DNA from: Sporohalobacter salinus
GTDB lineage: Bacteria > Bacillota > Halanaerobiia > Halobacteroidales > Acetohalobiaceae
Reading direction: 5' to 3'
Length of the DNA: 64,000 bases
Assembly: GCF_016908635.1 (NCBI RefSeq)
Contig: NZ_JAFBEG010000003.1
Span: 62,001-126,000, forward strand
In this document: positions 1 to 64,000 of the stretch, one piece after another
Layout: every line of letters starts with the position of its first letter
Numbering within the stretch: the first letter of the stretch is position 1
Notes under the pieces: model-generated
What the model saw: the letters and a program-made list of their open reading frames with translations, nothing else
What the model was told of the DNA's origin: nothing
Database searches by the model: none
Program-made: the position numbers and the translations under genes

Positions 1-2
1 GG

Positions 3-488
3 ATTATTGCGGAAGTGTTATTAACTAATGGCTTAAATGATAATGATGAAAGATTAGAACCATATGTTACAGGAGAGAGGAATGATCAACCATATTTTAA
101 TTTTTATTTAGATTATTTTTTACCAGGTCAGCCTGCTTATGTTCCAATTGAATTACCTAATTCCAAAGAAATAATTAATTTAATACATGAATTAGGTGGA
201 GTAGCAATTCTTGCCCATCCTGGTTCAGCAATTGATTTGAGTGAGGATGAAGAATTACTAACTGAATTAGTCGAAAGTGGCTTGGATGGTATTGAAGCTT
301 ATAGTACTTATCATTCTCATGATGAAGATTTAGAGTTTGTTGATTGGGCTGTTGAAAAAAATATTTTAATTACAGCTGGTAGTGATTTCCACGGTCAGTT
401 AAAGCCCAAGATTGAGTTAGGAGGCATTCAAGGTAATAATGATTACAAATTAGTTAAAAACTTAAAGAAAAGAGCTGAAAAGTACTAG
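3..488 (+). CDS. PHP-domain phosphoesterase, C-terminal part (5' end outside window)
   Basis: The reading frame is already open at base 3 and codes upstream of the first possible start (GTG at 15), so this is the 3' end of a longer gene. The fragment carries the last metal-binding motifs of a PHP domain: an AILAHPG segment near residue 67 and a GSDFHG segment near residue 125. PHP proteins of this type are metal-dependent phosphoesterases acting on nucleotides or RNA ends (YciV/RNase AM-like), but the exact substrate cannot be told from this half. It ends 31 bases before trkH and may be cotranscribed with it. Confidence 0.85.
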   Translation: MIAEVLLTNGLNDNDERLEPYVTGERNDQPYFNFYLDYFLPGQPAYVPIELPNSKEIINLIHELGGVAILAHPGSAIDLSEDEELLTELVESGLDGIEAYSTYHSHDEDLEFVDWAVEKNILITAGSDFHGQLKPKIELGGIQGNNDYKLVKNLKKRAEKY

Positions 489-519
489 TAATAAGAGTAG
501 GTTTGAAGGGAGTAGTCTG

Positions 520-2010
520 GTGATGAGATTTAATAAAAAAAATCATGTTATTCTTTATTTGCTAGGATCTTTATTGCTGATTTTGAGTGCTATGTTTACT
601 CTTCCATTATTAGTGTCTTTTATTTATCGAGAGGGACTAGTTATATATAAATCATTTTTATTGCCAGCTTTGTTATCATTAGGATTAGGGATTATATTAA
701 CAAAAATTGATTATAATCAACGACAGTTAAATTTGACTACTAGTATGATAGTTTGTGGTTTAGGGTGGATAATTTTTTCTATAATTGGATCTATCCCCTT
801 TCAACTTGGATTGAATAAAAGTTTTATTGATGCTTTGTTTGAATCAGTGAGTGGTTTTACCACCACTGGAATTACTGTTTTTCAAAATTTACAGCAGATG
901 CCAAAATCAATTTTATTTTGGCGAAGTCTAATCCAGTGGTTTGGAGGATTAGGAATTCTGACTTTCTTTTTAGTAATTACTTTTCGTAGTGAAGGTGGAA
1001 TTTGGCAGTTATTTACTGCTGAGAGCCATAAAATAAGTACTTCTCGTCCAGTACCTAATGTTTTTAAAACAATTAAGATTTTGTGGAGTATTTATGCTAG
1101 TTTTACTCTTTTAGAGATCTTATTATTGACTTTTTTTCAGGTATCATTTTATGATGCAGTGATTCATAGTTTAACTACTTTATCTACAGGAGGATTTTCT
1201 AATTATGATAGTAGCATTGGATATTTTCAGCAGATTGGCCATCCGTTTTATCCTGTAATAGAGTATATTATTATTTTCTTTATGTTTTTGGGAGGAATGA
1301 ATTTTTTATTACATTTTAAATTACTAACAGGCAAAATAGAAGATGTAATTACGAATTTGGAATTAAGATATTTTTTAGGTTTAATTGTAGCAGGGACATT
1401 AATAATTTTAATTCCTATGACGATAAATAACAGTAATATTTCATTAATAAATTTTGAAGCTAATTTTAGGACTACTTTATTTCAAGTGATGTCAATTATT
1501 ACTACTACTGGTTATGGAACGAAAAGTATAGGATCTAGCTTTTTTTCGGCAGTAGCAAAACAATTATTCTTATTTTTTATGTTAGTAGGTGGGTGTGTAG
1601 GTTCTACAGCAGGAGGTTTTAAGGTTATTAGAATAGTTATTTTAAATAAATTATTTAGTCGCGAAATAAAAAAGATATATTTACCTAAACGAGCTGTTCT
1701 ACCAGTTAAGTTAAATAAAAAGATTATTAAGAATAATGAGGTAATGAAGGTTGCTGCTTTGTTTTTTGGTTGGCTTGCTTTAATTTTAGTAGGAAGCGGT
1801 ATTACTGCTTTATTTTCTGATTTATCGGCTTTTCAGGCTATGTCAGGAATGTTCTCAGCGGTGGGGAATATAGGTCCTTTCTATTTTAGTGTAGATAAGA
1901 TGGTTTCTTTATCACCAGTAATAAAGTTGACTTATATTCTAGGAATGTTGGCAGGAAGATTAGAGATACTTCCTGTTTTTATATTATTTACTAGAGAAGG
2001 TTGGAAATAG
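520..2010 (+). CDS. trkH: TrkH/KtrB-family potassium channel subunit
   Basis: This is the ion-conducting membrane subunit of a Trk/Ktr K+ uptake system. About ten hydrophobic helices and four pore loops are visible, with filter sequences near residues 113-118 (TTTGIT), 222-226 (STGGF), 328-333 (TTGYGT) and 447-453 (SAVGNIGP). Length (496 aa) is normal for the family. A GAAGGGAG ribosome site precedes tandem GTG (520) and ATG (523) starts; either could be used. The next gene, 12 bases downstream, encodes the cytoplasmic gating partner. In a halophile this pair would serve K+ accumulation for osmotic balance (inference). Confidence 0.96.
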   Translation: MMRFNKKNHVILYLLGSLLLILSAMFTLPLLVSFIYREGLVIYKSFLLPALLSLGLGIILTKIDYNQRQLNLTTSMIVCGLGWIIFSIIGSIPFQLGLNKSFIDALFESVSGFTTTGITVFQNLQQMPKSILFWRSLIQWFGGLGILTFFLVITFRSEGGIWQLFTAESHKISTSRPVPNVFKTIKILWSIYASFTLLEILLLTFFQVSFYDAVIHSLTTLSTGGFSNYDSSIGYFQQIGHPFYPVIEYIIIFFMFLGGMNFLLHFKLLTGKIEDVITNLELRYFLGLIVAGTLIILIPMTINNSNISLINFEANFRTTLFQVMSIITTTGYGTKSIGSSFFSAVAKQLFLFFMLVGGCVGSTAGGFKVIRIVILNKLFSREIKKIYLPKRAVLPVKLNKKIIKNNEVMKVAALFFGWLALILVGSGITALFSDLSAFQAMSGMFSAVGNIGPFYFSVDKMVSLSPVIKLTYILGMLAGRLEILPVFILFTREGWK

Positions 2011-2022
2011 GAGGGATAAGTA

Positions 2023-2697
2023 ATGTATATTATTATTGCTGGCGGGGGTGTAGTTGGTCGCAACTTAACTAAAAAGTTAGTAGATAATCATGATGTAGTG
2101 GTAATAGATATGAATCGAGAGATATGTGAAAGAATATATTCTCAATTTGGAGCAGTAAGTATTCAAGGAAATGCTACTAAAATTGGTGTGTTGCAGGAAG
2201 CAGGAATTGAAAAGTGTGATGTAGCAGTAGGGGTAATGAGTAGTGATGCAGATAATCTTGCTTTTTCTCTATTAGCTAAAAATTTCGGAATTGAAAAAAT
2301 ATTAGTTCGTATGAGAGAACCTGAATATAGAAATGCTTATAAATTAGCTGGTGCTACTAATATAGCCGGTGTAATGGAATTAATGGTGGAGAGATTTGTT
2401 ACAGATATAGAACAGCCTGATATTCGAAAGGTTATTTCATTACGGAATGGAAAAGCTGAGGTTTCGATTATTACTATTCCTGAAGATGCCAAATATTCTG
2501 GTTGGAGTATATCAGAAATTACAGCTAATAAAGATTTCCCTGAGAAATGTGTAATAGCTGGTATTTTTGATCAAAAATCCGACAAGTTGATTATTCCGCG
2601 AGGTAATAAGGAGATATACAGTAATAATCAGATTTTTTTAGTAGGTACTCGTGAAAATATTAGACATGCAGCTAATTTTTTAATGGATACTAAGTAA
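2023..2697 (+). CDS. trkA: TrkA/KtrA-type K+ uptake regulatory subunit
   Basis: This is the cytoplasmic nucleotide-binding subunit that gates the TrkH channel. The N-terminus is a Rossmann-type RCK_N domain with a GGGVVG dinucleotide loop near residue 8 and an acidic residue at the end of beta-2 (VVVIDMN, near 29). The C-terminal third is a TrkA_C domain. At 224 aa it has one RCK unit, like KtrA, not the duplicated unit of enterobacterial TrkA. It begins 12 bases after trkH with an AGGAGGG site, so the two form an operon. Confidence 0.95.
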   Translation: MYIIIAGGGVVGRNLTKKLVDNHDVVVIDMNREICERIYSQFGAVSIQGNATKIGVLQEAGIEKCDVAVGVMSSDADNLAFSLLAKNFGIEKILVRMREPEYRNAYKLAGATNIAGVMELMVERFVTDIEQPDIRKVISLRNGKAEVSIITIPEDAKYSGWSISEITANKDFPEKCVIAGIFDQKSDKLIIPRGNKEIYSNNQIFLVGTRENIRHAANFLMDTK

Positions 2698-2810
2698 TAT
2701 AATGATTATTATATGCTAGATTTCATTTTAAATGATAAAGGCAATTAAATGAGTAACTTTCAAAACTTAATGTTGGTTTAAAAATAAATAAATTTTATAT
2801 AGATTTATTA

Positions 2811-2840
2811 TTGACAAACCTATGGTTGTTCTGTTAGAAT
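2811..2840 (+). promoter_or_regulatory. Sigma-A promoter of the SAM riboswitch/metF unit
   Basis: TTGACA at 2811-2816 and TAGAAT at 2835-2840 are separated by 18 bases. They lie about 35 bases upstream of the riboswitch aptamer, which fits a leader start near 2847. Confidence 0.75.
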
Positions 2841-2876
2841 GAATAGCAAGTTATTAAAAACTAAAATATAATACGG

Positions 2877-2990
2877 ATCTCTTATTAAGAGAGGCGGAGG
2901 GACTGGCCCGATGAAGCCCAGCAACCACTCTGATTTTGATCAGGGAAAGGTGCTAAATCCTGCAGGACAAATTGTTCTGATAGATGAGAG
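2877..2990 (+). promoter_or_regulatory. SAM-I (S-box) riboswitch aptamer
   Basis: The element has the conserved S-box layout. CTCTTAT at the 5' side pairs with ATGAGAG at 2984-2990 to close P1. The conserved core GAGGGACTGGCCCGATGAAGC, CAGCAACC and GGTGCTAAATCC is present in order. SAM binding is known to favour the downstream terminator and so shut off methionine/one-carbon genes. The next gene is a methylenetetrahydrofolate reductase, which agrees with that role. Confidence 0.97.
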
Positions 2991-3001
2991 GAGTTATAAA
3001 T

Positions 3002-3035
3002 AACCCCTTCTGCATTTGTCAGAAGGGGTTTTCTT
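3002..3035 (+). terminator. Riboswitch expression-platform terminator
   Basis: An 11-bp stem (AACCCCTTCTG paired with CAGAAGGGGTT) with a 7-base loop is followed by TTCTTT. It lies directly after the SAM-I aptamer and before the metF ribosome site, as expected for transcriptional attenuation. Confidence 0.93.
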
Positions 3036-3098
3036 TATATGATTATTTAATTTTTAAGTAAATATGAGTAGCTATAATTTAAGGAGGAGATTTTAGAG

Positions 3099-4664
3099 AT
3101 GGTTCAGAGTTCATTAACAGAGTCTATTACTAATAAAGATGATTTTACAGTAACTTGGGAGTTAGTTCCAGGTCGAGGAGCAAAAGAATCAAAGCAGGAA
3201 AAAATTTTTATTAATGCAGAAAAAGCTGCTAACAGTGACAAAGTAGATGGGGTAACTCTAACTGAAAATCCCGGTGGGAATCCTGCTATTTCGGCAGAAT
3301 ATTTAGGGATGAGAGTTAAAGAATTAGGGATTGATCCAATGGCCCATTTTACATGTAAAGATAAGAATCGAAATCAGATGGAAAGTTTTCTATATTCTTT
3401 AGAACGCGAGGGTGTATCAAATATTTTAGTAATGACTGGAGATTATCCAGGAGGAGGCTATAAAGGAAGTTCTAAACCAGTCTATGATTTAGATCCTACA
3501 CAGATTTTGGATTTAATTACTGATTTAAATGAGGGTTTGGAGTATGAAAATCATTTTGGGCGAACAATAGGCTTAAAAGAAACACATTTTTTTCCGGGAG
3601 TAGTAGTTTCTCCATTTAAAAGATTAGAGTCAGAGCAGATGGTTCAGTATTATAAGTTGAAGAAAAAAATTGAAAAAGGAGCTAAATTTATTATTTCGCA
3701 GCTTGGTTATGATGTTCGTAAATTCCATGAATTAATTCAATTTATAAAGATGAATGATTGGGATATTCCAGTTATCGGAAATATTTTCGTTTTATCCTAC
3801 GGTATAGGGCGGGCTATGAATGCTAACAGAATTCCCGGTTGTGTAGTAACTGATGATCTAGTAGAACAACTGGCTAGGGAGAAAAAAGCAGATGATAATG
3901 GAAAACATACACGTTTAATGAGAGCAGCTAAAATGTATGCTTTTATGAAAGGAATGGGATATGATGGAGTACATTTAGGTGGGCATGGTTTAGACTATGA
4001 AGAGTTAGAGTTCATTATAGAAAAAGGAGAAGAGCTAACCCCTAATTGGCGTGACTATATACATGAGTTTGATTTTCCAATTAAAGATGGTTTTTATTAT
4101 TTTGAAAAAGATGAAGAAACTGGCTTAAATACTGATAGACCTGCTGAAAGAAAGTCTAAACCGAAAAAAGAAACTGTCTATAGTATGTTTAGAATTGGAC
4201 ATAGTTTAATTTTTGACCCAGATGGATCTTTCTTTGGTCCAATGCAATCAATTTGTAGTTTGACAGATGACGGAGTTTTAGAAGACCCCTTCGACTTTAT
4301 GGAACGGGTAATTAAGACTATTACTAATGAATGTCAGGGATGTGGAGATTGTGCATTAACTGATTTAGCCTATTTATGTCCAATGTCACAATGTCCTAAA
4401 AATCAGCGGAATGGTGCTTGTGGTGGTAGTAAAGATGGTTGGTGTGAGATATATCCTAACGAGCAGAAATGTCTTTATGTGAGGGTTTATAATCGATTGA
4501 AGGCTTATGAAGAAGAAGAAAAGTTAAGAGATAACTGGGTTCCACCGGTTGATTGGGATTTAACCCATAAATCATCTTGGCTTAATTACTTTTTGGGTAG
4601 AGATCATACGGCTAATAAGATCGGGATTACTCTTCCAGATAACTCAGAAAACAAAGAAGCTTAG
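3099..4664 (+). CDS. metF: Methylenetetrahydrofolate reductase fused to MTHFR_C Cys-rich domain
   Basis: Residues about 15-330 match the MetF TIM-barrel family, which reduces 5,10-methylene-THF to 5-methyl-THF for methionine synthesis or the methyl branch of the Wood-Ljungdahl pathway. From about residue 385 a Cys-rich segment follows (CQGCGDC, YLCPMSQC, GACGG, WCEIYP, KCLY). This is the MTHFR_C/MetV-like domain, a separate zinc-binding partner subunit in some acetogens. It follows a SAM-I riboswitch and a strong AAGGAGGAG site, so it is repressed when SAM is plentiful. A hairpin terminator follows; it looks monocistronic. Confidence 0.9.
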   Translation: MVQSSLTESITNKDDFTVTWELVPGRGAKESKQEKIFINAEKAANSDKVDGVTLTENPGGNPAISAEYLGMRVKELGIDPMAHFTCKDKNRNQMESFLYSLEREGVSNILVMTGDYPGGGYKGSSKPVYDLDPTQILDLITDLNEGLEYENHFGRTIGLKETHFFPGVVVSPFKRLESEQMVQYYKLKKKIEKGAKFIISQLGYDVRKFHELIQFIKMNDWDIPVIGNIFVLSYGIGRAMNANRIPGCVVTDDLVEQLAREKKADDNGKHTRLMRAAKMYAFMKGMGYDGVHLGGHGLDYEELEFIIEKGEELTPNWRDYIHEFDFPIKDGFYYFEKDEETGLNTDRPAERKSKPKKETVYSMFRIGHSLIFDPDGSFFGPMQSICSLTDDGVLEDPFDFMERVIKTITNECQGCGDCALTDLAYLCPMSQCPKNQRNGACGGSKDGWCEIYPNEQKCLYVRVYNRLKAYEEEEKLRDNWVPPVDWDLTHKSSWLNYFLGRDHTANKIGITLPDNSENKEA

Positions 4665-4679
4665 AATTATTTTACGGAT

Positions 4680-4725
4680 AAAGCTCTATTCTGATATAAA
4701 CTTACCATTCAGGATAGAGCTTTTA
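4680..4725 (+). terminator. Rho-independent terminator after metF
   Basis: AAAGCTCTATTCTGA pairs with TCAGGATAGAGCTTT (one mismatch or bulge) around an AT-rich loop and is followed by a T-rich tract. Confidence 0.88.
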
Positions 4726-4756
4726 TTATATTTTATCTAGTTTTAATGGATTTTTC

Positions 4757-4785
4757 TTGAGAGATGGTAAGGATTATTATATCAT
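4757..4785 (+). promoter_or_regulatory. Possible sigma-A promoter of nadD operon
   Basis: TTGAGA at 4757-4762 and TATCAT at 4780-4785 have a 17-base spacer. They lie in the gap between the metF terminator and nadD. The hexamers deviate from consensus, so the call is moderate. Confidence 0.5.
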
Positions 4786-4824
4786 TTATATTAGAGGTAT
4801 TAATAGTTATAGGGGATGAGATTG

Positions 4825-5451
4825 ATGCTAGATAATTTAATAGAAGAAGACATTAATCGATTGGGGATTATGGGGGGGACTTTTGATCCAATTCATAACG
4901 GCCATTTAGTTACTGCTGAAGCAGCTGCTTATCAATATGATCTTGATAAAGTTGTTTTTGTACCTTCAGCTAATCCTCCTCATAAAACAGAACAGGAGAT
5001 TACTGATGCTGAAGATCGGTATATTATGATTATTTTAGCTACTATGAATAATTCTAAGTTTGGTGTTTCTCGTTTAGAAATAGAAAGGGGAGGTTTATCT
5101 TATACTATAGATACAGTCCAGACTTTTAAAAAGGCATTAGATAATGTTGAATTGTATTTTATTACCGGGGCTGATGCTATTTTAGAGATATTTACTTGGA
5201 GGAAAGCTGAGAAACTATTTCAGGAATGTAAATTCATTGCTGCTACAAGACCAGGATATTCTCTATCTAAGTTACAAGGAGGAATTTATGAAGAATATAA
5301 AGATAAGATATTTCAATTAAAGATTCCTGGCTTAGCCATTTCTTCAACGGATATTCGAAAGAGAGTAAAAGCAGGAAGACCGATTAAGTATCAATTACCA
5401 AATACAGTAGAAGCTTATATTAAGCAGGGAAAGTTCTATCAAGAAAGATAA
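4825..5451 (+). CDS. nadD: Nicotinate-nucleotide adenylyltransferase
   Basis: NadD transfers AMP from ATP to nicotinate mononucleotide, giving deamido-NAD in NAD synthesis. The nucleotidyltransferase signature GGTFDPIHNGH lies near the N-terminus and the second motif ISSTDIR near the C-terminus. Start choice: ATG at 4825 sits 9 bases after the AGGGG site; an in-frame ATG at 4816 overlaps that site and is unlikely. About 208 aa, normal size. It heads the conserved nadD-yqeK-LCP-rsfS cluster, and yqeK follows after 11 bases. Confidence 0.95.
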   Translation: MLDNLIEEDINRLGIMGGTFDPIHNGHLVTAEAAAYQYDLDKVVFVPSANPPHKTEQEITDAEDRYIMIILATMNNSKFGVSRLEIERGGLSYTIDTVQTFKKALDNVELYFITGADAILEIFTWRKAEKLFQECKFIAATRPGYSLSKLQGGIYEEYKDKIFQLKIPGLAISSTDIRKRVKAGRPIKYQLPNTVEAYIKQGKFYQER

Positions 5452-5462
5452 GAGGTGGTTAG

Positions 5463-6029
5463 ATGATAGAAAAAAAGATGATTGAATTATTACAGGAGAT
5501 GATTTCACCAGATAGGTTGAAACATTCTTTAGCCGTTAGGGATGTAGCTATAGACTTAGCCAAAAAATATGGAATTGAAGTTAAAAAGGTTAGAATTGCT
5601 GGATTATTGCATGATTCTGCCAAAGGAATATCCAATGATAACCTATTGAAAATGGCAGAAGAGTTTGGTATAGTAATAGATGATGTGATAAGGTCAGTAC
5701 CAGGGTTATTACATGGGCCAATAGGAGCAGAGTTGGCTAAAAAAGAGTTTGGTATTGAAGATGAAGAAATATTGAATGCAATTAGAACTCATACTTTAGG
5801 TGCTGAAGAGATGACAATGTTAGAGAAAATTATCTTTATTGCTGATTATATAGAACCTAATCGTACTTGTGCAGGTTTGGATGAATTACGAAAGAAGGCA
5901 AGAGTTGATCTGGACCAGGCTATTAGAGTGGCTTGTGATCGTACTTTAAAGTATCACATAAGAAATGATGATTTGATACATCCACAGACGCTGGCTACCC
6001 GAAATGCTTTTCTTAGAAAGGGTGGATAG
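5463..6029 (+). CDS. yqeK: YqeK-type HD-domain Np4N hydrolase
   Basis: An HD-superfamily metal phosphohydrolase of 188 aa. The HD motif (LLHDSAKG) is near residue 50, with further His/Asp ligands in LLHGPIGA, RTHTLGA and FIADYIEP. Proteins of the YqeK family hydrolyse symmetrical diadenosine tetraphosphate in Firmicutes. The gene lies directly after nadD, the usual order, and ends 3 bases before the LCP gene, so translation is probably coupled. Confidence 0.92.
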   Translation: MIEKKMIELLQEMISPDRLKHSLAVRDVAIDLAKKYGIEVKKVRIAGLLHDSAKGISNDNLLKMAEEFGIVIDDVIRSVPGLLHGPIGAELAKKEFGIEDEEILNAIRTHTLGAEEMTMLEKIIFIADYIEPNRTCAGLDELRKKARVDLDQAIRVACDRTLKYHIRNDDLIHPQTLATRNAFLRKGG

Positions 6030-6031
6030 AT

Positions 6032-7297
6032 GTGGAAAAGTATAATAAATACGAGCGGCACCGAATAGAAAAGAAAAAAGAACAGCAAAAAAAGAGTACA
6101 AAGAAACGATTTATTTATAAACTTATAGCTTTAATGGTATTATTAAGTATTATTGCTAGCGTCGGTGTCTTTGTTTTTATGGAAGAAAGGGAATCTGAAG
6201 AGGATCCAAAACTGGCTAAAGATCCCCAACCGGCTCAGATGAACTTTCTTATATTAGGATCGGATGCTTCGGCTAAAGGAAGAACTAGAACTGATGTTAT
6301 AATGGTTGCTAGTCTTAATCTGGAAAGTGGGAAGTTAGGTCTTTTTTCTCTGCCGCGGGATACTAAGGTAGAGATTCCTGGTAAGGATGAAGACCATAAA
6401 TTAAATGCGGCGTATGCTTATGGAGGTCCTGAGTTAGTTGTTAAAACAGTAGAAAAATTGTTGAAAGTACCAATTGATTACTATGTAAATACTGATTTTG
6501 ATGGCTTTCGTGAAATAGTTGACACATTAGGTGGAGTTGAGGTTAATGTAGAGAAACGATTAAAATATATTGATCAAGCTGGTGGATTATATATTGATAT
6601 TCCTGCTGGTAGGCAGACTTTATTTGGTCAAGAAGCATTAGAATATATTAGGTTTAGGCATGATAAGTTAGGGGATATAGGTAGAATAAATAGACAGCAT
6701 AAATTCTTAAAAGCACTGCTTAAAAAGATTTATAATCCTAAAGTATTATTAGATGCTCCTGAATTATTAAGACATATTAAAGATAATGTAGAAACAGATT
6801 TGCCTTGGTTAGATAGCTTAAAAGTAGTTACTAAAGTAGTTAAAGTCCTTAAAGATTTAGATCAAAATAAAGTAGAGATGGTAACATTGCCAGGAAAAGC
6901 TGCGTACATCGATGGAATTAGTTACTGGATTCCTAATCAGATGTTGATGAATAGAGTAGTAGATAGTCTAATTAATAGTAAAGAATATATAGATAATTCT
7001 AAACTGGATATATTAGTCTTAAATGGTAATGGTAAACAAGGAGCCGCTCATCAAATAGAGGATTTATTGTCTAGTTCTGGTTATAATGTAGTTCAGGTTA
7101 GGAATGCTGATAATTTTAATTATGTCCAGACCTGGATTTATTTTAAATCTAAAGCTAGTAAAGAAGCTCAAGAATTGGCTAAATATCTTAAGGGAACTCC
7201 AGTTAAGTGGGATGATGTTGATGATAAGCAGGACTCAGATATTCAAAAAGAAGCTGATATTAAGATTATATTAGGAGAAAATTTTAATTACAGTTAA
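6032..7297 (+). CDS. LytR-CpsA-Psr (LCP) family cell-wall glycopolymer transferase
   Basis: LCP enzymes attach wall teichoic acid or other glycopolymers to peptidoglycan on the outer face of the membrane. A short basic cytoplasmic segment and one transmembrane helix (about 25-50) precede the LCP domain. Visible family residues are GRTRTDVIM, LPRDT, and the C-terminal YIRFRH...GDIGRINRQ segment. Residues about 325-400 form a LytR_C-type domain, giving the full 421 aa. The start is GTG at 6032, supported by AAAGGGTGG 7 bases upstream. It is the third gene of the nadD operon. Confidence 0.93.
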   Translation: MEKYNKYERHRIEKKKEQQKKSTKKRFIYKLIALMVLLSIIASVGVFVFMEERESEEDPKLAKDPQPAQMNFLILGSDASAKGRTRTDVIMVASLNLESGKLGLFSLPRDTKVEIPGKDEDHKLNAAYAYGGPELVVKTVEKLLKVPIDYYVNTDFDGFREIVDTLGGVEVNVEKRLKYIDQAGGLYIDIPAGRQTLFGQEALEYIRFRHDKLGDIGRINRQHKFLKALLKKIYNPKVLLDAPELLRHIKDNVETDLPWLDSLKVVTKVVKVLKDLDQNKVEMVTLPGKAAYIDGISYWIPNQMLMNRVVDSLINSKEYIDNSKLDILVLNGNGKQGAAHQIEDLLSSSGYNVVQVRNADNFNYVQTWIYFKSKASKEAQELAKYLKGTPVKWDDVDDKQDSDIQKEADIKIILGENFNYS

Positions 7298-7406
7298 GTT
7301 AATCTATCATTTTTTAAAGGAATTTTCTCTTTAGTAACGAATATTTTATATGAGAATGGGAAATTTTATTAAATATAGAGTTGGAATATAGGAGGCTAAA
7401 CTAGTA

Positions 7407-7754
7407 GTGATGGAAACTGAAAGATTAGCTGAGATGATTGCTGAGACAGCAGATGATAAGAAAGCGTTGGATATTACTATCTTAAATTTGCAAGGGATTT
7501 CTATTATAGCAGATTACTTTGTAATCTGTAGTGGAAAGACTGATATTCAGGTGAAGGCTATAGCTCGCGGAATTAATGAAAAATTAGCTGATGTTTCTGA
7601 GGTTGAATTGCAAAGAAAAGAAGGTATGGATGATGCTAAATGGGTATTACTTGACTATGCTGATATAATTGTCCATATTTTTCACCAACAAGAGCGTGAA
7701 TTTTATGATTTAGAACGATTGTGGGGCGATGCTGAAAGAGTAGATTGGCAGTAA
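7407..7754 (+). CDS. rsfS: Ribosomal silencing factor RsfS
   Basis: RsfS binds ribosomal protein L14 and prevents joining of the 30S and 50S subunits when nutrients are scarce. The 115-aa protein has the family pattern: LDITILNLQGIS followed by IADYFVICSGKTDIQV, then WVLLDYADIIVHIFH and the REFYDLERLWGDA end. The ribosome site GGAGG (7391-7395) serves GTG at 7407 or ATG at 7410. It is the usual last gene of the nadD-yqeK-LCP cluster, here 109 bases after the LCP gene. Confidence 0.95.
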   Translation: MMETERLAEMIAETADDKKALDITILNLQGISIIADYFVICSGKTDIQVKAIARGINEKLADVSEVELQRKEGMDDAKWVLLDYADIIVHIFHQQEREFYDLERLWGDAERVDWQ

Positions 7755-7763
7755 AAAAATCAC

Positions 7764-7792
7764 TTGACAAATTAAGTTAGATAAATTATAAT
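7764..7792 (+). promoter_or_regulatory. Consensus sigma-A promoter for tRNA-Ala
   Basis: TTGACA at 7764-7769, a 17-base spacer and TATAAT at 7787-7792 match the sigma-70/sigma-A consensus exactly. The tRNA starts 32 bases later. Confidence 0.9.
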
Positions 7793-7824
7793 ACTAACAG
7801 GTTAAAATAGAGTAAGTGATTTGT

Positions 7825-7899
7825 GGGGGTATAGCTCAGTGGGAGAGCGCTTGTCTGGCAGACAAGAGGTCGAGGGTTCAAGTCCCTCTATCTCCACCA
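7825..7899 (+). tRNA. tRNA-Ala (GGC anticodon)
   Basis: A full cloverleaf can be drawn: 7-bp acceptor GGGGGTA/TATCTCC, D-stem GCTC/GAGC, anticodon stem CTTGT/ACAAG with loop CTGGCAG, and T-arm GAGGG-TTCAAGT-CCCTC. The anticodon GGC is at 7857-7859. The acceptor has the G3-U70 wobble pair that is the alanine identity element. The CCA end is encoded (7897-7899). It stands alone between rsfS and leuS. Confidence 0.97.
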
Positions 7900-7939
7900 G
7901 AAATAATTTTTTATTTATAAATAAATGTTGCCCTGAAAT

Positions 7940-7990
7940 TCCTTGTCCTAGCAATGATGAGTAGTTGTTAGTGATGAGGATTTTTTAATA
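7940..7990 (+). terminator. Possible terminator after tRNA-Ala
   Basis: TCCT...CTAGCAA can pair with TTGTTAG...AGGA with an internal bulge, followed by TTTTTT. The stem is imperfect, so confidence is limited. No T-box features (no GGGTGG-type antiterminator sequence) were seen in front of leuS. Confidence 0.45.
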
Positions 7991-8050
7991 TTGAGCTAGC
8001 TTACTTATTAAGAGAAAGAATACTAAGAGAAGTTAAGAGGAGGAAAACAG

Positions 8051-10534
8051 ATGGAAGATACTTATGATTTCGAGGATATTGAGGAAAAGTGGCAGCAATA
8101 TTGGGAGGAGAAGCGATTATTTGAGAGTGAATTAGAACCAGATAAACCAAAGCATTATACATTAGAGATGTTCCCTTATCCATCTGGAAATTTACATATG
8201 GGTCATGTTAGAGTTTATTCCATTGGAGATGTAATTGCCAGATTTAAACGGATGCAGGGTTATAATGTATTACATCCGATGGGATGGGATTCTTTCGGCT
8301 TACCTGCAGAAAATGCAGCGATTAAACGAGACATTCATCCTAATAGCTGGACTTGGGATAATATTGCTAATATGAAGGAGCAGTTAAAGAGTTTAGGACT
8401 CAGTTATGATTGGGATCGAGAGGTAGCTACTTGTCATCCTGATTATTATAAATGGACTCAATGGTTATTTTTACAATTATATAAGGAAGATTTAGCTTAT
8501 AAGCAGGAGTCTGCTGTTAATTGGTGTCCAGATTGTGAAACTGTATTGGCTAATGAACAGGTGGTTAACGAGGCATGTGAGCGATGTGGTGCAGAGGTGG
8601 AAGAGAAGAATTTAGCTCAGTGGTTTTTTAAGATTACTGAGTATGCTGATGAATTATTGGATGATCATGAATTATTAGATGATTGGCCAGATAGAGTTAA
8701 GACTATGCAGAAAAATTGGATTGGTCGTAGTGAAGGAGTAGAAATTAAATTTCCTGTAGATGGTTTAGATGAAGAATTAGAGGTCTTTACAACTCGACCT
8801 GATACAGTTTATGGGGCTACTTATATGGTATTAGCTCCTGAACATCCATTAGTGCCAGAATTGATTAGTGGAACTAAGCAGGAAGATGAAGTTATGGATT
8901 TTGTATCAGAAATAAAAGAGAAAGATGAAGAAGAACGGACTTCACCAGAATCAGAGAAATTAGGAGTTTTTACTGGCGCCTATGCTATAAATCCAATGAC
9001 AGAAGAAAAAATTCCTATTTTAGTTGCTAATTATGTTTTAATGAGTTATGGAACTGGAGCTATTATGGCAGTACCAGCTCATGATCAGCGCGACTTTGAT
9101 TTTGCTAAGAAGTATGATTTGGATATTAGAGTAGTTGTTCAGCCAGAAGATGAAGAGTTAAGCGGGGATACATTAGAAGAAGCATATACTGGTGATGGTT
9201 TGAATGTAAATTCTGGAATGTTAAATGGGTTAGATACTGAAGAAGCTTTTGATAAAATAGCAGACTATATGGAAGAGAATGATATTGGTAACAAAGAGGT
9301 TAATTATCGATTACGTGATTGGTTAGTTTCTCGCCAACGGTATTGGGGAACTCCAATTCCAATTATATATTGTGATGAGTGTGGAGTTGTTCCAGTACCT
9401 GAAGAGAACTTACCAGTTAAATTACCAACAGATGTAGAGATTACAGGACATGGTCAGTCGCCGTTAGCTCAGGTAGATGATTTTGTAAATACTACTTGTT
9501 CTAAGTGTGGTAAAGAAGCTAAAAGAGAAACAGATACTATGGATACTTTTGTTGACTCCTCTTGGTACTTTCTAAGGTATACCGATGCCGGAAATGAGGA
9601 AGAGATCTTTGCTTCTGAACAAGCTAATTACTGGATGAATGTTGACCAGTATGTCGGCGGTATTGAACATGCTATTTTACACCTTTTATATGCACGATTC
9701 TTTATGAAGTTTATCAGTGATTTAGGCATAGCTGATGCTAGAGAACCATTTGAACGTCTTTTGGCTCAGGGAATGGTACTTAAAAACGGTGCTAAAATGT
9801 CTAAATCTAAAGGTAATGTAGTAGATCCATTGGAGATTATTGATAATTATGGTGCTGATACTGCACGGTTATTTATTCTTTTTGCTGCCCCTCCTGAGAA
9901 GGATTTGGAATGGGATGATGAAGGGGTTAAAGGAGCATTTAGATTTTTAAATCGAGTTTGGAGAGTTACTGCTGAATATGCTGATCAGATTAAGGAATTG
10001 AATTTAAATAGTCTTCAGGTAGGAAACTTAGATAAATCGGAAAAAGAACTCTACCGCAGTATACATTTAGCAGTGAAAGAAGTAACTGAGGATTTAGATA
10101 GAAGAAAGCAATTTAATACTGCTATTAGTTCAATTATGGAGTTAGTAAATAGTATTTATCAATATAGAGAGCAGGCAACTGAAGAAAATATTGACTTATT
10201 AGCTTTGGCTATTAAGACTACTATATTATTATTATCTCCTTTTGCTCCTCATGCAACTGAAGAACTTTGGTCTGAATTAGGACAGACTGAAAGTGTTCAT
10301 TTGCAGGAATGGCCAGATTATAAAGAAGAGGCATTAAAGAAAGATGAAATTACAATTGTTGTTCAAATTAATGGTAAGGTGAGGGATAGAGTTGATGTAG
10401 CTGCTGATATAGAAGAGGAGCAATTAAAGGAAGTTGTTTTAGCTCAGGATAAAGTTCAGGATTATCTAGAGGATAAGAATTTAGTTAAAACAATTGTAGT
10501 ACCTAAAAAATTGGTTAATTTAGTTATTCAATAA
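8051..10534 (+). CDS. leuS: Leucyl-tRNA synthetase
   Basis: A class-I aminoacyl-tRNA synthetase of 827 aa charging tRNA-Leu. The HIGH motif appears as [11 protein letters not shown] near residue 42 and KMSKS as KMSKSKGN near residue 580. Between them lies the CP1 editing domain with [19 protein letters not shown], and two CxxC zinc-type pairs are present. The protein is strongly acidic, in line with a halophilic cytoplasm (inference). AGGAGG at 8038-8043 supports the ATG. A strong terminator follows, so it is probably a single-gene unit. Confidence 0.98.
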
Positions 10535-10558
10535 CATTATAGTTGAATATAAACTTTC

Positions 10559-10597
10559 AAAGCTCTCTTGTTAATTATTAACAAGAGAGCTTTTTTT
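10559..10597 (+). terminator. Rho-independent terminator after leuS
   Basis: AAAGCTCTCTTGTTAA pairs with its complement on the other side of a short loop and is followed by seven T. Confidence 0.95.
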
Positions 10598-10667
10598 ATT
10601 TTATGCAGGAAATTTATGCTAATTAATCTAATTAAATTAATGAAACTAGAAAAAGGAGGAAGGGTGA

Positions 10668-11309
10668 ATGTTCAGGTTTACCAAGAGGGAAGAAGTAATT
10701 TTATTGGTAGTTATAATTACTTTAGTAATTGGTAGTGGAATAATAACAGTTAAGTACTTTACAGGTAAAGATACTGAAGAAGTATTTGTAGCAGATAGTT
10801 TGGAAAAGGAAACGGTGAAGTCGAAGACAGAAACTTCAAAAGAAGAACAGAAGTTTGCGAATAACAAATCAGATAAAATTTTAGTTCAGGTAGGTGGAGA
10901 GGTTAATCAGCCTGGGGTTTATAAATTAAGAGAGGGGAGTAGGGTTTTTCGACTTTTGGATAAGGCTAAAGGGACTACTTCTAAAGCTAATTTGGATCAG
11001 ATGAATTTAGTGAAAAAATTAAAAGATGGAGAGAAGATAATTGTACCTAAGAAGAATATAATAGAAGAAAAATCAGATAAAATAAAAGTTAATAATGAAG
11101 AACGGACTGATGAAAATAAAATCAATTTAAATACTGCTTCTAAAAAGGAGTTAAAAGAGTTATATAGGGTTGGTTCTGTTTTAGCTGAGAGAATTATTGA
11201 ATATCGTAATCGGCATGGTGGTTTCAAAGATATAACAGAATTAAAGAAAGTATCTCGAATTGGTGAAAAGACTTTTCAAAATAATAAAGAGCGATTGACA
11301 GTTCAATGA
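10668..11309 (+). CDS. comEA: ComEA-type DNA-binding competence protein
   Basis: ComEA is the membrane-anchored DNA receptor of natural transformation. The 213-aa protein has an N-terminal membrane helix (about 9-27) and a charged linker. Next comes an SLBB-like segment (VGGEVNQPGVYKL, about 75-125), then a C-terminal helix-hairpin-helix pair starting INLNTASKKEL and ending RIGEKTF. A long AAAGGAGGAAGGG site precedes ATG 10668. Its last 4 bases overlap the comEC start, so the two are translationally coupled. Confidence 0.93.
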   Translation: MFRFTKREEVILLVVIITLVIGSGIITVKYFTGKDTEEVFVADSLEKETVKSKTETSKEEQKFANNKSDKILVQVGGEVNQPGVYKLREGSRVFRLLDKAKGTTSKANLDQMNLVKKLKDGEKIIVPKKNIIEEKSDKIKVNNEERTDENKINLNTASKKELKELYRVGSVLAERIIEYRNRHGGFKDITELKKVSRIGEKTFQNNKERLTVQ

Positions 11310-13636
11310 AGCTAAGTAAAGAATTTAGAATTCCTTTTTTAATATTTTTATTGTCATTGATAATGGGAATATTTTTAGGATTTATTTTTGATATTTCGCT
11401 GTTGATTTTGATAATTAGTCAAATTAGTTTGGTAATTGGAAGTATTATTTGCTGGTATTATGAATTAGAGTTCAGTAAGATATTAATTATAATTTTTATT
11501 CTATTATTAGGTTTGACTTTAGTTCAGAATTTAGAGTATCAATATCAAAATTCTAAATTAGTTACTGATTATGTTGATGAATACATAAAGGTTAAAGGTA
11601 GAATAGTTGAAAAATCTAGAAGTCAAAATGAAATAGAATATATATTAAAACCGAATCTAGTTATTGAAGATGGAAAAGAGAGCAGATTAGAGTATGGTAA
11701 GATATTGTTAAAGCTTAAGAATAATGAATATGATTATGGTGATATTCTAGAAGTTACAGGTAAGTTACAGTTGCCTATGGAGAATAGAAATCCAGGAGGA
11801 TTTTCTTACCGTCGTTATTTAAAGATGAAAGGGATTTATAGTTTATTATCTGATAATGAAATAAAAAAGATTAAGTTGCTCGGTAATAAAGGTAATCAAT
11901 TGGTAAAATTGAGCTTGCAATTTAAATCATATGCCGAAAAGATAATGGATAGGACAGTAGAAGAACCTTATAATCTTTTATTAAGGGGATTGTTATTAGG
12001 AGAAAAGGAACTGCTTCCTGATAGGATTATGAATAAATTTGAGCAGTTAGGACTTAATCATTTGTTAGTTATTTCTGGTTTTCACATTGGATTATTAGTT
12101 TTAATTTTAAATAGTATTTGTCAAGGGCTAAGTTTGCCTGTTAAATTGGCTGATTTAATAGCAGTAGTATTGATTGTAGGTTATATACTTATTACTAATG
12201 GACAGGCTTCAGTAGTTAGAGCAGGTTCAGTAGTTATACTTTATATCATAGGAAGATGGTTTAACCGCAAAATAAATATCTATAATATTTTATCACTAGT
12301 TGCTGTTATTATATTGATTTATAATCCATATTATCTTTTACGACCCGGGTTTCAGTTGTCATTTACTATTGTTTATAGTATTGTTTATTTAACTCCTGTT
12401 GTACAAAGAAGGTTGTTTTTCTTCCCTAAATTTATATCAGCAACATTAGCTGCTTCAATAGCAGCTCAATTGGGTGCTATGCCAATTTTAGCTTATCATT
12501 TTAACCGCATTTCATTTGTACCAATACTAGGAAATATTTTAGTAATTCCCATAGTAAGTTTAATTATCTTTTTTGGATTTTTATCTCTATTAGTTGGAAA
12601 TCTGCATTTAGTATTTGCTCAATTATTGAATAATATAAGTTATATATTATCAATTATATTATTAGAGATAGTTAACTTTCTAAAGTTATTTGATTTTTTG
12701 ACAGTTAGAGTAGCTAGGCCTAATCTTTTATCGATTGGTATTTATTATTTTTTATTTTTTCAGGTTAAGGATGTTTTGATTAAAGAAGTTATTCCTAATT
12801 TTCGGCGTAAAAAAGAGAAAATTATTTTTGGAGTATTGATTATTTTTCTTTGTATTCTATTATCAAAATTCAGTTATATTATTGATGATGAACTAGAAAC
12901 AGTATTTTTAGATGTTGGTCAGGGCAGTGCTTCATTTTTATCTTTGCCTTCAGGAAAGAAAGTATTGATTGATGGTGGGCCTGATAGAGATTTGGTAGCT
13001 GACTTTTTATATCAGAATGGTATTTCTGAGCTGGAATTAATTATTATTTCTCACTTTCATAGTGATCATTTTAAGGGATTATTTAGAGTAATAAAAGAGT
13101 TTGATGTTAATCTAGTTTTGCTTCCAAAGCCAGTAGTAAAGAATAAATCGGTTGATAGATTTTTTCAGTTATTAGCTAAAAGAAATATTAAGTATAAAAA
13201 GGTAGAAGTAGCTGGAAGCTTAGACTTAGAAAATATAAAATTTAATTTCTATCATTATCCTGGAATAATATCTGATCCTAATAATAATTCTTTAGTTGCT
13301 AAGTTAAGTTATAATGATTTTCAAATATTATTTACTGGGGATGCGGAAAAGAGAGTAGAAGAGTATTTATTAAAAAAGCAGGCTAAGTTGGATAGTGAGA
13401 TTTTAAATGTAGGGCATCACGGCAGTGATTCCTCCAGTAAATTAGACTTTTTACAGAAGGTTAAGCCTAGGTTAGCTGTGATTTCAGTGGGAAGATGGAA
13501 TAGATATGATTTACCTGATTTGAGTGTGATTAGGAGGCTTCGTAGTATAGAAGCAGAGGTATTTAAAACAAAAGATCAAGGAGCGGTTATTATTGAAAGT
13601 AATGGGAAGAAATACTGGTTACAACAAGATGAATGA
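11306..13636 (+). CDS. comEC: ComEC/Rec2 DNA-uptake channel with metallo-beta-lactamase domain
   Basis: ComEC forms the inner-membrane channel through which single-stranded DNA enters during transformation. The 776-aa protein has all three expected parts: an N-terminal soluble domain between membrane helices (DUF4131, about 60-180), a central ten-helix competence domain (GLLLGEKELLP...NHLLVISGFHIGL), and a C-terminal metallo-beta-lactamase domain. The last carries SHFHSDHFKG near 585, FTGDAE near 680 and VGHHGSD near 703. It overlaps comEA by 4 bases. The gene looks intact, so the uptake machinery is likely functional. Confidence 0.95.
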   Translation: MKLSKEFRIPFLIFLLSLIMGIFLGFIFDISLLILIISQISLVIGSIICWYYELEFSKILIIIFILLLGLTLVQNLEYQYQNSKLVTDYVDEYIKVKGRIVEKSRSQNEIEYILKPNLVIEDGKESRLEYGKILLKLKNNEYDYGDILEVTGKLQLPMENRNPGGFSYRRYLKMKGIYSLLSDNEIKKIKLLGNKGNQLVKLSLQFKSYAEKIMDRTVEEPYNLLLRGLLLGEKELLPDRIMNKFEQLGLNHLLVISGFHIGLLVLILNSICQGLSLPVKLADLIAVVLIVGYILITNGQASVVRAGSVVILYIIGRWFNRKINIYNILSLVAVIILIYNPYYLLRPGFQLSFTIVYSIVYLTPVVQRRLFFFPKFISATLAASIAAQLGAMPILAYHFNRISFVPILGNILVIPIVSLIIFFGFLSLLVGNLHLVFAQLLNNISYILSIILLEIVNFLKLFDFLTVRVARPNLLSIGIYYFLFFQVKDVLIKEVIPNFRRKKEKIIFGVLIIFLCILLSKFSYIIDDELETVFLDVGQGSASFLSLPSGKKVLIDGGPDRDLVADFLYQNGISELELIIISHFHSDHFKGLFRVIKEFDVNLVLLPKPVVKNKSVDRFFQLLAKRNIKYKKVEVAGSLDLENIKFNFYHYPGIISDPNNNSLVAKLSYNDFQILFTGDAEKRVEEYLLKKQAKLDSEILNVGHHGSDSSSKLDFLQKVKPRLAVISVGRWNRYDLPDLSVIRRLRSIEAEVFKTKDQGAVIIESNGKKYWLQQDE

Positions 13637-13753
13637 AAAAATTATTGAATGAAGGATCTATTGAAAGTAATTTTAATTAAATAGAATTAAAGGGATAATT
13701 AGTCTATAAATTAAAATATAATAAGTAGATGCGATATAGTTGGAGGGGATATA

Positions 13754-14686
13754 ATGAGAATTATAAAATTAATGGAAGATTTTTTGCAGTGGATTGAAGT
13801 GGAGAAGGGATATGCCGATTCTACCATTAAAGCATATGAATATGATATTCTTTTGTTTTTGAGATGGTATGATGGTGGTAAGATAAAACATGGAGCTAAT
13901 AATAAACAATTAAAGTTTAAATTAAAAACAATAAAATTAGAAGAGATAACATTAGAAGATTTAAGAGAATTTGTAGTTTATTTAGCTCGTAAATTGGATT
14001 ATTCAAATACGACACGCTGTCGTAAGATAGCATCCCTTAAATCTTTTTGGAATTATTTATGCAAGATTAGAAAGTTAACTGATAATATAGCATCTGATCT
14101 TTCATTGCCTAAAAAAGAACCAACAACAGAGATTTATTTAAAACAGAAGGAGATTAATCAATTATTTGTAGCTATTGATGAGATATCAAGAAATATTATT
14201 AGAGATAAAGCTATTCTAGCTGTATTATTATATACAGGAATTCGGGTTAGTGAATGTATCAACTTAAATCTGCCTGATATTGATGTAGAGAGTAGGATAT
14301 TGCGGGTAGTAAAAGGAAAAGGTGGTAAGTCGAGAATGATAGGGATTAATAAAGAATTACTTCCGTATATTAAAGAATATTTACAAGAAAGGCGGAAAAC
14401 TTCAGTAGAAGGAAAGCCGTTATTCTTGAGTGAAAGAAGAAAACGGCTAAGTAAAAGAACTTTACAGTATCATTTTAAACGTTGGGTTGAACAAGCAGGC
14501 TTACCACAAGAAGTAACAGTCCATAAATGTAGACATACTTTTTTAAGTCATTTATGTCAGAATGGAGCTTCATTAGCAGAAATTAAACAGATATCTGGGC
14601 ACAAGAATTTGGCTAGTTTACAAAGATACTTACATAATGATCAAAAGAGATTAAATAAGATTGTAAATAAGGTTTCCTATAAGTAA
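13754..14686 (+). CDS. Tyrosine recombinase, XerC/XerD type
   Basis: A 310-aa site-specific tyrosine recombinase. The N-terminal core-binding domain (about 5-110) and catalytic domain are both present. The active-site series can be read as R in TGIRVSEC, K in GKGGKSR, H-x-x-R in HKCRHTF, H in SGHKNL, and the nucleophile Tyr in RYLH near residue 292. Length and lack of extra domains fit Xer chromosome-dimer resolution. No phage or integron context is present. It stands alone between comEC and the convergent kinase gene; XerC versus XerD cannot be decided here. Confidence 0.85.
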   Translation: MRIIKLMEDFLQWIEVEKGYADSTIKAYEYDILLFLRWYDGGKIKHGANNKQLKFKLKTIKLEEITLEDLREFVVYLARKLDYSNTTRCRKIASLKSFWNYLCKIRKLTDNIASDLSLPKKEPTTEIYLKQKEINQLFVAIDEISRNIIRDKAILAVLLYTGIRVSECINLNLPDIDVESRILRVVKGKGGKSRMIGINKELLPYIKEYLQERRKTSVEGKPLFLSERRKRLSKRTLQYHFKRWVEQAGLPQEVTVHKCRHTFLSHLCQNGASLAEIKQISGHKNLASLQRYLHNDQKRLNKIVNKVSYK

Positions 14687-14687
14687 A

Positions 14688-15542
14688 TTAATTTTTTGGA
14701 AAGTAACAAATAAATTCTGTTCCATAATTTGGTTCACTTTCTATTTCTAATCTTCCCTCTGCTTCTTCAACAAGTGATTTAACAATATATAGTCCGTAGC
14801 CTCGTTCGCCTCCTTTAGATGAAAAGCCGGCTTGGAGTATCTCTCCAATTAATTTGTCTTCAATTACCGGGCCGGTATTAAAGACTTTTAATATATATTC
14901 CTTATTTTTATTCTTTCCTTTAATTTCGATCTTACATTCTTCATTGAAGTCTTTAGTAGCATCTATTGCATTATCCACTAAGTTAGATACTATTCGGAAT
15001 ATCTTATTAAGAGGAAGCTTTATACTTTCAATTCCTTGATCAATCTGGTAGCTAAGATCTAGATCTTCTTTAATTGCTTTTTCTTTTTTAGGAATTAAAA
15101 TTGAATCTAAAATAGTATCAGTAACTTCGGTTTCATCATACTTTAGATTAGCTAAATCTTGACTTAAGGATTTAATGTACTTTTTGGCCTTTTTATTTTT
15201 GTCAAGTTGAGCCATGCCGTAAAGTGTTTGAAGGTGATTAGCAAAATCATGTTTCTGGCTTCTTAAATTTCTAATTAATTTTTCCTTTTCTTCTAATTTA
15301 ATTTCTTGTAGTTTAAATTCCATTTCACGATTGATTAATTTAAATACTTCTTTGATCATAATGATTGATAAAATTGATAAAATTGATAAACAGATAGTCA
15401 CAAGCAAGACAGCATTTGCTAATAATGGCTGTGATTTAAAATAACCAAATTGGATTTTATTATTAAATAATAACAGTAAAAATGATTGGGTTAATAAGAT
15501 AATTATTATATATTTTACTTTTGAATTACTTTCCCATTTCAT
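14688..15542 (-). CDS. GHKL sensor histidine kinase, AgrC-like kinase half
   Basis: This is a membrane histidine kinase of about 284 aa. Two hydrophobic helices (about 10-26 and 43-63) are followed by a coiled segment, a Spo0B-like H-box with His98 (QKHDFANHL), an N-box (NLVDNAIDAT) and a G-box (GERGYGLYIVK). This arrangement is typical of the kinase part of AgrC-type peptide receptors. ATG at 15542 is preferred because GGTG lies 7 bases upstream; earlier TTG/GTG codons overlap that site. It overlaps the 3' end of the membrane gene at 15526-16047 by 17 bases. Together they resemble an AgrC split in two. No LytTR response regulator gene is in the window. Confidence 0.82.
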   Translation of the reverse strand: MKWESNSKVKYIIIILLTQSFLLLLFNNKIQFGYFKSQPLLANAVLLVTICLSILSILSIIMIKEVFKLINREMEFKLQEIKLEEKEKLIRNLRSQKHDFANHLQTLYGMAQLDKNKKAKKYIKSLSQDLANLKYDETEVTDTILDSILIPKKEKAIKEDLDLSYQIDQGIESIKLPLNKIFRIVSNLVDNAIDATKDFNEECKIEIKGKNKNKEYILKVFNTGPVIEDKLIGEILQAGFSSKGGERGYGLYIVKSLVEEAEGRLEIESEPNYGTEFICYFPKN

Positions 15543-16047
15543 TTTTATCACCAACTGAGTTAAAAATTCTATTTAGCGATTCAGATTTAAAAAAGCTAAT
15601 ATCAAGATAGTAAATACTAATCCCACTAATTATTAGTGGAAGTTTAGATAAATAAAAAGCAATTGAAACCCAAATTAGGTTATTACTATTTATGAGTTCG
15701 TGAATATTATCAAAAATATTAGTATAATGAAAAATTATTGGAAAGAATAGTATTTCTCCTAATAATAAAAAAATGAAGCCTAACATTGAAGCTATTGTTG
15801 CTAAACTCCAGCTAATATCAACAAAAAATTTAAATAATACAATTAGGAGAAAGCATAAAATAGCTATATGATAACCATATAGATCCAATATATTTCTTAT
15901 TAGTATTACACAAAGGGTATAGATAGTGATGATTTGAATATATTTTTCAATTGACAGTTTAATATCAATTGAACCTAAACCAACATAGATTAATAAAAAA
16001 TTTTCAAAAATAATGTAAAAAAGAAGTTTCCATATTGATAAATTCAT
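15526..16047 (-). CDS. Multispan membrane protein, candidate AgrC-like sensor half
   Basis: The 173-aa protein is almost entirely hydrophobic, with about five predicted membrane helices and no catalytic motif. It starts with a segment resembling the first helix of AgrC-type receptors (FENFLLIYVGLGS). Its size matches the membrane sensor part of an AgrC receptor. It is cotranscribed and overlaps the kinase gene at 14688-15542, so I infer that the two act as one receptor. The start at 16047 has a purine-rich GGAGGGGAAGG stretch just upstream. It is divergent from agrB. Function is inferred from context; the family name is uncertain. Confidence 0.6.
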   Translation of the reverse strand: MNLSIWKLLFYIIFENFLLIYVGLGSIDIKLSIEKYIQIITIYTLCVILIRNILDLYGYHIAILCFLLIVLFKFFVDISWSLATIASMLGFIFLLLGEILFFPIIFHYTNIFDNIHELINSNNLIWVSIAFYLSKLPLIISGISIYYLDISFFKSESLNRIFNSVGDKNEMGK

Positions 16048-16182
16048 TTTTATTCCTTCCCCTCCAAAAAAATGATAATTACTTTCTCTATAATAATTGT
16101 TTTATATTATATGTATAAATTCCTTCTTATTGTAAATAAAAATGTAATTATTTAGTTTGTATTGGGATAATAGTATATGAAG

Positions 16183-16194
16183 AAATATATCGGC
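16183..16194 (-). promoter_or_regulatory. Left copy of 12-nt inverted repeat (candidate operator)
   Basis: AAATATATCGGC here is the exact reverse complement of GCCGATATATTT at 16412-16423. Each copy is oriented the same way towards the gene it precedes, about 136 bases before the leftward gene start. Confidence 0.5.
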
Positions 16195-16405
16195 GGGGGA
16201 GAATATATAGGCAAAAAAAATAATTAAAAAATTAAGTTCTTAAATTATTATATTACACTACTTAGAAATTATTTTTTACGACTTATAATATGAATAAATT
16301 TAAATATTAAGCAAATTATACCTTTGTCTATATAAATTATTAGAGACTTTTAGCTAAATTCCTTCTTTTTTTGGAAAAAAAATATAAAAAAATCCAAAAT
16401 AAGAT

Positions 16406-16433
16406 TTGATAGCCGATATATTTTACGTAAAAA
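16406..16433 (+). promoter_or_regulatory. Possible agrBD promoter with embedded repeat
   Basis: TTGATA (16406-16411) and the weak -10 TAAAAA (16428-16433) are 16 bases apart. The right copy of the 12-nt repeat, GCCGATATATTT (16412-16423), fills most of the spacer, a usual place for a regulator site. The -10 is poor, so the promoter call is tentative. Confidence 0.4.
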
Positions 16434-16481
16434 ATAATTTTCATGATAAGTTTTCAAAAATGAATGAAAGGAGGTAAAAGT

Positions 16482-17093
16482 ATGGAGAGGAAAACAGGAG
16501 TAGAATTATTGAGTAAAAAATTGGTTCAGATTTTATTCCAAAACGTTTCAACAGAGGAAAAGGAGGTATTAATGTATGGAGCTACAGTTTTATTATCAAC
16601 TTTAGGAGCTTATTTAGTACTTATAGTTGTTTCTTCATTATTTAATGTTACATTTTTAACTGTAACAGCAGCAGTAACTGCTTCCTTATTAAGAATTTTT
16701 TCTGGAGGAGTTCATTCTTCTGAATTTAAATATTGTGTTTTATCAGGGACAATTGTTTTTATTACAATGGGGTTAATTGCAAATAATTTTGGTTATAAAA
16801 TTGAAAATATAAATATGTTAGTTTTGATTGTTTTGGTAATTGGTTCCTTTATTATTTACTTTTATGCTCCTGCAGAGATTAAAGAAAAACCGATTACTAG
16901 CCACAAAAAGAAGGCAAGATTTAAAATATATTCTTTTATTGTATTTAGTGTCTTACTAGTATTTTATTATATCATCAATTTAAAGACAAATAATGATCAA
17001 TTTGTGTTAGCAGGATTGTTAGGTGCTTTATGGCAGTTGTTTACCCTTACACCTCTAGCATATAAATTATTCAATCGAGAATATAATATTTGA
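16482..17093 (+). CDS. agrB: AgrB-family accessory gene regulator protease
   Basis: AgrB is the integral-membrane peptidase that trims the AgrD propeptide and forms its (thio)lactone ring. The 203-aa protein has about five to six membrane helices and the catalytic pair His78 and Cys85 in the segment GGVHSSEFKYC, at the positions known for staphylococcal AgrB. The start is ATG 16482 because AAAGGAGG lies 7 bases upstream; the longer in-frame ATG at 16464 lies upstream of this site. The small peptide gene follows after 48 bases, as in agrBD operons. Confidence 0.92.
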   Translation: MERKTGVELLSKKLVQILFQNVSTEEKEVLMYGATVLLSTLGAYLVLIVVSSLFNVTFLTVTAAVTASLLRIFSGGVHSSEFKYCVLSGTIVFITMGLIANNFGYKIENINMLVLIVLVIGSFIIYFYAPAEIKEKPITSHKKKARFKIYSFIVFSVLLVFYYIINLKTNNDQFVLAGLLGALWQLFTLTPLAYKLFNREYNI

Positions 17094-17141
17094 AAAATAA
17101 ATATTTTGCTGCATCAATAATTTTAAAAAGGAGGTGAGATT

Positions 17142-17258
17142 ATGAAAAAAATAGTTGCTAAATTATTAAAGAAAGCAACAGAAGCTAATGTAGCATCAGT
17201 AAGTGGGTCTTTTGGTTACCAACCAGAAGTTCCAGAAGCAGTAAAGAAAGATGAATAA
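17142..17258 (+). CDS. agrD: AgrD-like autoinducer propeptide without cysteine
   Basis: A 38-aa ORF directly after agrB with a perfect AAAGGAGGTGAG site. It has the three AgrD parts: an amphipathic Lys-rich N-terminal helix (about 1-15), a small core (ASVSGSFGY, about 18-26) and an acidic C-terminal tail (QPEVPEAVKKDE). The QPxxP tail resembles clostridial AgrD proteins. The core lacks the usual ring-forming Cys; Ser19, Ser21 and Ser23 are the only nucleophile candidates, which would give a lactone and not a thiolactone. Function rests on position, size and tail pattern. Confidence 0.85.
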   Translation: MKKIVAKLLKKATEANVASVSGSFGYQPEVPEAVKKDE

Positions 17259-17272
17259 CAAATTTCTATTAC

Positions 17273-17310
17273 ATAGCTGAGCAGAAATTTTATTCTGCTC
17301 AGCTATTTTT
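17273..17310 (+). terminator. Terminator after agrBD
   Basis: A perfect 14-bp stem ATAGCTGAGCAGAA/TTCTGCTCAGCTAT with a 6-base loop is followed by TTTT. The next gene starts only 17 bases on, so it may depend on read-through. Confidence 0.93.
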
Positions 17311-17326
17311 AGTTAGGAGTGGTTTT

Positions 17327-17758
17327 ATGGAAAACAGAAATGATCGAATTGAAATAGCTAAAGTTGTAAAGTTATGGTTTCAATCTTTAATGAAGGAGGA
17401 TGAAGCTCAATTAAAATCTATAGTAACTCCTTATGGTTTTAGGGATAAAGAGGTAGTTTATAAGAATGGTAAGTTGATTAATCAAGAGGATATTCAGTAT
17501 ACTCATGCTGAATATATTAGACATGTACGTTTATTGTGGAATAAACGGGAGTACTTACAGACTAAGATTGAAGAAGAGACAACTTATTTATTCAAGATGT
17601 TTGCTATTCATAATGTTAATTTTCGAGCAAAGATAAAGAACAAGAATAAAGATTCTATTATTAAATATAATGATATGGAAGCATCATTTGAATTATTACG
17701 GCTTGACAAGCAGTGGTATCTTTCAGGCTTGAAAAATATCATAAGAATTGAGGATTAA
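17327..17758 (+). CDS. Hypothetical protein, possibly NTF2/SnoaL-like fold
   Basis: A 143-aa soluble protein that I do not recognise with certainty. The pattern is an N-terminal helix (EIAKVVKLWFQSLMKEDEAQL), a middle charged region, and alternating strands ending in a Trp-Tyr-Leu segment (KQWYLSGLKNI). It resembles small NTF2-like/SnoaL-like proteins, which often bind small ligands or act as accessory domains. A TAGGAGTGG site precedes ATG 17327. It follows the agrBD terminator with a 17-base gap, so it may be expressed with the quorum-sensing genes by read-through. Its role there is unknown. Confidence 0.6.
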   Translation: MENRNDRIEIAKVVKLWFQSLMKEDEAQLKSIVTPYGFRDKEVVYKNGKLINQEDIQYTHAEYIRHVRLLWNKREYLQTKIEEETTYLFKMFAIHNVNFRAKIKNKNKDSIIKYNDMEASFELLRLDKQWYLSGLKNIIRIED

Positions 17759-17777
17759 AAATATATAGGTATTAAAT

Positions 17778-17818
17778 AAAAGAAGCTGCTTTTTCCATTA
17801 AAAGAAAAAGCAGCTTAG
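17778..17818. terminator. Bidirectional terminator between convergent genes
   Basis: AAGCTGCTTTTTC pairs with GAAAAAGCAGCTT. A T-rich tract follows on the minus strand (CTTTTATTT), and weaker T-rich sequence on the plus strand. It serves the lipoprotein gene and probably the gene ending at 17758. Confidence 0.85.
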
Positions 17819-17826
17819 TTGTTTAT

Positions 17827-18546
17827 TTAGTTAGTTAAAGCAGGGTGGATCCAGAAGTCATCAACTTTATTAGGGAATTCCTCAGTTGATACTTTATTCC
17901 AATTAGTAGACTCAAAAGTATCACGAGTCATTTCAATAGTACATGCCTTACCGCCTTTTTCATTATCTTTCTTATCGACTAAGTATAGATTCCAAACAAT
18001 AGTAAGTTCATCAATGTCTTGCCGATCAGTAAATGCCTTAGAGAAAAGCTTATTACTAACAGCGAAAAGTTTTTCGCGAATTACATCGATAGTATAATTT
18101 TCATTACCATCAGCAGCCAAATTTAATACTAATTTTTCATTAGAATAATCATAATCTAATAGAACTTGATTTCCTTGTGATGTAGTATTTCCTAATGTAG
18201 AAGAAACAAGGTGTTGTACATATCCTTCGATAGTTAGCTTAGTTGGGTCAAATTGTTCTTTTTTGTTAGTTTCTTCATTTGTGTCTTTTGTTTCAGTTTG
18301 TTCAGGTTTGATTTGATTTTTTTCAGTTTTATTTTGAGTTTTGTTCTTTTCGACTTCTGGTTCAGTTTGAGTTTGGTCTTCATTTTTAGTTTCCGGTTCA
18401 GTTCGATTTACATCTGAATCAGCTTCTTTAGAAATATCTGCTTGTGATTGCTGTGTAGTATCAGAAGTTTGGCTAGAAGGAGTACAGCCAGTGAAAATTG
18501 CAAGACATAATATTGCTACTAGACTTAAAATAAATAATTTTTTCAT
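17827..18546 (-). CDS. Hypothetical lipoprotein
   Basis: The 239-aa product begins with a lipoprotein signal peptide: basic MKK start, hydrophobic helix, and a lipobox ending in TGC near residue 21. A low-complexity linker rich in Thr, Gln, Glu and Asn/Lys (about 25-95) follows, then a globular domain of about 140 residues that I cannot assign. ATG 18546 is chosen because AGGGAG lies 8 bases upstream; the earlier GTG overlaps that site. It is probably an exported, membrane-anchored protein with a flexible stalk. The gene is monocistronic, with a terminator at 17778-17818. Confidence 0.75.
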   Translation of the reverse strand: MKKLFILSLVAILCLAIFTGCTPSSQTSDTTQQSQADISKEADSDVNRTEPETKNEDQTQTEPEVEKNKTQNKTEKNQIKPEQTETKDTNEETNKKEQFDPTKLTIEGYVQHLVSSTLGNTTSQGNQVLLDYDYSNEKLVLNLAADGNENYTIDVIREKLFAVSNKLFSKAFTDRQDIDELTIVWNLYLVDKKDNEKGGKACTIEMTRDTFESTNWNKVSTEEFPNKVDDFWIHPALTN

Positions 18547-19042
18547 TTTATTCACTCCCTAAAGATTATATTCATTTAGCATTTAATTACTAAGTAAATT
18601 TATTTAAGATTTTCCGTAGTTTAATTCCTTCTATTCTATAGCTAGCAAACAAATAGAAGGTATCGAATTAGAGTAATTTGAAATATCACCTCCATTAAAT
18701 TATTTACTTTCATATTAATTTTTAAAAACCAAAATAAAACATTTGTTATTTTATTTTGATAAAATACGAATCTACAATCTCATTATATTATTTTTGTACA
18801 AAAAAGTAAAGATAAATAACATTTATTTTATTAAATGGAAGCTATAGAATATTAAGCTATGATTTTAAATTATTAATAATAACTTGATTAATCTTGTTTT
18901 TTGCTGAAAAATGAAAGATAATGGTATTAAATACCTAGTTATAATAATATTAAAAAATATCTTAGTATAGGGAACAATTAAGTAAATGGATAGAAAAAAT
19001 TGAAAAGAGAAGGTTTTAGTGTTGTTATTTGTCGCACGGCTA

Positions 19043-19077
19043 CTAGCTATTGGCTTTGTAGCAAAGCCAATAGCTAG
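19043..19077. repeat. Perfect 16-bp inverted repeat
   Basis: CTAGCTATTGGCTTTG and CAAAGCCAATAGCTAG flank the 3-base loop TAG. Neither side is followed by a clear T-tract, so it is not a typical terminator. Confidence 0.85.
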
Positions 19078-19112
19078 TTTATGGATAGCGAAATTATGTA
19101 GGAAGGGGGAGT

Positions 19113-19136
19113 GAGCGGATATGATCATATCCGCTC
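19113..19136. repeat. 24-base perfect palindrome downstream of SASP gene
   Basis: GAGCGGATATGA is followed directly by its reverse complement. It lies 14 bases after the stop of the first SASP gene on the minus strand. It could end or stabilise that mRNA or be a protein site; no T-tract follows in either direction. Confidence 0.8.
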
Positions 19137-19149
19137 AAAATTAATGTTA

Positions 19150-19446
19150 TTATTGTTGAGGCTTATAGTTACCAGCCTTCTGTGCTAAATTATAGTTTTG
19201 GTCTTGCTCATTAGTTTTTGCAGAGATCTTAGTTCCGTTGGCTAATTGATTCTCCATTTCTTTAATCATTTTCTTAACCATCTGTCCACCAACGGCACCA
19301 CATTCACGAGAAGTCATATTACCCCAGTAACCAGACTTATATTCATCAGAGACATTGAGTTCTTGAGCAGCTTCCTGCTTGAACTTATCCATAGCCTCCA
19401 TGGCCATTGGGTTAACTAATTGGTTACCATTATTTCGAACACTCAT
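19150..19446 (-). CDS. Alpha/beta-type small acid-soluble spore protein (copy 1)
   Basis: SASPs coat and protect spore DNA and are degraded by Gpr at germination. The 98-aa protein contains the family core: MDKFKQEAAQELNV and the second signature GNMTSRECGAVGGQMVKKMI. It is longer than the usual 60-75 aa, with an extra N-terminus and a Gln/Asn-rich C-terminus. ATG 19446 follows AAAGGAGGTG; the longer frame overlaps that site. It is almost identical to copy 2 just upstream on the same strand, differing in protein by one Lys/Glu. Such genes are normally sigma-G dependent; I could not assign a clear sigma-G promoter. Confidence 0.92.
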   Translation of the reverse strand: MSVRNNGNQLVNPMAMEAMDKFKQEAAQELNVSDEYKSGYWGNMTSRECGAVGGQMVKKMIKEMENQLANGTKISAKTNEQDQNYNLAQKAGNYKPQQ

Positions 19447-19547
19447 TACTTTCACCTCCTTTAATTTTGTACTATTATTATTTTAGTGATTAGGATCTTT
19501 TTATACTAGAATTAATTAGTAACTTGGTTAATAACAGAAATTGTGAT

Positions 19548-19844
19548 CTATTGTTGAGGCTTATAGTTACCAGCCTTCTGTGCTAAATTATAGTTTTGGT
19601 CTTGCTCATTAGTTTTTGCAGAGATCTTAGTTCCGTTGGCTAATTGATTCTCCATTTCTTCAATCATTTTCTTAACCATCTGTCCACCAACGGCACCACA
19701 TTCACGAGAAGTCATATTACCCCAGTAACCAGACTTATATTCATCAGAGACATTGAGTTCTTGAGCAGCTTCCTGCTTGAACTTATCCATAGCCTCCATG
19801 GCCATTGGGTTAACTAATTGGTTGCCATTATTTCGAACACTCAT
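19548..19844 (-). CDS. Alpha/beta-type small acid-soluble spore protein (copy 2)
   Basis: A tandem paralogue of the gene at 19150-19446. Both are 98 aa with the same core (QEAAQELNV, TSRECGAVGGQMVKKMI). The only residue change seen is Glu for Lys after KKMI. At DNA level only a few bases differ, including the stop codon (TAG here, TAA in copy 1). The intergenic sequences differ more, which suggests recent duplication or gene conversion. ATG 19844 has AAAGGAGGTG upstream. The spore protease gene gpr lies about 2 kb away. Confidence 0.92.
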   Translation of the reverse strand: MSVRNNGNQLVNPMAMEAMDKFKQEAAQELNVSDEYKSGYWGNMTSRECGAVGGQMVKKMIEEMENQLANGTKISAKTNEQDQNYNLAQKAGNYKPQQ

Positions 19845-19868
19845 AATTTTCACCTCCTTTATCTTCAT

Positions 19869-19911
19869 TACTAGTATTTATTAGATATTTTAGTGTTATA
19901 CTAGTATTTAT
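19869..19911. repeat. 13-nt direct repeat upstream of SASP copy 2
   Basis: TACTAGTATTTAT occurs at 19869-19881 and 19899-19911, exactly 30 bases apart (about three helix turns). It lies in the upstream region of the SASP gene and may be a regulatory site. No function can be assigned. Confidence 0.5.
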
Positions 19912-20128
19912 CGCTACTTTGCTAACTCAATTCTAAATTAAGCAAAGAATGGTATAACTACTTTAATCTAGGATCTTTCGGAGGTGCTTCGATAATTTTT
20001 TTTGAGTTAGCATTTATAGTATTTAGTAAACACGTGGTTTAATATGTTAGCAATTAAAGACAGATAATAAATTATAAGAAAGGGATTCAAAATTTTATAA
20101 AGAAATAAGAAGTTTAGAGGTGAATAAG

Positions 20129-21154
20129 ATGCAGTATGAAGATATTTTGCAGCAGAATATAACTGAGTTGAATAATGTATATTTATTGATTGGTGATGAA
20201 GAATATTTAATGAAGGAATTTATTGAGCGGTTTATTAAAGAGTTTGTTGATGAAAAGTTTAAAGATTTTAATTTTGATATGATAGATGATAAAGATAGTG
20301 ATTTTTTAACTAAATTAAGTAATTCAATTAAGCAACTTCCATTTATGGCTGATAGACGAATTACAATTCTTAATGGAACACGCTTATTTACTAATCAATT
20401 AAAAAAAGCTGAATCTGAGGGATTAAAAAATTTATTAGATGATTTTGCGGAAACTTCTATTTTATTAGTTAAGACTACTAATCAACCTGATAAGCGTAGA
20501 AAGTTATATAAAACTTTCAAAAAAACAGGACGAGTTTTAGAATTTGAAAATTTAAAGTATAAAGTTTTAGATAAATGGATCGAAAAAAAAGCTGAAGAAT
20601 TAGGAAATAAGATTGACCCAAAAGCAGTTAAGTTATTAGAAAAAATGTTTAATAATAATTTGCAGCGTTTAGACAGTGAATTAGAAAAAATATCTACTTA
20701 TTTAGGACAACAAGAAGTAATGACATTAGAAAAGGTACGTCAGGTTATTAGTAAAGATAGATTATTAAAGGAAAATATTATCTTTGATTTTGTTGATGCT
20801 ATTGGAAAGCAAAATAGTGAAAAAGCTTTACATTTATTGAAGCAGATGATAGATAATGGTCAGTCAGAAATAGGTCTTTTAATGATGGTAGTACGTCAAA
20901 TAAGATTAATTTTACAGTCCAAAGAATTGTATAGACAAGGAAAGAGTCCCAAGCAGATTGCTAATAGATTGAATCAACACCCTTATCCAATTAAAAAATG
21001 TATTAAACAGAGTAAAAACTTTTCAGTGGCTGAATTAGAAGATATGTTAGAACGATTGTTAGACAGTAATATCAAGCTAGTAACTGGAGAGGACAAAGAA
21101 TTAGAATTAGAGCTTTTAATTTTAGAGCTAGGTCAGATAGTAAATAAAAGTTAA
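20129..21154 (+). CDS. holA: DNA polymerase III subunit delta
   Basis: HolA is the clamp-loader delta subunit that opens the sliding clamp during replication. The 341-aa protein has the family layout: an N-terminal ATPase-like fold (NVYLLIGDEEYLMKEF), a middle domain with PFMADRRITILNG, and a helical C-terminal collar. ATG 20129 is preferred since GAGG (20117-20120) lies 8 bases upstream; the GTG at 20120 overlaps it. It is convergent with rpsT, the conserved arrangement in Firmicutes, with a shared terminator. Confidence 0.95.
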   Translation: MQYEDILQQNITELNNVYLLIGDEEYLMKEFIERFIKEFVDEKFKDFNFDMIDDKDSDFLTKLSNSIKQLPFMADRRITILNGTRLFTNQLKKAESEGLKNLLDDFAETSILLVKTTNQPDKRRKLYKTFKKTGRVLEFENLKYKVLDKWIEKKAEELGNKIDPKAVKLLEKMFNNNLQRLDSELEKISTYLGQQEVMTLEKVRQVISKDRLLKENIIFDFVDAIGKQNSEKALHLLKQMIDNGQSEIGLLMMVVRQIRLILQSKELYRQGKSPKQIANRLNQHPYPIKKCIKQSKNFSVAELEDMLERLLDSNIKLVTGEDKELELELLILELGQIVNKS

Positions 21155-21167
21155 ATCAAGAATAAAA

Positions 21168-21202
21168 ATCCCTACATCTACATGATGTAGGGGCTTTCTT
21201 TA
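21168..21202. terminator. Terminator between holA and rpsT
   Basis: CCCTACATC pairs with GATGTAGGG around TACAT, with T-rich sequence after it on the plus strand and on the minus strand (TTTTTATT). It probably works in both directions. Confidence 0.88.
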
Positions 21203-21466
21203 GTTATCTAGTTTATTAACTCTACGTTCTAACTTAGATTTTTTTCGAGCAGCAGTATTTTTATGCAGAATTCCCTTAGTAATTGCTTTATCTATTGTCT
21301 GCTTAGCTTCTCTTAACTCTTCTTTAGCAGTTTCTACATCTTCGGCTTCTATAGCTTCTTCAACACTTTTAATTGCTTCTTTTAGCTGTTTTTTAACTTT
21401 TCGATTTCTCTTTTCTTTCTTTTTGGCGACTCTTACTCGTTTAGTTGCTGATTTACTAGTTGGCAT
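21200..21466 (-). CDS. rpsT: 30S ribosomal protein S20
   Basis: S20 binds 16S rRNA early in 30S assembly. The 88-aa protein is Lys/Arg-rich and helical, with typical segments SATKRVRVAKKKE, ITKGILHKNTAARKKSKL and RVNKL. The middle is unusually acidic for S20 (EEAIEAEDVETAKEE), as often seen in halophiles. A TAAAGGAGGTGAC site precedes ATG 21466. It is opposite to holA and divergent from the next gene. Confidence 0.97.
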   Translation of the reverse strand: MPTSKSATKRVRVAKKKEKRNRKVKKQLKEAIKSVEEAIEAEDVETAKEELREAKQTIDKAITKGILHKNTAARKKSKLERRVNKLDN

Positions 21467-21632
21467 TACTCAGTCACCTCCTTTAAGGTTAGCAATAACT
21501 AGCTATGTAAAATACAATTACATTTCAAGAGGAACAAGAAAAATTTTATCATAGAGAACACAAAATTGCAAGTTTTGAATATAAAAAATAGAAATGGTTA
21601 TTATAATAACTGAAATCAAGGAGGTGAAAATT

Positions 21633-21968
21633 ATGAAAGGTTGGTTAGGAGCGATTATTAGATTTATAGTTTCAGCATTTGTTCTTTTAGCAGTGAGTTA
21701 CTTCTTACCAGGATTTGAAATTGTAGGTTTTGCTAATGCTTTAATTGCAGCAGTGGTAATTGCGCTTATAGGATATATTACTGAAAGTATTCTTGGTGAA
21801 GATATTTCGCCACAGGGCCGGGGACTTGTCGGTTTTTTGACTTCAGCAGTTGTAATCTATATGACTCAATTTGTAATTACCAATATGACAGTGACAATGG
21901 TAGGAGCTTTATTGGCAGCATTTGTAATTGGAATTGTTGATGCTGTAGTTCCAACAGAATTAAGATAA
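21633..21968 (+). CDS. Phage-holin-family (Phage_holin_4_2) small membrane protein
   Basis: A 111-aa protein with four hydrophobic helices (about 5-27, 32-52, 64-85, 88-108) that matches the DUF/Phage_holin_4_2 type of small membrane protein. In Firmicutes such proteins are usually chromosomal and not linked to prophages; the physiological role is unknown. The start is ATG 21633 with AAGGAGGTG 8 bases upstream; the longer frame from 21594 includes that site. It lies 21 bases before gpr and is probably cotranscribed with it. Confidence 0.8.
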   Translation: MKGWLGAIIRFIVSAFVLLAVSYFLPGFEIVGFANALIAAVVIALIGYITESILGEDISPQGRGLVGFLTSAVVIYMTQFVITNMTVTMVGALLAAFVIGIVDAVVPTELR

Positions 21969-21989
21969 CTAATAGGGTAGGAGATATTA

Positions 21990-22988
21990 ATGTCAAAAGA
22001 TAATCTTGATCCGTATACTGATCTAGCAATTGAATCTCGGGATTTAGCTACTGAACGGACTGGCAGTGAAGTGAAGGGCGTTAAAGTAAATGAACAGGAA
22101 ATTGATCACGCTAAAGTAACTAGAATTGAAGTGATGAATCAACAGGCAGCTGAAGCTCTCGGAAAAAAGCCGGGCCATTATGTTACAATCGAAACTGATA
22201 AATTAAGAGATAATAACCGCCAGATTCACGAATATCTAAGTGGAATAATGGCTAAAGAATTAAATCAGTTGATAGACTATAATTCCTTAACTCAATCCTT
22301 TGATAAAGAACCGACAATTTTAGTAATTGGTTTAGGTAATTGGAATGCTACCCCTGATGCTTTGGGTCCACGAGTAATTCATAATTTATTAGTAACTAGA
22401 CATCTGTATAATTCTTCTCCTGAAGATGTAAAGGATGGAATGAGACCTGTCTGTGCTTTAGCACCAGGGGTTTTAGGATTAACTGGTATTGAAACAGCAG
22501 AGATTTTAAAAGGAGTTATTGATAGAGTTAATCCTCAGTTAGTAGTTGCTGTTGATTCCTTAGTAGCAAGAGAAGCAAAACATCTCAATTCTACTATTCA
22601 AATTAGTAATACCGGCATTTATCCCGGATCTGGAATAGGAAAACAGCGATTAGGGATTACCAAGGAAGATATGGAAGTTCCAGTAATTGCTTTAGGAATT
22701 CCTACGGTTGTTAATTCTGTAACTATAGTTAATGATACAATTGATAAGTTAATGAAGGATGAAAGCTTAACCAATAGTAATTTACAGCAAGGATTAAAAC
22801 AGATTGACGACCAGCAAAAACAACAGTTGATTCAAAGAATATTACAGCCTTATTTAGGCGATTTAATTATGACCCCTAAGGGAATAGATGAAGTAATTCG
22901 GGATGTAGGTCGAATAATTGCCGGTGGTTTGAATGTTGCTTTTCATCCAGATATTAAAGCTGAAGATGTTTCACTCTATTTGCAGTAA
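21990..22988 (+). CDS. gpr: Germination protease (SASP endopeptidase)
   Basis: Gpr cleaves alpha/beta-type SASPs early in germination, releasing amino acids and uncovering DNA. The 332-aa protein has a short N-terminal pro-segment and the family core: LVIGLGNWNATPDALGP, ALAPGVLGLTGIET, VVAVDSLVAREA, and NTGIYPGSGIGKQR. It is made as a zymogen that self-processes in the forespore (known for the family). Its substrates are encoded 2 kb upstream at 19150-19844. A strong terminator follows before spoIIP. Confidence 0.96.
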   Translation: MSKDNLDPYTDLAIESRDLATERTGSEVKGVKVNEQEIDHAKVTRIEVMNQQAAEALGKKPGHYVTIETDKLRDNNRQIHEYLSGIMAKELNQLIDYNSLTQSFDKEPTILVIGLGNWNATPDALGPRVIHNLLVTRHLYNSSPEDVKDGMRPVCALAPGVLGLTGIETAEILKGVIDRVNPQLVVAVDSLVAREAKHLNSTIQISNTGIYPGSGIGKQRLGITKEDMEVPVIALGIPTVVNSVTIVNDTIDKLMKDESLTNSNLQQGLKQIDDQQKQQLIQRILQPYLGDLIMTPKGIDEVIRDVGRIIAGGLNVAFHPDIKAEDVSLYLQ

Positions 22989-23022
22989 AAAAAGCCCCGG
23001 TTAAAAAGCCGGGGCTTTTTTT
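22988..23022 (+). terminator. Terminator after gpr
   Basis: AAAAGCCCCGG pairs with CCGGGGCTTTT around TTAAAAAG, followed by a T run. The hairpin begins directly at the gpr stop codon. Confidence 0.95.
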
Positions 23023-23075
23023 AGTTATATTTCTTATAATTTTGCATAGTTATCATAATAGAATGGAGTGAAACT

Positions 23076-24275
23076 ATGGAATTAAACTCTAATAATATTT
23101 TAAAGAAAGTAATCATTTTTTTCTTAATTATATTACTAGGGCTTTTTTCAGTTAAAGTAATTTATAATTCTAATCAGAAGCCAGTTGCAGTATCAGTTTT
23201 TAATTCAGATGTTCAATCTAAGAATAAATTGGACAAGGAGAATTTAATAAATTATTTACTACACTTTGATATCAGAAATTCTAAAGAGATTTTACAGAAG
23301 GCTTTACCGATACTGGGCAGTAATCAACAGCAGAAGACTTTTAGAGAAATGCTAAATAATCCAATAATTTTAATCAATCAGATCTCTAATTTTTTAGTTG
23401 GAGTTAAAATAAGTGATTCTACTAGGATTTTGCAGGCAGGGCTACCGGGTACAGTTATTACAGAAAATAATTTGATAGTCACTCAATTAGATGATAAATC
23501 ATCACTAAAAAGAGAGGGAAAAAAGAAGAAGTCACAGAAAAAAATATCTTCTCAAAAGAGACAAGCCTTGGATAAAAAGCAGGAAACCGAATTAAACTTT
23601 AGTCAGACAAAGCAATCCCAAAAGACACAGCAGTTATATAATAATAATTTAGTAGGAGTTTATCATACTCATACCTCAGAAACCTATGAAGTAAGTGTTA
23701 GCAATTTTCATTCTAGGCCAGGAACTAAAGGTGATATTGTAGAAGTAGGAACAGAATTAACTAAAAGACTTGAATCTAAATATGGAATTCAAACTGTTCA
23801 TTTGACGTGTATTAATGATAAAGTTTATAGAAAGTCTTATTTAGAGTCGCGAAAGACAGCTCGTCAATTAATAAAGAATAATCCTAATTTACAGATAGTT
23901 TTTGATATTCATCGTGATGCATTAGCTAAACAAGGTGATAAAGATTTATTTACTACAGTCATTAATGGACAAAAAGTAGCAAAAATTATGATTGTGGTAG
24001 CTAAGGCTAATAAGAATTATGGATTAAGCCATCCAGACTGGAAAAAGAACTTAAAGTTTGCTCATAAATTGGCTAATAAGATAAATAGTATATATCCTAG
24101 CTTACTAAGAAAGATTAAAGTAGTGGATGGTAGACGTTATAATCAGGATCTGCATTCTCATTCTATATTATTAGAATTTGGTGGAATCAATAATACTGCT
24201 TTAGAAGCTAAACGTTCTGCCCGCTTAATGGCTGATGTAGTTGCTTCTCTTTTGGCTGATGAGAAGAATGATTAA
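23076..24275 (+). CDS. spoIIP: Stage II sporulation protein P
   Basis: SpoIIP is the amidase/endopeptidase of the DMP complex that thins septal peptidoglycan and drives engulfment. The 399-aa protein has an N-terminal membrane anchor (about 10-30), a charged Lys/Gln-rich linker (about 145-190), and the catalytic domain with VYHTHTSETYE near 195, FDIHRDA near 275, and a late LLEFGG segment. It follows gpr, as in many spore formers. GGAGTG 5 bases upstream supports ATG 23076. Known SpoIIP is made in the mother cell under sigma-E. Confidence 0.95.
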   Translation: MELNSNNILKKVIIFFLIILLGLFSVKVIYNSNQKPVAVSVFNSDVQSKNKLDKENLINYLLHFDIRNSKEILQKALPILGSNQQQKTFREMLNNPIILINQISNFLVGVKISDSTRILQAGLPGTVITENNLIVTQLDDKSSLKREGKKKKSQKKISSQKRQALDKKQETELNFSQTKQSQKTQQLYNNNLVGVYHTHTSETYEVSVSNFHSRPGTKGDIVEVGTELTKRLESKYGIQTVHLTCINDKVYRKSYLESRKTARQLIKNNPNLQIVFDIHRDALAKQGDKDLFTTVINGQKVAKIMIVVAKANKNYGLSHPDWKKNLKFAHKLANKINSIYPSLLRKIKVVDGRRYNQDLHSHSILLEFGGINNTALEAKRSARLMADVVASLLADEKND

Positions 24276-24291
24276 GTAGTCTAAACCTAGT

Positions 24292-24320
24292 TTGATAAAT
24301 TAAGAAATCGGTGTTATAAT
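24292..24320 (+). promoter_or_regulatory. Sigma-A promoter upstream of lepA
   Basis: TTGATA (24292-24297), a 17-base spacer and TATAAT (24315-24320) lie 37 bases before the lepA start. Confidence 0.78.
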
Positions 24321-24356
24321 TGTAAAAGCAAGCTAGGGATAAAGGAGGAGCAGAAA

Positions 24357-26162
24357 TTGAATGGAGTTAATCAAGATAGAATTATTAACTTTTGTATTAT
24401 AGCTCACGTTGATCACGGTAAGTCTACTTTAGCTGATAGATTATTAGAATATACTGATACGATTGAAGAGCGAGATATGGAAGAACAGTTATTAGATACC
24501 ATGGATTTAGAACGAGAACGTGGTATTACAATTAAAGCACAAGCGGTACGCATGAATTATACAACTGATGATGAAGAAGATTATATTTTGAATTTAATAG
24601 ATACTCCGGGACATGTTGATTTTAATTATGAGGTTTCGCGGAGTTTAGAAGCTTGCGAAGGAGCCTTATTGGTTATTGATGCTGCCCAAGGAATAGAGGC
24701 TCAGACTTTAGCCAATATATATTTAGCTTTAGAGGCTGACTTAGAGATAATTCCTGTTATTAATAAGATAGATTTGGATAGTGCTCAACCTGATTTAGTA
24801 AAAGAGGAATTAATAGATATTGGTATAGATCCAGATGAAGCTATTTTGACTAGTGCCAAAGAAGGAATTGGCATTAAAAAAGTTTTAGACACAATTATAG
24901 AAAGAGTTCCTTCTCCTATAGGAGATATAGATGAATCGCTTAAGGCTTTAATTTTTGATTCTGTATATGACCCTTATCAAGGTGTGATTGCTTATTATCG
25001 AGTAGTAGAGGGAAGTATTGAACCAGGAATGAAGATTAAGATGATGGCTACTGATAAGACCTTTGAAGTCGAAGAGGTTGGTATCTTCACTCCAAATATG
25101 GAATCGGTAGACAAATTAGTAGCTGGAGAAGTAGGTTATGTTATTGCTGGAATTAAAGACGTCAAACATTCTCGAGTAGGAGATACAATTACCGATGCTA
25201 ATAATCCTACTGATGAACCTTTGCCTGGGTATCAGAAGGCGAAACCGATGGTTTATTGTGGCGTCTATCCAGTAGAAGGAGCTGATTATGAGCTGCTTCG
25301 TGATGCTTTAGAGAAATTACAGTTAAATGATGCTGCTCTTACTTTTGAACCAGAAACTTCGGAAGCTTTAGGTTTTGGCTATCGTGGTGGATTTTTGGGA
25401 TTATTGCATATGGAGATTATTCAGGAGCGCTTGGAAAGAGAGTATGATTTGGACTTAATTACAACAGCTCCTAGTGTAGTTTATAAAGTTCATAAAGAAA
25501 GCGGTGAAGTACTAGAAATTGAAAATCCAGCCAAAATGCCTGAACCTCAGGAAATAGATTTTATTGAAGAACCTTTTGTAGAAGCAACAATTATGTTACC
25601 TGATGATTATGTTGGGGATGGTATGGAATTAGCCCAGAGTCGTCGGGGTGAATTTGAGGATATGCAGTATTTAGATGAGAATCGTGTTAAGTTAGTTTAT
25701 GAGCTGCCATTAAGTGAAATTATTTTGGATTTCTTTGATCAACTTAAGTCAGCAACGCGTGGTTATGCTACTTTAGATTATGAATTTATTGGCTATCGTG
25801 AAGCTGAGTTAGTTAAACTGAATATTTTAGTCAATAAAGATCCAATTGATGCTCTATCCTGTATTGTACATGAAGATAATGCTTATGAAATTGGCCAGAG
25901 TTTAACTAAAAAGCTAAAAGAGTTTATTCCTGAGCAGATGTTTGAAGTTCCTGTTCAAGCAGCTATTGGTAATAAAGTAATTGCCCGCCAGACTATTCGG
26001 GCTAAGCGAAAGAATGTGCTTCAGAAGTGTTACGGAGGAGACGTCTCCCGAAAGAGAAAACTTTTGGAAAAGCAAAAAGAAGGTAAAAAGAGAATGAAAC
26101 AAGTTGGGAGTGTAGAAATTCCTCAGGAAGCTTTTATGGCTATTTTAAGTATTGATGAATAA
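24357..26162 (+). CDS. lepA: Elongation factor 4 (LepA)
   Basis: LepA is a ribosome-bound translational GTPase that promotes back-translocation or ribosome assembly under stress. The 601-aa protein has G1 HVDHGKST near residue 18, a G2 region [11 protein letters not shown]3 DTPGHVDF near 80, and G4 NKIDL near 134. The LepA-specific C-terminal domain is complete ([20 protein letters not shown]). The start is TTG 24357: AAAGGAGGAG lies 6 bases upstream, and the nearby ATG at 24361 is out of frame. hemW follows after 14 bases. Confidence 0.98.
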
Positions 26163-26176
26163 AAGGAGTAATTTAG

Positions 26177-27313
26177 ATGAAAGAATTCGGACTCTATATT
26201 CATTTTCCTTTCTGTATTAAAAAATGTCATTATTGTGATTTTAATTCTGTAGCCTGGCAGGATGAATTGGCTGCAGAATTTTTTACGGCTTTATGTGAAG
26301 AGGTAAAAATGGTTGCTGCTGAATATAATCATCCAATATTGAAGAGTATATTTCTTGGTGGAGGGACTCCCAGTTGTTTTAGTGGTCAGGCTATAGTTAA
26401 TTTATTATTACTATTAAAGGAAGAGTTTGACTTAAAAGAAGGACTTGAAGTAACAATTGAAGCTAATCCTGGAACTATTAATCAAGATAAACTTATTGCT
26501 TTTAAAGAGGCTGGTATTAATCGTTTAAGTTTTGGAGTGCAGTCTTTTGATAATCAAATACTCAATAAGTTGGGGCGAATACATACAGCTGATGAAGCTA
26601 GAGATAATTATTATTTAGCTCGAGAAGTCGGTTTTACAAATATTAATCTTGATTTAATCTTTGCTGTTCCCGGCCAGGAGTTAAGTGAGTGGAGGACAAC
26701 ATTGGATTTTGCTTTACAGTTGACTCCTGAGCATTTAGCTACTTATAATCTCAAGATAGAGCCGGGAACTAAATTGGGAGATGACTTAGCTCGGGGACGA
26801 ATAGATCCTGTTTCTCAAGATTTAGACTTAGAGATGTATCAGTTGACTAAAGATTTATTAATTGATAATGGTTATGAGCATTATGAGATTTCTAACTTTT
26901 CTAAACTAGGTTATAGATCTAAACATAATCAGATTTATTGGAAGAACAGACCTTATTTGGCTTTAGGTCCAGGAGCTCATTTTTATGATGGAAAGGTTCG
27001 CGGTAATAATTTAGAATCAATTGGAAAGTATATTAATATAATTGATACTGGTAAAAGGCCTATAGAAAATGAAGAGCGTCTTAGTAGAGAAGATAAAATT
27101 ATAGAAACTATAATTTTAGGTTTGAGATTAAAGGAAGGAATTTCAATTCTTGAATTTGAGGAAGAATTTGGGGAGTCAATATATAATATATATAATGAAG
27201 AATTGACAGAATTGAATGAACAAGAATTAATAAAAATTAACTCTCAAAAGATATCACTTACTGAGAAAGGAATGGTCTTGGCTAATGATGTATTATCCGA
27301 GTTTGTTCTTTGA
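26177..27313 (+). CDS. hemW: HemW-type radical SAM heme chaperone
   Basis: A radical SAM protein of the oxygen-independent coproporphyrinogen oxidase-like family, now regarded as a heme-binding chaperone. The 378-aa protein has the CIKKCHYC cluster motif (CxxxCxxC) near residue 14, followed by the GGGTPS glycine-rich motif and the HemW C-terminal domain. It is shorter than true HemN and lacks its N-terminal extension. It lies between lepA and hrcA as in Bacillus, and is probably cotranscribed with lepA. Confidence 0.92.
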   Translation: MKEFGLYIHFPFCIKKCHYCDFNSVAWQDELAAEFFTALCEEVKMVAAEYNHPILKSIFLGGGTPSCFSGQAIVNLLLLLKEEFDLKEGLEVTIEANPGTINQDKLIAFKEAGINRLSFGVQSFDNQILNKLGRIHTADEARDNYYLAREVGFTNINLDLIFAVPGQELSEWRTTLDFALQLTPEHLATYNLKIEPGTKLGDDLARGRIDPVSQDLDLEMYQLTKDLLIDNGYEHYEISNFSKLGYRSKHNQIYWKNRPYLALGPGAHFYDGKVRGNNLESIGKYINIIDTGKRPIENEERLSREDKIIETIILGLRLKEGISILEFEEEFGESIYNIYNEELTELNEQELIKINSQKISLTEKGMVLANDVLSEFVL

Positions 27314-27385
27314 TAATAATTAGAGTATAAACTAGTATTTTATAGTTTTAAATAGTTAATTTAATCAAATCGATTTTTTAAATGT

Positions 27386-27414
27386 TTGACAAATAGAAAG
27401 GTAAGTGTTATTTT
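27386..27414 (+). promoter_or_regulatory. Sigma-A promoter of hrcA heat-shock operon
   Basis: TTGACA (27386-27391) with a 17-base spacer to TATTTT (27409-27414) lies just upstream of the CIRCE element, the classical arrangement. Confidence 0.7.
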
Positions 27415-27429
27415 AATTATAGTTAATTA

Positions 27430-27456
27430 TTAGCACTCATTGGACTTGAGTGCTAA
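27430..27456 (+). promoter_or_regulatory. CIRCE operator (HrcA-binding site)
   Basis: TTAGCACTC, a 9-base spacer, and GAGTGCTAA match the CIRCE inverted repeat exactly. It lies 19 bases before hrcA, so HrcA represses its own operon together with grpE and perhaps dnaK-dnaJ. Confidence 0.98.
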
Positions 27457-27475
27457 CATTGAGAGGTGATGGTTA

Positions 27476-28516
27476 ATGTTGGAGATGACTGAGCGAAAAA
27501 AAGATGTCTTAAAGGCCATCATTAATGAATATATAATGACTGCTGAGCCAGTAGGGTCTCGTACTTTGGCTCGTAGATATGATTTTGGAGTTAGTTCAGC
27601 AACTATCAGAAATGAAATGGCTGATCTTGAAGAGATGAATTATTTAGAGAAACCACATAAATCTGCTGGACGAATTCCATCTGATAAAGGTTATAGATTT
27701 TATGTAGATACATTAATGGAGCTTAGAGATATTTCTAAACAGCAGCGTAAGAAAATTAAGGATAATTATGAATCAAAAGCTAAAGAGATTCGAGATATTA
27801 TTAAACAAACTTCAAATATGTTATCTGATTTGACGCATTATACTTCTTTAGTTTTAACTCCTCAAGTGCACGATAGTGTATTTCGCAAATTGAAATTAAT
27901 TTCTTTAGATAGTAATCATATGTTATTAGTTATAATGACTGATATTGGAGTAGTTCAAAACAAGGTAATTGTGATGCCGGAAGAATTAAGCCGATCTGAA
28001 TTACAGAAAATTTCTAGGTATTTAAATGAAAAGTTACAGGGTTTATCTCTGAGTGAGATAGATAAGGATTTGTTGAATAATCTAGAAAACAATTTAATTA
28101 ATCAATTGGATATTGTAATGAGCGATTTAGGTTTTTTAGCTAATGACTTATTTAGAGTAAGTATTGACGAAAAGATCTATTTGGGTGGAACAACAAATAT
28201 TTTAGAACAGCCGGAATTTAATGATATTCATAAAGTTAAAGCAGTATTAAGGGTTTTAGAAGAAGAAGAATTGTTATATAATATTTTAGGGAAGATTTGT
28301 AATTCGCCGGAAGTAGAGGTTATTATAGGTCAAGAAAATGAATTTGATGAAATTAAGGATTGTAGTATGGTAACAGCTACTTATCAGTTAGGAGATAGGG
28401 CGATAGGTAAGATTGGGGTCTTAGGCCCTACACGGATGGAATATCCTAAGGTTGTTTCTAAGGTGAAGATTGTAGCACAGATTTTGAGTAATATGTTAAA
28501 TGAAACAAATAAATAG
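27476..28516 (+). CDS. hrcA: Heat-inducible transcription repressor HrcA
   Basis: HrcA binds CIRCE and represses class-I heat-shock genes; its folding depends on GroEL. The 346-aa protein starts with a winged-helix domain (ERKKDVLKAIINEYI, then VSSATIRNEMADLEE) and continues with the GAF-like HrcA domain ending in GPTRMEYPKVVSKV. ATG 27476 has GAGAGGTGA upstream. The CIRCE element lies directly in front. grpE starts 21 bases after its stop. Confidence 0.97.
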   Translation: MLEMTERKKDVLKAIINEYIMTAEPVGSRTLARRYDFGVSSATIRNEMADLEEMNYLEKPHKSAGRIPSDKGYRFYVDTLMELRDISKQQRKKIKDNYESKAKEIRDIIKQTSNMLSDLTHYTSLVLTPQVHDSVFRKLKLISLDSNHMLLVIMTDIGVVQNKVIVMPEELSRSELQKISRYLNEKLQGLSLSEIDKDLLNNLENNLINQLDIVMSDLGFLANDLFRVSIDEKIYLGGTTNILEQPEFNDIHKVKAVLRVLEEEELLYNILGKICNSPEVEVIIGQENEFDEIKDCSMVTATYQLGDRAIGKIGVLGPTRMEYPKVVSKVKIVAQILSNMLNETNK

Positions 28517-28537
28517 TAAGATTGGGTGGTGAGAATA

Positions 28538-29179
28538 ATGAGTTATAATCAAGCTGCTAAAAAAGAGGTTGATTTTGAGAAAGAAAAGAAACGGAGAGAA
28601 GAAACGGAATTAGAAAAAGACCAATCTAAAGAAGAAGTTGTAGAAGAGACAGTAGACAGTCAGACTGATAAAAAAAAGATTGAGGAAGAATTAAAAGGAG
28701 AAAATCTTGAAAAAAGAATAGAGGACTTAGAGGAAGACTTAGAAAGGAGTGAAAGAGAGAAAGAAGAGTATATAAATAAGCTACAGCGTCAGCGCGCTGA
28801 TTTTTCAAATTATAAAAAAAGAGTTGAAAAAGAAAAGAATAAATTAAAAGAGAATGCTACTAAAGAGTTAGTTAGTGAATTATTGCCGATTTTGGATAAT
28901 TTCGAGCGAGCCCTTTCTTCTTCTGCTGAAGATCAGAATTTAGCAGATTTTATGGAGGGAATGGATATGATATCCCGACAGTTATTTAATGTGTTAAAGA
29001 AAGAGGGATTAGAAGTAATTCCAACTGTCGGTGAAGAGTTTGACCCGAACATTCATGAAGCTGTAGCTAAGGAACCAAGTGAGGAGTATGAGTCAGGTAT
29101 TGTCATTGAAGAATTACAGAAAGGATATCTCTTTAACGATCAAGTACTTCGGGCAGCGATGGTAAAGATTGCAGAATAG
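28538..29179 (+). CDS. grpE: Nucleotide exchange factor GrpE
   Basis: GrpE releases ADP from DnaK. The 213-aa protein has a long acidic and charged N-terminal coiled coil (about 10-95), then the GrpE core with RADFSNYKKR, LLPILDNFERAL and a C-terminal beta domain (FDPNIHEAVAKEP, GYLFNDQVLRAAMVKI). ATG 28538 is preferred, with GGTGGTGAG upstream; an in-frame GTG at 28526 lies within that stretch. It is the second gene of the HrcA/CIRCE operon. Confidence 0.95.
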   Translation: MSYNQAAKKEVDFEKEKKRREETELEKDQSKEEVVEETVDSQTDKKKIEEELKGENLEKRIEDLEEDLERSEREKEEYINKLQRQRADFSNYKKRVEKEKNKLKENATKELVSELLPILDNFERALSSSAEDQNLADFMEGMDMISRQLFNVLKKEGLEVIPTVGEEFDPNIHEAVAKEPSEEYESGIVIEELQKGYLFNDQVLRAAMVKIAE

Positions 29180-29214
29180 ATTTTAAGGTTGAATAATTAA
29201 ATAATCTTACATAA

Positions 29215-29233
29215 CCAGGGTAATTTGCCCTGG
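29215..29233 (+). other. Small hairpin between grpE and dnaK
   Basis: CCAGGG and CCCTGG flank a 7-base loop. There is no T-run, so it may be an RNA-processing or partial-attenuation site within the heat-shock operon. Confidence 0.4.
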
Positions 29234-29284
29234 ATAAATTATGACAAGCACTTTGAAATTTTAAATTAAGGAGGATGATGTAGT

Positions 29285-31168
29285 ATGAGTGAAAAAGTAA
29301 TAGGTATCGATTTAGGAACTACTAATTCTTGTGTAGCAGTGATTGAGGGTGGAGATCCTACAGTTATTCCAAATGCAAAAGGAAATAGAACTACTCCTTC
29401 AGTAGTAGGATATTCTGATAAAGGTGAAAGGTTAGTAGGAGAAGCTGCTAAGCGTCAGGCAATTACTAACCCCGATCAGACAGTTGCTTCTATTAAGCGT
29501 CATATGGGGAGTAGCCATAAAGAAACTTTAGATGATGAAGAATATACACCACAGCAGATTTCTGCTATGATTTTGCAGAAGTTAAAGCAGGATGCTGAAG
29601 ATTATATTGGTGAAGAAGTAGAGAAAGCAGTAATTACAGTTCCAGCTTACTTTAGTGATTCTCAGCGTCAAGCTACTAAGGATGCTGGAAAGATTGCTGG
29701 GCTAGAAGTAGAAAGAATTATCAATGAGCCAACTGCTGCTTCTTTAGCATATGGATTAGATGATGATCAAGATCAGACTATTTTAGTTTATGACTTAGGT
29801 GGTGGAACCTTCGATGTTTCAATCCTTGAGTTAGGTGGAGGAGTATTCGAAGTTGTTTCTACTAGCGGTAATAATAAGCTAGGTGGTGATGATTTTGATC
29901 AAAAGATTATTGACTATCTAGCTGATGAGTTTGAAAAAGAACATAATATTGACTTAAGAAAAGATAATATGGCGCTACAGCGTTTGAAAGAAGCGGCAGA
30001 AGAGGCCAAGATTGAATTATCAGGTGTTGCTACTACTAATGTTAATTTGCCGTTTATTACTCAGGATGAAAGTGGACCTAAACATCTTGATATAGATATC
30101 AGTCGTTCTCAGTTTGAAAAAATGACTTCTGATTTAGTAGAAAAGACAATGAAGCCTACACGTCAAGCATTGTCAGATGCAGACTTAAATAAAAATGATA
30201 TTGATCATGTGATTTTAGTAGGAGGTTCTACACGAATTCCTGCTATTCGCGAAGCAGTAGAAAATGAATTAGGCCAGGAACCACATAAAGGTGTTAATCC
30301 TGATGAATGTGTTGCTATTGGTGCTGCAATTCAAGGTGGAGTTTTAGCTGGTGAGGTTGATGACCTAGTATTATTAGATGTTACACCTTTATCATTGGGT
30401 ATTGAGACTATGGGTGGTGTCTTTACGAAATTAATTGAGCGAAATACAACAATCCCAACAGAGAAGAGCAAGATCTTCTCTACTGCTGCTGATAATCAAA
30501 CAACAGTAGATATTCATGTTCTGCAGGGAGAGCGCGAAATGGCCCAACATAATAAAACACTTGGTCGTTTTCAGTTGACTGGAATACCTCCAGCACCACG
30601 CGGAGTACCTCAAATTGAAGTAACTTTTGAGATTGATAAAAACGGTATTGTACATGTATCTGCTAAAGATAAAGGCAGCGGTAACGAGCAGCAGATTACA
30701 ATTGAGTCCGATACTGGTCTTTCAGAAGAAGAAATTGAAGAAATGGTTAAAGAGGCCGAAGAACATGCAGAAGAAGATAAGCGTCGTCGTGAAGCTGTAG
30801 AAACAGTTACAGAAGCTGATAGTTTAGTCCATCAAGTAGAAAAAACAATTGAAGAAGCAGGAGAAAATGCTGATGATGCTGTTATTAGTCAGATTGAGAC
30901 TGCAAAAGCAGAATTAGAAGATGTATTAGAAGATGTTGATGTTAATGATATAGATCCAGACGAGATTGACGTTGACTTAATTGAAGAAAAGAAAGAGAAT
31001 TTAAGTAGTCAACTTCATGAATTGACACAGCAAATGTATGCCCAAGCGCAGCAAGCTCAACAGGCAGGAGCCCAAGCTGGTGCTGGTGCACAAGGAGCAG
31101 CTGGTCAAGGTGAAGATGATGAAGATGTAGTTGATGTTGACTTTGAAGAAGTTGATGATGAAGAATAA
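29285..31168 (+). CDS. dnaK: Chaperone DnaK (Hsp70)
   Basis: This is the Hsp70 chaperone. Phosphate-1 motif [13 protein letters not shown] is at the N-terminus; phosphate-2 ([14 protein letters not shown]) is near residue 170; [11 protein letters not shown] is near 315. The substrate domain follows ([14 protein letters not shown], near 370), then the lid and a Gln/Ala/Gly-rich tail ending in an acidic cluster. The 627 aa are complete. AAGGAGGATG lies upstream of ATG 29285. The gene sits in the order hrcA-grpE-dnaK-dnaJ; no second CIRCE is seen before it. Confidence 0.99.
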
Positions 31169-31202
31169 TATAATTGATAGAATTCAGGTATGAGTTAAAT
31201 TG

Positions 31203-31236
31203 GAGTCAAAGTCAAAGAAATTTTGGCTTTGACTCT
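31203..31236 (+). other. Hairpin between dnaK and dnaJ
   Basis: GAGTCAAAG pairs with CTTTGACTC, extended inward by CAAA/TTTG after one wobble. TGTTTATATT follows, a weak T-tract. It may be a partial terminator or mRNA processing element lowering dnaJ expression relative to dnaK. Confidence 0.5.
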
Positions 31237-31282
31237 GTTTATATTCTTGAATTATTATTGATAGGGTGGTGAAAGTTAAGTT

Positions 31283-32413
31283 ATGAGTAAGAAGGACTAT
31301 TATGATATTTTAGGTGTTGATGAGAATGCTAGTCAGAAGGAAATCAAGAAGGCTTATCGAAAGAAAGCCAAAAAGTATCATCCCGATGTTAGTGATGAGC
31401 CTAATGCAGAAGAGAAGTTTAAGGAAGCATCGGAAGCTTATGAAGTCTTAAGTGATGAAGAAAAAAGAGCTAAGTATGATCGCTTTGGTCATGCTGGTGT
31501 TGATCAAGATGGAGCCGGCTTTGGTCAAGGTGGTTTTGGTCAAGGTGACTTCGGCAGCTTTGATGATATATTTGATATGTTTTTCGGTGGTAGAGGCGGC
31601 CGTAGTGGGCGCAGAAATGCTCGTAGAAAAGGGGCAGATCTTAAATATAATTTAACGATAGATTTTGAAGAAGCTGTATTTGGTACAGAAAAAGAGATTA
31701 CCGTACCAAGAACTGAAGAATGTGATGATTGTAATGGAAGTGGAGCTAAGCCTGATAGTGATGTAGAAACTTGTGCTAAATGTAATGGAACAGGCCAAAT
31801 TAAATTTCAACAAAATACTCCATTAGGTCAGTTTGTTCAGACAAAGACTTGTGACCGCTGTAATGGAAGCGGGAAATTCGTTAAAGATCCTTGCCCAACT
31901 TGTAATGGCAAGGGGAAAGTAAGAAAACGTAGAAAAGTGACAGTAAATGTACCGGCAGGAGTCGAAAATGGTTCTAGATTGCGCATGCGCGGTGAAGGAG
32001 AAGCAGGAAAAAATGGAGGACCAGCTGGCGATCTATTTGTAGTTATTAATGTGCGATCCCATAAATTATTTGAACGTCGAGGCGATGATATTCTTTGTGA
32101 AGTGCCTATTAGTTTTGTACAGGCCATTTTAGGTGATGAAATTGAAGTTCCTACTCTTGATGGTAAAGTTAAGTTTAAGATACCTGAAGGAACTCAACCT
32201 GGTACTTCTTTTAGACTTAGAGATAAAGGAGTTCCCCATCTAAAAGGTAGAGGCCGCGGCGATCAGCATATTAAGGTGAAGGTTGTAATTCCGGAAGAAT
32301 TAGATGAAGATCAAAAAGAATTATTGCGAGAATTTGCTGATATAAGTGGTGAAGAAATTAATCCAGAAGAAAAAGGTTTTTTTAGAAAGGTGAAGAAAGC
32401 TCTTGGAATATAA
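31283..32413 (+). CDS. dnaJ: Chaperone protein DnaJ (Hsp40)
   Basis: DnaJ delivers substrates to DnaK and stimulates its ATPase. The 376-aa protein has a J domain with HPD near residue 34, a Gly/Phe-rich linker (about 73-115), and four CxxCxGxG zinc repeats ([32 protein letters not shown]). The C-terminal substrate-binding domains follow. It is a full type-I DnaJ. It ends inside the start of prmA (11-base overlap). Confidence 0.98.
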
Positions 32414-33311
32414 TAAGAAGAAATCAAATCTGGACTGGATGGAAATTAAGATTTTTACTAAACAGGAAGCTCTGGCTGCTATAAGCAGTATTTTAGATGA
32501 TCTAGGAGTCAGAAGTTTAATTAAAGAAGAAGTTAAAAATGAAAAAAGTGATGATAATTTAGTGATTAAATTCTATTTGCCAGTCGATAAGTCCTTAGAA
32601 GCTAAATTGTCTGTACTTAAGAGTAAGATTAAATATTTGCCTGATTATAATATTGATTTAGGTTCAGGGCGGATAGAGTCAGATTCTATTCCTGACCAAG
32701 ATTGGAGCAAAAATTGGAAAGAAAACTTTAAACCTCAGCAGATAACTGATAGACTAGTGATTAAGCCTACCTGGGAAGAATATCAAGCTACTCCAAAAGA
32801 GAAAATAATAGAAATAGATCCTGGTATGGCTTTTGGTACTGGGACTCATGAGACAACAACTATGTGCTTAGAAGCTATAGAAGAATATAGCAAGCAGTGT
32901 AGTAATTTACTTGATATTGGTACAGGTACAGGAATCTTGTCTATTGGTGCTTATCTATTAGGGATTAAAGATATAACAGCTATCGATATTGATGAAAAAG
33001 CTGTTAGAATAGCTAAAGAGAATTTAGAGTTAAATAAGATTAATGAAGGTGTGGAAGTAAAACAGAGTAACTTAGCTAAAGAAATAGATGGTAGTTATGA
33101 ATTAGTAGTTGCCAATTTGTTGCCTCATATTATTCTTGATTTAATTCCTAGTTTGAGTCAATTATTAGAAGAGGATAGTATCTTTATTCTATCTGGAATT
33201 ACTCAAGAGAAAAAAGCTATAATTGAGGAGAAGTTAGAAAAATTTTCGCTGCAGATTCTAGAAGTAAAAGAAAGCGGAGAATGGGTGACGCTAGTAGGAA
33301 AGAGGTGTTAA
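32403..33311 (+). CDS. prmA: Ribosomal protein L11 methyltransferase
   Basis: PrmA trimethylates ribosomal protein L11. The 302-aa protein has the PrmA N-terminal domain, [12 protein letters not shown] near residue 100, the [14 protein letters not shown] motif near 140, the SAM-binding loop [15 protein letters not shown] near 175, and [10 protein letters not shown]. The TTG start at 32403 overlaps dnaJ; AGAAAGGTGA upstream of it supports this choice. An internal ATG at 32439 lacks a ribosome site but would also give a complete domain. Confidence 0.93.
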
Positions 33312-33315
33312 TGAG

Positions 33316-34062
33316 ATGCACCATTTTTTTGTAGATCCTGATTATATAACTGAAAGTCAGGTACGAATTACTGGTGATGATGTAAAACATATTACTAAGT
33401 CTCTGCGGTTAGGTTCAGGCGATGAAATAAGTGTAGCTGATGGCGAAGGCAGGAAATATATAGTAAAAATAGTTGAGACAGGAAATGATTTAGTTATTGG
33501 TGAAATTGAAAAAGAATTTAAATCTAAAGTAGAGCCAGAAGTAAAAATAACTTTGCTACAAGGATTACCTAAAAGCAAAAAGATGGATCTTATAGTAGAA
33601 AAATGTACTGAATTGGGAATAGATACAGTTATTCCCGCAGAAACTAAAAGAAGTGTAGTTAAGTTGAAGCCTAGCAAAGCTAAACGGCGCCAGAAACGAT
33701 GGCAGAGAAAGGCAGAAGCTGCTGCTAAACAGTCACAGCGGGCTCGAATTCCTACTATAGGCCAATTGATGAATTTATCTAACTTATCTGAAATAGCTGG
33801 TGACTATGACTTAATTCTTATTCCTTGGGAAGAAGAATCAACTAAGAGTTTAAAAACCTCTTTAAAGTCGGTTGATGATATAGATAAAGTATTAATTATA
33901 ATCGGTCCTGAAGGAGGTCTTGCTGTTGAAGAAGTAGAAGCAGCAAAAGAGTTAGGAGCTAAGCCAGTTAGCTTAGGCCCTAGAATACTTAGGACGGAGA
34001 CTGCAGGTTTAACTACCTTAAGTTTAGTTCTGTACGAATTAGGAGATTTAGGAGGTCAATAA
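33316..34062 (+). CDS. rsmE: 16S rRNA (uracil-1498-N3)-methyltransferase
   Basis: RsmE is a SPOUT-fold enzyme methylating U1498 of 16S rRNA. The 248-aa protein has an N-terminal PUA-like domain (HHFFVDPD, then HITKSLRLGSGDEI) and the knotted C-terminal domain with IIGPEGGL near residue 195 and LGPRILRTETAGL near 225. It starts 4 bases after prmA and its stop overlaps the mtaB start (TAATG), so translation is coupled. Confidence 0.96.
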   Translation: MHHFFVDPDYITESQVRITGDDVKHITKSLRLGSGDEISVADGEGRKYIVKIVETGNDLVIGEIEKEFKSKVEPEVKITLLQGLPKSKKMDLIVEKCTELGIDTVIPAETKRSVVKLKPSKAKRRQKRWQRKAEAAAKQSQRARIPTIGQLMNLSNLSEIAGDYDLILIPWEEESTKSLKTSLKSVDDIDKVLIIIGPEGGLAVEEVEAAKELGAKPVSLGPRILRTETAGLTTLSLVLYELGDLGGQ

Positions 34063-35372
34063 TGAAGCAGGTTGCATTCTATACTTTAGGCTGCAAAGTT
34101 AATCAGTATGATACAGAAGCTATGATTACCCTCTTTACAGCGGCCGGCTATGAATTAGTTGACTTTGCTGAAAAAGCAGACATTTATATTATAAATACCT
34201 GTACAGTCACTCACCAGGGAGCCCGTAAATCCCGGCAGATGATCCGCAGGGCTAAGCGACGTAATCCTCAGGCAATAGTGGCAGTTGTAGGTTGTTATCC
34301 TCAGGTATCGCCAGAAGAGATTTTAGAAATTGATGGAGTTGATTTGATAGTAGGAACTGAGGGACGCAGAGAGATACTTGATTTGATTAAGCAGGTTAAA
34401 CGGGCTGATGAGCCTTTGAATTTTGTTCAGGATGTAAGCGAAGTAGAAGAATTTGAAGAGATACCGATTGATAAAGCTGAAGAAAGAACTAGGGCTTCAT
34501 TGAAGGTACAGGATGGTTGTGATAGTTTTTGTGCTTACTGTATTATTCCTTATACCCGCGGATCAATACGTAGTAGAGGGATAGAGGATGCTGTAAAGGA
34601 AGCTAAACGTTTAGTTTCTAATGGATTTAAAGAAATTGTTTTAACAGGAATTCATTTAGGAGCATATGGTAGGGAAAGGGAAGAAGAATTTAATTTAGTT
34701 ACCTTGCTAGAAGAACTAATAAAGATTTCTGATCTTAAACGAATTAGATTAAGTTCTATTGAAGCAACGGAAGTAACTTCAGATTTAATTGATTTAATAG
34801 CCGAAGAAGAAAAACTTTGCCGTCATTTACATCTTCCTTTACAAAATGGTAGTGATAAAATTCTTGAAGCTATGAATCGTGATTATAATGCTAAGCAGTA
34901 TGCTGATAAGGTGGCAGAGATAAGAAATAAGATCCCCCAGATTGCTATTACTACTGATGTAATGGTAGGTTTTCCGGGGGAAACAGAGGAAGATTTTGAA
35001 ACTACTTATCAGTTGATTAAGGAGCTAGCCTTTAGTGATTTGCATGTTTTTAAATATTCTAAGCGTGAAGGTACTCCTGCAGCTAAATTTCCTAATCAGG
35101 TGCATTCAAAGGTGAAGAAGAAACGAAGTGCTAAATTAAGAGATTTGGCAGATGATCTTGCTTCTGAATATCGTAAGAAATTTTTGGGAATTGAATTGGA
35201 TGTATTAGTTGAAGAAGAACGAGATGGCAGAACAGATCTTTTAACCGGTTTAACTGATAATTATCTGCGGGTAATGATTGATGATAATGATCAATATCAG
35301 GAAGAATTAGTAGATGTTAAGTTAAAGGAATTAAGAGAAGATTACTTAATTGGAGAAATTAAGAAAGATTAA
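34062..35372 (+). CDS. mtaB: tRNA t6A37 methylthiotransferase MtaB
   Basis: MtaB converts t6A37 to ms2t6A37 in tRNAs reading ANN codons. The 436-aa protein has the three domains of the methylthiotransferase family: an N-terminal UPF0004 domain with conserved Cys (TLGCKVNQYD, INTCTVT, VVGCYPQ), a radical SAM domain with CDSFCAYC near residue 150, and a C-terminal TRAM domain. The CKVNQYD variant is typical of MtaB, in contrast to MiaB/RimO. It overlaps rsmE by one base. Confidence 0.95.
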   Translation: MKQVAFYTLGCKVNQYDTEAMITLFTAAGYELVDFAEKADIYIINTCTVTHQGARKSRQMIRRAKRRNPQAIVAVVGCYPQVSPEEILEIDGVDLIVGTEGRREILDLIKQVKRADEPLNFVQDVSEVEEFEEIPIDKAEERTRASLKVQDGCDSFCAYCIIPYTRGSIRSRGIEDAVKEAKRLVSNGFKEIVLTGIHLGAYGREREEEFNLVTLLEELIKISDLKRIRLSSIEATEVTSDLIDLIAEEEKLCRHLHLPLQNGSDKILEAMNRDYNAKQYADKVAEIRNKIPQIAITTDVMVGFPGETEEDFETTYQLIKELAFSDLHVFKYSKREGTPAAKFPNQVHSKVKKKRSAKLRDLADDLASEYRKKFLGIELDVLVEEERDGRTDLLTGLTDNYLRVMIDDNDQYQEELVDVKLKELREDYLIGEIKKD

Positions 35373-35437
35373 AAGAGGATTTTTCTTTCTTATCAAGAAT
35401 ATATTCAAAGCAGCATAGAAGGAGGTGTTATGTTATT

Positions 35438-35782
35438 ATGTCCGACTGCATCTTCTGTAAAATAGCTAATCATGAGATGGATAGTGATATTGTCTATGAG
35501 GATGGGAAAGTAATTGCTTTTAGAGATCTTGAACCTCAAGCGCCAGTACATATTTTAATAGTACCGAAGGAACACATTGCAACTACTTTAGATTTAACTG
35601 AGAAAGATAATGAATTAATAGGACATATTTATCAAGTAGCTAGTGAAATAGCTGAAGAAGAAGACATTGCCGAAGATGGATTTAGAGTGGTTAATAACTG
35701 TAATGAATCTGGAGGACAGACGGTTTTTCATCTACATTTTCATTTGCTGGGTGGTAGGAATTTACAGTGGCCCCCAGGTTAA
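35438..35782 (+). CDS. HIT-family nucleotide-binding protein
   Basis: A small HIT hydrolase of 114 aa with the histidine triad HLHFH near residue 98 and an N-terminal CIFCKIA segment (Hint type). Such proteins hydrolyse purine nucleoside phosphoramidates or AMP-lysine. GGAGGTG precedes ATG 35438. It lies between mtaB and yqeY, a common Firmicutes order; rpsU, often present between the last two, is missing here. Confidence 0.94.
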   Translation: MSDCIFCKIANHEMDSDIVYEDGKVIAFRDLEPQAPVHILIVPKEHIATTLDLTEKDNELIGHIYQVASEIAEEEDIAEDGFRVVNNCNESGGQTVFHLHFHLLGGRNLQWPPG

Positions 35783-35822
35783 GATTTAAATTAGTCTGCA
35801 AAATAGCAGAGGAGGAGAAAAA

Positions 35823-36266
35823 ATGTCCTTAAAAGAAGAATTGCTTGCTGATATGAAAGAAGCTATGAAAAGTGGAGATAAACAGAAGCTTTCAGTTATC
35901 AGAATGGCGCGAGCTTCCATTAAAAATGTAGAAATTGATGAGCGTAAGGATTTATCAGATGATGAATTAATTGGAGTGTTAGCTAAAGAAGTAAAACAGC
36001 GCAAAGAATCTATTGAAGAATATAAAAAGGCAGGACAGGAAGATACTGTTGAAGAATTAAAAGAGGAAATAGAAATTTTGGAGGAATATCTCCCTGAACA
36101 GCTTTCAGAAGAAGAATTGGTTGATTTAGTTGAAGAAGTAATTTCTGAAGTAGGAGCAGAAGATATGAGTGATATGGGCAAAGTTATGGGTGTAATTATG
36201 CCCAAGGTTAAAGGGAAAGCTGATGGCAGTAAAGTTAATGAATTAGTTAGGGAGAGACTCCAGTAG
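35823..36266 (+). CDS. yqeY: GatB/YqeY domain protein
   Basis: A 147-aa, mostly helical, highly acidic protein of the YqeY family, which is related to the tRNA-binding tail of GatB. Visible family segments are RMARASIKN near residue 28, LAKEVKQRKES near 58, LEEYLPEQLSEEEL near 87, and MGKVMGVIMP near 118. The precise role is not established; a tRNA-related function is usually suggested. AGGAGG precedes ATG 35823. A terminator follows. Confidence 0.92.
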   Translation: MSLKEELLADMKEAMKSGDKQKLSVIRMARASIKNVEIDERKDLSDDELIGVLAKEVKQRKESIEEYKKAGQEDTVEELKEEIEILEEYLPEQLSEEELVDLVEEVISEVGAEDMSDMGKVMGVIMPKVKGKADGSKVNELVRERLQ

Positions 36267-36289
36267 TAAAATTGAGATATATCATTAAC

Positions 36290-36322
36290 AATACTCGGTA
36301 CTAATGGTACCGGGTATTTTGT
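36290..36322 (+). terminator. Terminator after yqeY
   Basis: AATACTCGGTAC and GTACCGGGTATT pair (one G-U) around a short loop and are followed by TTGTATT. It ends the heat-shock/translation gene series. Confidence 0.8.
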
Positions 36323-36372
36323 ATTATAAGTTCATTTGTAGTAATTAATAGTTTAGAAAGGATTGAAGTCGA

Positions 36373-37695
36373 ATGGTGGAGTGTTTAAGAATAAATAAGC
36401 GCTGTCTAACTTTATTCTTAATTGTGGTGATGGGATTATTATTTTGTTTTTCGGCTGTTGGTCAGACTAAGGAGAAGATTGTCTATGAAATTCCCATTGA
36501 AGGCGAAATTAATTTAGGATTAGCTAGATTTGTAAACCGCGGTATTAATCAGGCAGAAAACAGCCAGGCTGATGCTGTTTTATTGACAGTAGATACCTTT
36601 GGTGGTTTAGTTAAAGCAGCCACTATGATTAGAGATGATATTTTAAGATCTGAGGTTCCGATAATTGCTTATGTTAAGAATAGGGCTTGGTCAGCTGGAG
36701 CCCTAATAACTATAGCCAGCAATGATATTTTTATGGATTCCGGTAGTAGTATAGGAGCTGCTGAAACTCGACCTAAAGAGGAAAAGTATATTTCTGCTTT
36801 TCGAAAGGAGTTTGAGACTACTGCAGAAAAGAGAGGGCGAGATTCAAATATAGCTGCTGCTATGGTAGATGATGATATTGAAATTGAAGGTGTGGTAGAA
36901 AAAGATAAGATATTAACCTTAACAGCGAATGAAGCTAAAAAGTTAGATTTTATAATTGGAGTTGTAGATAGCAAGCAGGATGTCATAGCTGCTAAGGGTT
37001 ATTCCAAAGCTAAAATTAAGAAATTAACTCCTAATCTTCGGGAACAACTGGCTCGTTTTGTTTCTAGTCCAGCAATTAGCACTATTTTATTAACTGTTGG
37101 ATTTATTGCCTTAATGATTGAAGGAATTACTTTAGGTTGGGGAGGATCTGGAACAGTTGGTATGTTGGCTTTGGGATTATATTTCGGTGGACGCTTAATG
37201 GCTGGTACTGCTGGAGTAGGATTAATCTTACTTTTTATAATAGGGATTTTTCTTCTAGGATTAGAAGTTTTAGTTGTGCCGGGCTTTGGTTTAACAGGAA
37301 TAGGCGGTATTGTAGCTATTTTAATTAGTCTTTTCTTTACTTTTGAAAGTCAGCAGGCGGCGGTTTATGTTTTAAGTATTTCATTATTAGCTAGTGTAGT
37401 AGGTTTAATAATAGCTTTTAAATACTTTATTAATAGTACTATTTGGAATAAAATCGAATTGGGAGCTTCTCAAACAAAGGAAGAAGGTTATTCTAGTCAT
37501 CAGAAGTCTAAGGAGTTGCTTGGTGAAAAGGGAAGAACAGTTACTCCACTTAGACCAGCAGGAATTGCTAAAATAGCAGGAAAAAGAAGGGATGTAGTTT
37601 CCCAAGGAGAATTTATTTCTGATGGCGAAGAAATAGAAGTGATATCAGTTCAAGGTAGGAGAATAGTAGTTAAAAAATTTCAAGTTAAGGAGTGA
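36373..37695 (+). CDS. nfeD: NfeD-family ClpP-class membrane serine protease
   Basis: A 440-aa long-form NfeD protein. After a signal/anchor helix (about 9-28) comes a ClpP-like protease domain with the nucleophile Ser in [11 protein letters not shown] near residue 112 and a Lys/Arg-rich segment after it. Four to five membrane helices (about 230-350) and a C-terminal OB-fold NfeD domain follow. NfeD proteases work with stomatin/flotillin partners in membrane quality control. floA overlaps its end by 4 bases, so the two are coupled. Confidence 0.93.
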
Positions 37696-38681
37696 GATTT
37701 ATGTTAACTTTAGTTGCTGTAATTTTGGGTTTGGTTGGATTTATATGGTTATTTAGTTATGTGATTCCAGTGGGGCTTTGGTTATCTGCTTTAGCTTCTG
37801 GAGTTAAAGTTGGCATCGGGACTTTGATTGGAATGCGCTTTAGAAGGGTACCACCTGCAGAGATAGTACGACCGATGATTAAGTCACATAAAGCTGGAGT
37901 AAAACTGGGAATTGACCGTTTGGAAGCTCATTATTTAGCCGGTGGAAATGTAGATCGAGTAGTTGATGCTTTAATTGCTGCTGAGAGAGCCGATATAGAT
38001 CTTACCTTTGAGCGGACGGCAGCTATCGATTTGGCTGGTAGAGATGTGTTAGAAGCTGTACAAATGAGTGTTAACCCGAAAGTAATTCAGACACCTATGG
38101 TAACGGCTGTAGCTATGGATGGAATTCAGGTTCAAGCTAATGCTCGAGTTACAGTTAGAGCTAATATTGATCAGCTTGTTGGTGGGGCTGGAGAAGAAAC
38201 AATTTTAGCTCGAGTCGGAGAGGGAATTGTTACCACTGTTGGTTCATCTGATGCTCATACTAAAGTATTAGAAAATCCTGATTCTATTTCAAAGACAGTA
38301 CTAGAAAAGGGACTAGATTCCGGTACAGCATTTGAAATTTTATCGATTGATATTGCTGATGTTGATGTTGGTAAGAATATTGGAGCCCAGTTGCAGACTG
38401 ACCAGGCTGAAGCCGATAAAGAGATCGCTCAGGCTAAGGCTGAAGAACGTCGTGCTATGGCTGTAGCTCAGGAACAGGAAATGAAAGCGGAAGTACAGGA
38501 GAAGAGAGCTAAAGTAGTTGAAGCGGAAGCAGAAGTACCACTAGCTATATCTCAAGCACTACGAGAAGGAAAGATGGGAGTTATGGATTATTTAAATTAT
38601 CAGAATATAAAAGCTGATACTGAAATGAGAAATAGCATCTCTGGTGAAGAAGAGGATGTAACGGTAGATGATGAAGAGTAG
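37692..38681 (+). CDS. floA: Flotillin-like protein FloA
   Basis: FloA scaffolds functional membrane microdomains. The 329-aa protein has an N-terminal membrane hairpin (about 5-45), the SPFH-like domain with [17 protein letters not shown] near 73-89 and [18 protein letters not shown] near 152-169, and a long Glu/Ala/Gln-rich C-terminal coiled coil (about 230-295). The family pattern is very well conserved. It pairs with the upstream nfeD gene, as in Bacillus yqeZ-yqfA. Confidence 0.96.
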
Positions 38682-38710
38682 ATTTAATAGAGGAATAAGG
38701 AGGTGCTAGA

Positions 38711-39220
38711 ATGGAATTTTTAGTTCCGATTTTATTCTATTTGGGATATAGTATAATTGCATCTATAATAAAGAAATTGAAGAATGAATATCAGGAACCG
38801 GATTTAGCTCCGTATGCTCCTAAGGAAGGATCAGACCAAGAAGGAACGTCGAAATCTGATAAACAACTTCTTAATGATGATCCAGATAGTGAAAAGCCCC
38901 CTTTTGAAAATAATAAATCTAAAAAGGAAGAAGCTGAAGATTCAGCAAGAGAAATAAATAAAAAAGGAACGGCAGAGCTAGAAATAGAAGAAGAGCGCAG
39001 AAAATTAAGAGCTAGACAGGCCGAAGCTGAAAAGAAGCAACAGGAAGTAAGAAAAAAATTAAAAGAGAAGCAGGAAAAAAATGCATCAGTAGCTAAGAAA
39101 AATAATACAAGATTAGATATAAAGAATTTGGATCGAGATAAGTTGCAGCAGGGAGTTATATTAGCTGAGATATTAAAGCCTCCCCGTGCTAAGCGGCCTT
39201 ATCGATCTAAAAATTCTTAG
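38711..39220 (+). CDS. Hypothetical membrane-anchored charged protein
   Basis: The 169-aa protein has one N-terminal membrane helix (about 2-20) and a long Glu/Lys/Gln-rich region predicted as coiled coil (about 75-125). It ends in a more conserved-looking patch, QQGVILAEILKPPRAKRPYR, at 145-164. I do not know a family name. It directly follows floA with an AGGAGG site and occupies the place of small third genes in nfeD-floA operons, so a microdomain-related role is plausible (inference). Confidence 0.7.
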   Translation: MEFLVPILFYLGYSIIASIIKKLKNEYQEPDLAPYAPKEGSDQEGTSKSDKQLLNDDPDSEKPPFENNKSKKEEAEDSAREINKKGTAELEIEEERRKLRARQAEAEKKQQEVRKKLKEKQEKNASVAKKNNTRLDIKNLDRDKLQQGVILAEILKPPRAKRPYRSKNS

Positions 39221-39244
39221 TCAGGGGGTTAAGTAAAGGGGAAG

Positions 39245-40906
39245 ATGTTTCAGAACTTTATAAGAATGACTAAAGATTACGGTCCAATAGATTTAAAAGA
39301 CGATTTAGTAGCTGGTTTATCAGTGGCAACTATTGCCCTACCACAGAATATGGCTTATGCTTTGATTGTAGGTGTTGACCCTGTTTATGGTCTCTATACT
39401 TCTATAGTTTCTATGATTATTGCTACTTTTGTTGGAGTTTCAAATTATATGGTTGTTGGGCCAGCTAATATGATTGCTGTAGCTATAGCCAGTAGTTTAG
39501 CTCCTTTAAATGGAATTAATTATCTACAAGGAGTATTACTCTTAACACTAATGGTAGGACTAATTCAGATAATTTTAGGGGTTTTAAAGTTAGGAGATTT
39601 AGTTAAATATATTTCCCATTCAGTAATTGTTGGCCTGACAACAGGAGTTGCTTTAATGATTGGTATCGGGCAGTTAGGTAGTTTTTTAGGCCTGACAGTG
39701 GAAAGAAGTACAAATATTTTTATAACATTATACCAAATAATAATTAAGCTTAGTCAGCTTAATTATTATTCTTTATCAATTGGTATTTTAACAATGATAA
39801 TTATTGTAAGTAGTAAAAGAATAGATTCTAGGTTGCCTTCATATTTGTTAGCAGTTGTTGTTTCTATGTTAATAACTTATTTATTTAATTTAGATCAGGA
39901 ATTAAAAGTAATTAATCAATTTTCTTCTTCTTTACCTAGTTTTGATTTAATCAAAGTTAATTTCACTTTGATAAGGAAGTTATTTGTTTCGGCTTTATCT
40001 ATTGCGATTTTGGGTTTTATTCAAGTAGTTTCAATAGTTAAATCTTTAGAAAAAGAGACTGGTCAGGAAGTAAATCTAAATCGAGAATTTATAGGGCAGG
40101 GAATTATTAATACTACTTGTTCTTTTTTCAGTAGCTTTGCTATTTCCGGTTCATTTACAAATTCCTTTGCTAATTATGAAGCTGGTGCTAAAACAAGATT
40201 TTCGGAATTAATTATTGCAGTGATTATGTTACTATTTATTATCTTATTTAATTCTTTAGTAGAATATATTCCTATTTCTACTCTATCAGCAATAGTAATT
40301 ATAGTAGCCTATAATATGATAGATATACCAGAGATAATTAAAACCTTTAAAACTACAAAATATGATGCAGTAGTTCTTTCGGTGACACTATTGACTACTA
40401 TTTTGGCTCCACGGTTGGATTATGCTATTTATTTAGGAGTATTAATTTCTACTATTATAGTCTTAAAGGATACTAGTGATATTAATTATTCTCATATTAG
40501 TTATGAACAAGAAGAGAGCAAATTTGTTCATCAAGATTTTGAAGAGGTTAAGAATGATGAATTAATAGTTATCAACCTGTCAGGTAATTTAAACTTTAAC
40601 TCATCAGAGAATTTAAAAGAAGAATTAGATGAAAGCTTCCAGGAGAATAAGATCTTTGTTATTAGAACTCGAAATGTAGAAAGTATCGATTTTACTACTA
40701 TTAGAGAATTAGATAAATTTATTGATCGGGTACAAAACCATGGTGGCGATGTAATGATTTGTGGGTTAGGAGATGATATTTTTGAACCACTAGAAGAATC
40801 AGGTGTAATTGATAAAGTTAACCGCAGTAATGTCTTTAGAGCTGGTGACTATATCTTTTCGTCGACTCAGGAAGCTATCAATAAAGCAGAAGATCGGAAA
40901 GATTAA
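39245..40906 (+). CDS. SulP-family anion transporter with STAS domain
   Basis: A 553-aa SulP/SLC26 transporter: about 10-12 membrane helices beginning with AGLSVATIALPQNMAYALIVG and including GPANMIAVAIAS, followed by a cytoplasmic STAS domain (about 440-540) with INLSGNLNFNSSENL and the usual IDFTTIRELDKF stretch. Substrates in the family include sulfate, bicarbonate and other anions; the sequence alone does not tell which. It is in a run with floA upstream and an SLC13-type transporter gene 18 bases downstream. Confidence 0.92.
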   Translation: MFQNFIRMTKDYGPIDLKDDLVAGLSVATIALPQNMAYALIVGVDPVYGLYTSIVSMIIATFVGVSNYMVVGPANMIAVAIASSLAPLNGINYLQGVLLLTLMVGLIQIILGVLKLGDLVKYISHSVIVGLTTGVALMIGIGQLGSFLGLTVERSTNIFITLYQIIIKLSQLNYYSLSIGILTMIIIVSSKRIDSRLPSYLLAVVVSMLITYLFNLDQELKVINQFSSSLPSFDLIKVNFTLIRKLFVSALSIAILGFIQVVSIVKSLEKETGQEVNLNREFIGQGIINTTCSFFSSFAISGSFTNSFANYEAGAKTRFSELIIAVIMLLFIILFNSLVEYIPISTLSAIVIIVAYNMIDIPEIIKTFKTTKYDAVVLSVTLLTTILAPRLDYAIYLGVLISTIIVLKDTSDINYSHISYEQEESKFVHQDFEEVKNDELIVINLSGNLNFNSSENLKEELDESFQENKIFVIRTRNVESIDFTTIRELDKFIDRVQNHGGDVMICGLGDDIFEPLEESGVIDKVNRSNVFRAGDYIFSSTQEAINKAEDRKD

Positions 40907-40924
40907 ATTTAGGAGGGGATATCT

Positions 40925-42721
40925 GTGGATATTGGAATGATTATTGTTAGTACTATAGTCTTACTAGCAGTAATTCTCTTCTTATTGGAACCGCTGCGGT
41001 TAGATATTTTAGCTTTATCGATTCCGGTAGTTCTTGTGCTCTTGCAGCCATGGACAAAGATATCTACTGAAGAAGCTTTATCGGGATTTGCGAATAAGGC
41101 TACAATTACCATCTTAGCTATGTTTATTCTAAGTGAAGGTGTTCAACGTAGTGGTTTAGTTCGTAGTTTAGGAGATAAAATTGCCCAAATTACTACTGGC
41201 AGTGAAATGAGTCAAGTAGGGATTATTACGGGCCTGTCTGGAACCATTGCTGGAATTCTCAATAATACACCGTTAGTAGCGATTTTCATTCCAATGGTGA
41301 CTAATCTAGCACGTAAGACTAAGACTTCTCCGTCTAAATTATTAATTCCCCTCTCTTATGCTTCTATGATGGGAGGGGTTATGACTTTAATCGGAACTTC
41401 TACTAATCTTTTGGCTAGTGATTTGTCTGCTCGTTTGATTGACCATCCATTTTCTATGTTTGAATTTACCCCTTTGGGGGGAGTAGTCTTATTAGTAGGA
41501 ATTATTTATTTAGTAACAATAGGATGGAGACTGATTCCAGATCGAATTGATCCTCAAGAGAACTTAATTGATGAGTATAAAATGCGAGATTTTCTGACTG
41601 AGGTTGTAATTGAAGAAGATTCACCGTTAGTGAACAAAAGTGTAGGAGAAACTCTAAATAAAACAGAATTAGACTTAGATTTGGTTCAGATTATTAGAAG
41701 TGGTGAACAATTTGTTGAACCACTAGCTGCTAAAGTATTTCAGGCTGGGGATCATTTAGTTATTAGAACTGATCAGGATACTTTGCTTGAAGTGATGAAT
41801 GCTGAAGGATTAAGGTTAATACCGGAGATTAGAATTACTCGAAAGCAGTTAGAAGAGCCAATTAAAGGTCATAAAGTAGTAGAAACTGTTATTCCTCATG
41901 GTTCTTTTATGGAAGGGCAGACTTTAGAGAAAGTAAATTTTTTGGAGCGGTATAATAGTACAGTACTGGCCATTAGGCGGGGACATGAATTGACACATAA
42001 ATTAATGTCAGAGATTACGTTAAAAGCTGGAGATGTTCTATTGTTACTAGCTGGTGAGAAGACGTTGGATCGACTACGCAGCAATCGTAATTTCATTATT
42101 TCTCGTGAGATTGATTCGACAGATTATCGTCGTTCGAAAATACCTATTGCTTTAGGAATTCTATTTACAGTAATTATATCAGCTGCTTTAGGATTAACTC
42201 CAATTGTAGTTTCTGCTTTAGCTGGAGTAATAGCTATGGTAGCTACTGGATGTGTTAAATCATCTGAAATTTATAAAGCTATAAATTGGGAAGTGATCTT
42301 TCTTTTAGCTGGATTAATTCCACTGGGAATTGCTATGGAGAAAACTGGAACTGCTCAATATATTGCTCAACAAGTATTAGAGATAGCTGGTTTTTTCCCC
42401 CCAGTTGTTACTTTAGGAATTTTCTATTTGTTGACTGCTCTATTAACTAATATTATTAGTAATAATGCTAGTGTGTTACTGATGATTCCTATTGCTGTAG
42501 ATGCTGCTCAACAAATAGGGGCCAGTCCCTTTTCTTTTGTTCTAGCGGTGACATTTGCTGCTAGTACAGCTTTTTTAACGCCAGTAGGTTATCAGACAAA
42601 TTTAATGGTTTACGGCCCAGGAGGTTACCGTTTTCGAGATTTTGTAGTAATTGGCGCGCCACTTCAATTGTTATTAACAATTATAACTCCTATTTTTATC
42701 GCTCTAATTTGGGGAGTCTAA
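40925..42721 (+). CDS. SLC13/DASS-type permease with paired RCK_C domains
   Basis: A 598-aa divalent-anion/Na+ symporter family protein. Membrane helices at both ends hold the two SNT-like anion motifs (ILNNTPLVAIFIP near 110 and ISNNASVLLMIP near 515). Two TrkA_C/RCK_C regulatory domains lie in the middle (about 210-380). This architecture occurs in transporters for sulfate, dicarboxylates or similar anions. The start is GTG 40925 behind AGGAGGGG. It follows the SulP gene by 18 bases and is followed by a terminator. Confidence 0.92.
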   Translation: MDIGMIIVSTIVLLAVILFLLEPLRLDILALSIPVVLVLLQPWTKISTEEALSGFANKATITILAMFILSEGVQRSGLVRSLGDKIAQITTGSEMSQVGIITGLSGTIAGILNNTPLVAIFIPMVTNLARKTKTSPSKLLIPLSYASMMGGVMTLIGTSTNLLASDLSARLIDHPFSMFEFTPLGGVVLLVGIIYLVTIGWRLIPDRIDPQENLIDEYKMRDFLTEVVIEEDSPLVNKSVGETLNKTELDLDLVQIIRSGEQFVEPLAAKVFQAGDHLVIRTDQDTLLEVMNAEGLRLIPEIRITRKQLEEPIKGHKVVETVIPHGSFMEGQTLEKVNFLERYNSTVLAIRRGHELTHKLMSEITLKAGDVLLLLAGEKTLDRLRSNRNFIISREIDSTDYRRSKIPIALGILFTVIISAALGLTPIVVSALAGVIAMVATGCVKSSEIYKAINWEVIFLLAGLIPLGIAMEKTGTAQYIAQQVLEIAGFFPPVVTLGIFYLLTALLTNIISNNASVLLMIPIAVDAAQQIGASPFSFVLAVTFAASTAFLTPVGYQTNLMVYGPGGYRFRDFVVIGAPLQLLLTIITPIFIALIWGV

Positions 42722-42776
42722 TAGAATAAGAATAATATAGGTAATCTAGTTTAGTTATTTATTATTCTGTTTAATT

Positions 42777-42808
42777 AAGTACTGGCTATTAATAGTCAGT
42801 ACTTTTTA
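42777..42808 (+). terminator. Terminator after SLC13 gene
   Basis: AAGTACTGGCTA pairs with TAGTCAGTACTT (one G-U) around TTAA, followed by TTT. Confidence 0.88.
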
Positions 42809-42895
42809 TAGTTATGATAACTTTTTTAAGTTTTAGTGATTATTATACCTTCGGCAACATAAATTTAGTACAAGAAGCAGTAAGGAGGGGTTTAG

Positions 42896-43186
42896 TTGTC
42901 CAAAGATAGAAAGATTACTGAAAAAATCAAGAACAAATTTGCTGACTTTTTTGAAATGCCAAAAGATATAGTTTTGGATGCCCCCCAAATTTCTATGATT
43001 GGAAATATGGATTTAGTATTGAAAAATCATCGAGGAATTATTGAGTATACTCAAGAAAAGATTCGAGTTAGGATTAATAAAGGACAGGTTGTTATTTGCG
43101 GGGAGGAATTAATTATTGCAAATTTAACTAAGGAAATGGTTAGTGTCAAAGGACAGATTGTAGATGTTAGCTTTAAATTTAATTAA
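42896..43186 (+). CDS. yqfC: Sporulation protein YqfC
   Basis: A small 96-aa protein of the YqfC/YabP-type family of spore proteins. The second half holds the typical LVLKNHRGIIEYTQEKIRV segment and ends with a beta-rich stretch. In Bacillus yqfC-yqfD are sigma-E-dependent mother-cell genes. The start is TTG 42896 preceded by AAGGAGGGG. The next gene is yqfD, 5 to 14 bases away depending on start choice. Confidence 0.92.
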   Translation: MSKDRKITEKIKNKFADFFEMPKDIVLDAPQISMIGNMDLVLKNHRGIIEYTQEKIRVRINKGQVVICGEELIIANLTKEMVSVKGQIVDVSFKFN

Positions 43187-43200
43187 AGGAAGTGATAGGA

Positions 43201-44445
43201 GTGATCTTTAAATTATTATACTTATTGCAGGGGTATGTAATAATTAGAATTGAAGGCTATGGAAAAGAAAAGTTAATTAACTTTTTGATGCGTAGTGATT
43301 TTAGAATTTGGAAGGTTAAACATAAAAGAGATCACTTTGAAGCTAGATTAAAAATGAAGGATTTTAAAGAAATTCGCCCCTATGTAAAAAGAGCAGATTG
43401 TCAGGTAAGGATTAAGTCTAAACATGGTTTTCCTTATTGGCTTAAGAAATTGAAGTTTAGAAAATCACTATTTATCGGTTCAATAGTAGCAGTTATAGTA
43501 CTTTATTTATTATCTTCTTTTATTTGGTTAGTTGATATTCATGGTTTATCAGATCTTTCTGAAGAGGAAATAATGAATTTATTAAAGGATTCTGGTTTTG
43601 AATATGGAATGTTAAAGCATAAAGTAGATGTAAAAGGATTGGAAGATACACTTGAAGACCATCGTAAGGTAGTTTGGGCTGATATTGAGCTGCAGGGTAC
43701 TAAATTAGATGTTGAAGTGGTAGAAAAGGTATTAGTTGAAGACAAGGATAGAGCTAATAAAGTAGTAGATGTAGTAGCTAAAAAAGCGGGATTAGTTGAA
43801 GAAGTTATTGTTTTGAAGGGAGAATCCGTCGTTAAAGAAGGAGAATTAGTACAACCAGGAGAAAAATTAATTAGCGGGATTAGAAAGTATTATCCGCAGG
43901 TTCCTTCCCAAGAAGAATTATCAGAAGAAGAGAGGCAAAAGTTAGAGCCTAAGGTAGAGAAGATGGTAGCTAATGGAATAGTTAAGGCTAAAGTATGGTA
44001 CCGCAGCTACGCTGAAACTAGATTGATTGATTATCATAAACAACAAACTGATGAAGTAGTAGATAGTGTCAGTATAAAGTATGGGAATTTGGAGTTTAAC
44101 ATTTATGGACCAGATAGACCTCCCTTTGCTCAATTTAAGGTGGAGAAGATGGTTAAATCTTTACCGTCATGGAGGAATATTGATTTCCCTATCGAATTAA
44201 TTAGAAGAAGATATATTAAAGTTAAAGAGTTTAAGGAGAAACAAAATTTAACAGAGGCGAAACAATTAGCTAAAAGGAAAGCTTTACAGAAAGTATTAGA
44301 TGAAATTGATGAAGAAGCAGTAGTAATCAATAAGGAATTTGAAATAATATCTGAGAACCAAGAAGTAAATAATATAATTAGAGTTAAAGCATTAGTTACA
44401 ACTAAAGAGGATATTGCATTACAGAAAGTAAAAAATGTTCAGTAG
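43201..44445 (+). CDS. yqfD: Sporulation protein YqfD
   Basis: YqfD is a membrane protein required for efficient sporulation in Bacillus. The 414-aa product has an N-terminal basic region, one membrane helix (about 90-112), and a large extracytoplasmic domain starting with a FtsQ/POTRA-like fold (VDIHGLSDLSEEEI) and ending in mixed alpha/beta. GTG 43201 is preferred because AAAGGAAG lies about 8 bases upstream; an in-frame GTG at 43192 overlaps that site. It follows yqfC and precedes phoH, the conserved order. Confidence 0.9.
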   Translation: MIFKLLYLLQGYVIIRIEGYGKEKLINFLMRSDFRIWKVKHKRDHFEARLKMKDFKEIRPYVKRADCQVRIKSKHGFPYWLKKLKFRKSLFIGSIVAVIVLYLLSSFIWLVDIHGLSDLSEEEIMNLLKDSGFEYGMLKHKVDVKGLEDTLEDHRKVVWADIELQGTKLDVEVVEKVLVEDKDRANKVVDVVAKKAGLVEEVIVLKGESVVKEGELVQPGEKLISGIRKYYPQVPSQEELSEEERQKLEPKVEKMVANGIVKAKVWYRSYAETRLIDYHKQQTDEVVDSVSIKYGNLEFNIYGPDRPPFAQFKVEKMVKSLPSWRNIDFPIELIRRRYIKVKEFKEKQNLTEAKQLAKRKALQKVLDEIDEEAVVINKEFEIISENQEVNNIIRVKALVTTKEDIALQKVKNVQ

Positions 44446-44460
44446 GAGGTTAAGCTGGAA

Positions 44461-45402
44461 TTGGAGCAAGAAGAGATAGTATTACCAACTAATGAAGTAG
44501 CTAAGAAAATTTTTGGGAAACATGACCAGAATCTAAAATTGATTGAGGAAGAATTTGAGGTTGACATTTTTGCTCGAGGTAATAAAATACAGATTGAAGG
44601 TGAGAAAAAAGAAGTTCAAAGGGTGGCTGAATTATTTGAAGAATTAAATAAAATTATCGGTAAGAATCATACTTTGGATAAGCGAGAAATGGAGTATGCT
44701 ATTGAATTAGCTACTGAAGATAAATTTGATTTAGAAGAAGTTTATTCTGATGTAGTTCAGGTTACTTATCAAGGGCAAAAGATAAAGCCTAAGACTTTGG
44801 GGCAGAAAATATATATTGATGCTATTCGTAGTCATGATATTGTTTTTGGAATTGGGCCAGCTGGTACAGGTAAGACTTATCTAGCAGTAGTAATGGCTGT
44901 TAATGCTTTAATGACCAATCAGATAAATAGAATTGTACTAACAAGACCTGCTATTGAGGCTGGTGAGAACTTAGGTTTTTTACCTGGAGATCTTCAGGAG
45001 AAAGTAGATCCTTATCTTAGACCTCTTTATGATAGTTTGTATGATGTTTTAGGTACTCAAAAAGTAACTGAACTTTTAGAGCAGGATATTATAGAAATAG
45101 CTCCTTTAGCCTATATGCGGGGAAGAACACTAAAGAATTCATTTGTTATTTTAGATGAGGCTCAGAATACGACTTCAGCTCAGATGAAGATGTTTTTGAC
45201 TAGGTTAGGAGTTAATTCTAAAGCCGTAATTAATGGTGATATTACTCAAGTTGATCTTCCTAAGCATAATGCTTCTGGTTTGGCACAAGTACGTACAATT
45301 TTAAAGCATATCGAAGGAATTAAATTTGTTCACTTAACTAATAAGGATGTAGTACGGCATCGTCTGGTAAAAGAAATCATTGATGCGTATGAAACCCTAT
45401 AG
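44461..45402 (+). CDS. phoH: PhoH-family ATPase
   Basis: A 313-aa PhoH/PhoL protein, a P-loop ATPase probably acting on RNA. It has a KH-like N-terminal part (GKHDQNLKLIEEEF), Walker A GPAGTGKTYLAV near residue 140, Walker B FVILDEAQNTT near 236, and QMKMFLTRLG. The start is TTG 44461 or CTG 44455 behind AGGAGG; both are unusual codons and I cannot choose firmly. It is part of the yqfCD-phoH-pgpH-ybeY series. Confidence 0.94.
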   Translation: MEQEEIVLPTNEVAKKIFGKHDQNLKLIEEEFEVDIFARGNKIQIEGEKKEVQRVAELFEELNKIIGKNHTLDKREMEYAIELATEDKFDLEEVYSDVVQVTYQGQKIKPKTLGQKIYIDAIRSHDIVFGIGPAGTGKTYLAVVMAVNALMTNQINRIVLTRPAIEAGENLGFLPGDLQEKVDPYLRPLYDSLYDVLGTQKVTELLEQDIIEIAPLAYMRGRTLKNSFVILDEAQNTTSAQMKMFLTRLGVNSKAVINGDITQVDLPKHNASGLAQVRTILKHIEGIKFVHLTNKDVVRHRLVKEIIDAYETL

Positions 45403-45414
45403 GGAGTGTAGCTA

Positions 45415-47580
45415 ATGGGTTTTTTAGATGAACTGAAAGATAAACTTAAATTTGATAAATTAGAGTTTGCTCAGGACACCACTGTTAGATATTGGAGTTG
45501 GGGAATTGTAGTTTTTCTTGTCTTGACTTTAATTTTAACGATAGATTTCATTCCTAATCAAGTTAATTTGGAAGTAGGACAAGTCAGTTCTAGGGATGTA
45601 ATTGCTCCTAAAACAATTGAATATGTTGATGAAGCTAAGACTAAAGAATTAAAAAGCAAAGCTGCTCAATCAGTTTCGAAAGTATATATTGAAAAGGCTA
45701 ACATAACCACTAAAGTTCAGGTTGAACTTGATAATTTCTTTAAGGTTATTAGTAAATATAATGATATTGTCTCTAATAATAAAAAGGGAAATAATCAGAA
45801 ATTATCTAAATCTAAGAAGATAAAAAGGATTAAAGAGGAAACTGAGATAGAAGTTCCTAATCAAGTAATAGATCATCTTTTAGATGCTAATGGAGATACT
45901 TTGGACTATATTGAAGAGAAAACAAATAATATTATAATTAAGTATTTAAATCGCGGGATTAAAAGTGATGCTTTAGATCAGGTTAGACAACAGATAAAAG
46001 GTGATGTAGAATCATTGTCAGCAATTAGTCGTTATAAATATGTCATTGAAAATTTAATTCAACAGGTAATACGGCCTAATTTAATTCTAAATCAGGAAGA
46101 AACTGCTAAACGTAAAGAAAAAGCAATTGAGTCAGTAAAGCCTGTTACAAGAAGAATTCAGCAGGGTGAAGTGATTATTCGTCATGGAAAGGTAGTTACT
46201 AAAAAAGATATTGAAATTTTAAAGGAATTAGGATTGCGTCATAAGCAGATTAACTTTTTAGCTATTATAGGTTTAACTTTAACAGTGGTAATCTTTATTG
46301 TTATGTTTGTTATTTATCTTTCACAGTATTATTCTGAAGTAGTAAGTGATGAAGGGGTAGTTGCTTTATTAGGTATTTTACCAATTTTAACGTTGCTTTT
46401 GGCTAAAATCATGACTTTTTTCCCGATTGATAAGCAGAGTTATTTAGTGCCGATAGCTGGGATGTCGATGTTACTTACTGTTCTAGTAAATTATAATCTA
46501 GCTATCATGATAACAATAGCTATGAGTTTTATGGTTAGTTTAGTAACAGGAGGCGGAATTTCTGGAGCAGCTGTTGCTTTGGTAGGCGGTTTAGCAGGAG
46601 TTTATAGTGTTTCTAAAGTAAGTCAGCGTTCCGATCTAGTAAGGGCAGGATTCTATGTAAGTGGAGCTAGCGCTTTAGCAATTTTAGCTTTTGAGCTAAG
46701 CACTCCACCGGTTAATTTACTGCAGATGTTAAAAATGATAATCTGGGGTATACTAAATGGAATAGTAGCAGCAGTAATTACTAATGGATTTCTTCCTTAT
46801 TTAGAGAACACTTTTGGGATTACTTCAGCCGTTAAGTTACTGGAGCTTTCTAATCCTAATCAACCTCTTCTTAAAAAGTTGTTAGTAGAAGCACCAGGAA
46901 CCTATCATCATAGCGTGATTGTAGGTAATTTGGCTGAAGCAGCAGCAGATGAAGTAGGGGCTGATTCTTTATTTGTTCGGGTAGGTGCCTACTACCATGA
47001 TATAGGTAAGATTAAGCGGCCGTATTTCTTTACTGAAAACCAATTAGGTGATGAAAATCCACATGATAAATTATCCCCTACGCTCAGTACATTAATTATT
47101 ACCTCGCATGTTAAGGATGGAGTTGAATTGGCTAAAAAGTATGGACTTCCAAGTAGAGTAATTGATGTTATTAAACAGCATCACGGGATTAGTTTAATTT
47201 CTTTCTTTTATCAAGAAGCATGTCATGATGAAAAATATGAAAATGTAGATGAGAAGGAATTTAGATATAATGGGCCAAAGCCACAGACGAAGGAAGCGGC
47301 TTTAATTATGTTAGCAGATATAGTAGAAGCAGCAGTAAGATCAAAAGCAGAAGTACAGAGTAATCCTGATAAATTAGAAGCTTTGGTAAGAGGTTTAATT
47401 AGAAATAAATTAGAGGAAGGAGAGTTAGATGAATCAGATTTAACTCTTAAAGATTTAGATAAAATTGCTACTACTTTTGTAAAAGTATTAACAGGGATTT
47501 TCCATAATAGAGTAGAGTATCCAGATAATTTGGCTGAAGAGATTAAGGAGGAAAATGATATAAATGGAGATTCAGATTAA
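45415..47580 (+). CDS. pgpH: PgpH-type 7TM-HD cyclic-di-AMP phosphodiesterase
   Basis: A 721-aa protein with an N-terminal membrane helix, an extracellular 7TMR-HDED domain (about 50-275), seven membrane helices (about 280-480) and a cytoplasmic HD domain carrying TYHHSVIVGNLAE near 498 and YYHDIGKIKRPYFF near 523. Characterised relatives (PgpH/YqfF) hydrolyse c-di-AMP and thereby control K+ and osmotic balance, which fits with K+ transporters elsewhere in this window (inference). Its end overlaps ybeY by 17 bases. Confidence 0.94.
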   Translation: MGFLDELKDKLKFDKLEFAQDTTVRYWSWGIVVFLVLTLILTIDFIPNQVNLEVGQVSSRDVIAPKTIEYVDEAKTKELKSKAAQSVSKVYIEKANITTKVQVELDNFFKVISKYNDIVSNNKKGNNQKLSKSKKIKRIKEETEIEVPNQVIDHLLDANGDTLDYIEEKTNNIIIKYLNRGIKSDALDQVRQQIKGDVESLSAISRYKYVIENLIQQVIRPNLILNQEETAKRKEKAIESVKPVTRRIQQGEVIIRHGKVVTKKDIEILKELGLRHKQINFLAIIGLTLTVVIFIVMFVIYLSQYYSEVVSDEGVVALLGILPILTLLLAKIMTFFPIDKQSYLVPIAGMSMLLTVLVNYNLAIMITIAMSFMVSLVTGGGISGAAVALVGGLAGVYSVSKVSQRSDLVRAGFYVSGASALAILAFELSTPPVNLLQMLKMIIWGILNGIVAAVITNGFLPYLENTFGITSAVKLLELSNPNQPLLKKLLVEAPGTYHHSVIVGNLAEAAADEVGADSLFVRVGAYYHDIGKIKRPYFFTENQLGDENPHDKLSPTLSTLIITSHVKDGVELAKKYGLPSRVIDVIKQHHGISLISFFYQEACHDEKYENVDEKEFRYNGPKPQTKEAALIMLADIVEAAVRSKAEVQSNPDKLEALVRGLIRNKLEEGELDESDLTLKDLDKIATTFVKVLTGIFHNRVEYPDNLAEEIKEENDINGDSD

Positions 47581-47989
47581 TAATTTACAGGAAAAAATAG
47601 ATGTTAATAATGGAGTAATAGATTTAGTAAATGAAGTTGTTAAAGAAGTAGAGAGCAGCGAAGGAGTTAAAGCTCGGGAAGTTAGTATTGCTTTAGTAGA
47701 TAATGAATATATCAAAGAGTTAAATGCTAAGTATCGCGAATTGGATGAACCGACAGATGTTTTATCATTTCCATTGAATGGAGAAATGTTAGGTGATATA
47801 ATTATTTCTTTAGAACGGGCTAAAAGTCAGGCTAATAATTATAATCATTCTTTAGATAGAGAAGTAGGTTTTCTAATAGTCCACGGGATGTTGCATCTTT
47901 TGGGATACGATCATAAAGAGGAAGAAGCGAAAAAAGAGATGAGAAAGAAAGAAGAGGAAGTTTTAAATAAGCTTGATTTAGAAAGATAA
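47564..47989 (+). CDS. ybeY: Endoribonuclease YbeY
   Basis: YbeY is a zinc-dependent RNase for 16S rRNA 3' end maturation and ribosome quality control. The 141-aa protein has DEPTDVLSFPL near residue 62 and the metal motif HGMLHLLGYDH near 106. The start lies inside the end of pgpH and has a GGAGG site upstream, so translation is coupled. dgkA, which often follows ybeY in Firmicutes, is replaced here by a CNNM-type gene. Confidence 0.96.
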   Translation: MEIQINNLQEKIDVNNGVIDLVNEVVKEVESSEGVKAREVSIALVDNEYIKELNAKYRELDEPTDVLSFPLNGEMLGDIIISLERAKSQANNYNHSLDREVGFLIVHGMLHLLGYDHKEEEAKKEMRKKEEEVLNKLDLER

Positions 47990-48018
47990 CATGGGGGTTA
48001 ACTTAGAGGAGGACTGAG

Positions 48019-49314
48019 ATGGGGAATTTAACATCTATCTTAGAACTAGTAGTTTTAGGATCTTTATTTATTTTATCAGGTTTTTTCTCTGGCTCAGAAA
48101 CAGCTTTAATGTCGGTTAATAGAGTCAAGGTAAGGCATTTAGCTCAAGAAGGGGATTCTAAAGCTGAGCTTGTGGATAATTTATTAGGACAGCCTAATAA
48201 ATTATTGACTACTATATTAGTAGGAAATAACTTAGTTAATGTTGCTGCTTCCTCGATTGCTACTGCTTTGGCTATTGAAGTTTTTGGAGCTAAAGGAGTA
48301 GGGATTGCTACTGGAGGAGTAACACTTTTTATTTTAGTTTTTGGTGAAATTACGCCAAAATCTTTTGCTACTCAAAATTCTGAATTAGCGTCTAAGTGGG
48401 TAGCAGGTTATATTCAAATCTTTTCTTATATATTTTTTCCTTTTATTAAAGTTTTAACTTTTGTGACTAATTTTATAATTAAGGCTTTAGGTGGTCAACC
48501 ACAGAAGAATGAACCTTTTGTTACTGAGGAAGAGATTAAGAAGTTTGTTACTGTTGGTGAGAAAGAAGGAGTTATTGAGTCTGATGAAAAAGAGATGATT
48601 AACAGTATTTTTGATTTTGATGATACTTTAGTTAAAGAAATTATGGTTCCACGGATAGATATGGTTTGTGTTGATATTGAGACTTCAGTTGATGACTTAG
48701 TGGAGATTATTATTGATTGGGGTTATTCTAGAATTCCGGTTTATAATGATACAGTAGATAATATAGTTGGTATTCTATATGCCAAGGATCTTTTGACTTT
48801 TTTAAATAATGAAGGCCCATCGGAGTTAAGAAAGATTATGAGACCTGCTTATTATGTACCGGAGACAAAAGAAGTAGATACACTGCTTACTGAACTTAGA
48901 AAAGAGAGAATTCATATGGCAATTGTACTTGATGAATATGGAGGGACTGCTGGATTAATAACGATTGAGGATTTGTTAGAAGAGATAGTTGGAGACATTC
49001 AGGATGAGTATGATGAAGAGGAAAACTTAATTGAAGTTATTTCTAAAAATGAAATTTTAGTAGATGCTAAAGTTGATATTGATGAAGTTAATGAAATAAT
49101 GGATATCTATCTACCGGAAGAAGATTATGAGACTGTTGGTGGTTTTATTCTGAGCACTTTAGGCTATGTTCCAGAAGCTGGAGAAGAGATAGAATTTAAT
49201 AATTTGAAATTAATTATTGAAGAGACTATTCAACGTAGGATTTCTGAAGTAAGAATTAAGAATGAGGAGGATAAAGAAGAGGAGGAGTTAGAACCCCAGA
49301 ACAATGATGGCTAA
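48019..49314 (+). CDS. CNNM/CorC-type (hemolysin-family) membrane transporter
   Basis: A 431-aa protein of the former 'hemolysin C' family, now seen as CNNM/CorC Mg2+ or Co2+ exporters. It has a DUF21 membrane domain (about 1-190) with FSGSETALMSVNRVK, a CBS pair (about 205-330) with LVKEIMVPRIDMV and AIVLDEYGGTAGLITIEDLL, and a CorC_HlyC C-terminal domain (about 345-420). Metal specificity is not visible. AGAGGAGG is upstream of ATG 48019. Confidence 0.92.
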   Translation: MGNLTSILELVVLGSLFILSGFFSGSETALMSVNRVKVRHLAQEGDSKAELVDNLLGQPNKLLTTILVGNNLVNVAASSIATALAIEVFGAKGVGIATGGVTLFILVFGEITPKSFATQNSELASKWVAGYIQIFSYIFFPFIKVLTFVTNFIIKALGGQPQKNEPFVTEEEIKKFVTVGEKEGVIESDEKEMINSIFDFDDTLVKEIMVPRIDMVCVDIETSVDDLVEIIIDWGYSRIPVYNDTVDNIVGILYAKDLLTFLNNEGPSELRKIMRPAYYVPETKEVDTLLTELRKERIHMAIVLDEYGGTAGLITIEDLLEEIVGDIQDEYDEEENLIEVISKNEILVDAKVDIDEVNEIMDIYLPEEDYETVGGFILSTLGYVPEAGEEIEFNNLKLIIEETIQRRISEVRIKNEEDKEEEELEPQNNDG

Positions 49315-49342
49315 GCTGGATATAAATGGAGGGCACTAGATA

Positions 49343-49960
49343 ATGTTGAAGAATCTGCGTAATTACCTAATTACTGGATTGATAATTCTCCTGCCTTTAG
49401 TAGTAACTGTATATATAATAACTGGAATTTTTAGTGCAGTAGATGGTTTTTTGCGGCCAGTAATTGAGTTAGTGATAGGCAGGTCAGTTTATGGTTTAGG
49501 TTTTATTCTAACTATATTTGTGATTTTAGGAGTTGGAATTATAGGGACTAATGTTTTAGGTAAGCGTTTGATTGAGTTTGGAGAGAAATTTTTAACTAAG
49601 ATTCCGGTAGTTAAGGATATTTATGTTACAGTACAACAGATAATTAATGCTTTATTTTTGAAAAATAAGACTGCTTTTAGAAAGGTAGTAATAGTAGAAT
49701 ATCCGCGGAAAGGATTATATCAAGTAGGATTTATAACCAGTGATGGGGTGGGAGAAGTTCAACAGAACACTGATGAGAAGATAGTAAATGTCTTTATTCC
49801 TACAACTCCTAACCCAACTTCTGGTATGTTAATTTTGGTTCCTCATAAAGATATTACATATTTAGATATGACAGTGGAAGAAGGAATGAAGTTTATTATT
49901 TCTGGTGGAACAGTAGTTTCAGAAAAAGGTGATATTAATCTATTGAATGGTAAAGACTAA
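49343..49960 (+). CDS. DUF502-family membrane protein
   Basis: A 205-aa protein of the DUF502 family. Two membrane helices (about 8-30 and 50-72) flank a short loop, followed by a soluble region with KIPVVKDIYVTVQQI, VVIVEYPRKGLYQVGF, and VFIPTTPNPTSGML. The function is unknown in the family; it is usually a single-copy membrane protein with wide distribution. It lies between the CNNM gene and cdd, 28 bases after the former. Confidence 0.9.
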   Translation: MLKNLRNYLITGLIILLPLVVTVYIITGIFSAVDGFLRPVIELVIGRSVYGLGFILTIFVILGVGIIGTNVLGKRLIEFGEKFLTKIPVVKDIYVTVQQIINALFLKNKTAFRKVVIVEYPRKGLYQVGFITSDGVGEVQQNTDEKIVNVFIPTTPNPTSGMLILVPHKDITYLDMTVEEGMKFIISGGTVVSEKGDINLLNGKD

Positions 49961-49980
49961 ATATAGGAAGGTGCAAAATT

Positions 49981-50388
49981 ATGGAAAATAAGCTGCAGGA
50001 AAAGTTAATCAAAGCGGCTATTAATGCCCGTGAAAATGCCTATGTACCTTATTCGGAGTTTGCTGTAGGTTCGGCTGTTTTAACCAAAGAAGGAGAAATT
50101 TATACTGGCTGTAATATCGAAAATATTTCCTACAGTTTGACTAACTGTGCTGAGCGAACTGCTATATTTAAGGCGATTTCCGAAGAAAAAAATACAGAAA
50201 TTATAGCAATTGCTATTGTAGCAGATACAAAACATCCCTGTGTCCCCTGTGGTGCTTGTCGGCAGGTAATGATAGAGTTTGGAGGTCGAGATTTAAAAGT
50301 GCTTATGGCTAATTTAAGTGGAGATACTTTAATTAAAGAGTTAGATGAATTATTTTGGGGCAGGGTTAATGAGGAGATTTTGGAATAA
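49981..50388 (+). CDS. cdd: Cytidine deaminase
   Basis: Cdd deaminates cytidine and deoxycytidine to uridine compounds in pyrimidine salvage. The 135-aa protein has the zinc motifs of tetrameric enzymes: NCAERTAIF near residue 55 and PCVPCGACRQV near 87, plus the substrate loop YSEFAVGSAVL. Ribosome site GGAAGG precedes ATG 49981. Its stop overlaps the start of the GNAT gene (TAATG). Confidence 0.97.
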   Translation: MENKLQEKLIKAAINARENAYVPYSEFAVGSAVLTKEGEIYTGCNIENISYSLTNCAERTAIFKAISEEKNTEIIAIAIVADTKHPCVPCGACRQVMIEFGGRDLKVLMANLSGDTLIKELDELFWGRVNEEILE

Positions 50389-50852
50389 TGGATAATATGA
50401 ATCATACAATTGAAGTAATGACGGATTATGATCAAGAGCTTTTAGATGAATTGGTTCAACTAGAAGTTGATTCTTTTGGGATAGGTGGTTTAAATAAGTG
50501 GCATTTAGTGCCGATGATTAATCATGGTAAAGTTTTTGTAATTTATGATGATAATAAGCCAATAGGTTTAGCAGAGACTATGCGTGATTTTGAGAATCCG
50601 GAATTAGTTTATTTATTTGGTTTTTTGATTCACAAAGAGTATAGAAATCAGGGATTGGGTACTAAATTAATGGAATATATTCTAGAGCAACTTAAAGAAG
50701 AAGGCTTTCGTGAACTGGAGCTTACTGTTGCTCCTGATAATCAACCGGCTTATCATCTTTATAAAAATAAGTTTGGATTTAAAGAAGAGGACTATAGAAA
50801 AAAAGAGTATGGTAGAGATGAACCACGTCTTGTAATGAAAGTTGATCTATAA
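50388..50852 (+). CDS. GNAT-family N-acetyltransferase
   Basis: A 154-aa acetyltransferase domain. The acetyl-CoA loop is seen in IHKEYRNQGLGTKLMEYI near residue 88, followed by LTVAPDNQPAYHLYKNKFGF. The substrate is unknown. It overlaps cdd by one base and ends 3 bases before era, so it is expressed as part of this housekeeping run. A GNAT gene at this exact place is not part of the usual Firmicutes cdd-era pair. Confidence 0.85.
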   Translation: MDNMNHTIEVMTDYDQELLDELVQLEVDSFGIGGLNKWHLVPMINHGKVFVIYDDNKPIGLAETMRDFENPELVYLFGFLIHKEYRNQGLGTKLMEYILEQLKEEGFRELELTVAPDNQPAYHLYKNKFGFKEEDYRKKEYGRDEPRLVMKVDL

Positions 50853-50855
50853 TAG

Positions 50856-51776
50856 ATGGAGAGTGATGAAGTTTTGAATAAAGAGAAGGATTTTAAATCA
50901 GGATTTATTACAGTATTGGGGCAACCTAATGTAGGAAAGTCTACATTAATTAATTATTTAATTGGACAAAAGATAGCTATTACGACACCAAAGAAACAGA
51001 CAACTCGTAATAAGCTTCAATGTATTTTAACTCGTGATGATGCTCAGCTTATATTTATTGATACACCAGGAGTTCATCGTCCTAAGGATAAGATGAGTGA
51101 ATATATGGTGGATACTGCTTATAAGGCTTTAAAGAAAGTAGAGCTTATATATTTTATGGTTGATGCTCAAAAAGGTATTACTGAATTAGAACGAAAGATT
51201 AATAATCAATTGTCTGGTCTTGAAACGCCTAAAATTATAGTTTTAAATAAGATAGATTTGGTTTCTAAAAATAAATTGAAAAATTTAATTGAATCCTGCC
51301 AGCGATTAGGAGATTATGATGAAATTATTCCCGTTTCAGCTGAAAAAGGTCAGAATACCGAAGCATTGATTGAGAAGAGTATTGAATTTTTACCGTCAGG
51401 TCCTAAGTATTATCCAGAGGATATGGTTACTGATCAGATTGAGCAATTTATTATTACGGAATTAATCAGAGAAAAAATAATGTATTTAACTAGAGAGGAA
51501 GTTCCCCATTCTGTAGCTTTAGAGGTAGTTCAAATGGGTAAAAGAGAAAACCAGGACTTAATTGATGTTAATGTTAATATCTATGTAGAGAGAGATTCAC
51601 AGAAAGGAATTATTATCGGGAAAGGCGGTAAGAGGCTTAAAGAGATTGGAAGACGCGCAAGAGAAGATATAGAAGCCCTGCTAGGGAGTCAAATATATTT
51701 GGACTTATGGGTAAAAGTAAGAAAGAATTGGAGAGATAAGGAGGATGCATTAAAGATGTTAGGCTATCGGGGGTGA
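50856..51776 (+). CDS. era: GTPase Era
   Basis: Era is an essential GTPase for 16S rRNA processing and 30S assembly. The 306-aa protein has G1 GQPNVGKSTL near residue 22, G3 DTPGVH near 69, G4 NKIDL near 132 and a C-terminal KH domain (GIIIGKGGKRLKEIGRRAR near 253). ATG 50856 lies close to the previous stop; in-frame TTG at 50874 is another possible start. mgtE follows directly, where recO is more common. Confidence 0.97.
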   Translation: MESDEVLNKEKDFKSGFITVLGQPNVGKSTLINYLIGQKIAITTPKKQTTRNKLQCILTRDDAQLIFIDTPGVHRPKDKMSEYMVDTAYKALKKVELIYFMVDAQKGITELERKINNQLSGLETPKIIVLNKIDLVSKNKLKNLIESCQRLGDYDEIIPVSAEKGQNTEALIEKSIEFLPSGPKYYPEDMVTDQIEQFIITELIREKIMYLTREEVPHSVALEVVQMGKRENQDLIDVNVNIYVERDSQKGIIIGKGGKRLKEIGRRAREDIEALLGSQIYLDLWVKVRKNWRDKEDALKMLGYRG

Positions 51777-51784
51777 AGTAGACT

Positions 51785-53128
51785 ATGGAAGAAGTGATGG
51801 CAGATAAAATCAAGGAATTAATTGCTCAAGGGAATGAAAAATTATTACAACAGAAGGTAGATGAATTATATCCAGCGGATTTAGCAGAAATATTAGTAGA
51901 TACAACCACAAAGGAGACTAAAATTCTAGTTAAGTTAATTGAAGAAGAAAAATTAGCCGATGTTCTAGCAGAAGTTGATTATGAGGTAGAAAAGAAGTTA
52001 CTTACCTTCTTATCTAATAATCGGTTAACTCATATTCTTGATGAGATGTATTCTGATGATGTAGCTGACTTATTGGGAGCGCTTAATATAGGTCAGACCA
52101 AAGAACTTCTAACTTTGATGAAGGAAGAGAAAGCAGAGCAGATTCAGCATTTATTAGGTTATGATGAAGAGAGTGCCGGTGGTCGGATGACTACTGAATA
52201 TATTGCTATGAAACAAGAAAAGACAGTTGAAGAGTCAATTCAAAAACTGCGAGATATTGCTCCTGAGGCGGAGATGGTCTATTATGTTTATGTAGTAGAT
52301 GAAAAACAAGAGCTTAAAGGTGTCCTGTCAATGAGAGAATTGATTGCGGCTCCACCAGAAAAAAAGATTAAAGATATTATGCATGAACAGGTGATTACAG
52401 TAAATGTTAGTCTCGATCAGGAGGAAGTTGCCAGGTTAATCTCTAAATATGATTTATTAGCTGTACCTGTAGTTAATAACCGTGGACTTTTATTGGGAAT
52501 TATTACTTTTGATGATATTCTTGATGTTATTGAAGAAGAGGCTACCGAGGATATGCATAGAATGGCTGGAAATGTTGAACTCGATGTTGAACATAGAGGT
52601 GAAATTATTAATGGAGTTATAAAGAGGCTCCCATGGTTAATTATTCTTTTATTTGCCAGCTTATTATCAGCTAATGTGCTTGAGTTTTTTGAAGGGGTAT
52701 TGAGTTCAGTTGTGATTTTAACTTTCTTTATGCCGACGTTAGCGGGCACAGGAGGTAATGCTGCTACTCAGTCTCTAGCAGTAGTGGTCCGGGGACTAGG
52801 AACTGGAGATATAAGGACAAGAGAAATTTTAGAATATTTAGGGAATGAATTAAAGGTAGGAGTATTGATTGCTCTAGCCTGTGGTTTAATAATTGGAACA
52901 GTAGCTTTTTTGTGGCAGGGAAATTATATGTTAGGTGTTGTTGTTGGTTTAGCAATGATTGGAAATATAATAACAGCAACTATTGTAGGTACAACCATGC
53001 CTTTTATTATAAATTATTTAGGGGCTGATCCTGCGGTGGCAGCGGGTCCTTTTATTACAACTTTGATAGATGTTTTTGGATATTTTATTTACTTTAGTCT
53101 TGCGAAATTATTTATAAATTATTTATAA
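51785..53128 (+). CDS. mgtE: Magnesium transporter MgtE
   Basis: A 447-aa MgtE Mg2+ channel: N-terminal superhelical domain (about 10-130), CBS pair (about 138-255), connecting helix and five membrane helices (about 285-447). The pore signature appears as PTLAGTGGNAATQSLAVVVRG near 318. The N domain and CBS pair close the channel at high internal Mg2+ (known). The next gene deoC starts 31 bases later. The protein also lies near another Mg-related CNNM gene. Confidence 0.95.
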   Translation: MEEVMADKIKELIAQGNEKLLQQKVDELYPADLAEILVDTTTKETKILVKLIEEEKLADVLAEVDYEVEKKLLTFLSNNRLTHILDEMYSDDVADLLGALNIGQTKELLTLMKEEKAEQIQHLLGYDEESAGGRMTTEYIAMKQEKTVEESIQKLRDIAPEAEMVYYVYVVDEKQELKGVLSMRELIAAPPEKKIKDIMHEQVITVNVSLDQEEVARLISKYDLLAVPVVNNRGLLLGIITFDDILDVIEEEATEDMHRMAGNVELDVEHRGEIINGVIKRLPWLIILLFASLLSANVLEFFEGVLSSVVILTFFMPTLAGTGGNAATQSLAVVVRGLGTGDIRTREILEYLGNELKVGVLIALACGLIIGTVAFLWQGNYMLGVVVGLAMIGNIITATIVGTTMPFIINYLGADPAVAAGPFITTLIDVFGYFIYFSLAKLFINYL

Positions 53129-53159
53129 ATAAATCATATTATTAGGGGAGTGGATTAGA

Positions 53160-53864
53160 ATGGCAATTAAACCGAAAGATATGGCGAAAATGCTTGACCA
53201 TACTATTCTAAAGCCTGATGCTACTATCGAGGAAGTAAAAGAGAAGTGTGAGGAAGCTAAGAAATACAACTTTGTTTCGGTTTGTATTAATCCTTGTTAT
53301 GTACCACTAGTGACTGAATTATTAAAAGATAGTTCCATTAAAGTTTGTACAGTAGTTGGGTTTCCACTTGGAGGATCTACTACAGAAGTTAAGGCTTTTG
53401 AGACTAAGAATGCTATTAGAAATGGTGCTGAGGAGATAGATATGGTGGCTAATATTAGTGCAATTAAATCGGGTGAATTTGGAATAGTGCGTGATGATAT
53501 TAAGACGGTAGTAGATGCTACTAAGGTTGCAGGAGTTACAAGAGATGTAATAACTAAAGTGATTATTGAAGCTTGTTATCTAACTAAAGAAGAAAAGATT
53601 AAGGTTAGTGAAATAATTAAAGATGTAGGAGCTGACTTTGTTAAAACATCAACAGGATTAGGAACTGAAGGAGCTACTACTGAGGATGTAAGCTTAATTA
53701 GAAAGACAGTTGGTCGTCCTATTGGTGTAAAGGCATCTGGTGGTATTCGTAATTTTGATGATGCCCTGGATATGTTGGATGCAGGGGCCAACAGGATAGG
53801 TTCTAGTAGTGGAGTAGCAATTGTGACTGGCGAAAGAAGAGAAGAAAAAGAGGATGATGAATAA
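53160..53864 (+). CDS. deoC: Deoxyribose-phosphate aldolase
   Basis: DeoC splits 2-deoxyribose-5-phosphate into acetaldehyde and glyceraldehyde-3-phosphate in nucleoside catabolism. The 234-aa TIM barrel has DHTILKPDAT near residue 12, VCTVVGFPLGG near 61, EEIDMVANI near 91, the Schiff-base lysine in FVKTSTGLG near 160, and VKASGGIRN near 189. A short acidic tail (GERREEKEDDE) ends the protein. A terminator follows; together with cdd it suggests nucleoside salvage. Confidence 0.96.
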   Translation: MAIKPKDMAKMLDHTILKPDATIEEVKEKCEEAKKYNFVSVCINPCYVPLVTELLKDSSIKVCTVVGFPLGGSTTEVKAFETKNAIRNGAEEIDMVANISAIKSGEFGIVRDDIKTVVDATKVAGVTRDVITKVIIEACYLTKEEKIKVSEIIKDVGADFVKTSTGLGTEGATTEDVSLIRKTVGRPIGVKASGGIRNFDDALDMLDAGANRIGSSSGVAIVTGERREEKEDDE

Positions 53865-53898
53865 AAATTTTGTTTAAATTAATATCATATAAGTATTA

Positions 53899-53926
53899 AA
53901 CCGTGGGCCCCCCACGGTTATTTTAT
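53899..53926 (+). terminator. Terminator after deoC
   Basis: AACCGTGG and CCACGGTT pair around GCCCC and are followed by ATTTTATT. It ends the long yqfC-deoC series. Confidence 0.9.
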
Positions 53927-54019
53927 TAATGGATAATTTATTTAATAGAAAGTGAAGTCACAAAGTTCAAAAAAAGACATAAAATAATTAGTAACTATTG
54001 TGATGTAGGGGGGGCAATT

Positions 54020-55435
54020 ATGTTAGAAGAGCGGTTTATTAATCAAATTAGGCGGGAGATTATAGGTGTTGGTACCAAAGTACCTGTTCGCAACGGACGA
54101 CATTTTAAGTATATAAATTTTGATAATGCTGCCAGTACTCCAATCTTTAGAAAAGTTTATTATAAGGTTAAGGAATTTTTAAATTGGTATTCTAATGTCC
54201 ACCGAGGTTCTGGTTTTAAGTCACAACTTGCTACTGAAGTTTATGATAAAATTCGCAAATTAGTTGCTAATTTTGTCGGGGCTAATTTCGAAGATAATAG
54301 AATTATCTTTCTAAAGAATACTACTGAAGCAATTAATAAGTTGGCAACTACTCTTAATTTAACTAAAGATGATGTAGTAATAACTACTCCAATGGAGCAT
54401 CATTCTAATCTTTTACCCTGGCGGGATAAGGCGGAAGTAGTCTATACTAAGTTAGATGAAGATGGAAAATTAGATATTAATGATTTAGAGAAAAAATTAG
54501 TTACTTATGAATCTCGAGTAGAGTTAGTAGCAGTTACTGGTGCATCAAATGTTACTGGATATCTTAATCCAATTCATAAGATAGCGAGGTTGGCTCATAA
54601 ATATAATAGTCAGATTTTAGTCGATGGAGCTCAACTTATTCCTCATCGACCTGTAGATATGAAGGATAATTCGAAGGCAGAGCATATTGATTATCTGGCC
54701 TTTTCAGCTCATAAAATGTATGCTCCATTAGGTTGTGGAGTGTTAATAGGACCAAAGAGTAGTTTTGCTGGTCAAAAGCCAGACTATAGCGGTGGAGGAA
54801 CAATTAAAGCTGTTACTTTAGATGATGTGATCTGGGCTGAATCACCAGATAAAGAAGAAGCAGGAACCCCTAATATTATCGGAGCTGTAGCTTTAGGTGC
54901 TAGTATTAAGATGATCAAAAAAATAGGTTGGAAGTCATTAATCGAACAGGAAGAAAGATTAAGAAAATATTTATTAAAGCAGTTACAGCAGTTAGAAGGG
55001 GTAAAGTTATATGGAGCAATGATTAAGGAAATTCCTAAAAAGCAAGTAGGGGTGATTTCTTTTAATCTTGAATCGCTTCATCATTCATTAGTAGCTGCTA
55101 TTCTTAGTAAGGAGTGGGGAATTGGAGTAAGAAGTGGTTGTTTTTGTGCTCAGCCTTATTTACACCGTTTATTGGATTTATCTAAAAACAAAGTAGAAGA
55201 ATATAAGGAAAAATTAGTGAGGAATGAAAATATTAAACGGCCAGGGTTGGTGCGAGTTAGTTTCGGCTGTTATAATACAAGTAAGGAAGTAAAGCGTTTA
55301 ATTAAAGGAGTACAATCTATTATTGAGCGTCAAGAGAATGGTTTTGATTTTACTACTGAGTATGAGTTTGATTCGGAAAGTGGAGAATATAGACCAAAAG
55401 AGGAAGTTAATCTTAGGAAATATTTCAAATTATAA
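54020..55435 (+). CDS. Class-V aminotransferase, cysteine desulfurase-like
   Basis: A 471-aa PLP enzyme of the SufS/Csd type. The internal aldimine lysine is Lys232 in SAHKMYAPLG, the active-site cysteines are Cys374/Cys376 in RSGCFCAQP, and the PLP-phosphate contact TGASNVTG is near 173. It is about 60 residues longer than SufS, mainly a C-terminal extension ending in GEYRPKEEVNLRKYF. No suf/isc scaffold genes are near, so sulfur donation for another purpose, or selenocysteine/cysteine lyase activity, is equally possible. A G7 run forms its ribosome site. Confidence 0.88.
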   Translation: MLEERFINQIRREIIGVGTKVPVRNGRHFKYINFDNAASTPIFRKVYYKVKEFLNWYSNVHRGSGFKSQLATEVYDKIRKLVANFVGANFEDNRIIFLKNTTEAINKLATTLNLTKDDVVITTPMEHHSNLLPWRDKAEVVYTKLDEDGKLDINDLEKKLVTYESRVELVAVTGASNVTGYLNPIHKIARLAHKYNSQILVDGAQLIPHRPVDMKDNSKAEHIDYLAFSAHKMYAPLGCGVLIGPKSSFAGQKPDYSGGGTIKAVTLDDVIWAESPDKEEAGTPNIIGAVALGASIKMIKKIGWKSLIEQEERLRKYLLKQLQQLEGVKLYGAMIKEIPKKQVGVISFNLESLHHSLVAAILSKEWGIGVRSGCFCAQPYLHRLLDLSKNKVEEYKEKLVRNENIKRPGLVRVSFGCYNTSKEVKRLIKGVQSIIERQENGFDFTTEYEFDSESGEYRPKEEVNLRKYFKL

Positions 55436-55519
55436 ATTAAAGTGGAATGGCAAAATTAATAAGTTTTTCCTGGTTATTAATTGAATAATTTAAATTATAT
55501 AATAAGGAGTGGTTTTAAG

Positions 55520-56251
55520 ATGAGTAAAGGAATGAATATCTATCATCTATATCACAGCGGAGTTTATTTGGAGACGGAGAATTATAGTTTAGTTTTTGAT
55601 TATTATAATGACCGACCTAAGAATGGAGAAAGAATAATTGAGAATGGCATTTTAACGACAGATGAGTTAGCTACGAATGATAATGTACTAGTCTTTGTCA
55701 GCCATAATCATGGGGATCACTTTAATCCTGTTATCTTTGATTGGGAAGAAGAGCTAGATGATATAGAGTACATATTAAGTGATGATGTACGTGCTAAAGA
55801 TAAGGAAAATCGATATAAGATGGGTAAATATCAGGAACTTAAGTTAGATGATGTCTATATTGAGACTTATGGTACAACTGATCAAGGAGTTTCTTTTTAT
55901 GTGGAAGTAGATGGTTTTAATATTTTTCATTCGGGAGATTTAAACTGGTGGCATTGGAAGAAGTTTACGCCAAAGGAGCGCAAACAAGAAGAAGTTGAAT
56001 TTAAAAGGGAGTTAGATAAATTAAAAGGTAAGAAGATTGATGTAGCTTTTGTTCCGGTTGATCATAGATTGGAGGAGTATTACTATTTAGCTGGACGTTA
56101 TTTTGCTGAAAGAATTAAGCCAGAATTGATTGTACCGATTCATTTTTGCGATAATTTTTATGTTACTAGTGATTTCACGGAAGAAATTGCTGACTTAGCA
56201 GTTAATACTGTAGAGATAACAGGTAGAGGTGAGAAAATCATATTTGAATAA
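55520..56251 (+). CDS. Metallo-beta-lactamase-fold hydrolase
   Basis: A 243-aa MBL-fold protein with the metal motif SHNHGDHF (HxHxDH) near residue 62, FHSGDLNWWHW near 135, VDHR near 175 and PIHFCDNF near 203. It resembles the UlaG/RomA-like L-ascorbate-lactonase or phosphodiesterase group, but the substrate cannot be told. The start is ATG 55520 because AAGGAGTGG lies 8 bases upstream; the longer frame from 55481 would include that site. Confidence 0.85.
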   Translation: MSKGMNIYHLYHSGVYLETENYSLVFDYYNDRPKNGERIIENGILTTDELATNDNVLVFVSHNHGDHFNPVIFDWEEELDDIEYILSDDVRAKDKENRYKMGKYQELKLDDVYIETYGTTDQGVSFYVEVDGFNIFHSGDLNWWHWKKFTPKERKQEEVEFKRELDKLKGKKIDVAFVPVDHRLEEYYYLAGRYFAERIKPELIVPIHFCDNFYVTSDFTEEIADLAVNTVEITGRGEKIIFE

Positions 56252-56252
56252 T

Positions 56253-56411
56253 TTATTTATTTTTTTCTAGAAAATCGTGAATTTTTTTAGCTGATTTGCC
56301 TTTTAATAAATAATTAGTCTCATTTAACATTTGTCGTTCATTAACGGGTTTATTTTCTGATGAATTAGTTAGTCTTACCAGTAAGCCAATAATTTTATTA
56401 TCATTTTCCAT
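56253..56411 (-). CDS. Small protein of 52 aa, function unknown
   Basis: This ORF has an ideal AAAAAAGGAGGA ribosome site 7 bases before ATG 56411 and ends with TAA one base after the stop of the convergent MBL gene. It codes for a hydrophilic protein with many Asn and Lys and a short hydrophobic stretch (IIGLLVRL at 7-14); no Cys, no membrane helix. No homologue is recognised. The ribosome site, tight packing against the neighbour and normal codon use support a real gene. Confidence 0.62.
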   Translation of the reverse strand: MENDNKIIGLLVRLTNSSENKPVNERQMLNETNYLLKGKSAKKIHDFLEKNK

Positions 56412-56541
56412 TATAATTCCTCCTTTTTTATTATGATGACATTAGATGTGGTTTCTTATTATATAATATTTAAAGATAGTGATTTATAGAGTTGATTTTA
56501 AATTATGATACATTATTAAATAAAAGTAAAGAGTGGTGTAC

Positions 56542-57132
56542 ATGGTGAGTACAATAGATTATTATAACAAATATGCAGAAAAATATTATGAAAATACAGT
56601 TAAGGTAGATATGACTTTTATTTATCAGGAATTTTTAGCTTATGTCAAAGAAGGAGGACATATTTTAGATTTAGGATGCGGTTCAGGAAGGGATAGTCTT
56701 TATTTTTTGAATTATAATTATCAGGTGACAGCAATAGATGGTTCTAAAGAATTAGTTCGATTGAGTTCACAACTGCTTGGCCAGGAAGTTCTACATATAA
56801 AGTTTAGTGAGGTTGAATTCACATCAGAATTTGATGGGATCTGGGCTTGTGCTTCTCTACTTCATGTCAGTAAAGAAAAAATCGAATCGGTTTTGAGCAG
56901 ATTAGCAATAGCTTTAGTCAAAAATGGAATAATGTATATATCATTTAAATATGGTGATCAAGAGATTAAGCGGGATGATGGCAGATTATTTAATTATTAT
57001 GATGGGAATTCTTTTTTAAAATTAAAGAAAAAAATTAAAAGGTTAGAAATTATCAAGAGGTGGAAAACAATCGATGCAAGAAAAGATAAAAAAGATGAAT
57101 ATTGGTTTAATGTTTTACTAAAAAAGGTATAA
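56542..57132 (+). CDS. Class-I SAM-dependent methyltransferase
   Basis: A 196-aa small-molecule methyltransferase type protein with the SAM loop HILDLGCGSGRDSLYF near residue 42, an acidic end of beta-2 (AIDGSKEL near 67), and FDGIWACASLLHV near 98. The pattern resembles TehB/Tam-like methyltransferases. ATG 56542 with AAAGAGTGG upstream is chosen; GTG 56533 lies within that site. The substrate is unknown and neighbours give no clue. A hairpin terminator follows. Confidence 0.85.
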   Translation: MVSTIDYYNKYAEKYYENTVKVDMTFIYQEFLAYVKEGGHILDLGCGSGRDSLYFLNYNYQVTAIDGSKELVRLSSQLLGQEVLHIKFSEVEFTSEFDGIWACASLLHVSKEKIESVLSRLAIALVKNGIMYISFKYGDQEIKRDDGRLFNYYDGNSFLKLKKKIKRLEIIKRWKTIDARKDKKDEYWFNVLLKKV

Positions 57133-57154
57133 TAATATTATTAGCTATTAGATG

Positions 57155-57191
57155 ACTCCAGAACTTATAATATCAGTTTTGGAGTTTTTTA
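57155..57191 (+). terminator. Terminator after methyltransferase gene
   Basis: ACTCCAGAAC pairs with GTTTTGGAGT (one G-U) and is followed by TTTTT. Confidence 0.85.
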
Positions 57192-57334
57192 GTCATAAAA
57201 ATCTTTCTTTTCTAATATTGATAAATAAATGTGCTTCATTTATCGATTATTAAAATTAAAGTTATTTTCATAGAATATTTATAATTAGAATTAGTGATAG
57301 TAGGATTTAATACTTACAGATATTAAGCAAAAAT

Positions 57335-57407
57335 GATGTATAGGTTTGAACGACAAGTTTGTAAGAGTGTCATATCTTGTCAAGTATCTGTTGAACCTAT
57401 GACCATC
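57335..57407 (+). ncRNA. Candidate structured leader RNA of ankyrin gene
   Basis: Nested complementary segments are visible in order: GATG/CATC (57335-57338, 57404-57407), ATAGGTT/AACCTAT (57340-57346, 57394-57400), AAC/GTT, and GACAAG/CTTGTC (57352-57357, 57376-57381). The closing stems leave an 18-base apical loop and an 8-base bulge. It ends 35 bases before the ankyrin gene start. It does not match any riboswitch I can name. Confidence 0.4.
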
Positions 57408-57441
57408 TTTAGTAAAATATTATGATAAGGAGGCCTTAGTA

Positions 57442-58029
57442 TTGTCAATTTCATTAGAACAGTTGGAAACTGTTAGAAGAGATATGAGTATAGATAACGT
57501 AGATGGACAATTAAATGATAATGATATGGAACAGATTTGGAGGTTAGAACAAGCTTTAAAACAGAATTATACTTTGCCAGAGATAAGATTTGTGATTGAA
57601 AGTGGAATTAATATTAATAAGCGGTTAAAGGATGAATATACTTTATTGATGGTAGCAGCTCAATGTAATGATGATCCAGAAGTAATTACTGGATTAATAA
57701 ATAAAGGAGCTAAAGTACAGGCAGTAGATAAGTATGGTGAAACAGCTTTGATTAAAGCTGCCGGATGGACAGATAATTCAGAAGTAATTGTGAGATTGAT
57801 ATTTCATGGTGCTAAAGTGAATTATAGTGTAGCAGACTGCGGCTATACTCCGCTGATGATAGCAGCTGCTCAGAATAATAATTCTGAAGTAGCTGCCGAA
57901 CTTATTAAACAGGGAGCAGATATTGAATATGAATTTAATGGACGAACGGCAGTTGATTTTGCTGATGAAAATACTGCTCTTAAAGGTAGTGAGGTTTATC
58001 AGAGATTGAAAATAAGCAGTGCTGATTAA
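57442..58029 (+). CDS. Ankyrin-repeat protein
   Basis: A 195-aa protein with about 60 unique N-terminal residues followed by three to four ankyrin repeats: YTLLMVAAQCNDDPEVITGL (about 66-98), GETALIKAAGWTDNSEVI (about 99-131), GYTPLMIAAAQNNNSEVAAE (about 134-168) and a partial GRTAVDFADENT. Ankyrin repeats bind other proteins; no partner can be named. The start is TTG 57442 with AAGGAGG 8 bases upstream. The stop codon lies inside a perfect terminator hairpin. Confidence 0.9.
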   Translation: MSISLEQLETVRRDMSIDNVDGQLNDNDMEQIWRLEQALKQNYTLPEIRFVIESGININKRLKDEYTLLMVAAQCNDDPEVITGLINKGAKVQAVDKYGETALIKAAGWTDNSEVIVRLIFHGAKVNYSVADCGYTPLMIAAAQNNNSEVAAELIKQGADIEYEFNGRTAVDFADENTALKGSEVYQRLKISSAD

Positions 58030-58046
58030 TCAGCACTGCTTATTTT
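58011..58046 (+). terminator. Terminator overlapping 3' end of ankyrin gene
   Basis: AATAAGCAGTGCTGATT and its exact complement make a 17-bp stem, followed by TTTT. The TAA stop at 58027-58029 is within the hairpin. Confidence 0.95.
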
Positions 58047-58216
58047 TTGATTTCATTTTTCATTTCTGGAATTGGATTAGTAATTTTTATTAATTTACGG
58101 ATATAATATGACTGAAAAGTGATGATTTTGGTTATGTTGAAATGCAGGAGCTTTGATTTTTATCTAGAATTTCGTGTTTGGTATTAATATAATTAGCAAA
58201 GGGGGGATTAACTATT

Positions 58217-58411
58217 ATGGAATGTACAATAGAGAAAAATAAGGAAAATTGCAATTGTACCTACAGCCCCTGTCCCCGTAAGGGAAATTGCTGTGAATGT
58301 ATTGCTTATCACCGCAAAAAGGATGAACTACCGGCCTGTTTCTTTTCAGATGAAGTAGAAAAGACTTATGACCGGTCTATTGAGCGTTTCATAGCATATC
58401 ATTCCGAATAA
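58217..58411 (+). CDS. DUF6485-like small cysteine-rich protein
   Basis: A 64-aa protein with six Cys in its first 30 residues ([21 protein letters not shown]) and a conserved-looking LPACFF at 38-43. This fits the DUF6485 family, presumed metal-binding, function unknown. The ribosome site is a G6 tract (58201-58206) 10 bases before ATG 58217. thpR starts 12 bases after it, so they probably form an operon. Confidence 0.85.
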
Positions 58412-58423
58412 GGGGGGGCAAAT

Positions 58424-58981
58424 TTGCGTTTGTTTATAGCTATTGATTTAGTTAATAAAGATGTGAAAAATAAACTAGTTGATGTGCAAAGAGAAATTAA
58501 AGAGTTACATGCTGGCAAGATAAAGTTAGTAAAGCCCGAGAATTTTCATTTAACGCTGAAATTTTTGGGAGAAGTAGAGGATACTGAAATCGATAAATTA
58601 AAAAAATTACTTAAAGAATTTAAAGATTATTCGCAATGTGATATTGCTGTTAGGGATTTAGGGGTATTTCCCCATTATGGATATATGAAAGTAATTTGGG
58701 CAGGATTAGAAAATAATGAAATTTTACAGGAAATCAAGTCTAAATTCGAGGACAAGTTTGTTAAACTAGGATTTGATAGAGATAAGAGAGAGTTTCATCC
58801 CCACCTTACTATCGGAAGAGTCAAAAATATTTGGGCAAAGGATAAGTTAGTGAATACCTTAAAAGATTTTAAAGACCAAGAATTTGGTAAATTAACGATA
58901 GATAAATTAAAATTGAAAAAAAGCACTTTAACCTCCGATGGACCGGTTTATGAAACTATAAGTGAAGTGAAATTAGATTAA
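58424..58981 (+). CDS. thpR: RNA 2',3'-cyclic phosphodiesterase (2H family)
   Basis: ThpR opens RNA 2',3'-cyclic phosphates. The 185-aa protein has both HxT motifs of the 2H superfamily: FHLTLKF at 41-47 and HPHLTIGR at 125-132, and the LRLFIAIDL-type N-terminus. The start is TTG 58424, 5 bases behind a G7 run that acts as ribosome site; no ATG is near. It follows the DUF6485-like gene and is followed by a terminator. Confidence 0.94.
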   Translation: MRLFIAIDLVNKDVKNKLVDVQREIKELHAGKIKLVKPENFHLTLKFLGEVEDTEIDKLKKLLKEFKDYSQCDIAVRDLGVFPHYGYMKVIWAGLENNEILQEIKSKFEDKFVKLGFDRDKREFHPHLTIGRVKNIWAKDKLVNTLKDFKDQEFGKLTIDKLKLKKSTLTSDGPVYETISEVKLD

Positions 58982-59010
58982 ATCTCTGGATTTTTTCCAG
59001 AGATTTTTTT
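58981..59010 (+). terminator. Terminator after thpR
   Basis: AATCTCTGG and CCAGAGATT pair around TTTTTT-containing sequence and are followed by a T run. The hairpin begins at the thpR stop. Confidence 0.94.
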
Positions 59011-59021
59011 ATTATCTGATA

Positions 59022-59049
59022 TTGACATTTCATTTTAGTTTTCTATAAC
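59022..59049 (+). promoter_or_regulatory. Promoter of Cys-rich peptide/permease module
   Basis: TTGACA (59022-59027) and TATAAC (59044-59049) have a 16-base spacer. The operator-like palindrome overlaps the -10 and start region. Confidence 0.75.
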
Positions 59050-59073
59050 TTAATTAAGTGAATACTTAATTAA
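59048..59073 (+). promoter_or_regulatory. Candidate ArsR operator 1
   Basis: TTAATTAAGT, 4 bases, ACTTAATTAA form a perfect 10-bp inverted repeat at 59050-59073; its left part also forms the 12-base palindrome ACTTAATTAAGT (59048-59059). Its place over the transcription start is typical for ArsR/SmtB repressors. A near copy lies before the arsR-like gene. Confidence 0.7.
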
Positions 59074-59092
59074 ATTATAGGGAGGCATAATT

Positions 59093-59209
59093 ATGTGTGA
59101 TGAGTCTAAATGTGAATATCCCGAGAAATTAGAAGGTAAGCCTGGAGAATGTTCTCCAGAACAGATCGAAAAATGTCATGGGGAGGAGAGAAGCCATTCT
59201 TGTAATTAA
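59093..59209 (+). CDS. 38-aa cysteine-rich small protein
   Basis: A small ORF with a GGGAGG site 6 bases before ATG 59093. The 38 residues contain five Cys and two His (CEYPEKLEGKPGECSPEQIEKCHG and a final HSCN), which suggests metal or metalloid binding. It is the first gene behind an ArsR-type operator and is followed by two half-permeases and the repressor gene, so a sensor, chaperone or buffering role for the same ion is inferred. I cannot name the family with certainty. Confidence 0.82.
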   Translation: MCDESKCEYPEKLEGKPGECSPEQIEKCHGEERSHSCN

Positions 59210-59216
59210 TAACAGG

Positions 59217-59249
59217 TTGGAGTCTGCTCAATAGTTGAGTAGGGTCCAA
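59217..59249 (+). other. Hairpin between Cys-rich peptide gene and permease gene
   Basis: TTGGAGTCTGCTCAA pairs with TTGAGTAGGGTCCAA (one mismatch, two G-U) around TAG. Without a T-run it may tune expression between the peptide and the permeases. Confidence 0.55.
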
Positions 59250-59283
59250 TAAATACTTATTGGTTAAAAGGAGGGAAACTTTA

Positions 59284-59763
59284 TTGTTTTATATTTTAAC
59301 TTCAATTTTAATTATAATTCTTTTCTTTAAAGATCGGCAAAAGACGATAATTGGAGTTAAGAAAGGAATTAAAAAATTGACTAAAAATTTACCAGCTTTT
59401 CTTAATATGATAATTTTAGTGTCTATTTCGCTTTACTTTATTTCCGATGAAGTATTGGTTAAGTATTTAGGTCAGGGAAGTGGAGCTTCAGGATTTTTAT
59501 TAGCTAGTTTTCTAGGTTCAATTACTTTAATGCCTGGCTTTATTGCTTTTCCGTTGTCTGGTCTTTTATTAGATAAAGGAGTAAGTTATACAGTTATTGC
59601 TCTTTTTACTACTACCTTAATGATGGTAGGAATTTTAACTTATCCAGTAGAAAAGGAATTTTTTGGTTGGAAAGTAACAATTATTAGAAATGTTTTAAGC
59701 TTGTTGATAGCTTTAATTGTTTCTATATTAGTCGGGATTTTTTATAATGAGGTGATTATTTAA
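59284..59763 (+). CDS. Half-size permease A (ArsP/UPF0718-like)
   Basis: A 159-aa membrane protein with about four helices. It contains LGQGSGASG near residue 70 and TLMPGFIAFPLSG near 90, matching one half of the permease family that includes ArsP-type metalloid exporters (usually about 300 aa). TTG 59284 is chosen because AAAAGGAGG lies 9 bases upstream; the longer frame contains that site. It overlaps the second half-permease by one base (TAATG). Substrate inferred only from the ArsR context. Confidence 0.75.
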   Translation: MFYILTSILIIILFFKDRQKTIIGVKKGIKKLTKNLPAFLNMIILVSISLYFISDEVLVKYLGQGSGASGFLLASFLGSITLMPGFIAFPLSGLLLDKGVSYTVIALFTTTLMMVGILTYPVEKEFFGWKVTIIRNVLSLLIALIVSILVGIFYNEVII

Positions 59764-60284
59764 TGAATAAGGGATTGAAACGGTATCTATTAGCAATTAT
59801 ATTTTTAATTTTTATTTGTGGAAGCTTTTTATTTGGGTATGCTCCTGGTAAAGATATATATTTTAACTTTTATGATTTTCTTAGAACAATGCTAAAATTT
59901 TTACCAGCTGTTTTTATTTTGATTGGACTCTTTGATGTCTGGGTTGATAAAGAGATTATTGAAAACCATTTAGGACAGGATTCATCTGTTTCAGCTTATT
60001 TTTTGGTAATACTATTGGCAGGAACTACTGTTGGTGGATTATATATAGCATTTCCTATTGCCTATGCTCTTAGAGAAAAAGGGGCAAGACTTAGAATTAT
60101 CTTTACTTATATTGGAGCAGCAGCAATTTGTAGAATTCCAATGACACTTTTTGAAGCATCATTTGTTGGAATCAAGTTTACTATAATTAGATTATTAACT
60201 TCAATTCCTTTAGTGATTTTAACTAGTATTTTATTAGAAAAATATCTTAATAGGAGAGATTATGAGCTCAAGAGGGATTTATAA
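59763..60284 (+). CDS. Half-size permease B (ArsP/UPF0718-like)
   Basis: A 173-aa membrane protein with about five helices. It has LGQDSSVSA near residue 74 and TTVGGLYIAFPIAYALREKGA near 90, clearly paralogous to the previous gene, and a final KFTIIRLL stretch also shared with it (KVTIIRNV). The two probably pair to form one transporter. Overlap by one base with half A points to 1:1 expression. Full-length ArsP-like permeases are single chains; here the gene is split into two. Confidence 0.78.
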   Translation: MNKGLKRYLLAIIFLIFICGSFLFGYAPGKDIYFNFYDFLRTMLKFLPAVFILIGLFDVWVDKEIIENHLGQDSSVSAYFLVILLAGTTVGGLYIAFPIAYALREKGARLRIIFTYIGAAAICRIPMTLFEASFVGIKFTIIRLLTSIPLVILTSILLEKYLNRRDYELKRDL

Positions 60285-60293
60285 TAAATTAGG

Positions 60294-60322
60294 TTGTCCA
60301 TTTTTTCATATTACTATATAAT
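60294..60322 (+). promoter_or_regulatory. Promoter of arsR-like gene
   Basis: TTGTCC (60294-60299) and TATAAT (60317-60322) with a 17-base spacer lie just upstream of an operator-like site. This gives the regulator its own promoter within the module. Confidence 0.65.
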
Positions 60323-60328
60323 TTAAAT

Positions 60329-60339
60329 ACTAATTAAGT
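60329..60339 (+). promoter_or_regulatory. Candidate ArsR operator 2
   Basis: ACTAATTAAGT differs from ACTTAATTAAGT of operator 1 by one missing T. It lies at the expected transcription start of the arsR-like gene, which points to autoregulation. Confidence 0.6.
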
Positions 60340-60356
60340 CAACAGGGGTGATTATA

Positions 60357-60662
60357 CTGCAAGAACTACTTACTAGTCTAAAAGCAATTGCTGATGAAAA
60401 AAGATTGAAGTTATTAACTTTACTTTTAAAACAAGACTATTGTGTTGGAGCTTTGGCTAAAGAATTAGGAATTTCTAAATCTGCTGTTTCACAGCATCTA
60501 AAAGTTCTTAGAAAATCTGGACTTGTCAGTGGTGAAAAGAGAGGTTATTGGGTCCATTATTCTGTTCAGGAAGATAAATTAATAAAATTATCAGAGAAAT
60601 TAAAAGAACTTATTCCTGGTTCCAATTTTCAATCAAATGGATGCTGTCATTATTCTGATTGA
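60357..60662 (+). CDS. ArsR/SmtB-family metalloregulator
   Basis: A winged-helix repressor of about 101 aa. The helix-turn-helix is seen in LAKELGISKSAVSQHLKVLRKSGLV (about 32-56) and the wing in GEKRGYWVHYSV. Cys residues lie in YCVGALAKEL (the alpha-3 place of ArsR-type sensors, but with one Cys only) and as CC in the C-terminal NGCCHYSD, so metal or metalloid sensing is likely. CTG 60357 fits the spacing to AGGGG better than GTG 60348, which overlaps it; both are possible. It ends 8 bases from a convergent gene. Confidence 0.88.
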   Translation: MQELLTSLKAIADEKRLKLLTLLLKQDYCVGALAKELGISKSAVSQHLKVLRKSGLVSGEKRGYWVHYSVQEDKLIKLSEKLKELIPGSNFQSNGCCHYSD

Positions 60663-60670
60663 TCTAGTAA

Positions 60671-61999
60671 TTATGGTATTAAAGTAACAACTTTCCAAGT
60701 AATAGAATCTAATAGTTTATTTTTGAAGTAACTTTTGGCATTAAAGAACAGATATCCGTCACTGGTTAATGATGGAGTAGCTATATTAGTTTCAATAACA
60801 TTGTCTTTTTTATTTTCTTTAAGATTAACTTGTTTATAGGATGATTGGTCAGTTTTTGTTGGTAGTATTTTCATAGGAATTTGGTTGTTATTTTTAGCAG
60901 GTTTAATAATAAAGTCTATAGCTTTTCTTGGTTGCTTAACTCTAGAATTTAATAGAATATAGAATTTAATTCTAAAGCTATAGTGATGTGAGTATTTATT
61001 TTTAGTTATTAATTTTAAATTTAATTGATTTTGTTGCTGTAGCTTAAGTTTTATTCTTTTAATATCGCCACCTGGTCTACGTTTTAGTTTCTTGTTATTG
61101 TTTATAGGTTCTTGATAGTCTAAAGTTTTAGATCTTGTTTTTTGGTTAGTTGGTAATTTGATTTTTTTGATACTATCTTCTATAAATATTTCGTTATTTG
61201 TAATAAAGCTGAGGAGATACTTTTTAGTTACTTTAAGCTGGGATTTATATTTTTTAAGTGCTGTTAATTTAGTAGTTTGTTGTTTGGAATTAAGATTGAA
61301 ATATATCCAGTTTATATTTTCGTTGTTAAGCTCTCTAGGCGGTAGAATATCTTCTTTTGTAGAAAGAGGCCAACTTCCTTTGTGGGTAAGGTATTGATAA
61401 ATTTCTGGATTATTTACTAATTTATTATTTAGATTTAGTTTAGCTAAAGCATAATGAAGAAAGTTATAGGATGCCCAGTGATCACTATGGTCATCAAATG
61501 AAGAGGAAATAAAGATTTTAGTTGGTTCCTCTAGGGATATGATTTTTGCTAAATCTTCAACAAGATTTTTGCCAGTATAGGGACGGGCTGGTTTATAAGT
61601 TAATTCATAAGGATTAGTCATAGAGCCGGTATAACGAGAAAAATAAGTATTTTCATTATGCCAATAGTCACTCCATAGAAATTTTAGCCCACGGTCAGGG
61701 TAGCCTAAAAAATAGATGTTTTTGTTATTAAGTCCTAGATTTTTTAGTGCTTTAATTGCTTCTTGTTGTCTTATTTTCCCGAATTCTTGAAATTTTTGAT
61801 GGGATAGAAACGGGTGGCGAAAATTTCGAACAGCAGCCCAGCGGAAACTATCTCCATTAGTTAAAAATATTATTTGACAGTTAATGTCTTTAGCTAAAGC
61901 TTCTTGAATTAGTCCACCGCAACTTAACAATTCATCATCACAATGGGGAGCTAGAATTATAATTTGGTCTGAGGCTTCATTTAATTTTATTTCTTTCAA
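60671..61999 (-). CDS. PIG-L/LmbE-family N-deacetylase with C-terminal extension
   Basis: The N-terminal domain (about 1-240 of 442 aa) is a zinc-dependent PIG-L de-N-acetylase: APHCDDELLSCGG near residue 17 and SSFDDHSDHWAS near 165 carry the metal and catalytic residues. Family members deacetylate GlcNAc derivatives such as GlcNAc-inositol or bacillithiol precursors. Residues about 260-442 form an unassigned, Lys/Asn-rich and beta-rich region. The start is TTG 61999 with AAAGGAGGG 7 bases upstream. It is the second gene behind a formyltransferase-like gene. Confidence 0.88.
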   Translation of the reverse strand: MKEIKLNEASDQIIILAPHCDDELLSCGGLIQEALAKDINCQIIFLTNGDSFRWAAVRNFRHPFLSHQKFQEFGKIRQQEAIKALKNLGLNNKNIYFLGYPDRGLKFLWSDYWHNENTYFSRYTGSMTNPYELTYKPARPYTGKNLVEDLAKIISLEEPTKIFISSSFDDHSDHWASYNFLHYALAKLNLNNKLVNNPEIYQYLTHKGSWPLSTKEDILPPRELNNENINWIYFNLNSKQQTTKLTALKKYKSQLKVTKKYLLSFITNNEIFIEDSIKKIKLPTNQKTRSKTLDYQEPINNNKKLKRRPGGDIKRIKLKLQQQNQLNLKLITKNKYSHHYSFRIKFYILLNSRVKQPRKAIDFIIKPAKNNNQIPMKILPTKTDQSSYKQVNLKENKKDNVIETNIATPSLTSDGYLFFNAKSYFKNKLLDSITWKVVTLIP

Positions 62000-62027
62000 C
62001 CTAAGCCCTCCTTTAGAAAAATCAAAA

Positions 62028-62822
62028 TTAAAGTAACTGCATTCCTTTAGCCTTAAAATTTTCTACATCTTCTTTAGTGGGAAAGGAAAAATAAGACCCT
62101 TCAATATCAGGTAGCGGTTTAAATTCGATATTATTATTAATAAATTTAAGTAAGACTTCTCCTAAAGCTTCTGCAGCTTTGATTTTAGTTTGACAGACTA
62201 ATTCATCAAGAGTCATATTGGATTTGATTTTAGTCTTTTTTTGTTGAATTATATCTCCTTTATCTAATTCCTTCACCATACGATGGATAGTTAAGACTGA
62301 GTATTCTTCTTCATGGTACATCTGCCAGAAATTCGGCATCATTCCTCTATATCTTGGTAACGGTGCACTATGAATGTTTATACATCCATGTTTAGGAGCA
62401 GTTAAGACTTTTTCTTTGAAAATTTGAGTAGCAGAAACAGAAACTATTAATTCTATTTGATTATTATCTATAAATTTGATAAATTTCTGTGAATTTACGT
62501 TAGAATAAGGAAGAACTTCGATATTGTATTTTTTAGCTAAGGCTGGAATAGATAAGAAATTATTCTTTAATCCTAACTTATATTGTAGATAATTTAGCTG
62601 TCTTATAATATAACGTAATGCTTGTTTACTAAAATCAATAGGGCCGTAAAAGTTATATAACTGTTTAATTAAATTCCAAACTGAGTCTCGACCTAGCGGT
62701 TGTTGAATAACGATGCCTTTGATTTCAATCTTATGTTGATGTTGAATATAGAATTTAAAAAAATTCTTAAAGAATAAAGGAAGATAAAAAGGATCGTGTT
62801 GGGTGACAATAATAATTTTCAT
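62028..62822 (-). CDS. Formyltransferase-family protein (sugar N-formyltransferase-like)
   Basis: A 264-aa protein with the folate-dependent formyltransferase fold. The catalytic Asn, His and Asp are visible in HGCINIHSAPLPRYRG near residue 145 and LDKGDIIQQ near 187. The first half is divergent from Fmt and no tRNA-binding C-terminal domain is present, so this is not likely to be the methionyl-tRNA enzyme. It forms an operon with the PIG-L deacetylase (28-base gap). N-formylation of a deacetylated amino sugar is a reasonable guess. Confidence 0.82.
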   Translation of the reverse strand: MKIIIVTQHDPFYLPLFFKNFFKFYIQHQHKIEIKGIVIQQPLGRDSVWNLIKQLYNFYGPIDFSKQALRYIIRQLNYLQYKLGLKNNFLSIPALAKKYNIEVLPYSNVNSQKFIKFIDNNQIELIVSVSATQIFKEKVLTAPKHGCINIHSAPLPRYRGMMPNFWQMYHEEEYSVLTIHRMVKELDKGDIIQQKKTKIKSNMTLDELVCQTKIKAAEALGEVLLKFINNNIEFKPLPDIEGSYFSFPTKEDVENFKAKGMQLL

Positions 62823-63188
62823 TATTTTATCTACACCTACCTTATAATTTATTATATATAAAAATAATCATATAATCCAATTATACTTTTTTACCATGTA
62901 AGTAAAATGATTCTTGAATATATCATAATTTTCTGATAAAATAGCTTACTGTAGGATGTATTTATTTATAATAAGCAGCTTATTTTATTTATTATGTTAC
63001 TGACTTATGTTTGTTAGTTATTTTATATTAAAAGTTTTAATATTCTTAATATAAAAAGGGGGGATGATTATTAATTGTAATTAAGTAGGGAGGATATAGA
63101 TTATTATTAAATATTTTTAAAAGAAGAAGTAGAGTATTGAGAAGCAGTAACACCAAGGTATACTTAATTTATATTTAGGAGGGTTATT
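62823..63188. other. 366-base intergenic region
   Basis: Very AT-rich sequence between divergent genes with a G6 run at 63058-63063. No terminator, riboswitch or ORF with a good ribosome site was found; promoters for both sides must be here but no hexamer pair stands out. Confidence 0.5.
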
Positions 63189-64000
63189 ATGTCACAAAAA
63201 GAAACAACAGAAGAAGTTAATGGAAAACCTGAACCTTATGTTGCTGCAGAAGAATCAATGGCTGAGTTTACTCCTAAAGCTATAATTTTAGGAGTGGTTA
63301 TGACAGTAGTCTTTGCTGCTGCTAATGCTTATTTAGGTTTAAAGGTAGGAATGACGGTTAGTGCTTCTGTGCCAGCAGCAGTGATTTCTATGGGGATTTT
63401 ACGTGGAGTATTAAATCAAGGAACCATTTTAGAAAATAATACTGTTCAAACAATTACTTCGGCCGGGACTTCTTTGGCAGCAGGAATAATCTTTACTGTT
63501 CCAGCATTAATTTTATGGGGTGTAGATCCCGGCATGATTAAGATGTTCCTCCTATCATTATTTGGTGGAACATTAGGAGTCTTATTTATGATTCCGCTTC
63601 GTAAATTTTTGATTGTGGATGAACATGAAAATCTCCCTTATCCAGAAGGAACAGCTTGTGGTGAAGTTTTAATTGCTGGTGAAGAGGGAGGAGCTAAGTC
63701 AAAGTATGTATTTGCTGGTATGGGGATAGGTGCTATTTATAAGTTATTCTCCGGAGGAATGAAAATTTGGAAAGAAGCTGTGGAATGGGCTATTCCAGGT
63801 TATAAAGGAGCAGCTATTGGATTCAATCTCTATCCTTCATTATTAGGAGTAGGATATATTATTGGCCCTAAAATTGCAGTTAGAATGATAGCTGGTGGAA
63901 CATTAGGTTGGTTTGTATTCATGCCTTTAATTGCTAAAGTAGGCGGAGGGTTATCTCAGCCATTATTTCCAGCTAGTAAGTCAATTGCTGAGTTAGGTTA
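63189..64000 (+). CDS. OPT-family oligopeptide transporter, N-terminal part (3' end outside window)
   Basis: The frame opens at ATG 63189 behind TTAGGAGGG and stays open to the window end (270 codons). The N-terminus has a short hydrophilic tail, then helices with FTPKAIILGVVMTVVFAAANAYLG and AGMTVSASVPAAVISMGIL type sequence, NTVQTITSAGTSLAAG, and the conserved ENLPYPEGTACGEVL segment near residue 150. These are hallmarks of OPT transporters for small peptides, siderophores or metal chelates. The gene is cut, so the full length is unknown. Confidence 0.92.
   Translation, partial: MSQKETTEEVNGKPEPYVAAEESMAEFTPKAIILGVVMTVVFAAANAYLGLKVGMTVSASVPAAVISMGILRGVLNQGTILENNTVQTITSAGTSLAAGIIFTVPALILWGVDPGMIKMFLLSLFGGTLGVLFMIPLRKFLIVDEHENLPYPEGTACGEVLIAGEEGGAKSKYVFAGMGIGAIYKLFSGGMKIWKEAVEWAIPGYKGAAIGFNLYPSLLGVGYIIGPKIAVRMIAGGTLGWFVFMPLIAKVGGGLSQPLFPASKSIAELG

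Follow-up and report, generated by a model that had tools for sequence, protein, structure and literature searches.

The window, the 64,000-nucleotide stretch of Sporohalobacter salinus DNA analysed here, most probably contains an agr-type peptide quorum-sensing locus whose signal would be a five-residue lactone, SGSFG (Ser21 to Gly25 of the AgrD propeptide), cut before Tyr26 and sensed by a two-protein AgrC. The Ser-type AgrD lies in a functional-looking locus, and a lactone is its likely product. From the gene identities, the register and conservation of the peptide, the codon pattern and the split receptor, we infer the following route of cyclisation (including ring size), secretion and sensing. 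AgrB, through Cys85 and His78, would cut AgrD between Gly25 and Tyr26 and keep the resulting C-terminus attached to itself as a thioester, which the hydroxyl of Ser21, at the position where most AgrDs have Cys, would attack to give the five-residue lactone. A second protease would trim the AgrD head (two matches to CAAX-type proteases, which might do so, were found, but the family is too general to assign one), and the peptide would leave the cell with few or no exocyclic residues, e.g. SV or ASV. The lactone would then be sensed by a five-helix protein (15526-16047) that controls a kinase (14688-15542).

A cysteine-free AgrD next to an intact AgrB

The agrD gene occupies positions 17142..17258 of the + strand and encodes a 38-aa propeptide, MKKIVAKLLKKATEANVASVSGSFGYQPEVPEAVKKDE, with zero Cys. 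A strong ribosome site, GGAGGTGA, precedes its ATG. The peptide matches NCBIfam TIGR04223 (quorum_AgrD; E 2.9e-10, 40 bits against a cut-off of 19), whereas a Pfam profile search with the same 38 residues gave no match. Its layout is that of an AgrD: a Lys-rich amphipathic head (residues 1-18, amphipathicity being judged by eye), a core with the C/S site (19-25) and an acidic tail (26-38) that, in the sequence and in the alignment of the order, shows the charged P-x-x-P type. An AgrD-like propeptide without Cys, encoded by a 38-codon gene with a good ribosome site directly 3' of agrB, had been described in an earlier note on this DNA; the TIGR04223 match, the Cys-free translation and the sequence itself bear out this description.

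Directly 5' of agrD lies an intact agrB (16482..17093, + strand), the sole AgrB gene of the genome, encoding a membrane peptidase/cyclase of 203 aa (PF04647, 131.7 bits, E 2.5e-38 in the Pfam profile search). The gene probably starts at ATG 16482 and not at the listed ORF start of 16464, since the latter ATG falls inside agrB's own ribosome site. Both active-site residues, His78 and Cys85, are found in GGVHSSEFKYC, and the corresponding GxHx6C motif, present here, is also seen in 117 of the 119 AgrBs surveyed. AgrB is carried by 12 of the 13 genomes of the order, in 15 genes, with an AgrD-like ORF 3' of each. These genes came from the genome search; a related-locus search among the genome contigs yielded no AgrB relative. 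As an AgrD-like ORF follows all 14 other AgrB genes of the order, agrD is not a chance ORF, and judged by its sequence 17142-17258 is a real AgrD gene.

A second AgrB/AgrD type occurs in two genomes of the order (L063:6552-9561 and L072:5799-8792), with a Cys AgrD that has a hydrophobic head. These agr loci adjoin cyclic-di-GMP-type enzymes, with a GGDEF plus HD-domain protein on the 3' side, and have a protein of ~154 aa without Pfam match on the 5' side.

Predicted ring closure through Ser21

Column statistics were taken from the 13 AgrDs of the main type in the order, which have the common frame [C/S]-x4-Y-[Q/E]-P-x-x-P. Ser21 aligns with the ring-closing Cys of other AgrDs, the arrangement looked for in a serine-lactone autoinducing peptide (AIP). 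Of the 13 peptides, 11 have Ser and two have Cys at the closing site (entropy 0.62). Variability within the peptide is highest at positions 2, 3 and 4 behind this site (entropies 2.7-3.0), and in the tail both Pro are invariant (13/13) and the Tyr is found in 12/13. A conserved closer, a variable ring and a conserved tail are the pattern expected of an AIP in such an alignment. Ring closure here is thus predicted to go very probably through Ser instead of the usual Cys, and Ser is, as a rule, the predicted ring-closing residue of this bacterial order.

The predicted ring, Ser21-Gly25, is encoded at 17202..17216 (+), from its Cys register and hypervariable ring columns, with the Ser21 codon, AGT, at 17202-17204; the C-terminal tail that AgrB is expected to remove, YQPEVPEAVKKDE, follows at 17217..17255 (+). 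In Clostridium thermocellum, the product of AgrD Clo1313_2818 is a lactone from Ser25 to Phe29, with the cut before Tyr30; it was confirmed by LC-MS/MS and is inactive in its linear form (PMC5322536). The earlier note had ended the ring at Tyr26 or Gln27; because of this precedent, and in keeping with the register and the conserved tail, we moved its end to Gly25, so that Tyr26 would be the first tail residue. A six-residue ring from Ser21 to Tyr26 (SGSFGY) would resemble AIP rings reported for some clostridia (PMC12312760), but we consider it improbable, as Tyr26 with the following Gln-Pro belongs to the conserved post-cut motif (12/13) and the corresponding Tyr of C. thermocellum lies outside the ring.

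As to the closing residue, Ser19, Ser21 and Ser23 had all been put forward. Ser21 stands, on the Cys register and the 11 Ser and two Cys in its column; the columns of the other two are not Ser/Cys-like. Both Ser19 and Ser23 are near the cut, and the Ser19 column is Ser in 9/13, but the two orthologues with Cys at position 21 have Ala there, the Ser23 column is hypervariable with Ser in 1/13, and it is position 21 that stands in register with the Cys of other AgrDs, which leaves closure by either of them barely credible. Very improbable, too, is a peptide that is not cyclised, whether as a decayed AgrD or as a linear product whose amphipathic head is active. The absence of Cys would suit such a peptide, as would the toxin-like properties reported for S. 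aureus N-AgrD (PMC10482373), yet agrB is intact, the ribosome site and the tail are conserved, and Ser is kept at the closing site in 10 of the 12 AgrB-bearing genomes of the order though the ring residues vary. A Cys in related genomes combined with an inactivating change in this copy had been named in advance as an argument against a serine lactone; the relatives mostly have Ser and no inactivating change was seen, so this argument does not apply to the predicted Ser21-Gly25 ring.

Cysteine, serine and threonine at the ring-closing site

For the phylum, we used TIGR04223 matches from 398 genomes together with fetched loci. The ring-closing site of 119 AgrB-linked AgrDs is Cys in 79, Ser in 37 and Thr in three, in a count that admits only these residues; in the unrestricted list, no further residue is convincing. 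The non-redundant set from outside the order has 87 C, 26 S and one T (Ser 26/114), and these phylum fractions are rough because the sample is tilted to high-scoring AgrDs. Ser AgrDs are accordingly common in the phylum sample and, with the chemically confirmed lactone of C. thermocellum, make it an overstatement that serine lactones are known from a few staphylococci, or that the window peptide represents a distinct signal class, as the earlier note had it.

The codons at this site are unusual. Pooled, the ring-site Ser is AGY in 31/37 as against 106/300 for the other Ser of the same peptides, while the AGY share of Ser codons in the window genes is 39%. AGT/AGC is used at the ring site in 10/11 cases in the order (other Ser of the same peptides 13/38, Fisher p 0.0013) and in 21/26 outside it (93/262, p 1e-5), and, in the pooled set, a Ser codon (AGY or TCY) one base from a Cys codon in 36/37 (200/300, p 3e-5), p values that are too small because the sequences are related, just as the codon and conservation counts are not independent. 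By parsimony on the AgrB tree, no fewer than 16 switches between Cys and a hydroxyl residue have to be assumed (shuffled mean 33); well-supported branches demand seven of these, and both of the order's Cys orthologues fall within the Ser clade. Our reading of codons and tree is a repeated Cys/Ser interchange at one functional site, and the codon pattern fits single-base switches from Cys.

The three AgrDs with Thr at the site, ATGFWSYQPEVP, ATGNWSYQPEVP and ATGSNGYQPEVP, are found in L078 (beside AgrB 4555-5220), L188:1259-1405 and L207:2018-2140, each adjoining AgrB and a split AgrC; by the same alignment they would give threonine lactones.

A two-gene AgrC

Two genes on the - strand are divergent from agrBD. 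One (15526..16047) encodes a five-helix membrane protein of 173 aa (AlphaFold2 pLDDT 87), identified through its homologues as a separate AgrC N-terminal sensor half; the other (14688..15542) encodes a histidine kinase with SPOB_a and HATPase domains (PF02518/PF14689/PF14501), the AgrC C-terminal half, for which we prefer ATG 15542 over the TTG 15554 that begins the listed ORF. The kinase has two long N-terminal helices, predicted to be membrane helices, aligns with residues 136-397 of Staphylococcus AgrC in a profile match, and in a structure search matches, among others, 6e52 and 4bxi of S. aureus AgrC. The sensor half had no convincing match in the PDB (no Foldseek E <1; the top VIA hit, with Z 5.5, was a small helical domain). 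Elsewhere in the phylum both halves are fused in one ORF, adjoining AgrB in L199, L203, L204 and L209 and also in L202 and L205, and separate sensor ORFs are widespread there as well. Since the kinase aligns with AgrC from residue 136 and the fused homologues hold both halves, we regard the two ORFs as a split AgrC: a sensor membrane domain and an AgrC-homologous kinase are both present, but not in the single polypeptide of a classical AgrC, either here or in any of the 13 genomes of the order.

Sensor homologues occur in 13/13 genomes of the order, always encoded apart from the kinase, with one, two, three or four sensor genes per kinase and a permuted gene order. A frameshifted single AgrC was rejected, because no genome of the order has the halves joined and their order is sometimes permuted. 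In S. aureus, the AgrC fragment 134-430 is constitutively active alone (PMC3841183), and as this fragment matches the kinase half, it is plausible that the separate sensor controls a kinase that would otherwise be active. We put forward only tentatively, and as rather unlikely, a modular receptor in which one AgrC kinase is common to one to four separate sensors, which might let the cell detect, through alternative sensors, both its own Ser-lactone and peptides from other strains and pass the signal to a non-AgrA regulator.

Several loci depart from this arrangement. In G006 (L071:8017-10369), a 422-aa ORF interrupts the kinase gene, so that the receptor is probably broken, while the Ser AgrD and AgrB remain. 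G005 (L076:7215-8547) has no AgrB but retains sensor and kinase genes, with a gene for a LytTR regulator ~5 kb away, and is possibly a listener without a signal of its own. The genome of the window itself encodes a second kinase close to the AgrC kinase half (L217:1501-3000, E 2e-62), fused to a different membrane sensor.

Output and regulation

The locus has no linked LytTR response regulator AgrA, the remaining member of a complete agrBDCA, and must therefore work through a regulator whose gene lies elsewhere. A single LytTR protein is encoded in the window's genome, on a different contig and next to a probable LytS and CstA (names given by length and appearance), and no LytTR match was found in two agr-bearing genomes of the order (G003 and G010). 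Spo0A is present in 13/13 genomes of the order, which fits a spore former, and in clostridia Spo0A receives input from orphan kinases (PMC11210211); our data hold no tie of the window kinase to Spo0A. When the regions 5' of agrB were searched for Spo0A boxes across the order, one turned up against ~1 expected, leaving Spo0A control of agrB unsupported. Upstream of agrB at 16426..16445 (+) is a 20-bp near-palindrome, CGTAAAAAATAATTTTCATG / CRTRAAAAAWWATTTTCATG. Three genomes of the family (G000, G001 and G004) each contain a single match, always upstream of agrB and, in G004, as a perfect palindrome; the element may serve as an operator or as a 5' mRNA hairpin.

Comparison with known systems

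At least three lineages are already known to make Ser-lactone AIPs, and the window peptide adds scale and origin. The lactone chemistry predicted here is already known because C. thermocellum makes a Ser lactone, as do S. intermedius and E. faecalis (PMC3673130, PMC12312760). Searches based on thiol chemistry would presumably miss such signals. Ser AgrDs are not processed by S. aureus AgrB1 or AgrB2 (PMC10482373), a point against the predicted lactone, since a Ser substrate needs a matching AgrB. The less familiar part of the locus is the two-gene AgrC with its variable sensor number and no linked AgrA; searches of open-access papers on Halanaerobiales agr and split AgrC gave no relevant description, which is weak evidence of novelty.

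The closest parallel is C. thermocellum Clo1313_2818, likewise a Ser-closed five-residue lactone directly before Tyr, established by LC-MS/MS there and predicted here. That gene, however, lies apart from any agr operon, with AgrB and AgrC unassigned, whereas agrB, sensor and kinase are adjacent in the window, and the ring residues differ. In the AIP lactone of Staphylococcus intermedius/pseudintermedius, Ser also replaces Cys in a functional agr autoinducer, but the lineage and ring sequence are others and the AIP is a nonamer from an ordinary staphylococcal agr. Enterococcus faecalis makes GBAP, again a Ser lactone, via an AgrB homologue; its fsrBDCA system differs in a nine-residue ring (five residues being predicted here), in fsrD lying within fsrB and in having the FsrA regulator, where our locus has no linked one. 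With S. aureus agrBDCA, finally, the locus shares the AgrB active-site residues, the AgrD layout and an AgrC-like kinase, while the S. aureus system has a Cys thiolactone, a one-piece AgrC and the LytTR regulator AgrA in its operon.

Follow-up and report, generated by a model that had tools for sequence, protein, structure and literature searches.

The operon studied here, which encodes a small cysteine-rich peptide (38 aa), two half-size permeases (PermA and PermB) and an ArsR/SmtB repressor, lies in a window of 64,000 nucleotides of Sporohalobacter salinus (genome G000); the window is the whole stretch of DNA that was analysed. I lean, with modest confidence, towards reading it as a detoxification unit built on a portable cassette of ArsR, operator and peptide, to which an exchangeable exporter is joined, in this case an antiparallel pair of ArsP half-permeases. 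What the computation shows is the gene order, the palindrome in front of the operon, a peptide that is conserved and linked to ArsR, the separate occurrence of peptide and permease pair, and the opposite charge bias of the two permease halves. The recurrence of sensor and peptide across anaerobic bacteria, beside different exporters, suggests a reusable detoxification cassette.

Organisation of the operon

Four open reading frames (ORFs) follow each other on the forward strand in the order peptide-permA-permB-ArsR. They lie 3' of a rho-independent terminator of the preceding gene (ORF 58424-58981), also on the forward strand; this terminator, already pointed out in the first-pass annotation, spans 58980-59006 and consists of an 11-pair stem and a T run (MFE -16.2 kcal/mol; fold z -5.3). 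The ORF 3' of the ArsR gene is on the opposite strand, running from 61999 down to 60671. Two genes upstream of the operon, before the terminator, there is a second small Cys-rich ORF of 64 aa (Pfam DUF6485, 58217-58411).

A probable forward-strand promoter can be read from the sequence at 59022-59049, with TTGACA (59022-59027) and TATAAC (59044-59049) separated by 16 nt. It was not listed by the consensus scan because the last base of its -10 element is C; at the aligned site the -10 element is TATAAT in loci L046, L044 and L045. Between the -10 element and the ribosome site of the peptide gene lies the operator palindrome, TTAATTAAGT-GAAT-ACTTAATTAA, a perfect and strand-neutral 10-4-10 arrangement at 59050-59073 that the first-pass annotation had overlooked.

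The peptide gene (59093-59209, forward strand) is followed by permA (59284-59763, 159 aa), permB (59763-60284, 173 aa) and the gene of the repressor P0004 (60348-60662, 104 aa), likewise forward. The start of permA is most likely the TTG at 59284, which is preceded by a GGAGGG ribosome site (59270-59275) and aligns with the starts of permA relatives; the start at 59260 given in the ORF list was rejected, because the ribosome site comes after it. An RNA hairpin is predicted on the forward strand between the peptide gene and permA (59205-59264; MFE -22.9 kcal/mol for 59205-59285, z -3.84). The folded segment has no T run, and the hairpin could set the ratio of peptide to permease.

A conserved peptide linked to ArsR

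The small protein with five cysteines that the first-pass annotation had singled out (Cys 2, 7, 20, 28 and 37) is indeed present and belongs to a conserved family. Twelve columns are invariant in an alignment of 10 rows, including C7, C20, C28, H29, H35 and C37. The motif C(S/T/I)-x(5-6)-CHG occurs in all 26 aligned peptides and CHG-x(2-5)-H-x-C in 24 of them; these counts describe the family and are no test of it, because the rows were chosen for their resemblance to the query. Relatives were found in 4 of 13 genomes of the order, 11 of 59 of the class (E<=0.01) and 17 of 299 of the phylum, as well as in 2 of 198 genomes in the phylum of the Spirochaetaceae locus; one match, in G015 (E 0.007), enters the class tally and is excluded from all other counts. 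No relative was found in the plasmids and viral contigs searched. The peptide had no match in Pfam or NCBIfam up to E 1, none to a curated metallothionein family and none in the PDB sequence set.

Variants of the motif were seen at a few loci. In L062 it makes up the C-terminal end of a Cys/His-rich protein of 140 aa (3687-4109) encoded between ABC exporter genes, and in L081 it is tandemly duplicated within one short ORF. In L105 an ABC ATPase is fused to a stretch resembling the peptide, which was rejected as degenerate (CQG, no H-x-C).

The most constant neighbour of the peptide is ArsR. An HTH_5 match lies within 3 kb of it in 16 of 24 peptide genomes, against 0.27 expected from the count of HTH_5 genes and the genome size (Poisson P 4e-23); the remaining eight have no ArsR within that distance, some of them owing to contig ends. 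Three more genomes, G178, G456 and G500, were outside the HTH_5 search and bring the peptide genomes to 27 in total. Inspection of their neighbourhoods showed an ArsR adjacent to the peptide in G500 and none recognised beside it in the other two. In-house gene calls, which take the longest ORFs, can hide short genes, and the ArsRs of L065, L066, L091 and L093 were masked by these calls and recovered through the HTH_5 search.

The exporters found nearby are diverse. By labels that rest mostly on blastp to seeds, some of them checked with Pfam or NCBIfam, an exporter is near the peptide in 19 of the 27 genomes; the classes are ABC-2, MsbA/MdlB-like ABC, ChrA, MOT1-like, MATE, split ArsP and, labelled by eye in L151, RND-type. 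In eight genomes the surroundings of the peptide show no recognised exporter: G047, where the contig ends close to it, G113, G151, G178, G185, G308, G331 and G456.

Peptide and permease pair are separable. The complete set of four genes occurs in G000 and G004, with identical order, and nowhere else among the genomes examined, so that the outcome which the first-pass annotation had named as refuting, a gene set that is not conserved, is reached in part. One of the 22 genomes reached via 23 pair loci has the peptide, namely G357 (apparently identical to G020), and there it adjoins a ChrA pair, away from the split permease. G001, of the same genus as the window genome, has the pair, an ArsR with CC and a perfect operator, and the peptide search of the order genomes found no peptide in it; since G001 keeps the rest without it, the peptide is dispensable. 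The earlier idea of a peptide dedicated to the transporter of the window is thus not supported, since the peptide keeps company with ArsR and with exporters of several classes.

The ArsR sensor

P0004 is a clear member of its family, scoring 64 bits against HTH_5 (cut-off 22) and 87.8 bits against NF033788 (cut-off 55). Its best solved relative is SmtB, at 55 bits; an identity as TsoR was set aside (53.8 bits, cut-off 115). It has one cysteine in the DNA-binding domain (Cys32, in YCVGALA) and two in the tail, Cys99 and Cys100. The terminal CC reported by the first-pass annotation therefore exists, near the terminus and not at it, as the tail ends in GCCHYSD. Of the ArsR site, as defined in the excerpted text of PMC11868830, P0004 has the first Cys only (YCVGALA); set against the type 2 site (AfArsR) and the two-Cys SpArsR, it has the CC at 99-100 and no third tail Cys. 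According to the same excerpt, two C-terminal Cys suffice for the methylarsenite-responsive SpArsR, and an organo-arsenical inducer is therefore one candidate.

Tail cysteines are common among the ArsRs adjacent to the peptide, at least one being present in 15 of 17 loci and at least two in 13 of 17; the two without are L091 and L151. Where an ArsR stands beside the pair with no peptide, L015, L026 and L012 have no tail Cys, and L119 and L046 have CC. Close ArsR relatives encoded away from the peptide score 87-101 bits in G051, G047, G025, G020 and G082; those of the first four (L062, L063, L064 and L067) score 87-91 bits, with 49-56% identity to the window ArsR. In G005 and G010-G012, order genomes that bear the pair and lack the peptide, the best ArsR match reaches only 43-52 bits.

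In the ArsR tree the peptide-adjacent sequences group together, with weak clade support (82/91, drawn open). The group is intermixed with L012, L015, L026 and L119 and includes ArsRs that have no neighbouring peptide; outside it fall L141, L146 and L147, together with L001, L051 and L148, which stand beside a full-length ArsP or a thioredoxin-like gene. The row pep_L092 is out of frame and its placement is meaningless, the tail cysteines of L092 having been read in frame separately.

The operator

In G000 the query pattern has a single exact match, the palindrome in front of the operon. With up to three mismatches, 27 matches occur in this genome and 22 for the reversed-pattern control, which makes the two about equally common. 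The core TTAAGT-N4-ACTTAA is exact upstream of the window operon and of L042, L044, L045, L046, L094 and L095, and these zero-mismatch loci carry different exporters. When the gene start with the best match is chosen among those tried at each locus, 18 of the 26 peptide loci have the core upstream with two mismatches or fewer, and 13 with one or none. Shuffled upstream sequences reach at most one mismatch in less than 1% of trials and two in 1-7%, so that the two-mismatch cases are individually weak.

The operator is also found at peptide loci with no adjacent ArsR (L062, L063, L064, L067). Among 12 split-pair loci with no nearby ArsR of this group, two (L006 and L013) reach two mismatches or fewer, the others being L004, L005, L008, L012 (whose ArsR has no settled place in the tree), L014, L050, L053, L141, L146 and L147. 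Where an ArsR of the group stands beside the pair with no neighbouring peptide, the operator has two mismatches in L015, one in L026 (before permA) and one in L119.

A split permease

As first described, the two permeases are paralogous, half-size and overlap by one base: in TAATG, position 59763 is both the end of the permA stop codon and the start of permB. They share 29% identity over 128 columns (E 1e-12), and both pass the gathering score of Pfam ArsP_1 (PF03773; 32.3), with 35.5 bits for permA, computed from start 59260, and 38.9 for permB. Each covers about half of the 294-position model, that is, one repeat per chain. NCBIfam SaoE and SO_0444 were set aside for permB (13 bits, cut-offs 325 and 300).

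The family is widespread. The permB profile is matched by 93 of 299 sampled genomes of the window's own phylum (E<=1e-12, distant paralogue pairs included). By simple gene calls, both halves are neighbouring ORFs in 22 of 30 loci examined from this phylum search. A first scan of genome contigs gave 23 loci that have a relative of permB, and in 20 of these permA lay directly 5' of it. Of the other three, L026 has a single ORF composed of parts of the two genes, and no permA was seen in L020 or L023. The half-size form is not new in itself, because the excerpted text of a superfamily study already lists single 4-TMS units among several ArsP topologies (PMC7176098); together with the frequency of the pair in the phylum, this runs against the earlier premise that ArsP-like permeases are single chains.

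Other split pairs have other surroundings. Many ArsP pairs of other families adjoin a PadR-type regulator (L133, L139, L145, L125, L137, L140, L142, L143, L144), and in the first three of these the pair is also beside a Cys/His-rich protein of 62-76 aa, a parallel layout made of unrelated parts. In L119, L006, L051 and L052 the neighbours of the split pair are a thioredoxin-like gene and an ArsP_1 gene that is longer or of full length; all of these loci except L006 also have an ArsR nearby. In L017, from a Fermentibacteraceae MAG, the gene of an ArsC-like protein (5485-5949; 144.9 bits, short of the 174.3 required by TIGR02691) begins shortly before the split pair ends. In L047 and L048 a cyclodeaminase-like gene, so labelled by eye, adjoins paired ArsP_1-like halves of a second, distant family.

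With regard to orientation, loop 1 of permA has, among the aligned relatives, a mean net charge of +5.7 and a mean of 6.8 Lys/Arg, and its N-terminus is neutral; in permB the N-terminus carries +2.6 and loop 1 +0.3. The charge biases are opposite, and the two chains are therefore predicted to be oriented oppositely. Adjacent paralogous halves with opposite positive-inside bias, the mark of paired antiparallel half-transporters, are present in this family. PermA and PermB are thus predicted to form an antiparallel heterodimer, supported by the charge bias, which is the pattern that such a dimer would show. AlphaFold models of the halves have pLDDT of 81 and 76. For neither half did Foldseek find a PDB match at E<=0.001; VIA-align gave for permA a best Z of 6.4 (138 residues at rmsd 4.9), a value of the kind that common arrangements give. 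No solved sequence relative was found for full-length ArsP, for either permease half or for the peptide.

The CxC motif is absent from all 21 permA rows in the alignment of pair loci and present in one of 22 permB rows (L022), outside the ArsP position. The permA alignment omits L020 and L023, which have no permA match, and L026, in which one ORF joins parts of permA and permB; the permB alignment omits L026 and the truncated L023. Because neither half has the ArsP CxC motif, arsenic as the permease substrate is unproven, and the same alignments give no support to the first-pass proposal of a soft metal or metalloid as what this permease carries.

Proposed mechanism and alternatives

The operon of sensing, binding and export under ArsR control that was proposed at the outset is supported. 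Sensing of a thiophilic metal or metalloid would agree with the operator palindrome, with the conservation of the peptide and with the two tail cysteines of ArsR. We infer the following course. With no inducer, ArsR would sit on the palindrome at 59050-59073, over the transcription start, and repress peptide, permA and permB. A thiophilic ion, or an organic derivative of it, would bind Cys32 and/or Cys99-Cys100 of ArsR and cause its release. The peptide would be made first, in the cytoplasm, where its conserved Cys and His may bind or buffer the same ion, a role modelled on metallothioneins under SmtB-type repressors. PermA and PermB, inserted in opposite orientations, would constitute one exporter, equivalent to a full-length two-repeat permease. 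The exporter would be the exchangeable part, as the same ArsR group, operator and peptide are found elsewhere with ABC, ChrA, MATE and MOT1 transporters.

A bolder version of this mechanism may be put forward tentatively, as possible more than probable. The novel family of Cys/His peptides of about 40 residues, the group of ArsRs with Cys in the tail and the dedicated operator TATAATTTAATTAAGT-N4-ACTTAATTAAATTAT would form a portable sense-and-bind cassette serving at least five exporter families. The peptide would be a gene-encoded metal(loid) ligand, by which transporters with no metal-binding Cys (the split ArsP pair is one) could export the ion, either bound to the peptide or once the peptide has passed it on.

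The substrate might not be a metal(loid) at all, and what the cysteines of ArsR sense might be an oxyanion or a reactive species, either organic or sulfur-based. This is somewhat unlikely, yet the permeases have no CxC, the partners ChrA and MOT1 belong to oxyanion-transporter families, and the sulfite-sensing, ArsR-type BigR is among the weak matches of P0004 (50 bits, cut-off 155); on the other hand, the Cys/His peptide resembles a metal ligand, and some pair loci are beside an ArsC-like gene (L017) or ArsP and a thioredoxin-like gene (L006, L051, L052, L119).

An action of the peptide on ArsR, loading metal into the repressor tail or stripping it from there and so tuning induction, is unlikely in my judgement, even if ArsR is its most constant neighbour (16/24) and tail Cys are present in 15 of the 17 adjacent ArsRs. 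The frames of ArsR and peptide are continuous in L095 and L103, although at both loci the peptide has an ATG of its own with a separate ribosome site, and fusion of the two proteins is not proven at either locus. Weighing against such tuning are the eight of 24 genomes with no ArsR adjacent to the peptide, and G001, with a CC-bearing ArsR and no peptide.

ArsD hands its ion to ArsA. That the peptide would be, by analogy, a dedicated metallochaperone for the split permease is decidedly doubtful: for all the identity of operon and order in G000 and G004 and the conservation of its Cys/His ligands, 21 of 22 pair genomes lack the peptide, G001 retains pair and ArsR in its absence, and the peptide accompanies unrelated exporters. 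Since its occurrence follows that of the sensor rather than that of the permease, a role as a ligand in the cytosol or as an ArsR partner is favoured over that of a dedicated chaperone; a generic hand-off to any exporter may occur, and hand-off to the window permease in particular is conceivable rather than favoured. It is very improbable that the metal-loaded peptide is itself exported, as a gene-encoded counterpart of phytochelatin export, since ChrA and half-size ArsP are unlikely peptide carriers, even if several partners (ABC-2, MsbA-like ABC, MATE) belong to classes that carry organic molecules.

Should the preferred reading, that of a portable cassette with an exchangeable exporter, be true, a family of small proteins for which Pfam and NCBIfam have no model would get a testable role, and a single inducer would be tied, through a predictive operator, to several exporters of anaerobes that are poorly understood at present. 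The half-size pair family, present in about one third of the sampled phylum genomes, would gain a model, the antiparallel heterodimer, and a candidate class of substrates. Knowing what induces one repressor would aid the annotation of the remaining cassettes together.

Comparison with known systems

SmtB controls the small metallothionein SmtA. The window operon is like SmtB-SmtA, and like AzuR-NmtA (AzuR being the subject of PMC8790569), in placing a small Cys-rich peptide under a repressor of the ArsR/SmtB family; it differs in that its peptide has five Cys and no Pfam, NCBIfam or PDB match, and shares an operon with an exporter. Searches of the open-access literature for split ArsP, for Sao/Tso and for ArsR with a small Cys peptide returned no description of the window set; nor were the peptide family, the operator or the exchange of exporters found described there, which does not prove their absence.

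The permease side has its own parallels. In Shewanella putrefaciens, SpArsR is a MAs(III)-responsive ArsR next to arsP, as the portions of PMC11868830 and PMC12124457 used here describe it, and there, too, an ArsR with two C-terminal Cys is beside a permease of the ArsP_1 family; the window permease, in contrast, is split and has no C(S/T)C, its ArsR has the extra Cys32, and a peptide gene is present. The ArsP organo-arsenical exporters (TC 2.A.119) belong to the family whose Pfam ArsP_1 gathering score both window halves pass; in a partial text, C(S/T)C, a motif of a transmembrane segment in these exporters, is given for all ArsP homologues surveyed in 2015 (PMC4435449), whereas the window permeases have one repeat per chain and lack this motif. 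The same genome holds at L001 a full-length ArsP with a thioredoxin-like gene and an ArsR, that is, the same permease family with an ArsR neighbour; L001 differs in being a single chain with CSC, in an ArsR with no tail Cys, and in having no peptide and no such operator. Paired short-chain chromate transporters (SCHR), described as opposite-topology pairs in the part of PMC5640608 drawn on, resemble the window pair in consisting of two paralogous half-length genes of opposite charge bias, although they belong to an unrelated family (Chromate_transp, against ArsP_1 here). In its design, an ArsR-type repressor with a small Cys-rich peptide, the operon resembles the smt/azu systems, and its permease is of a known family.
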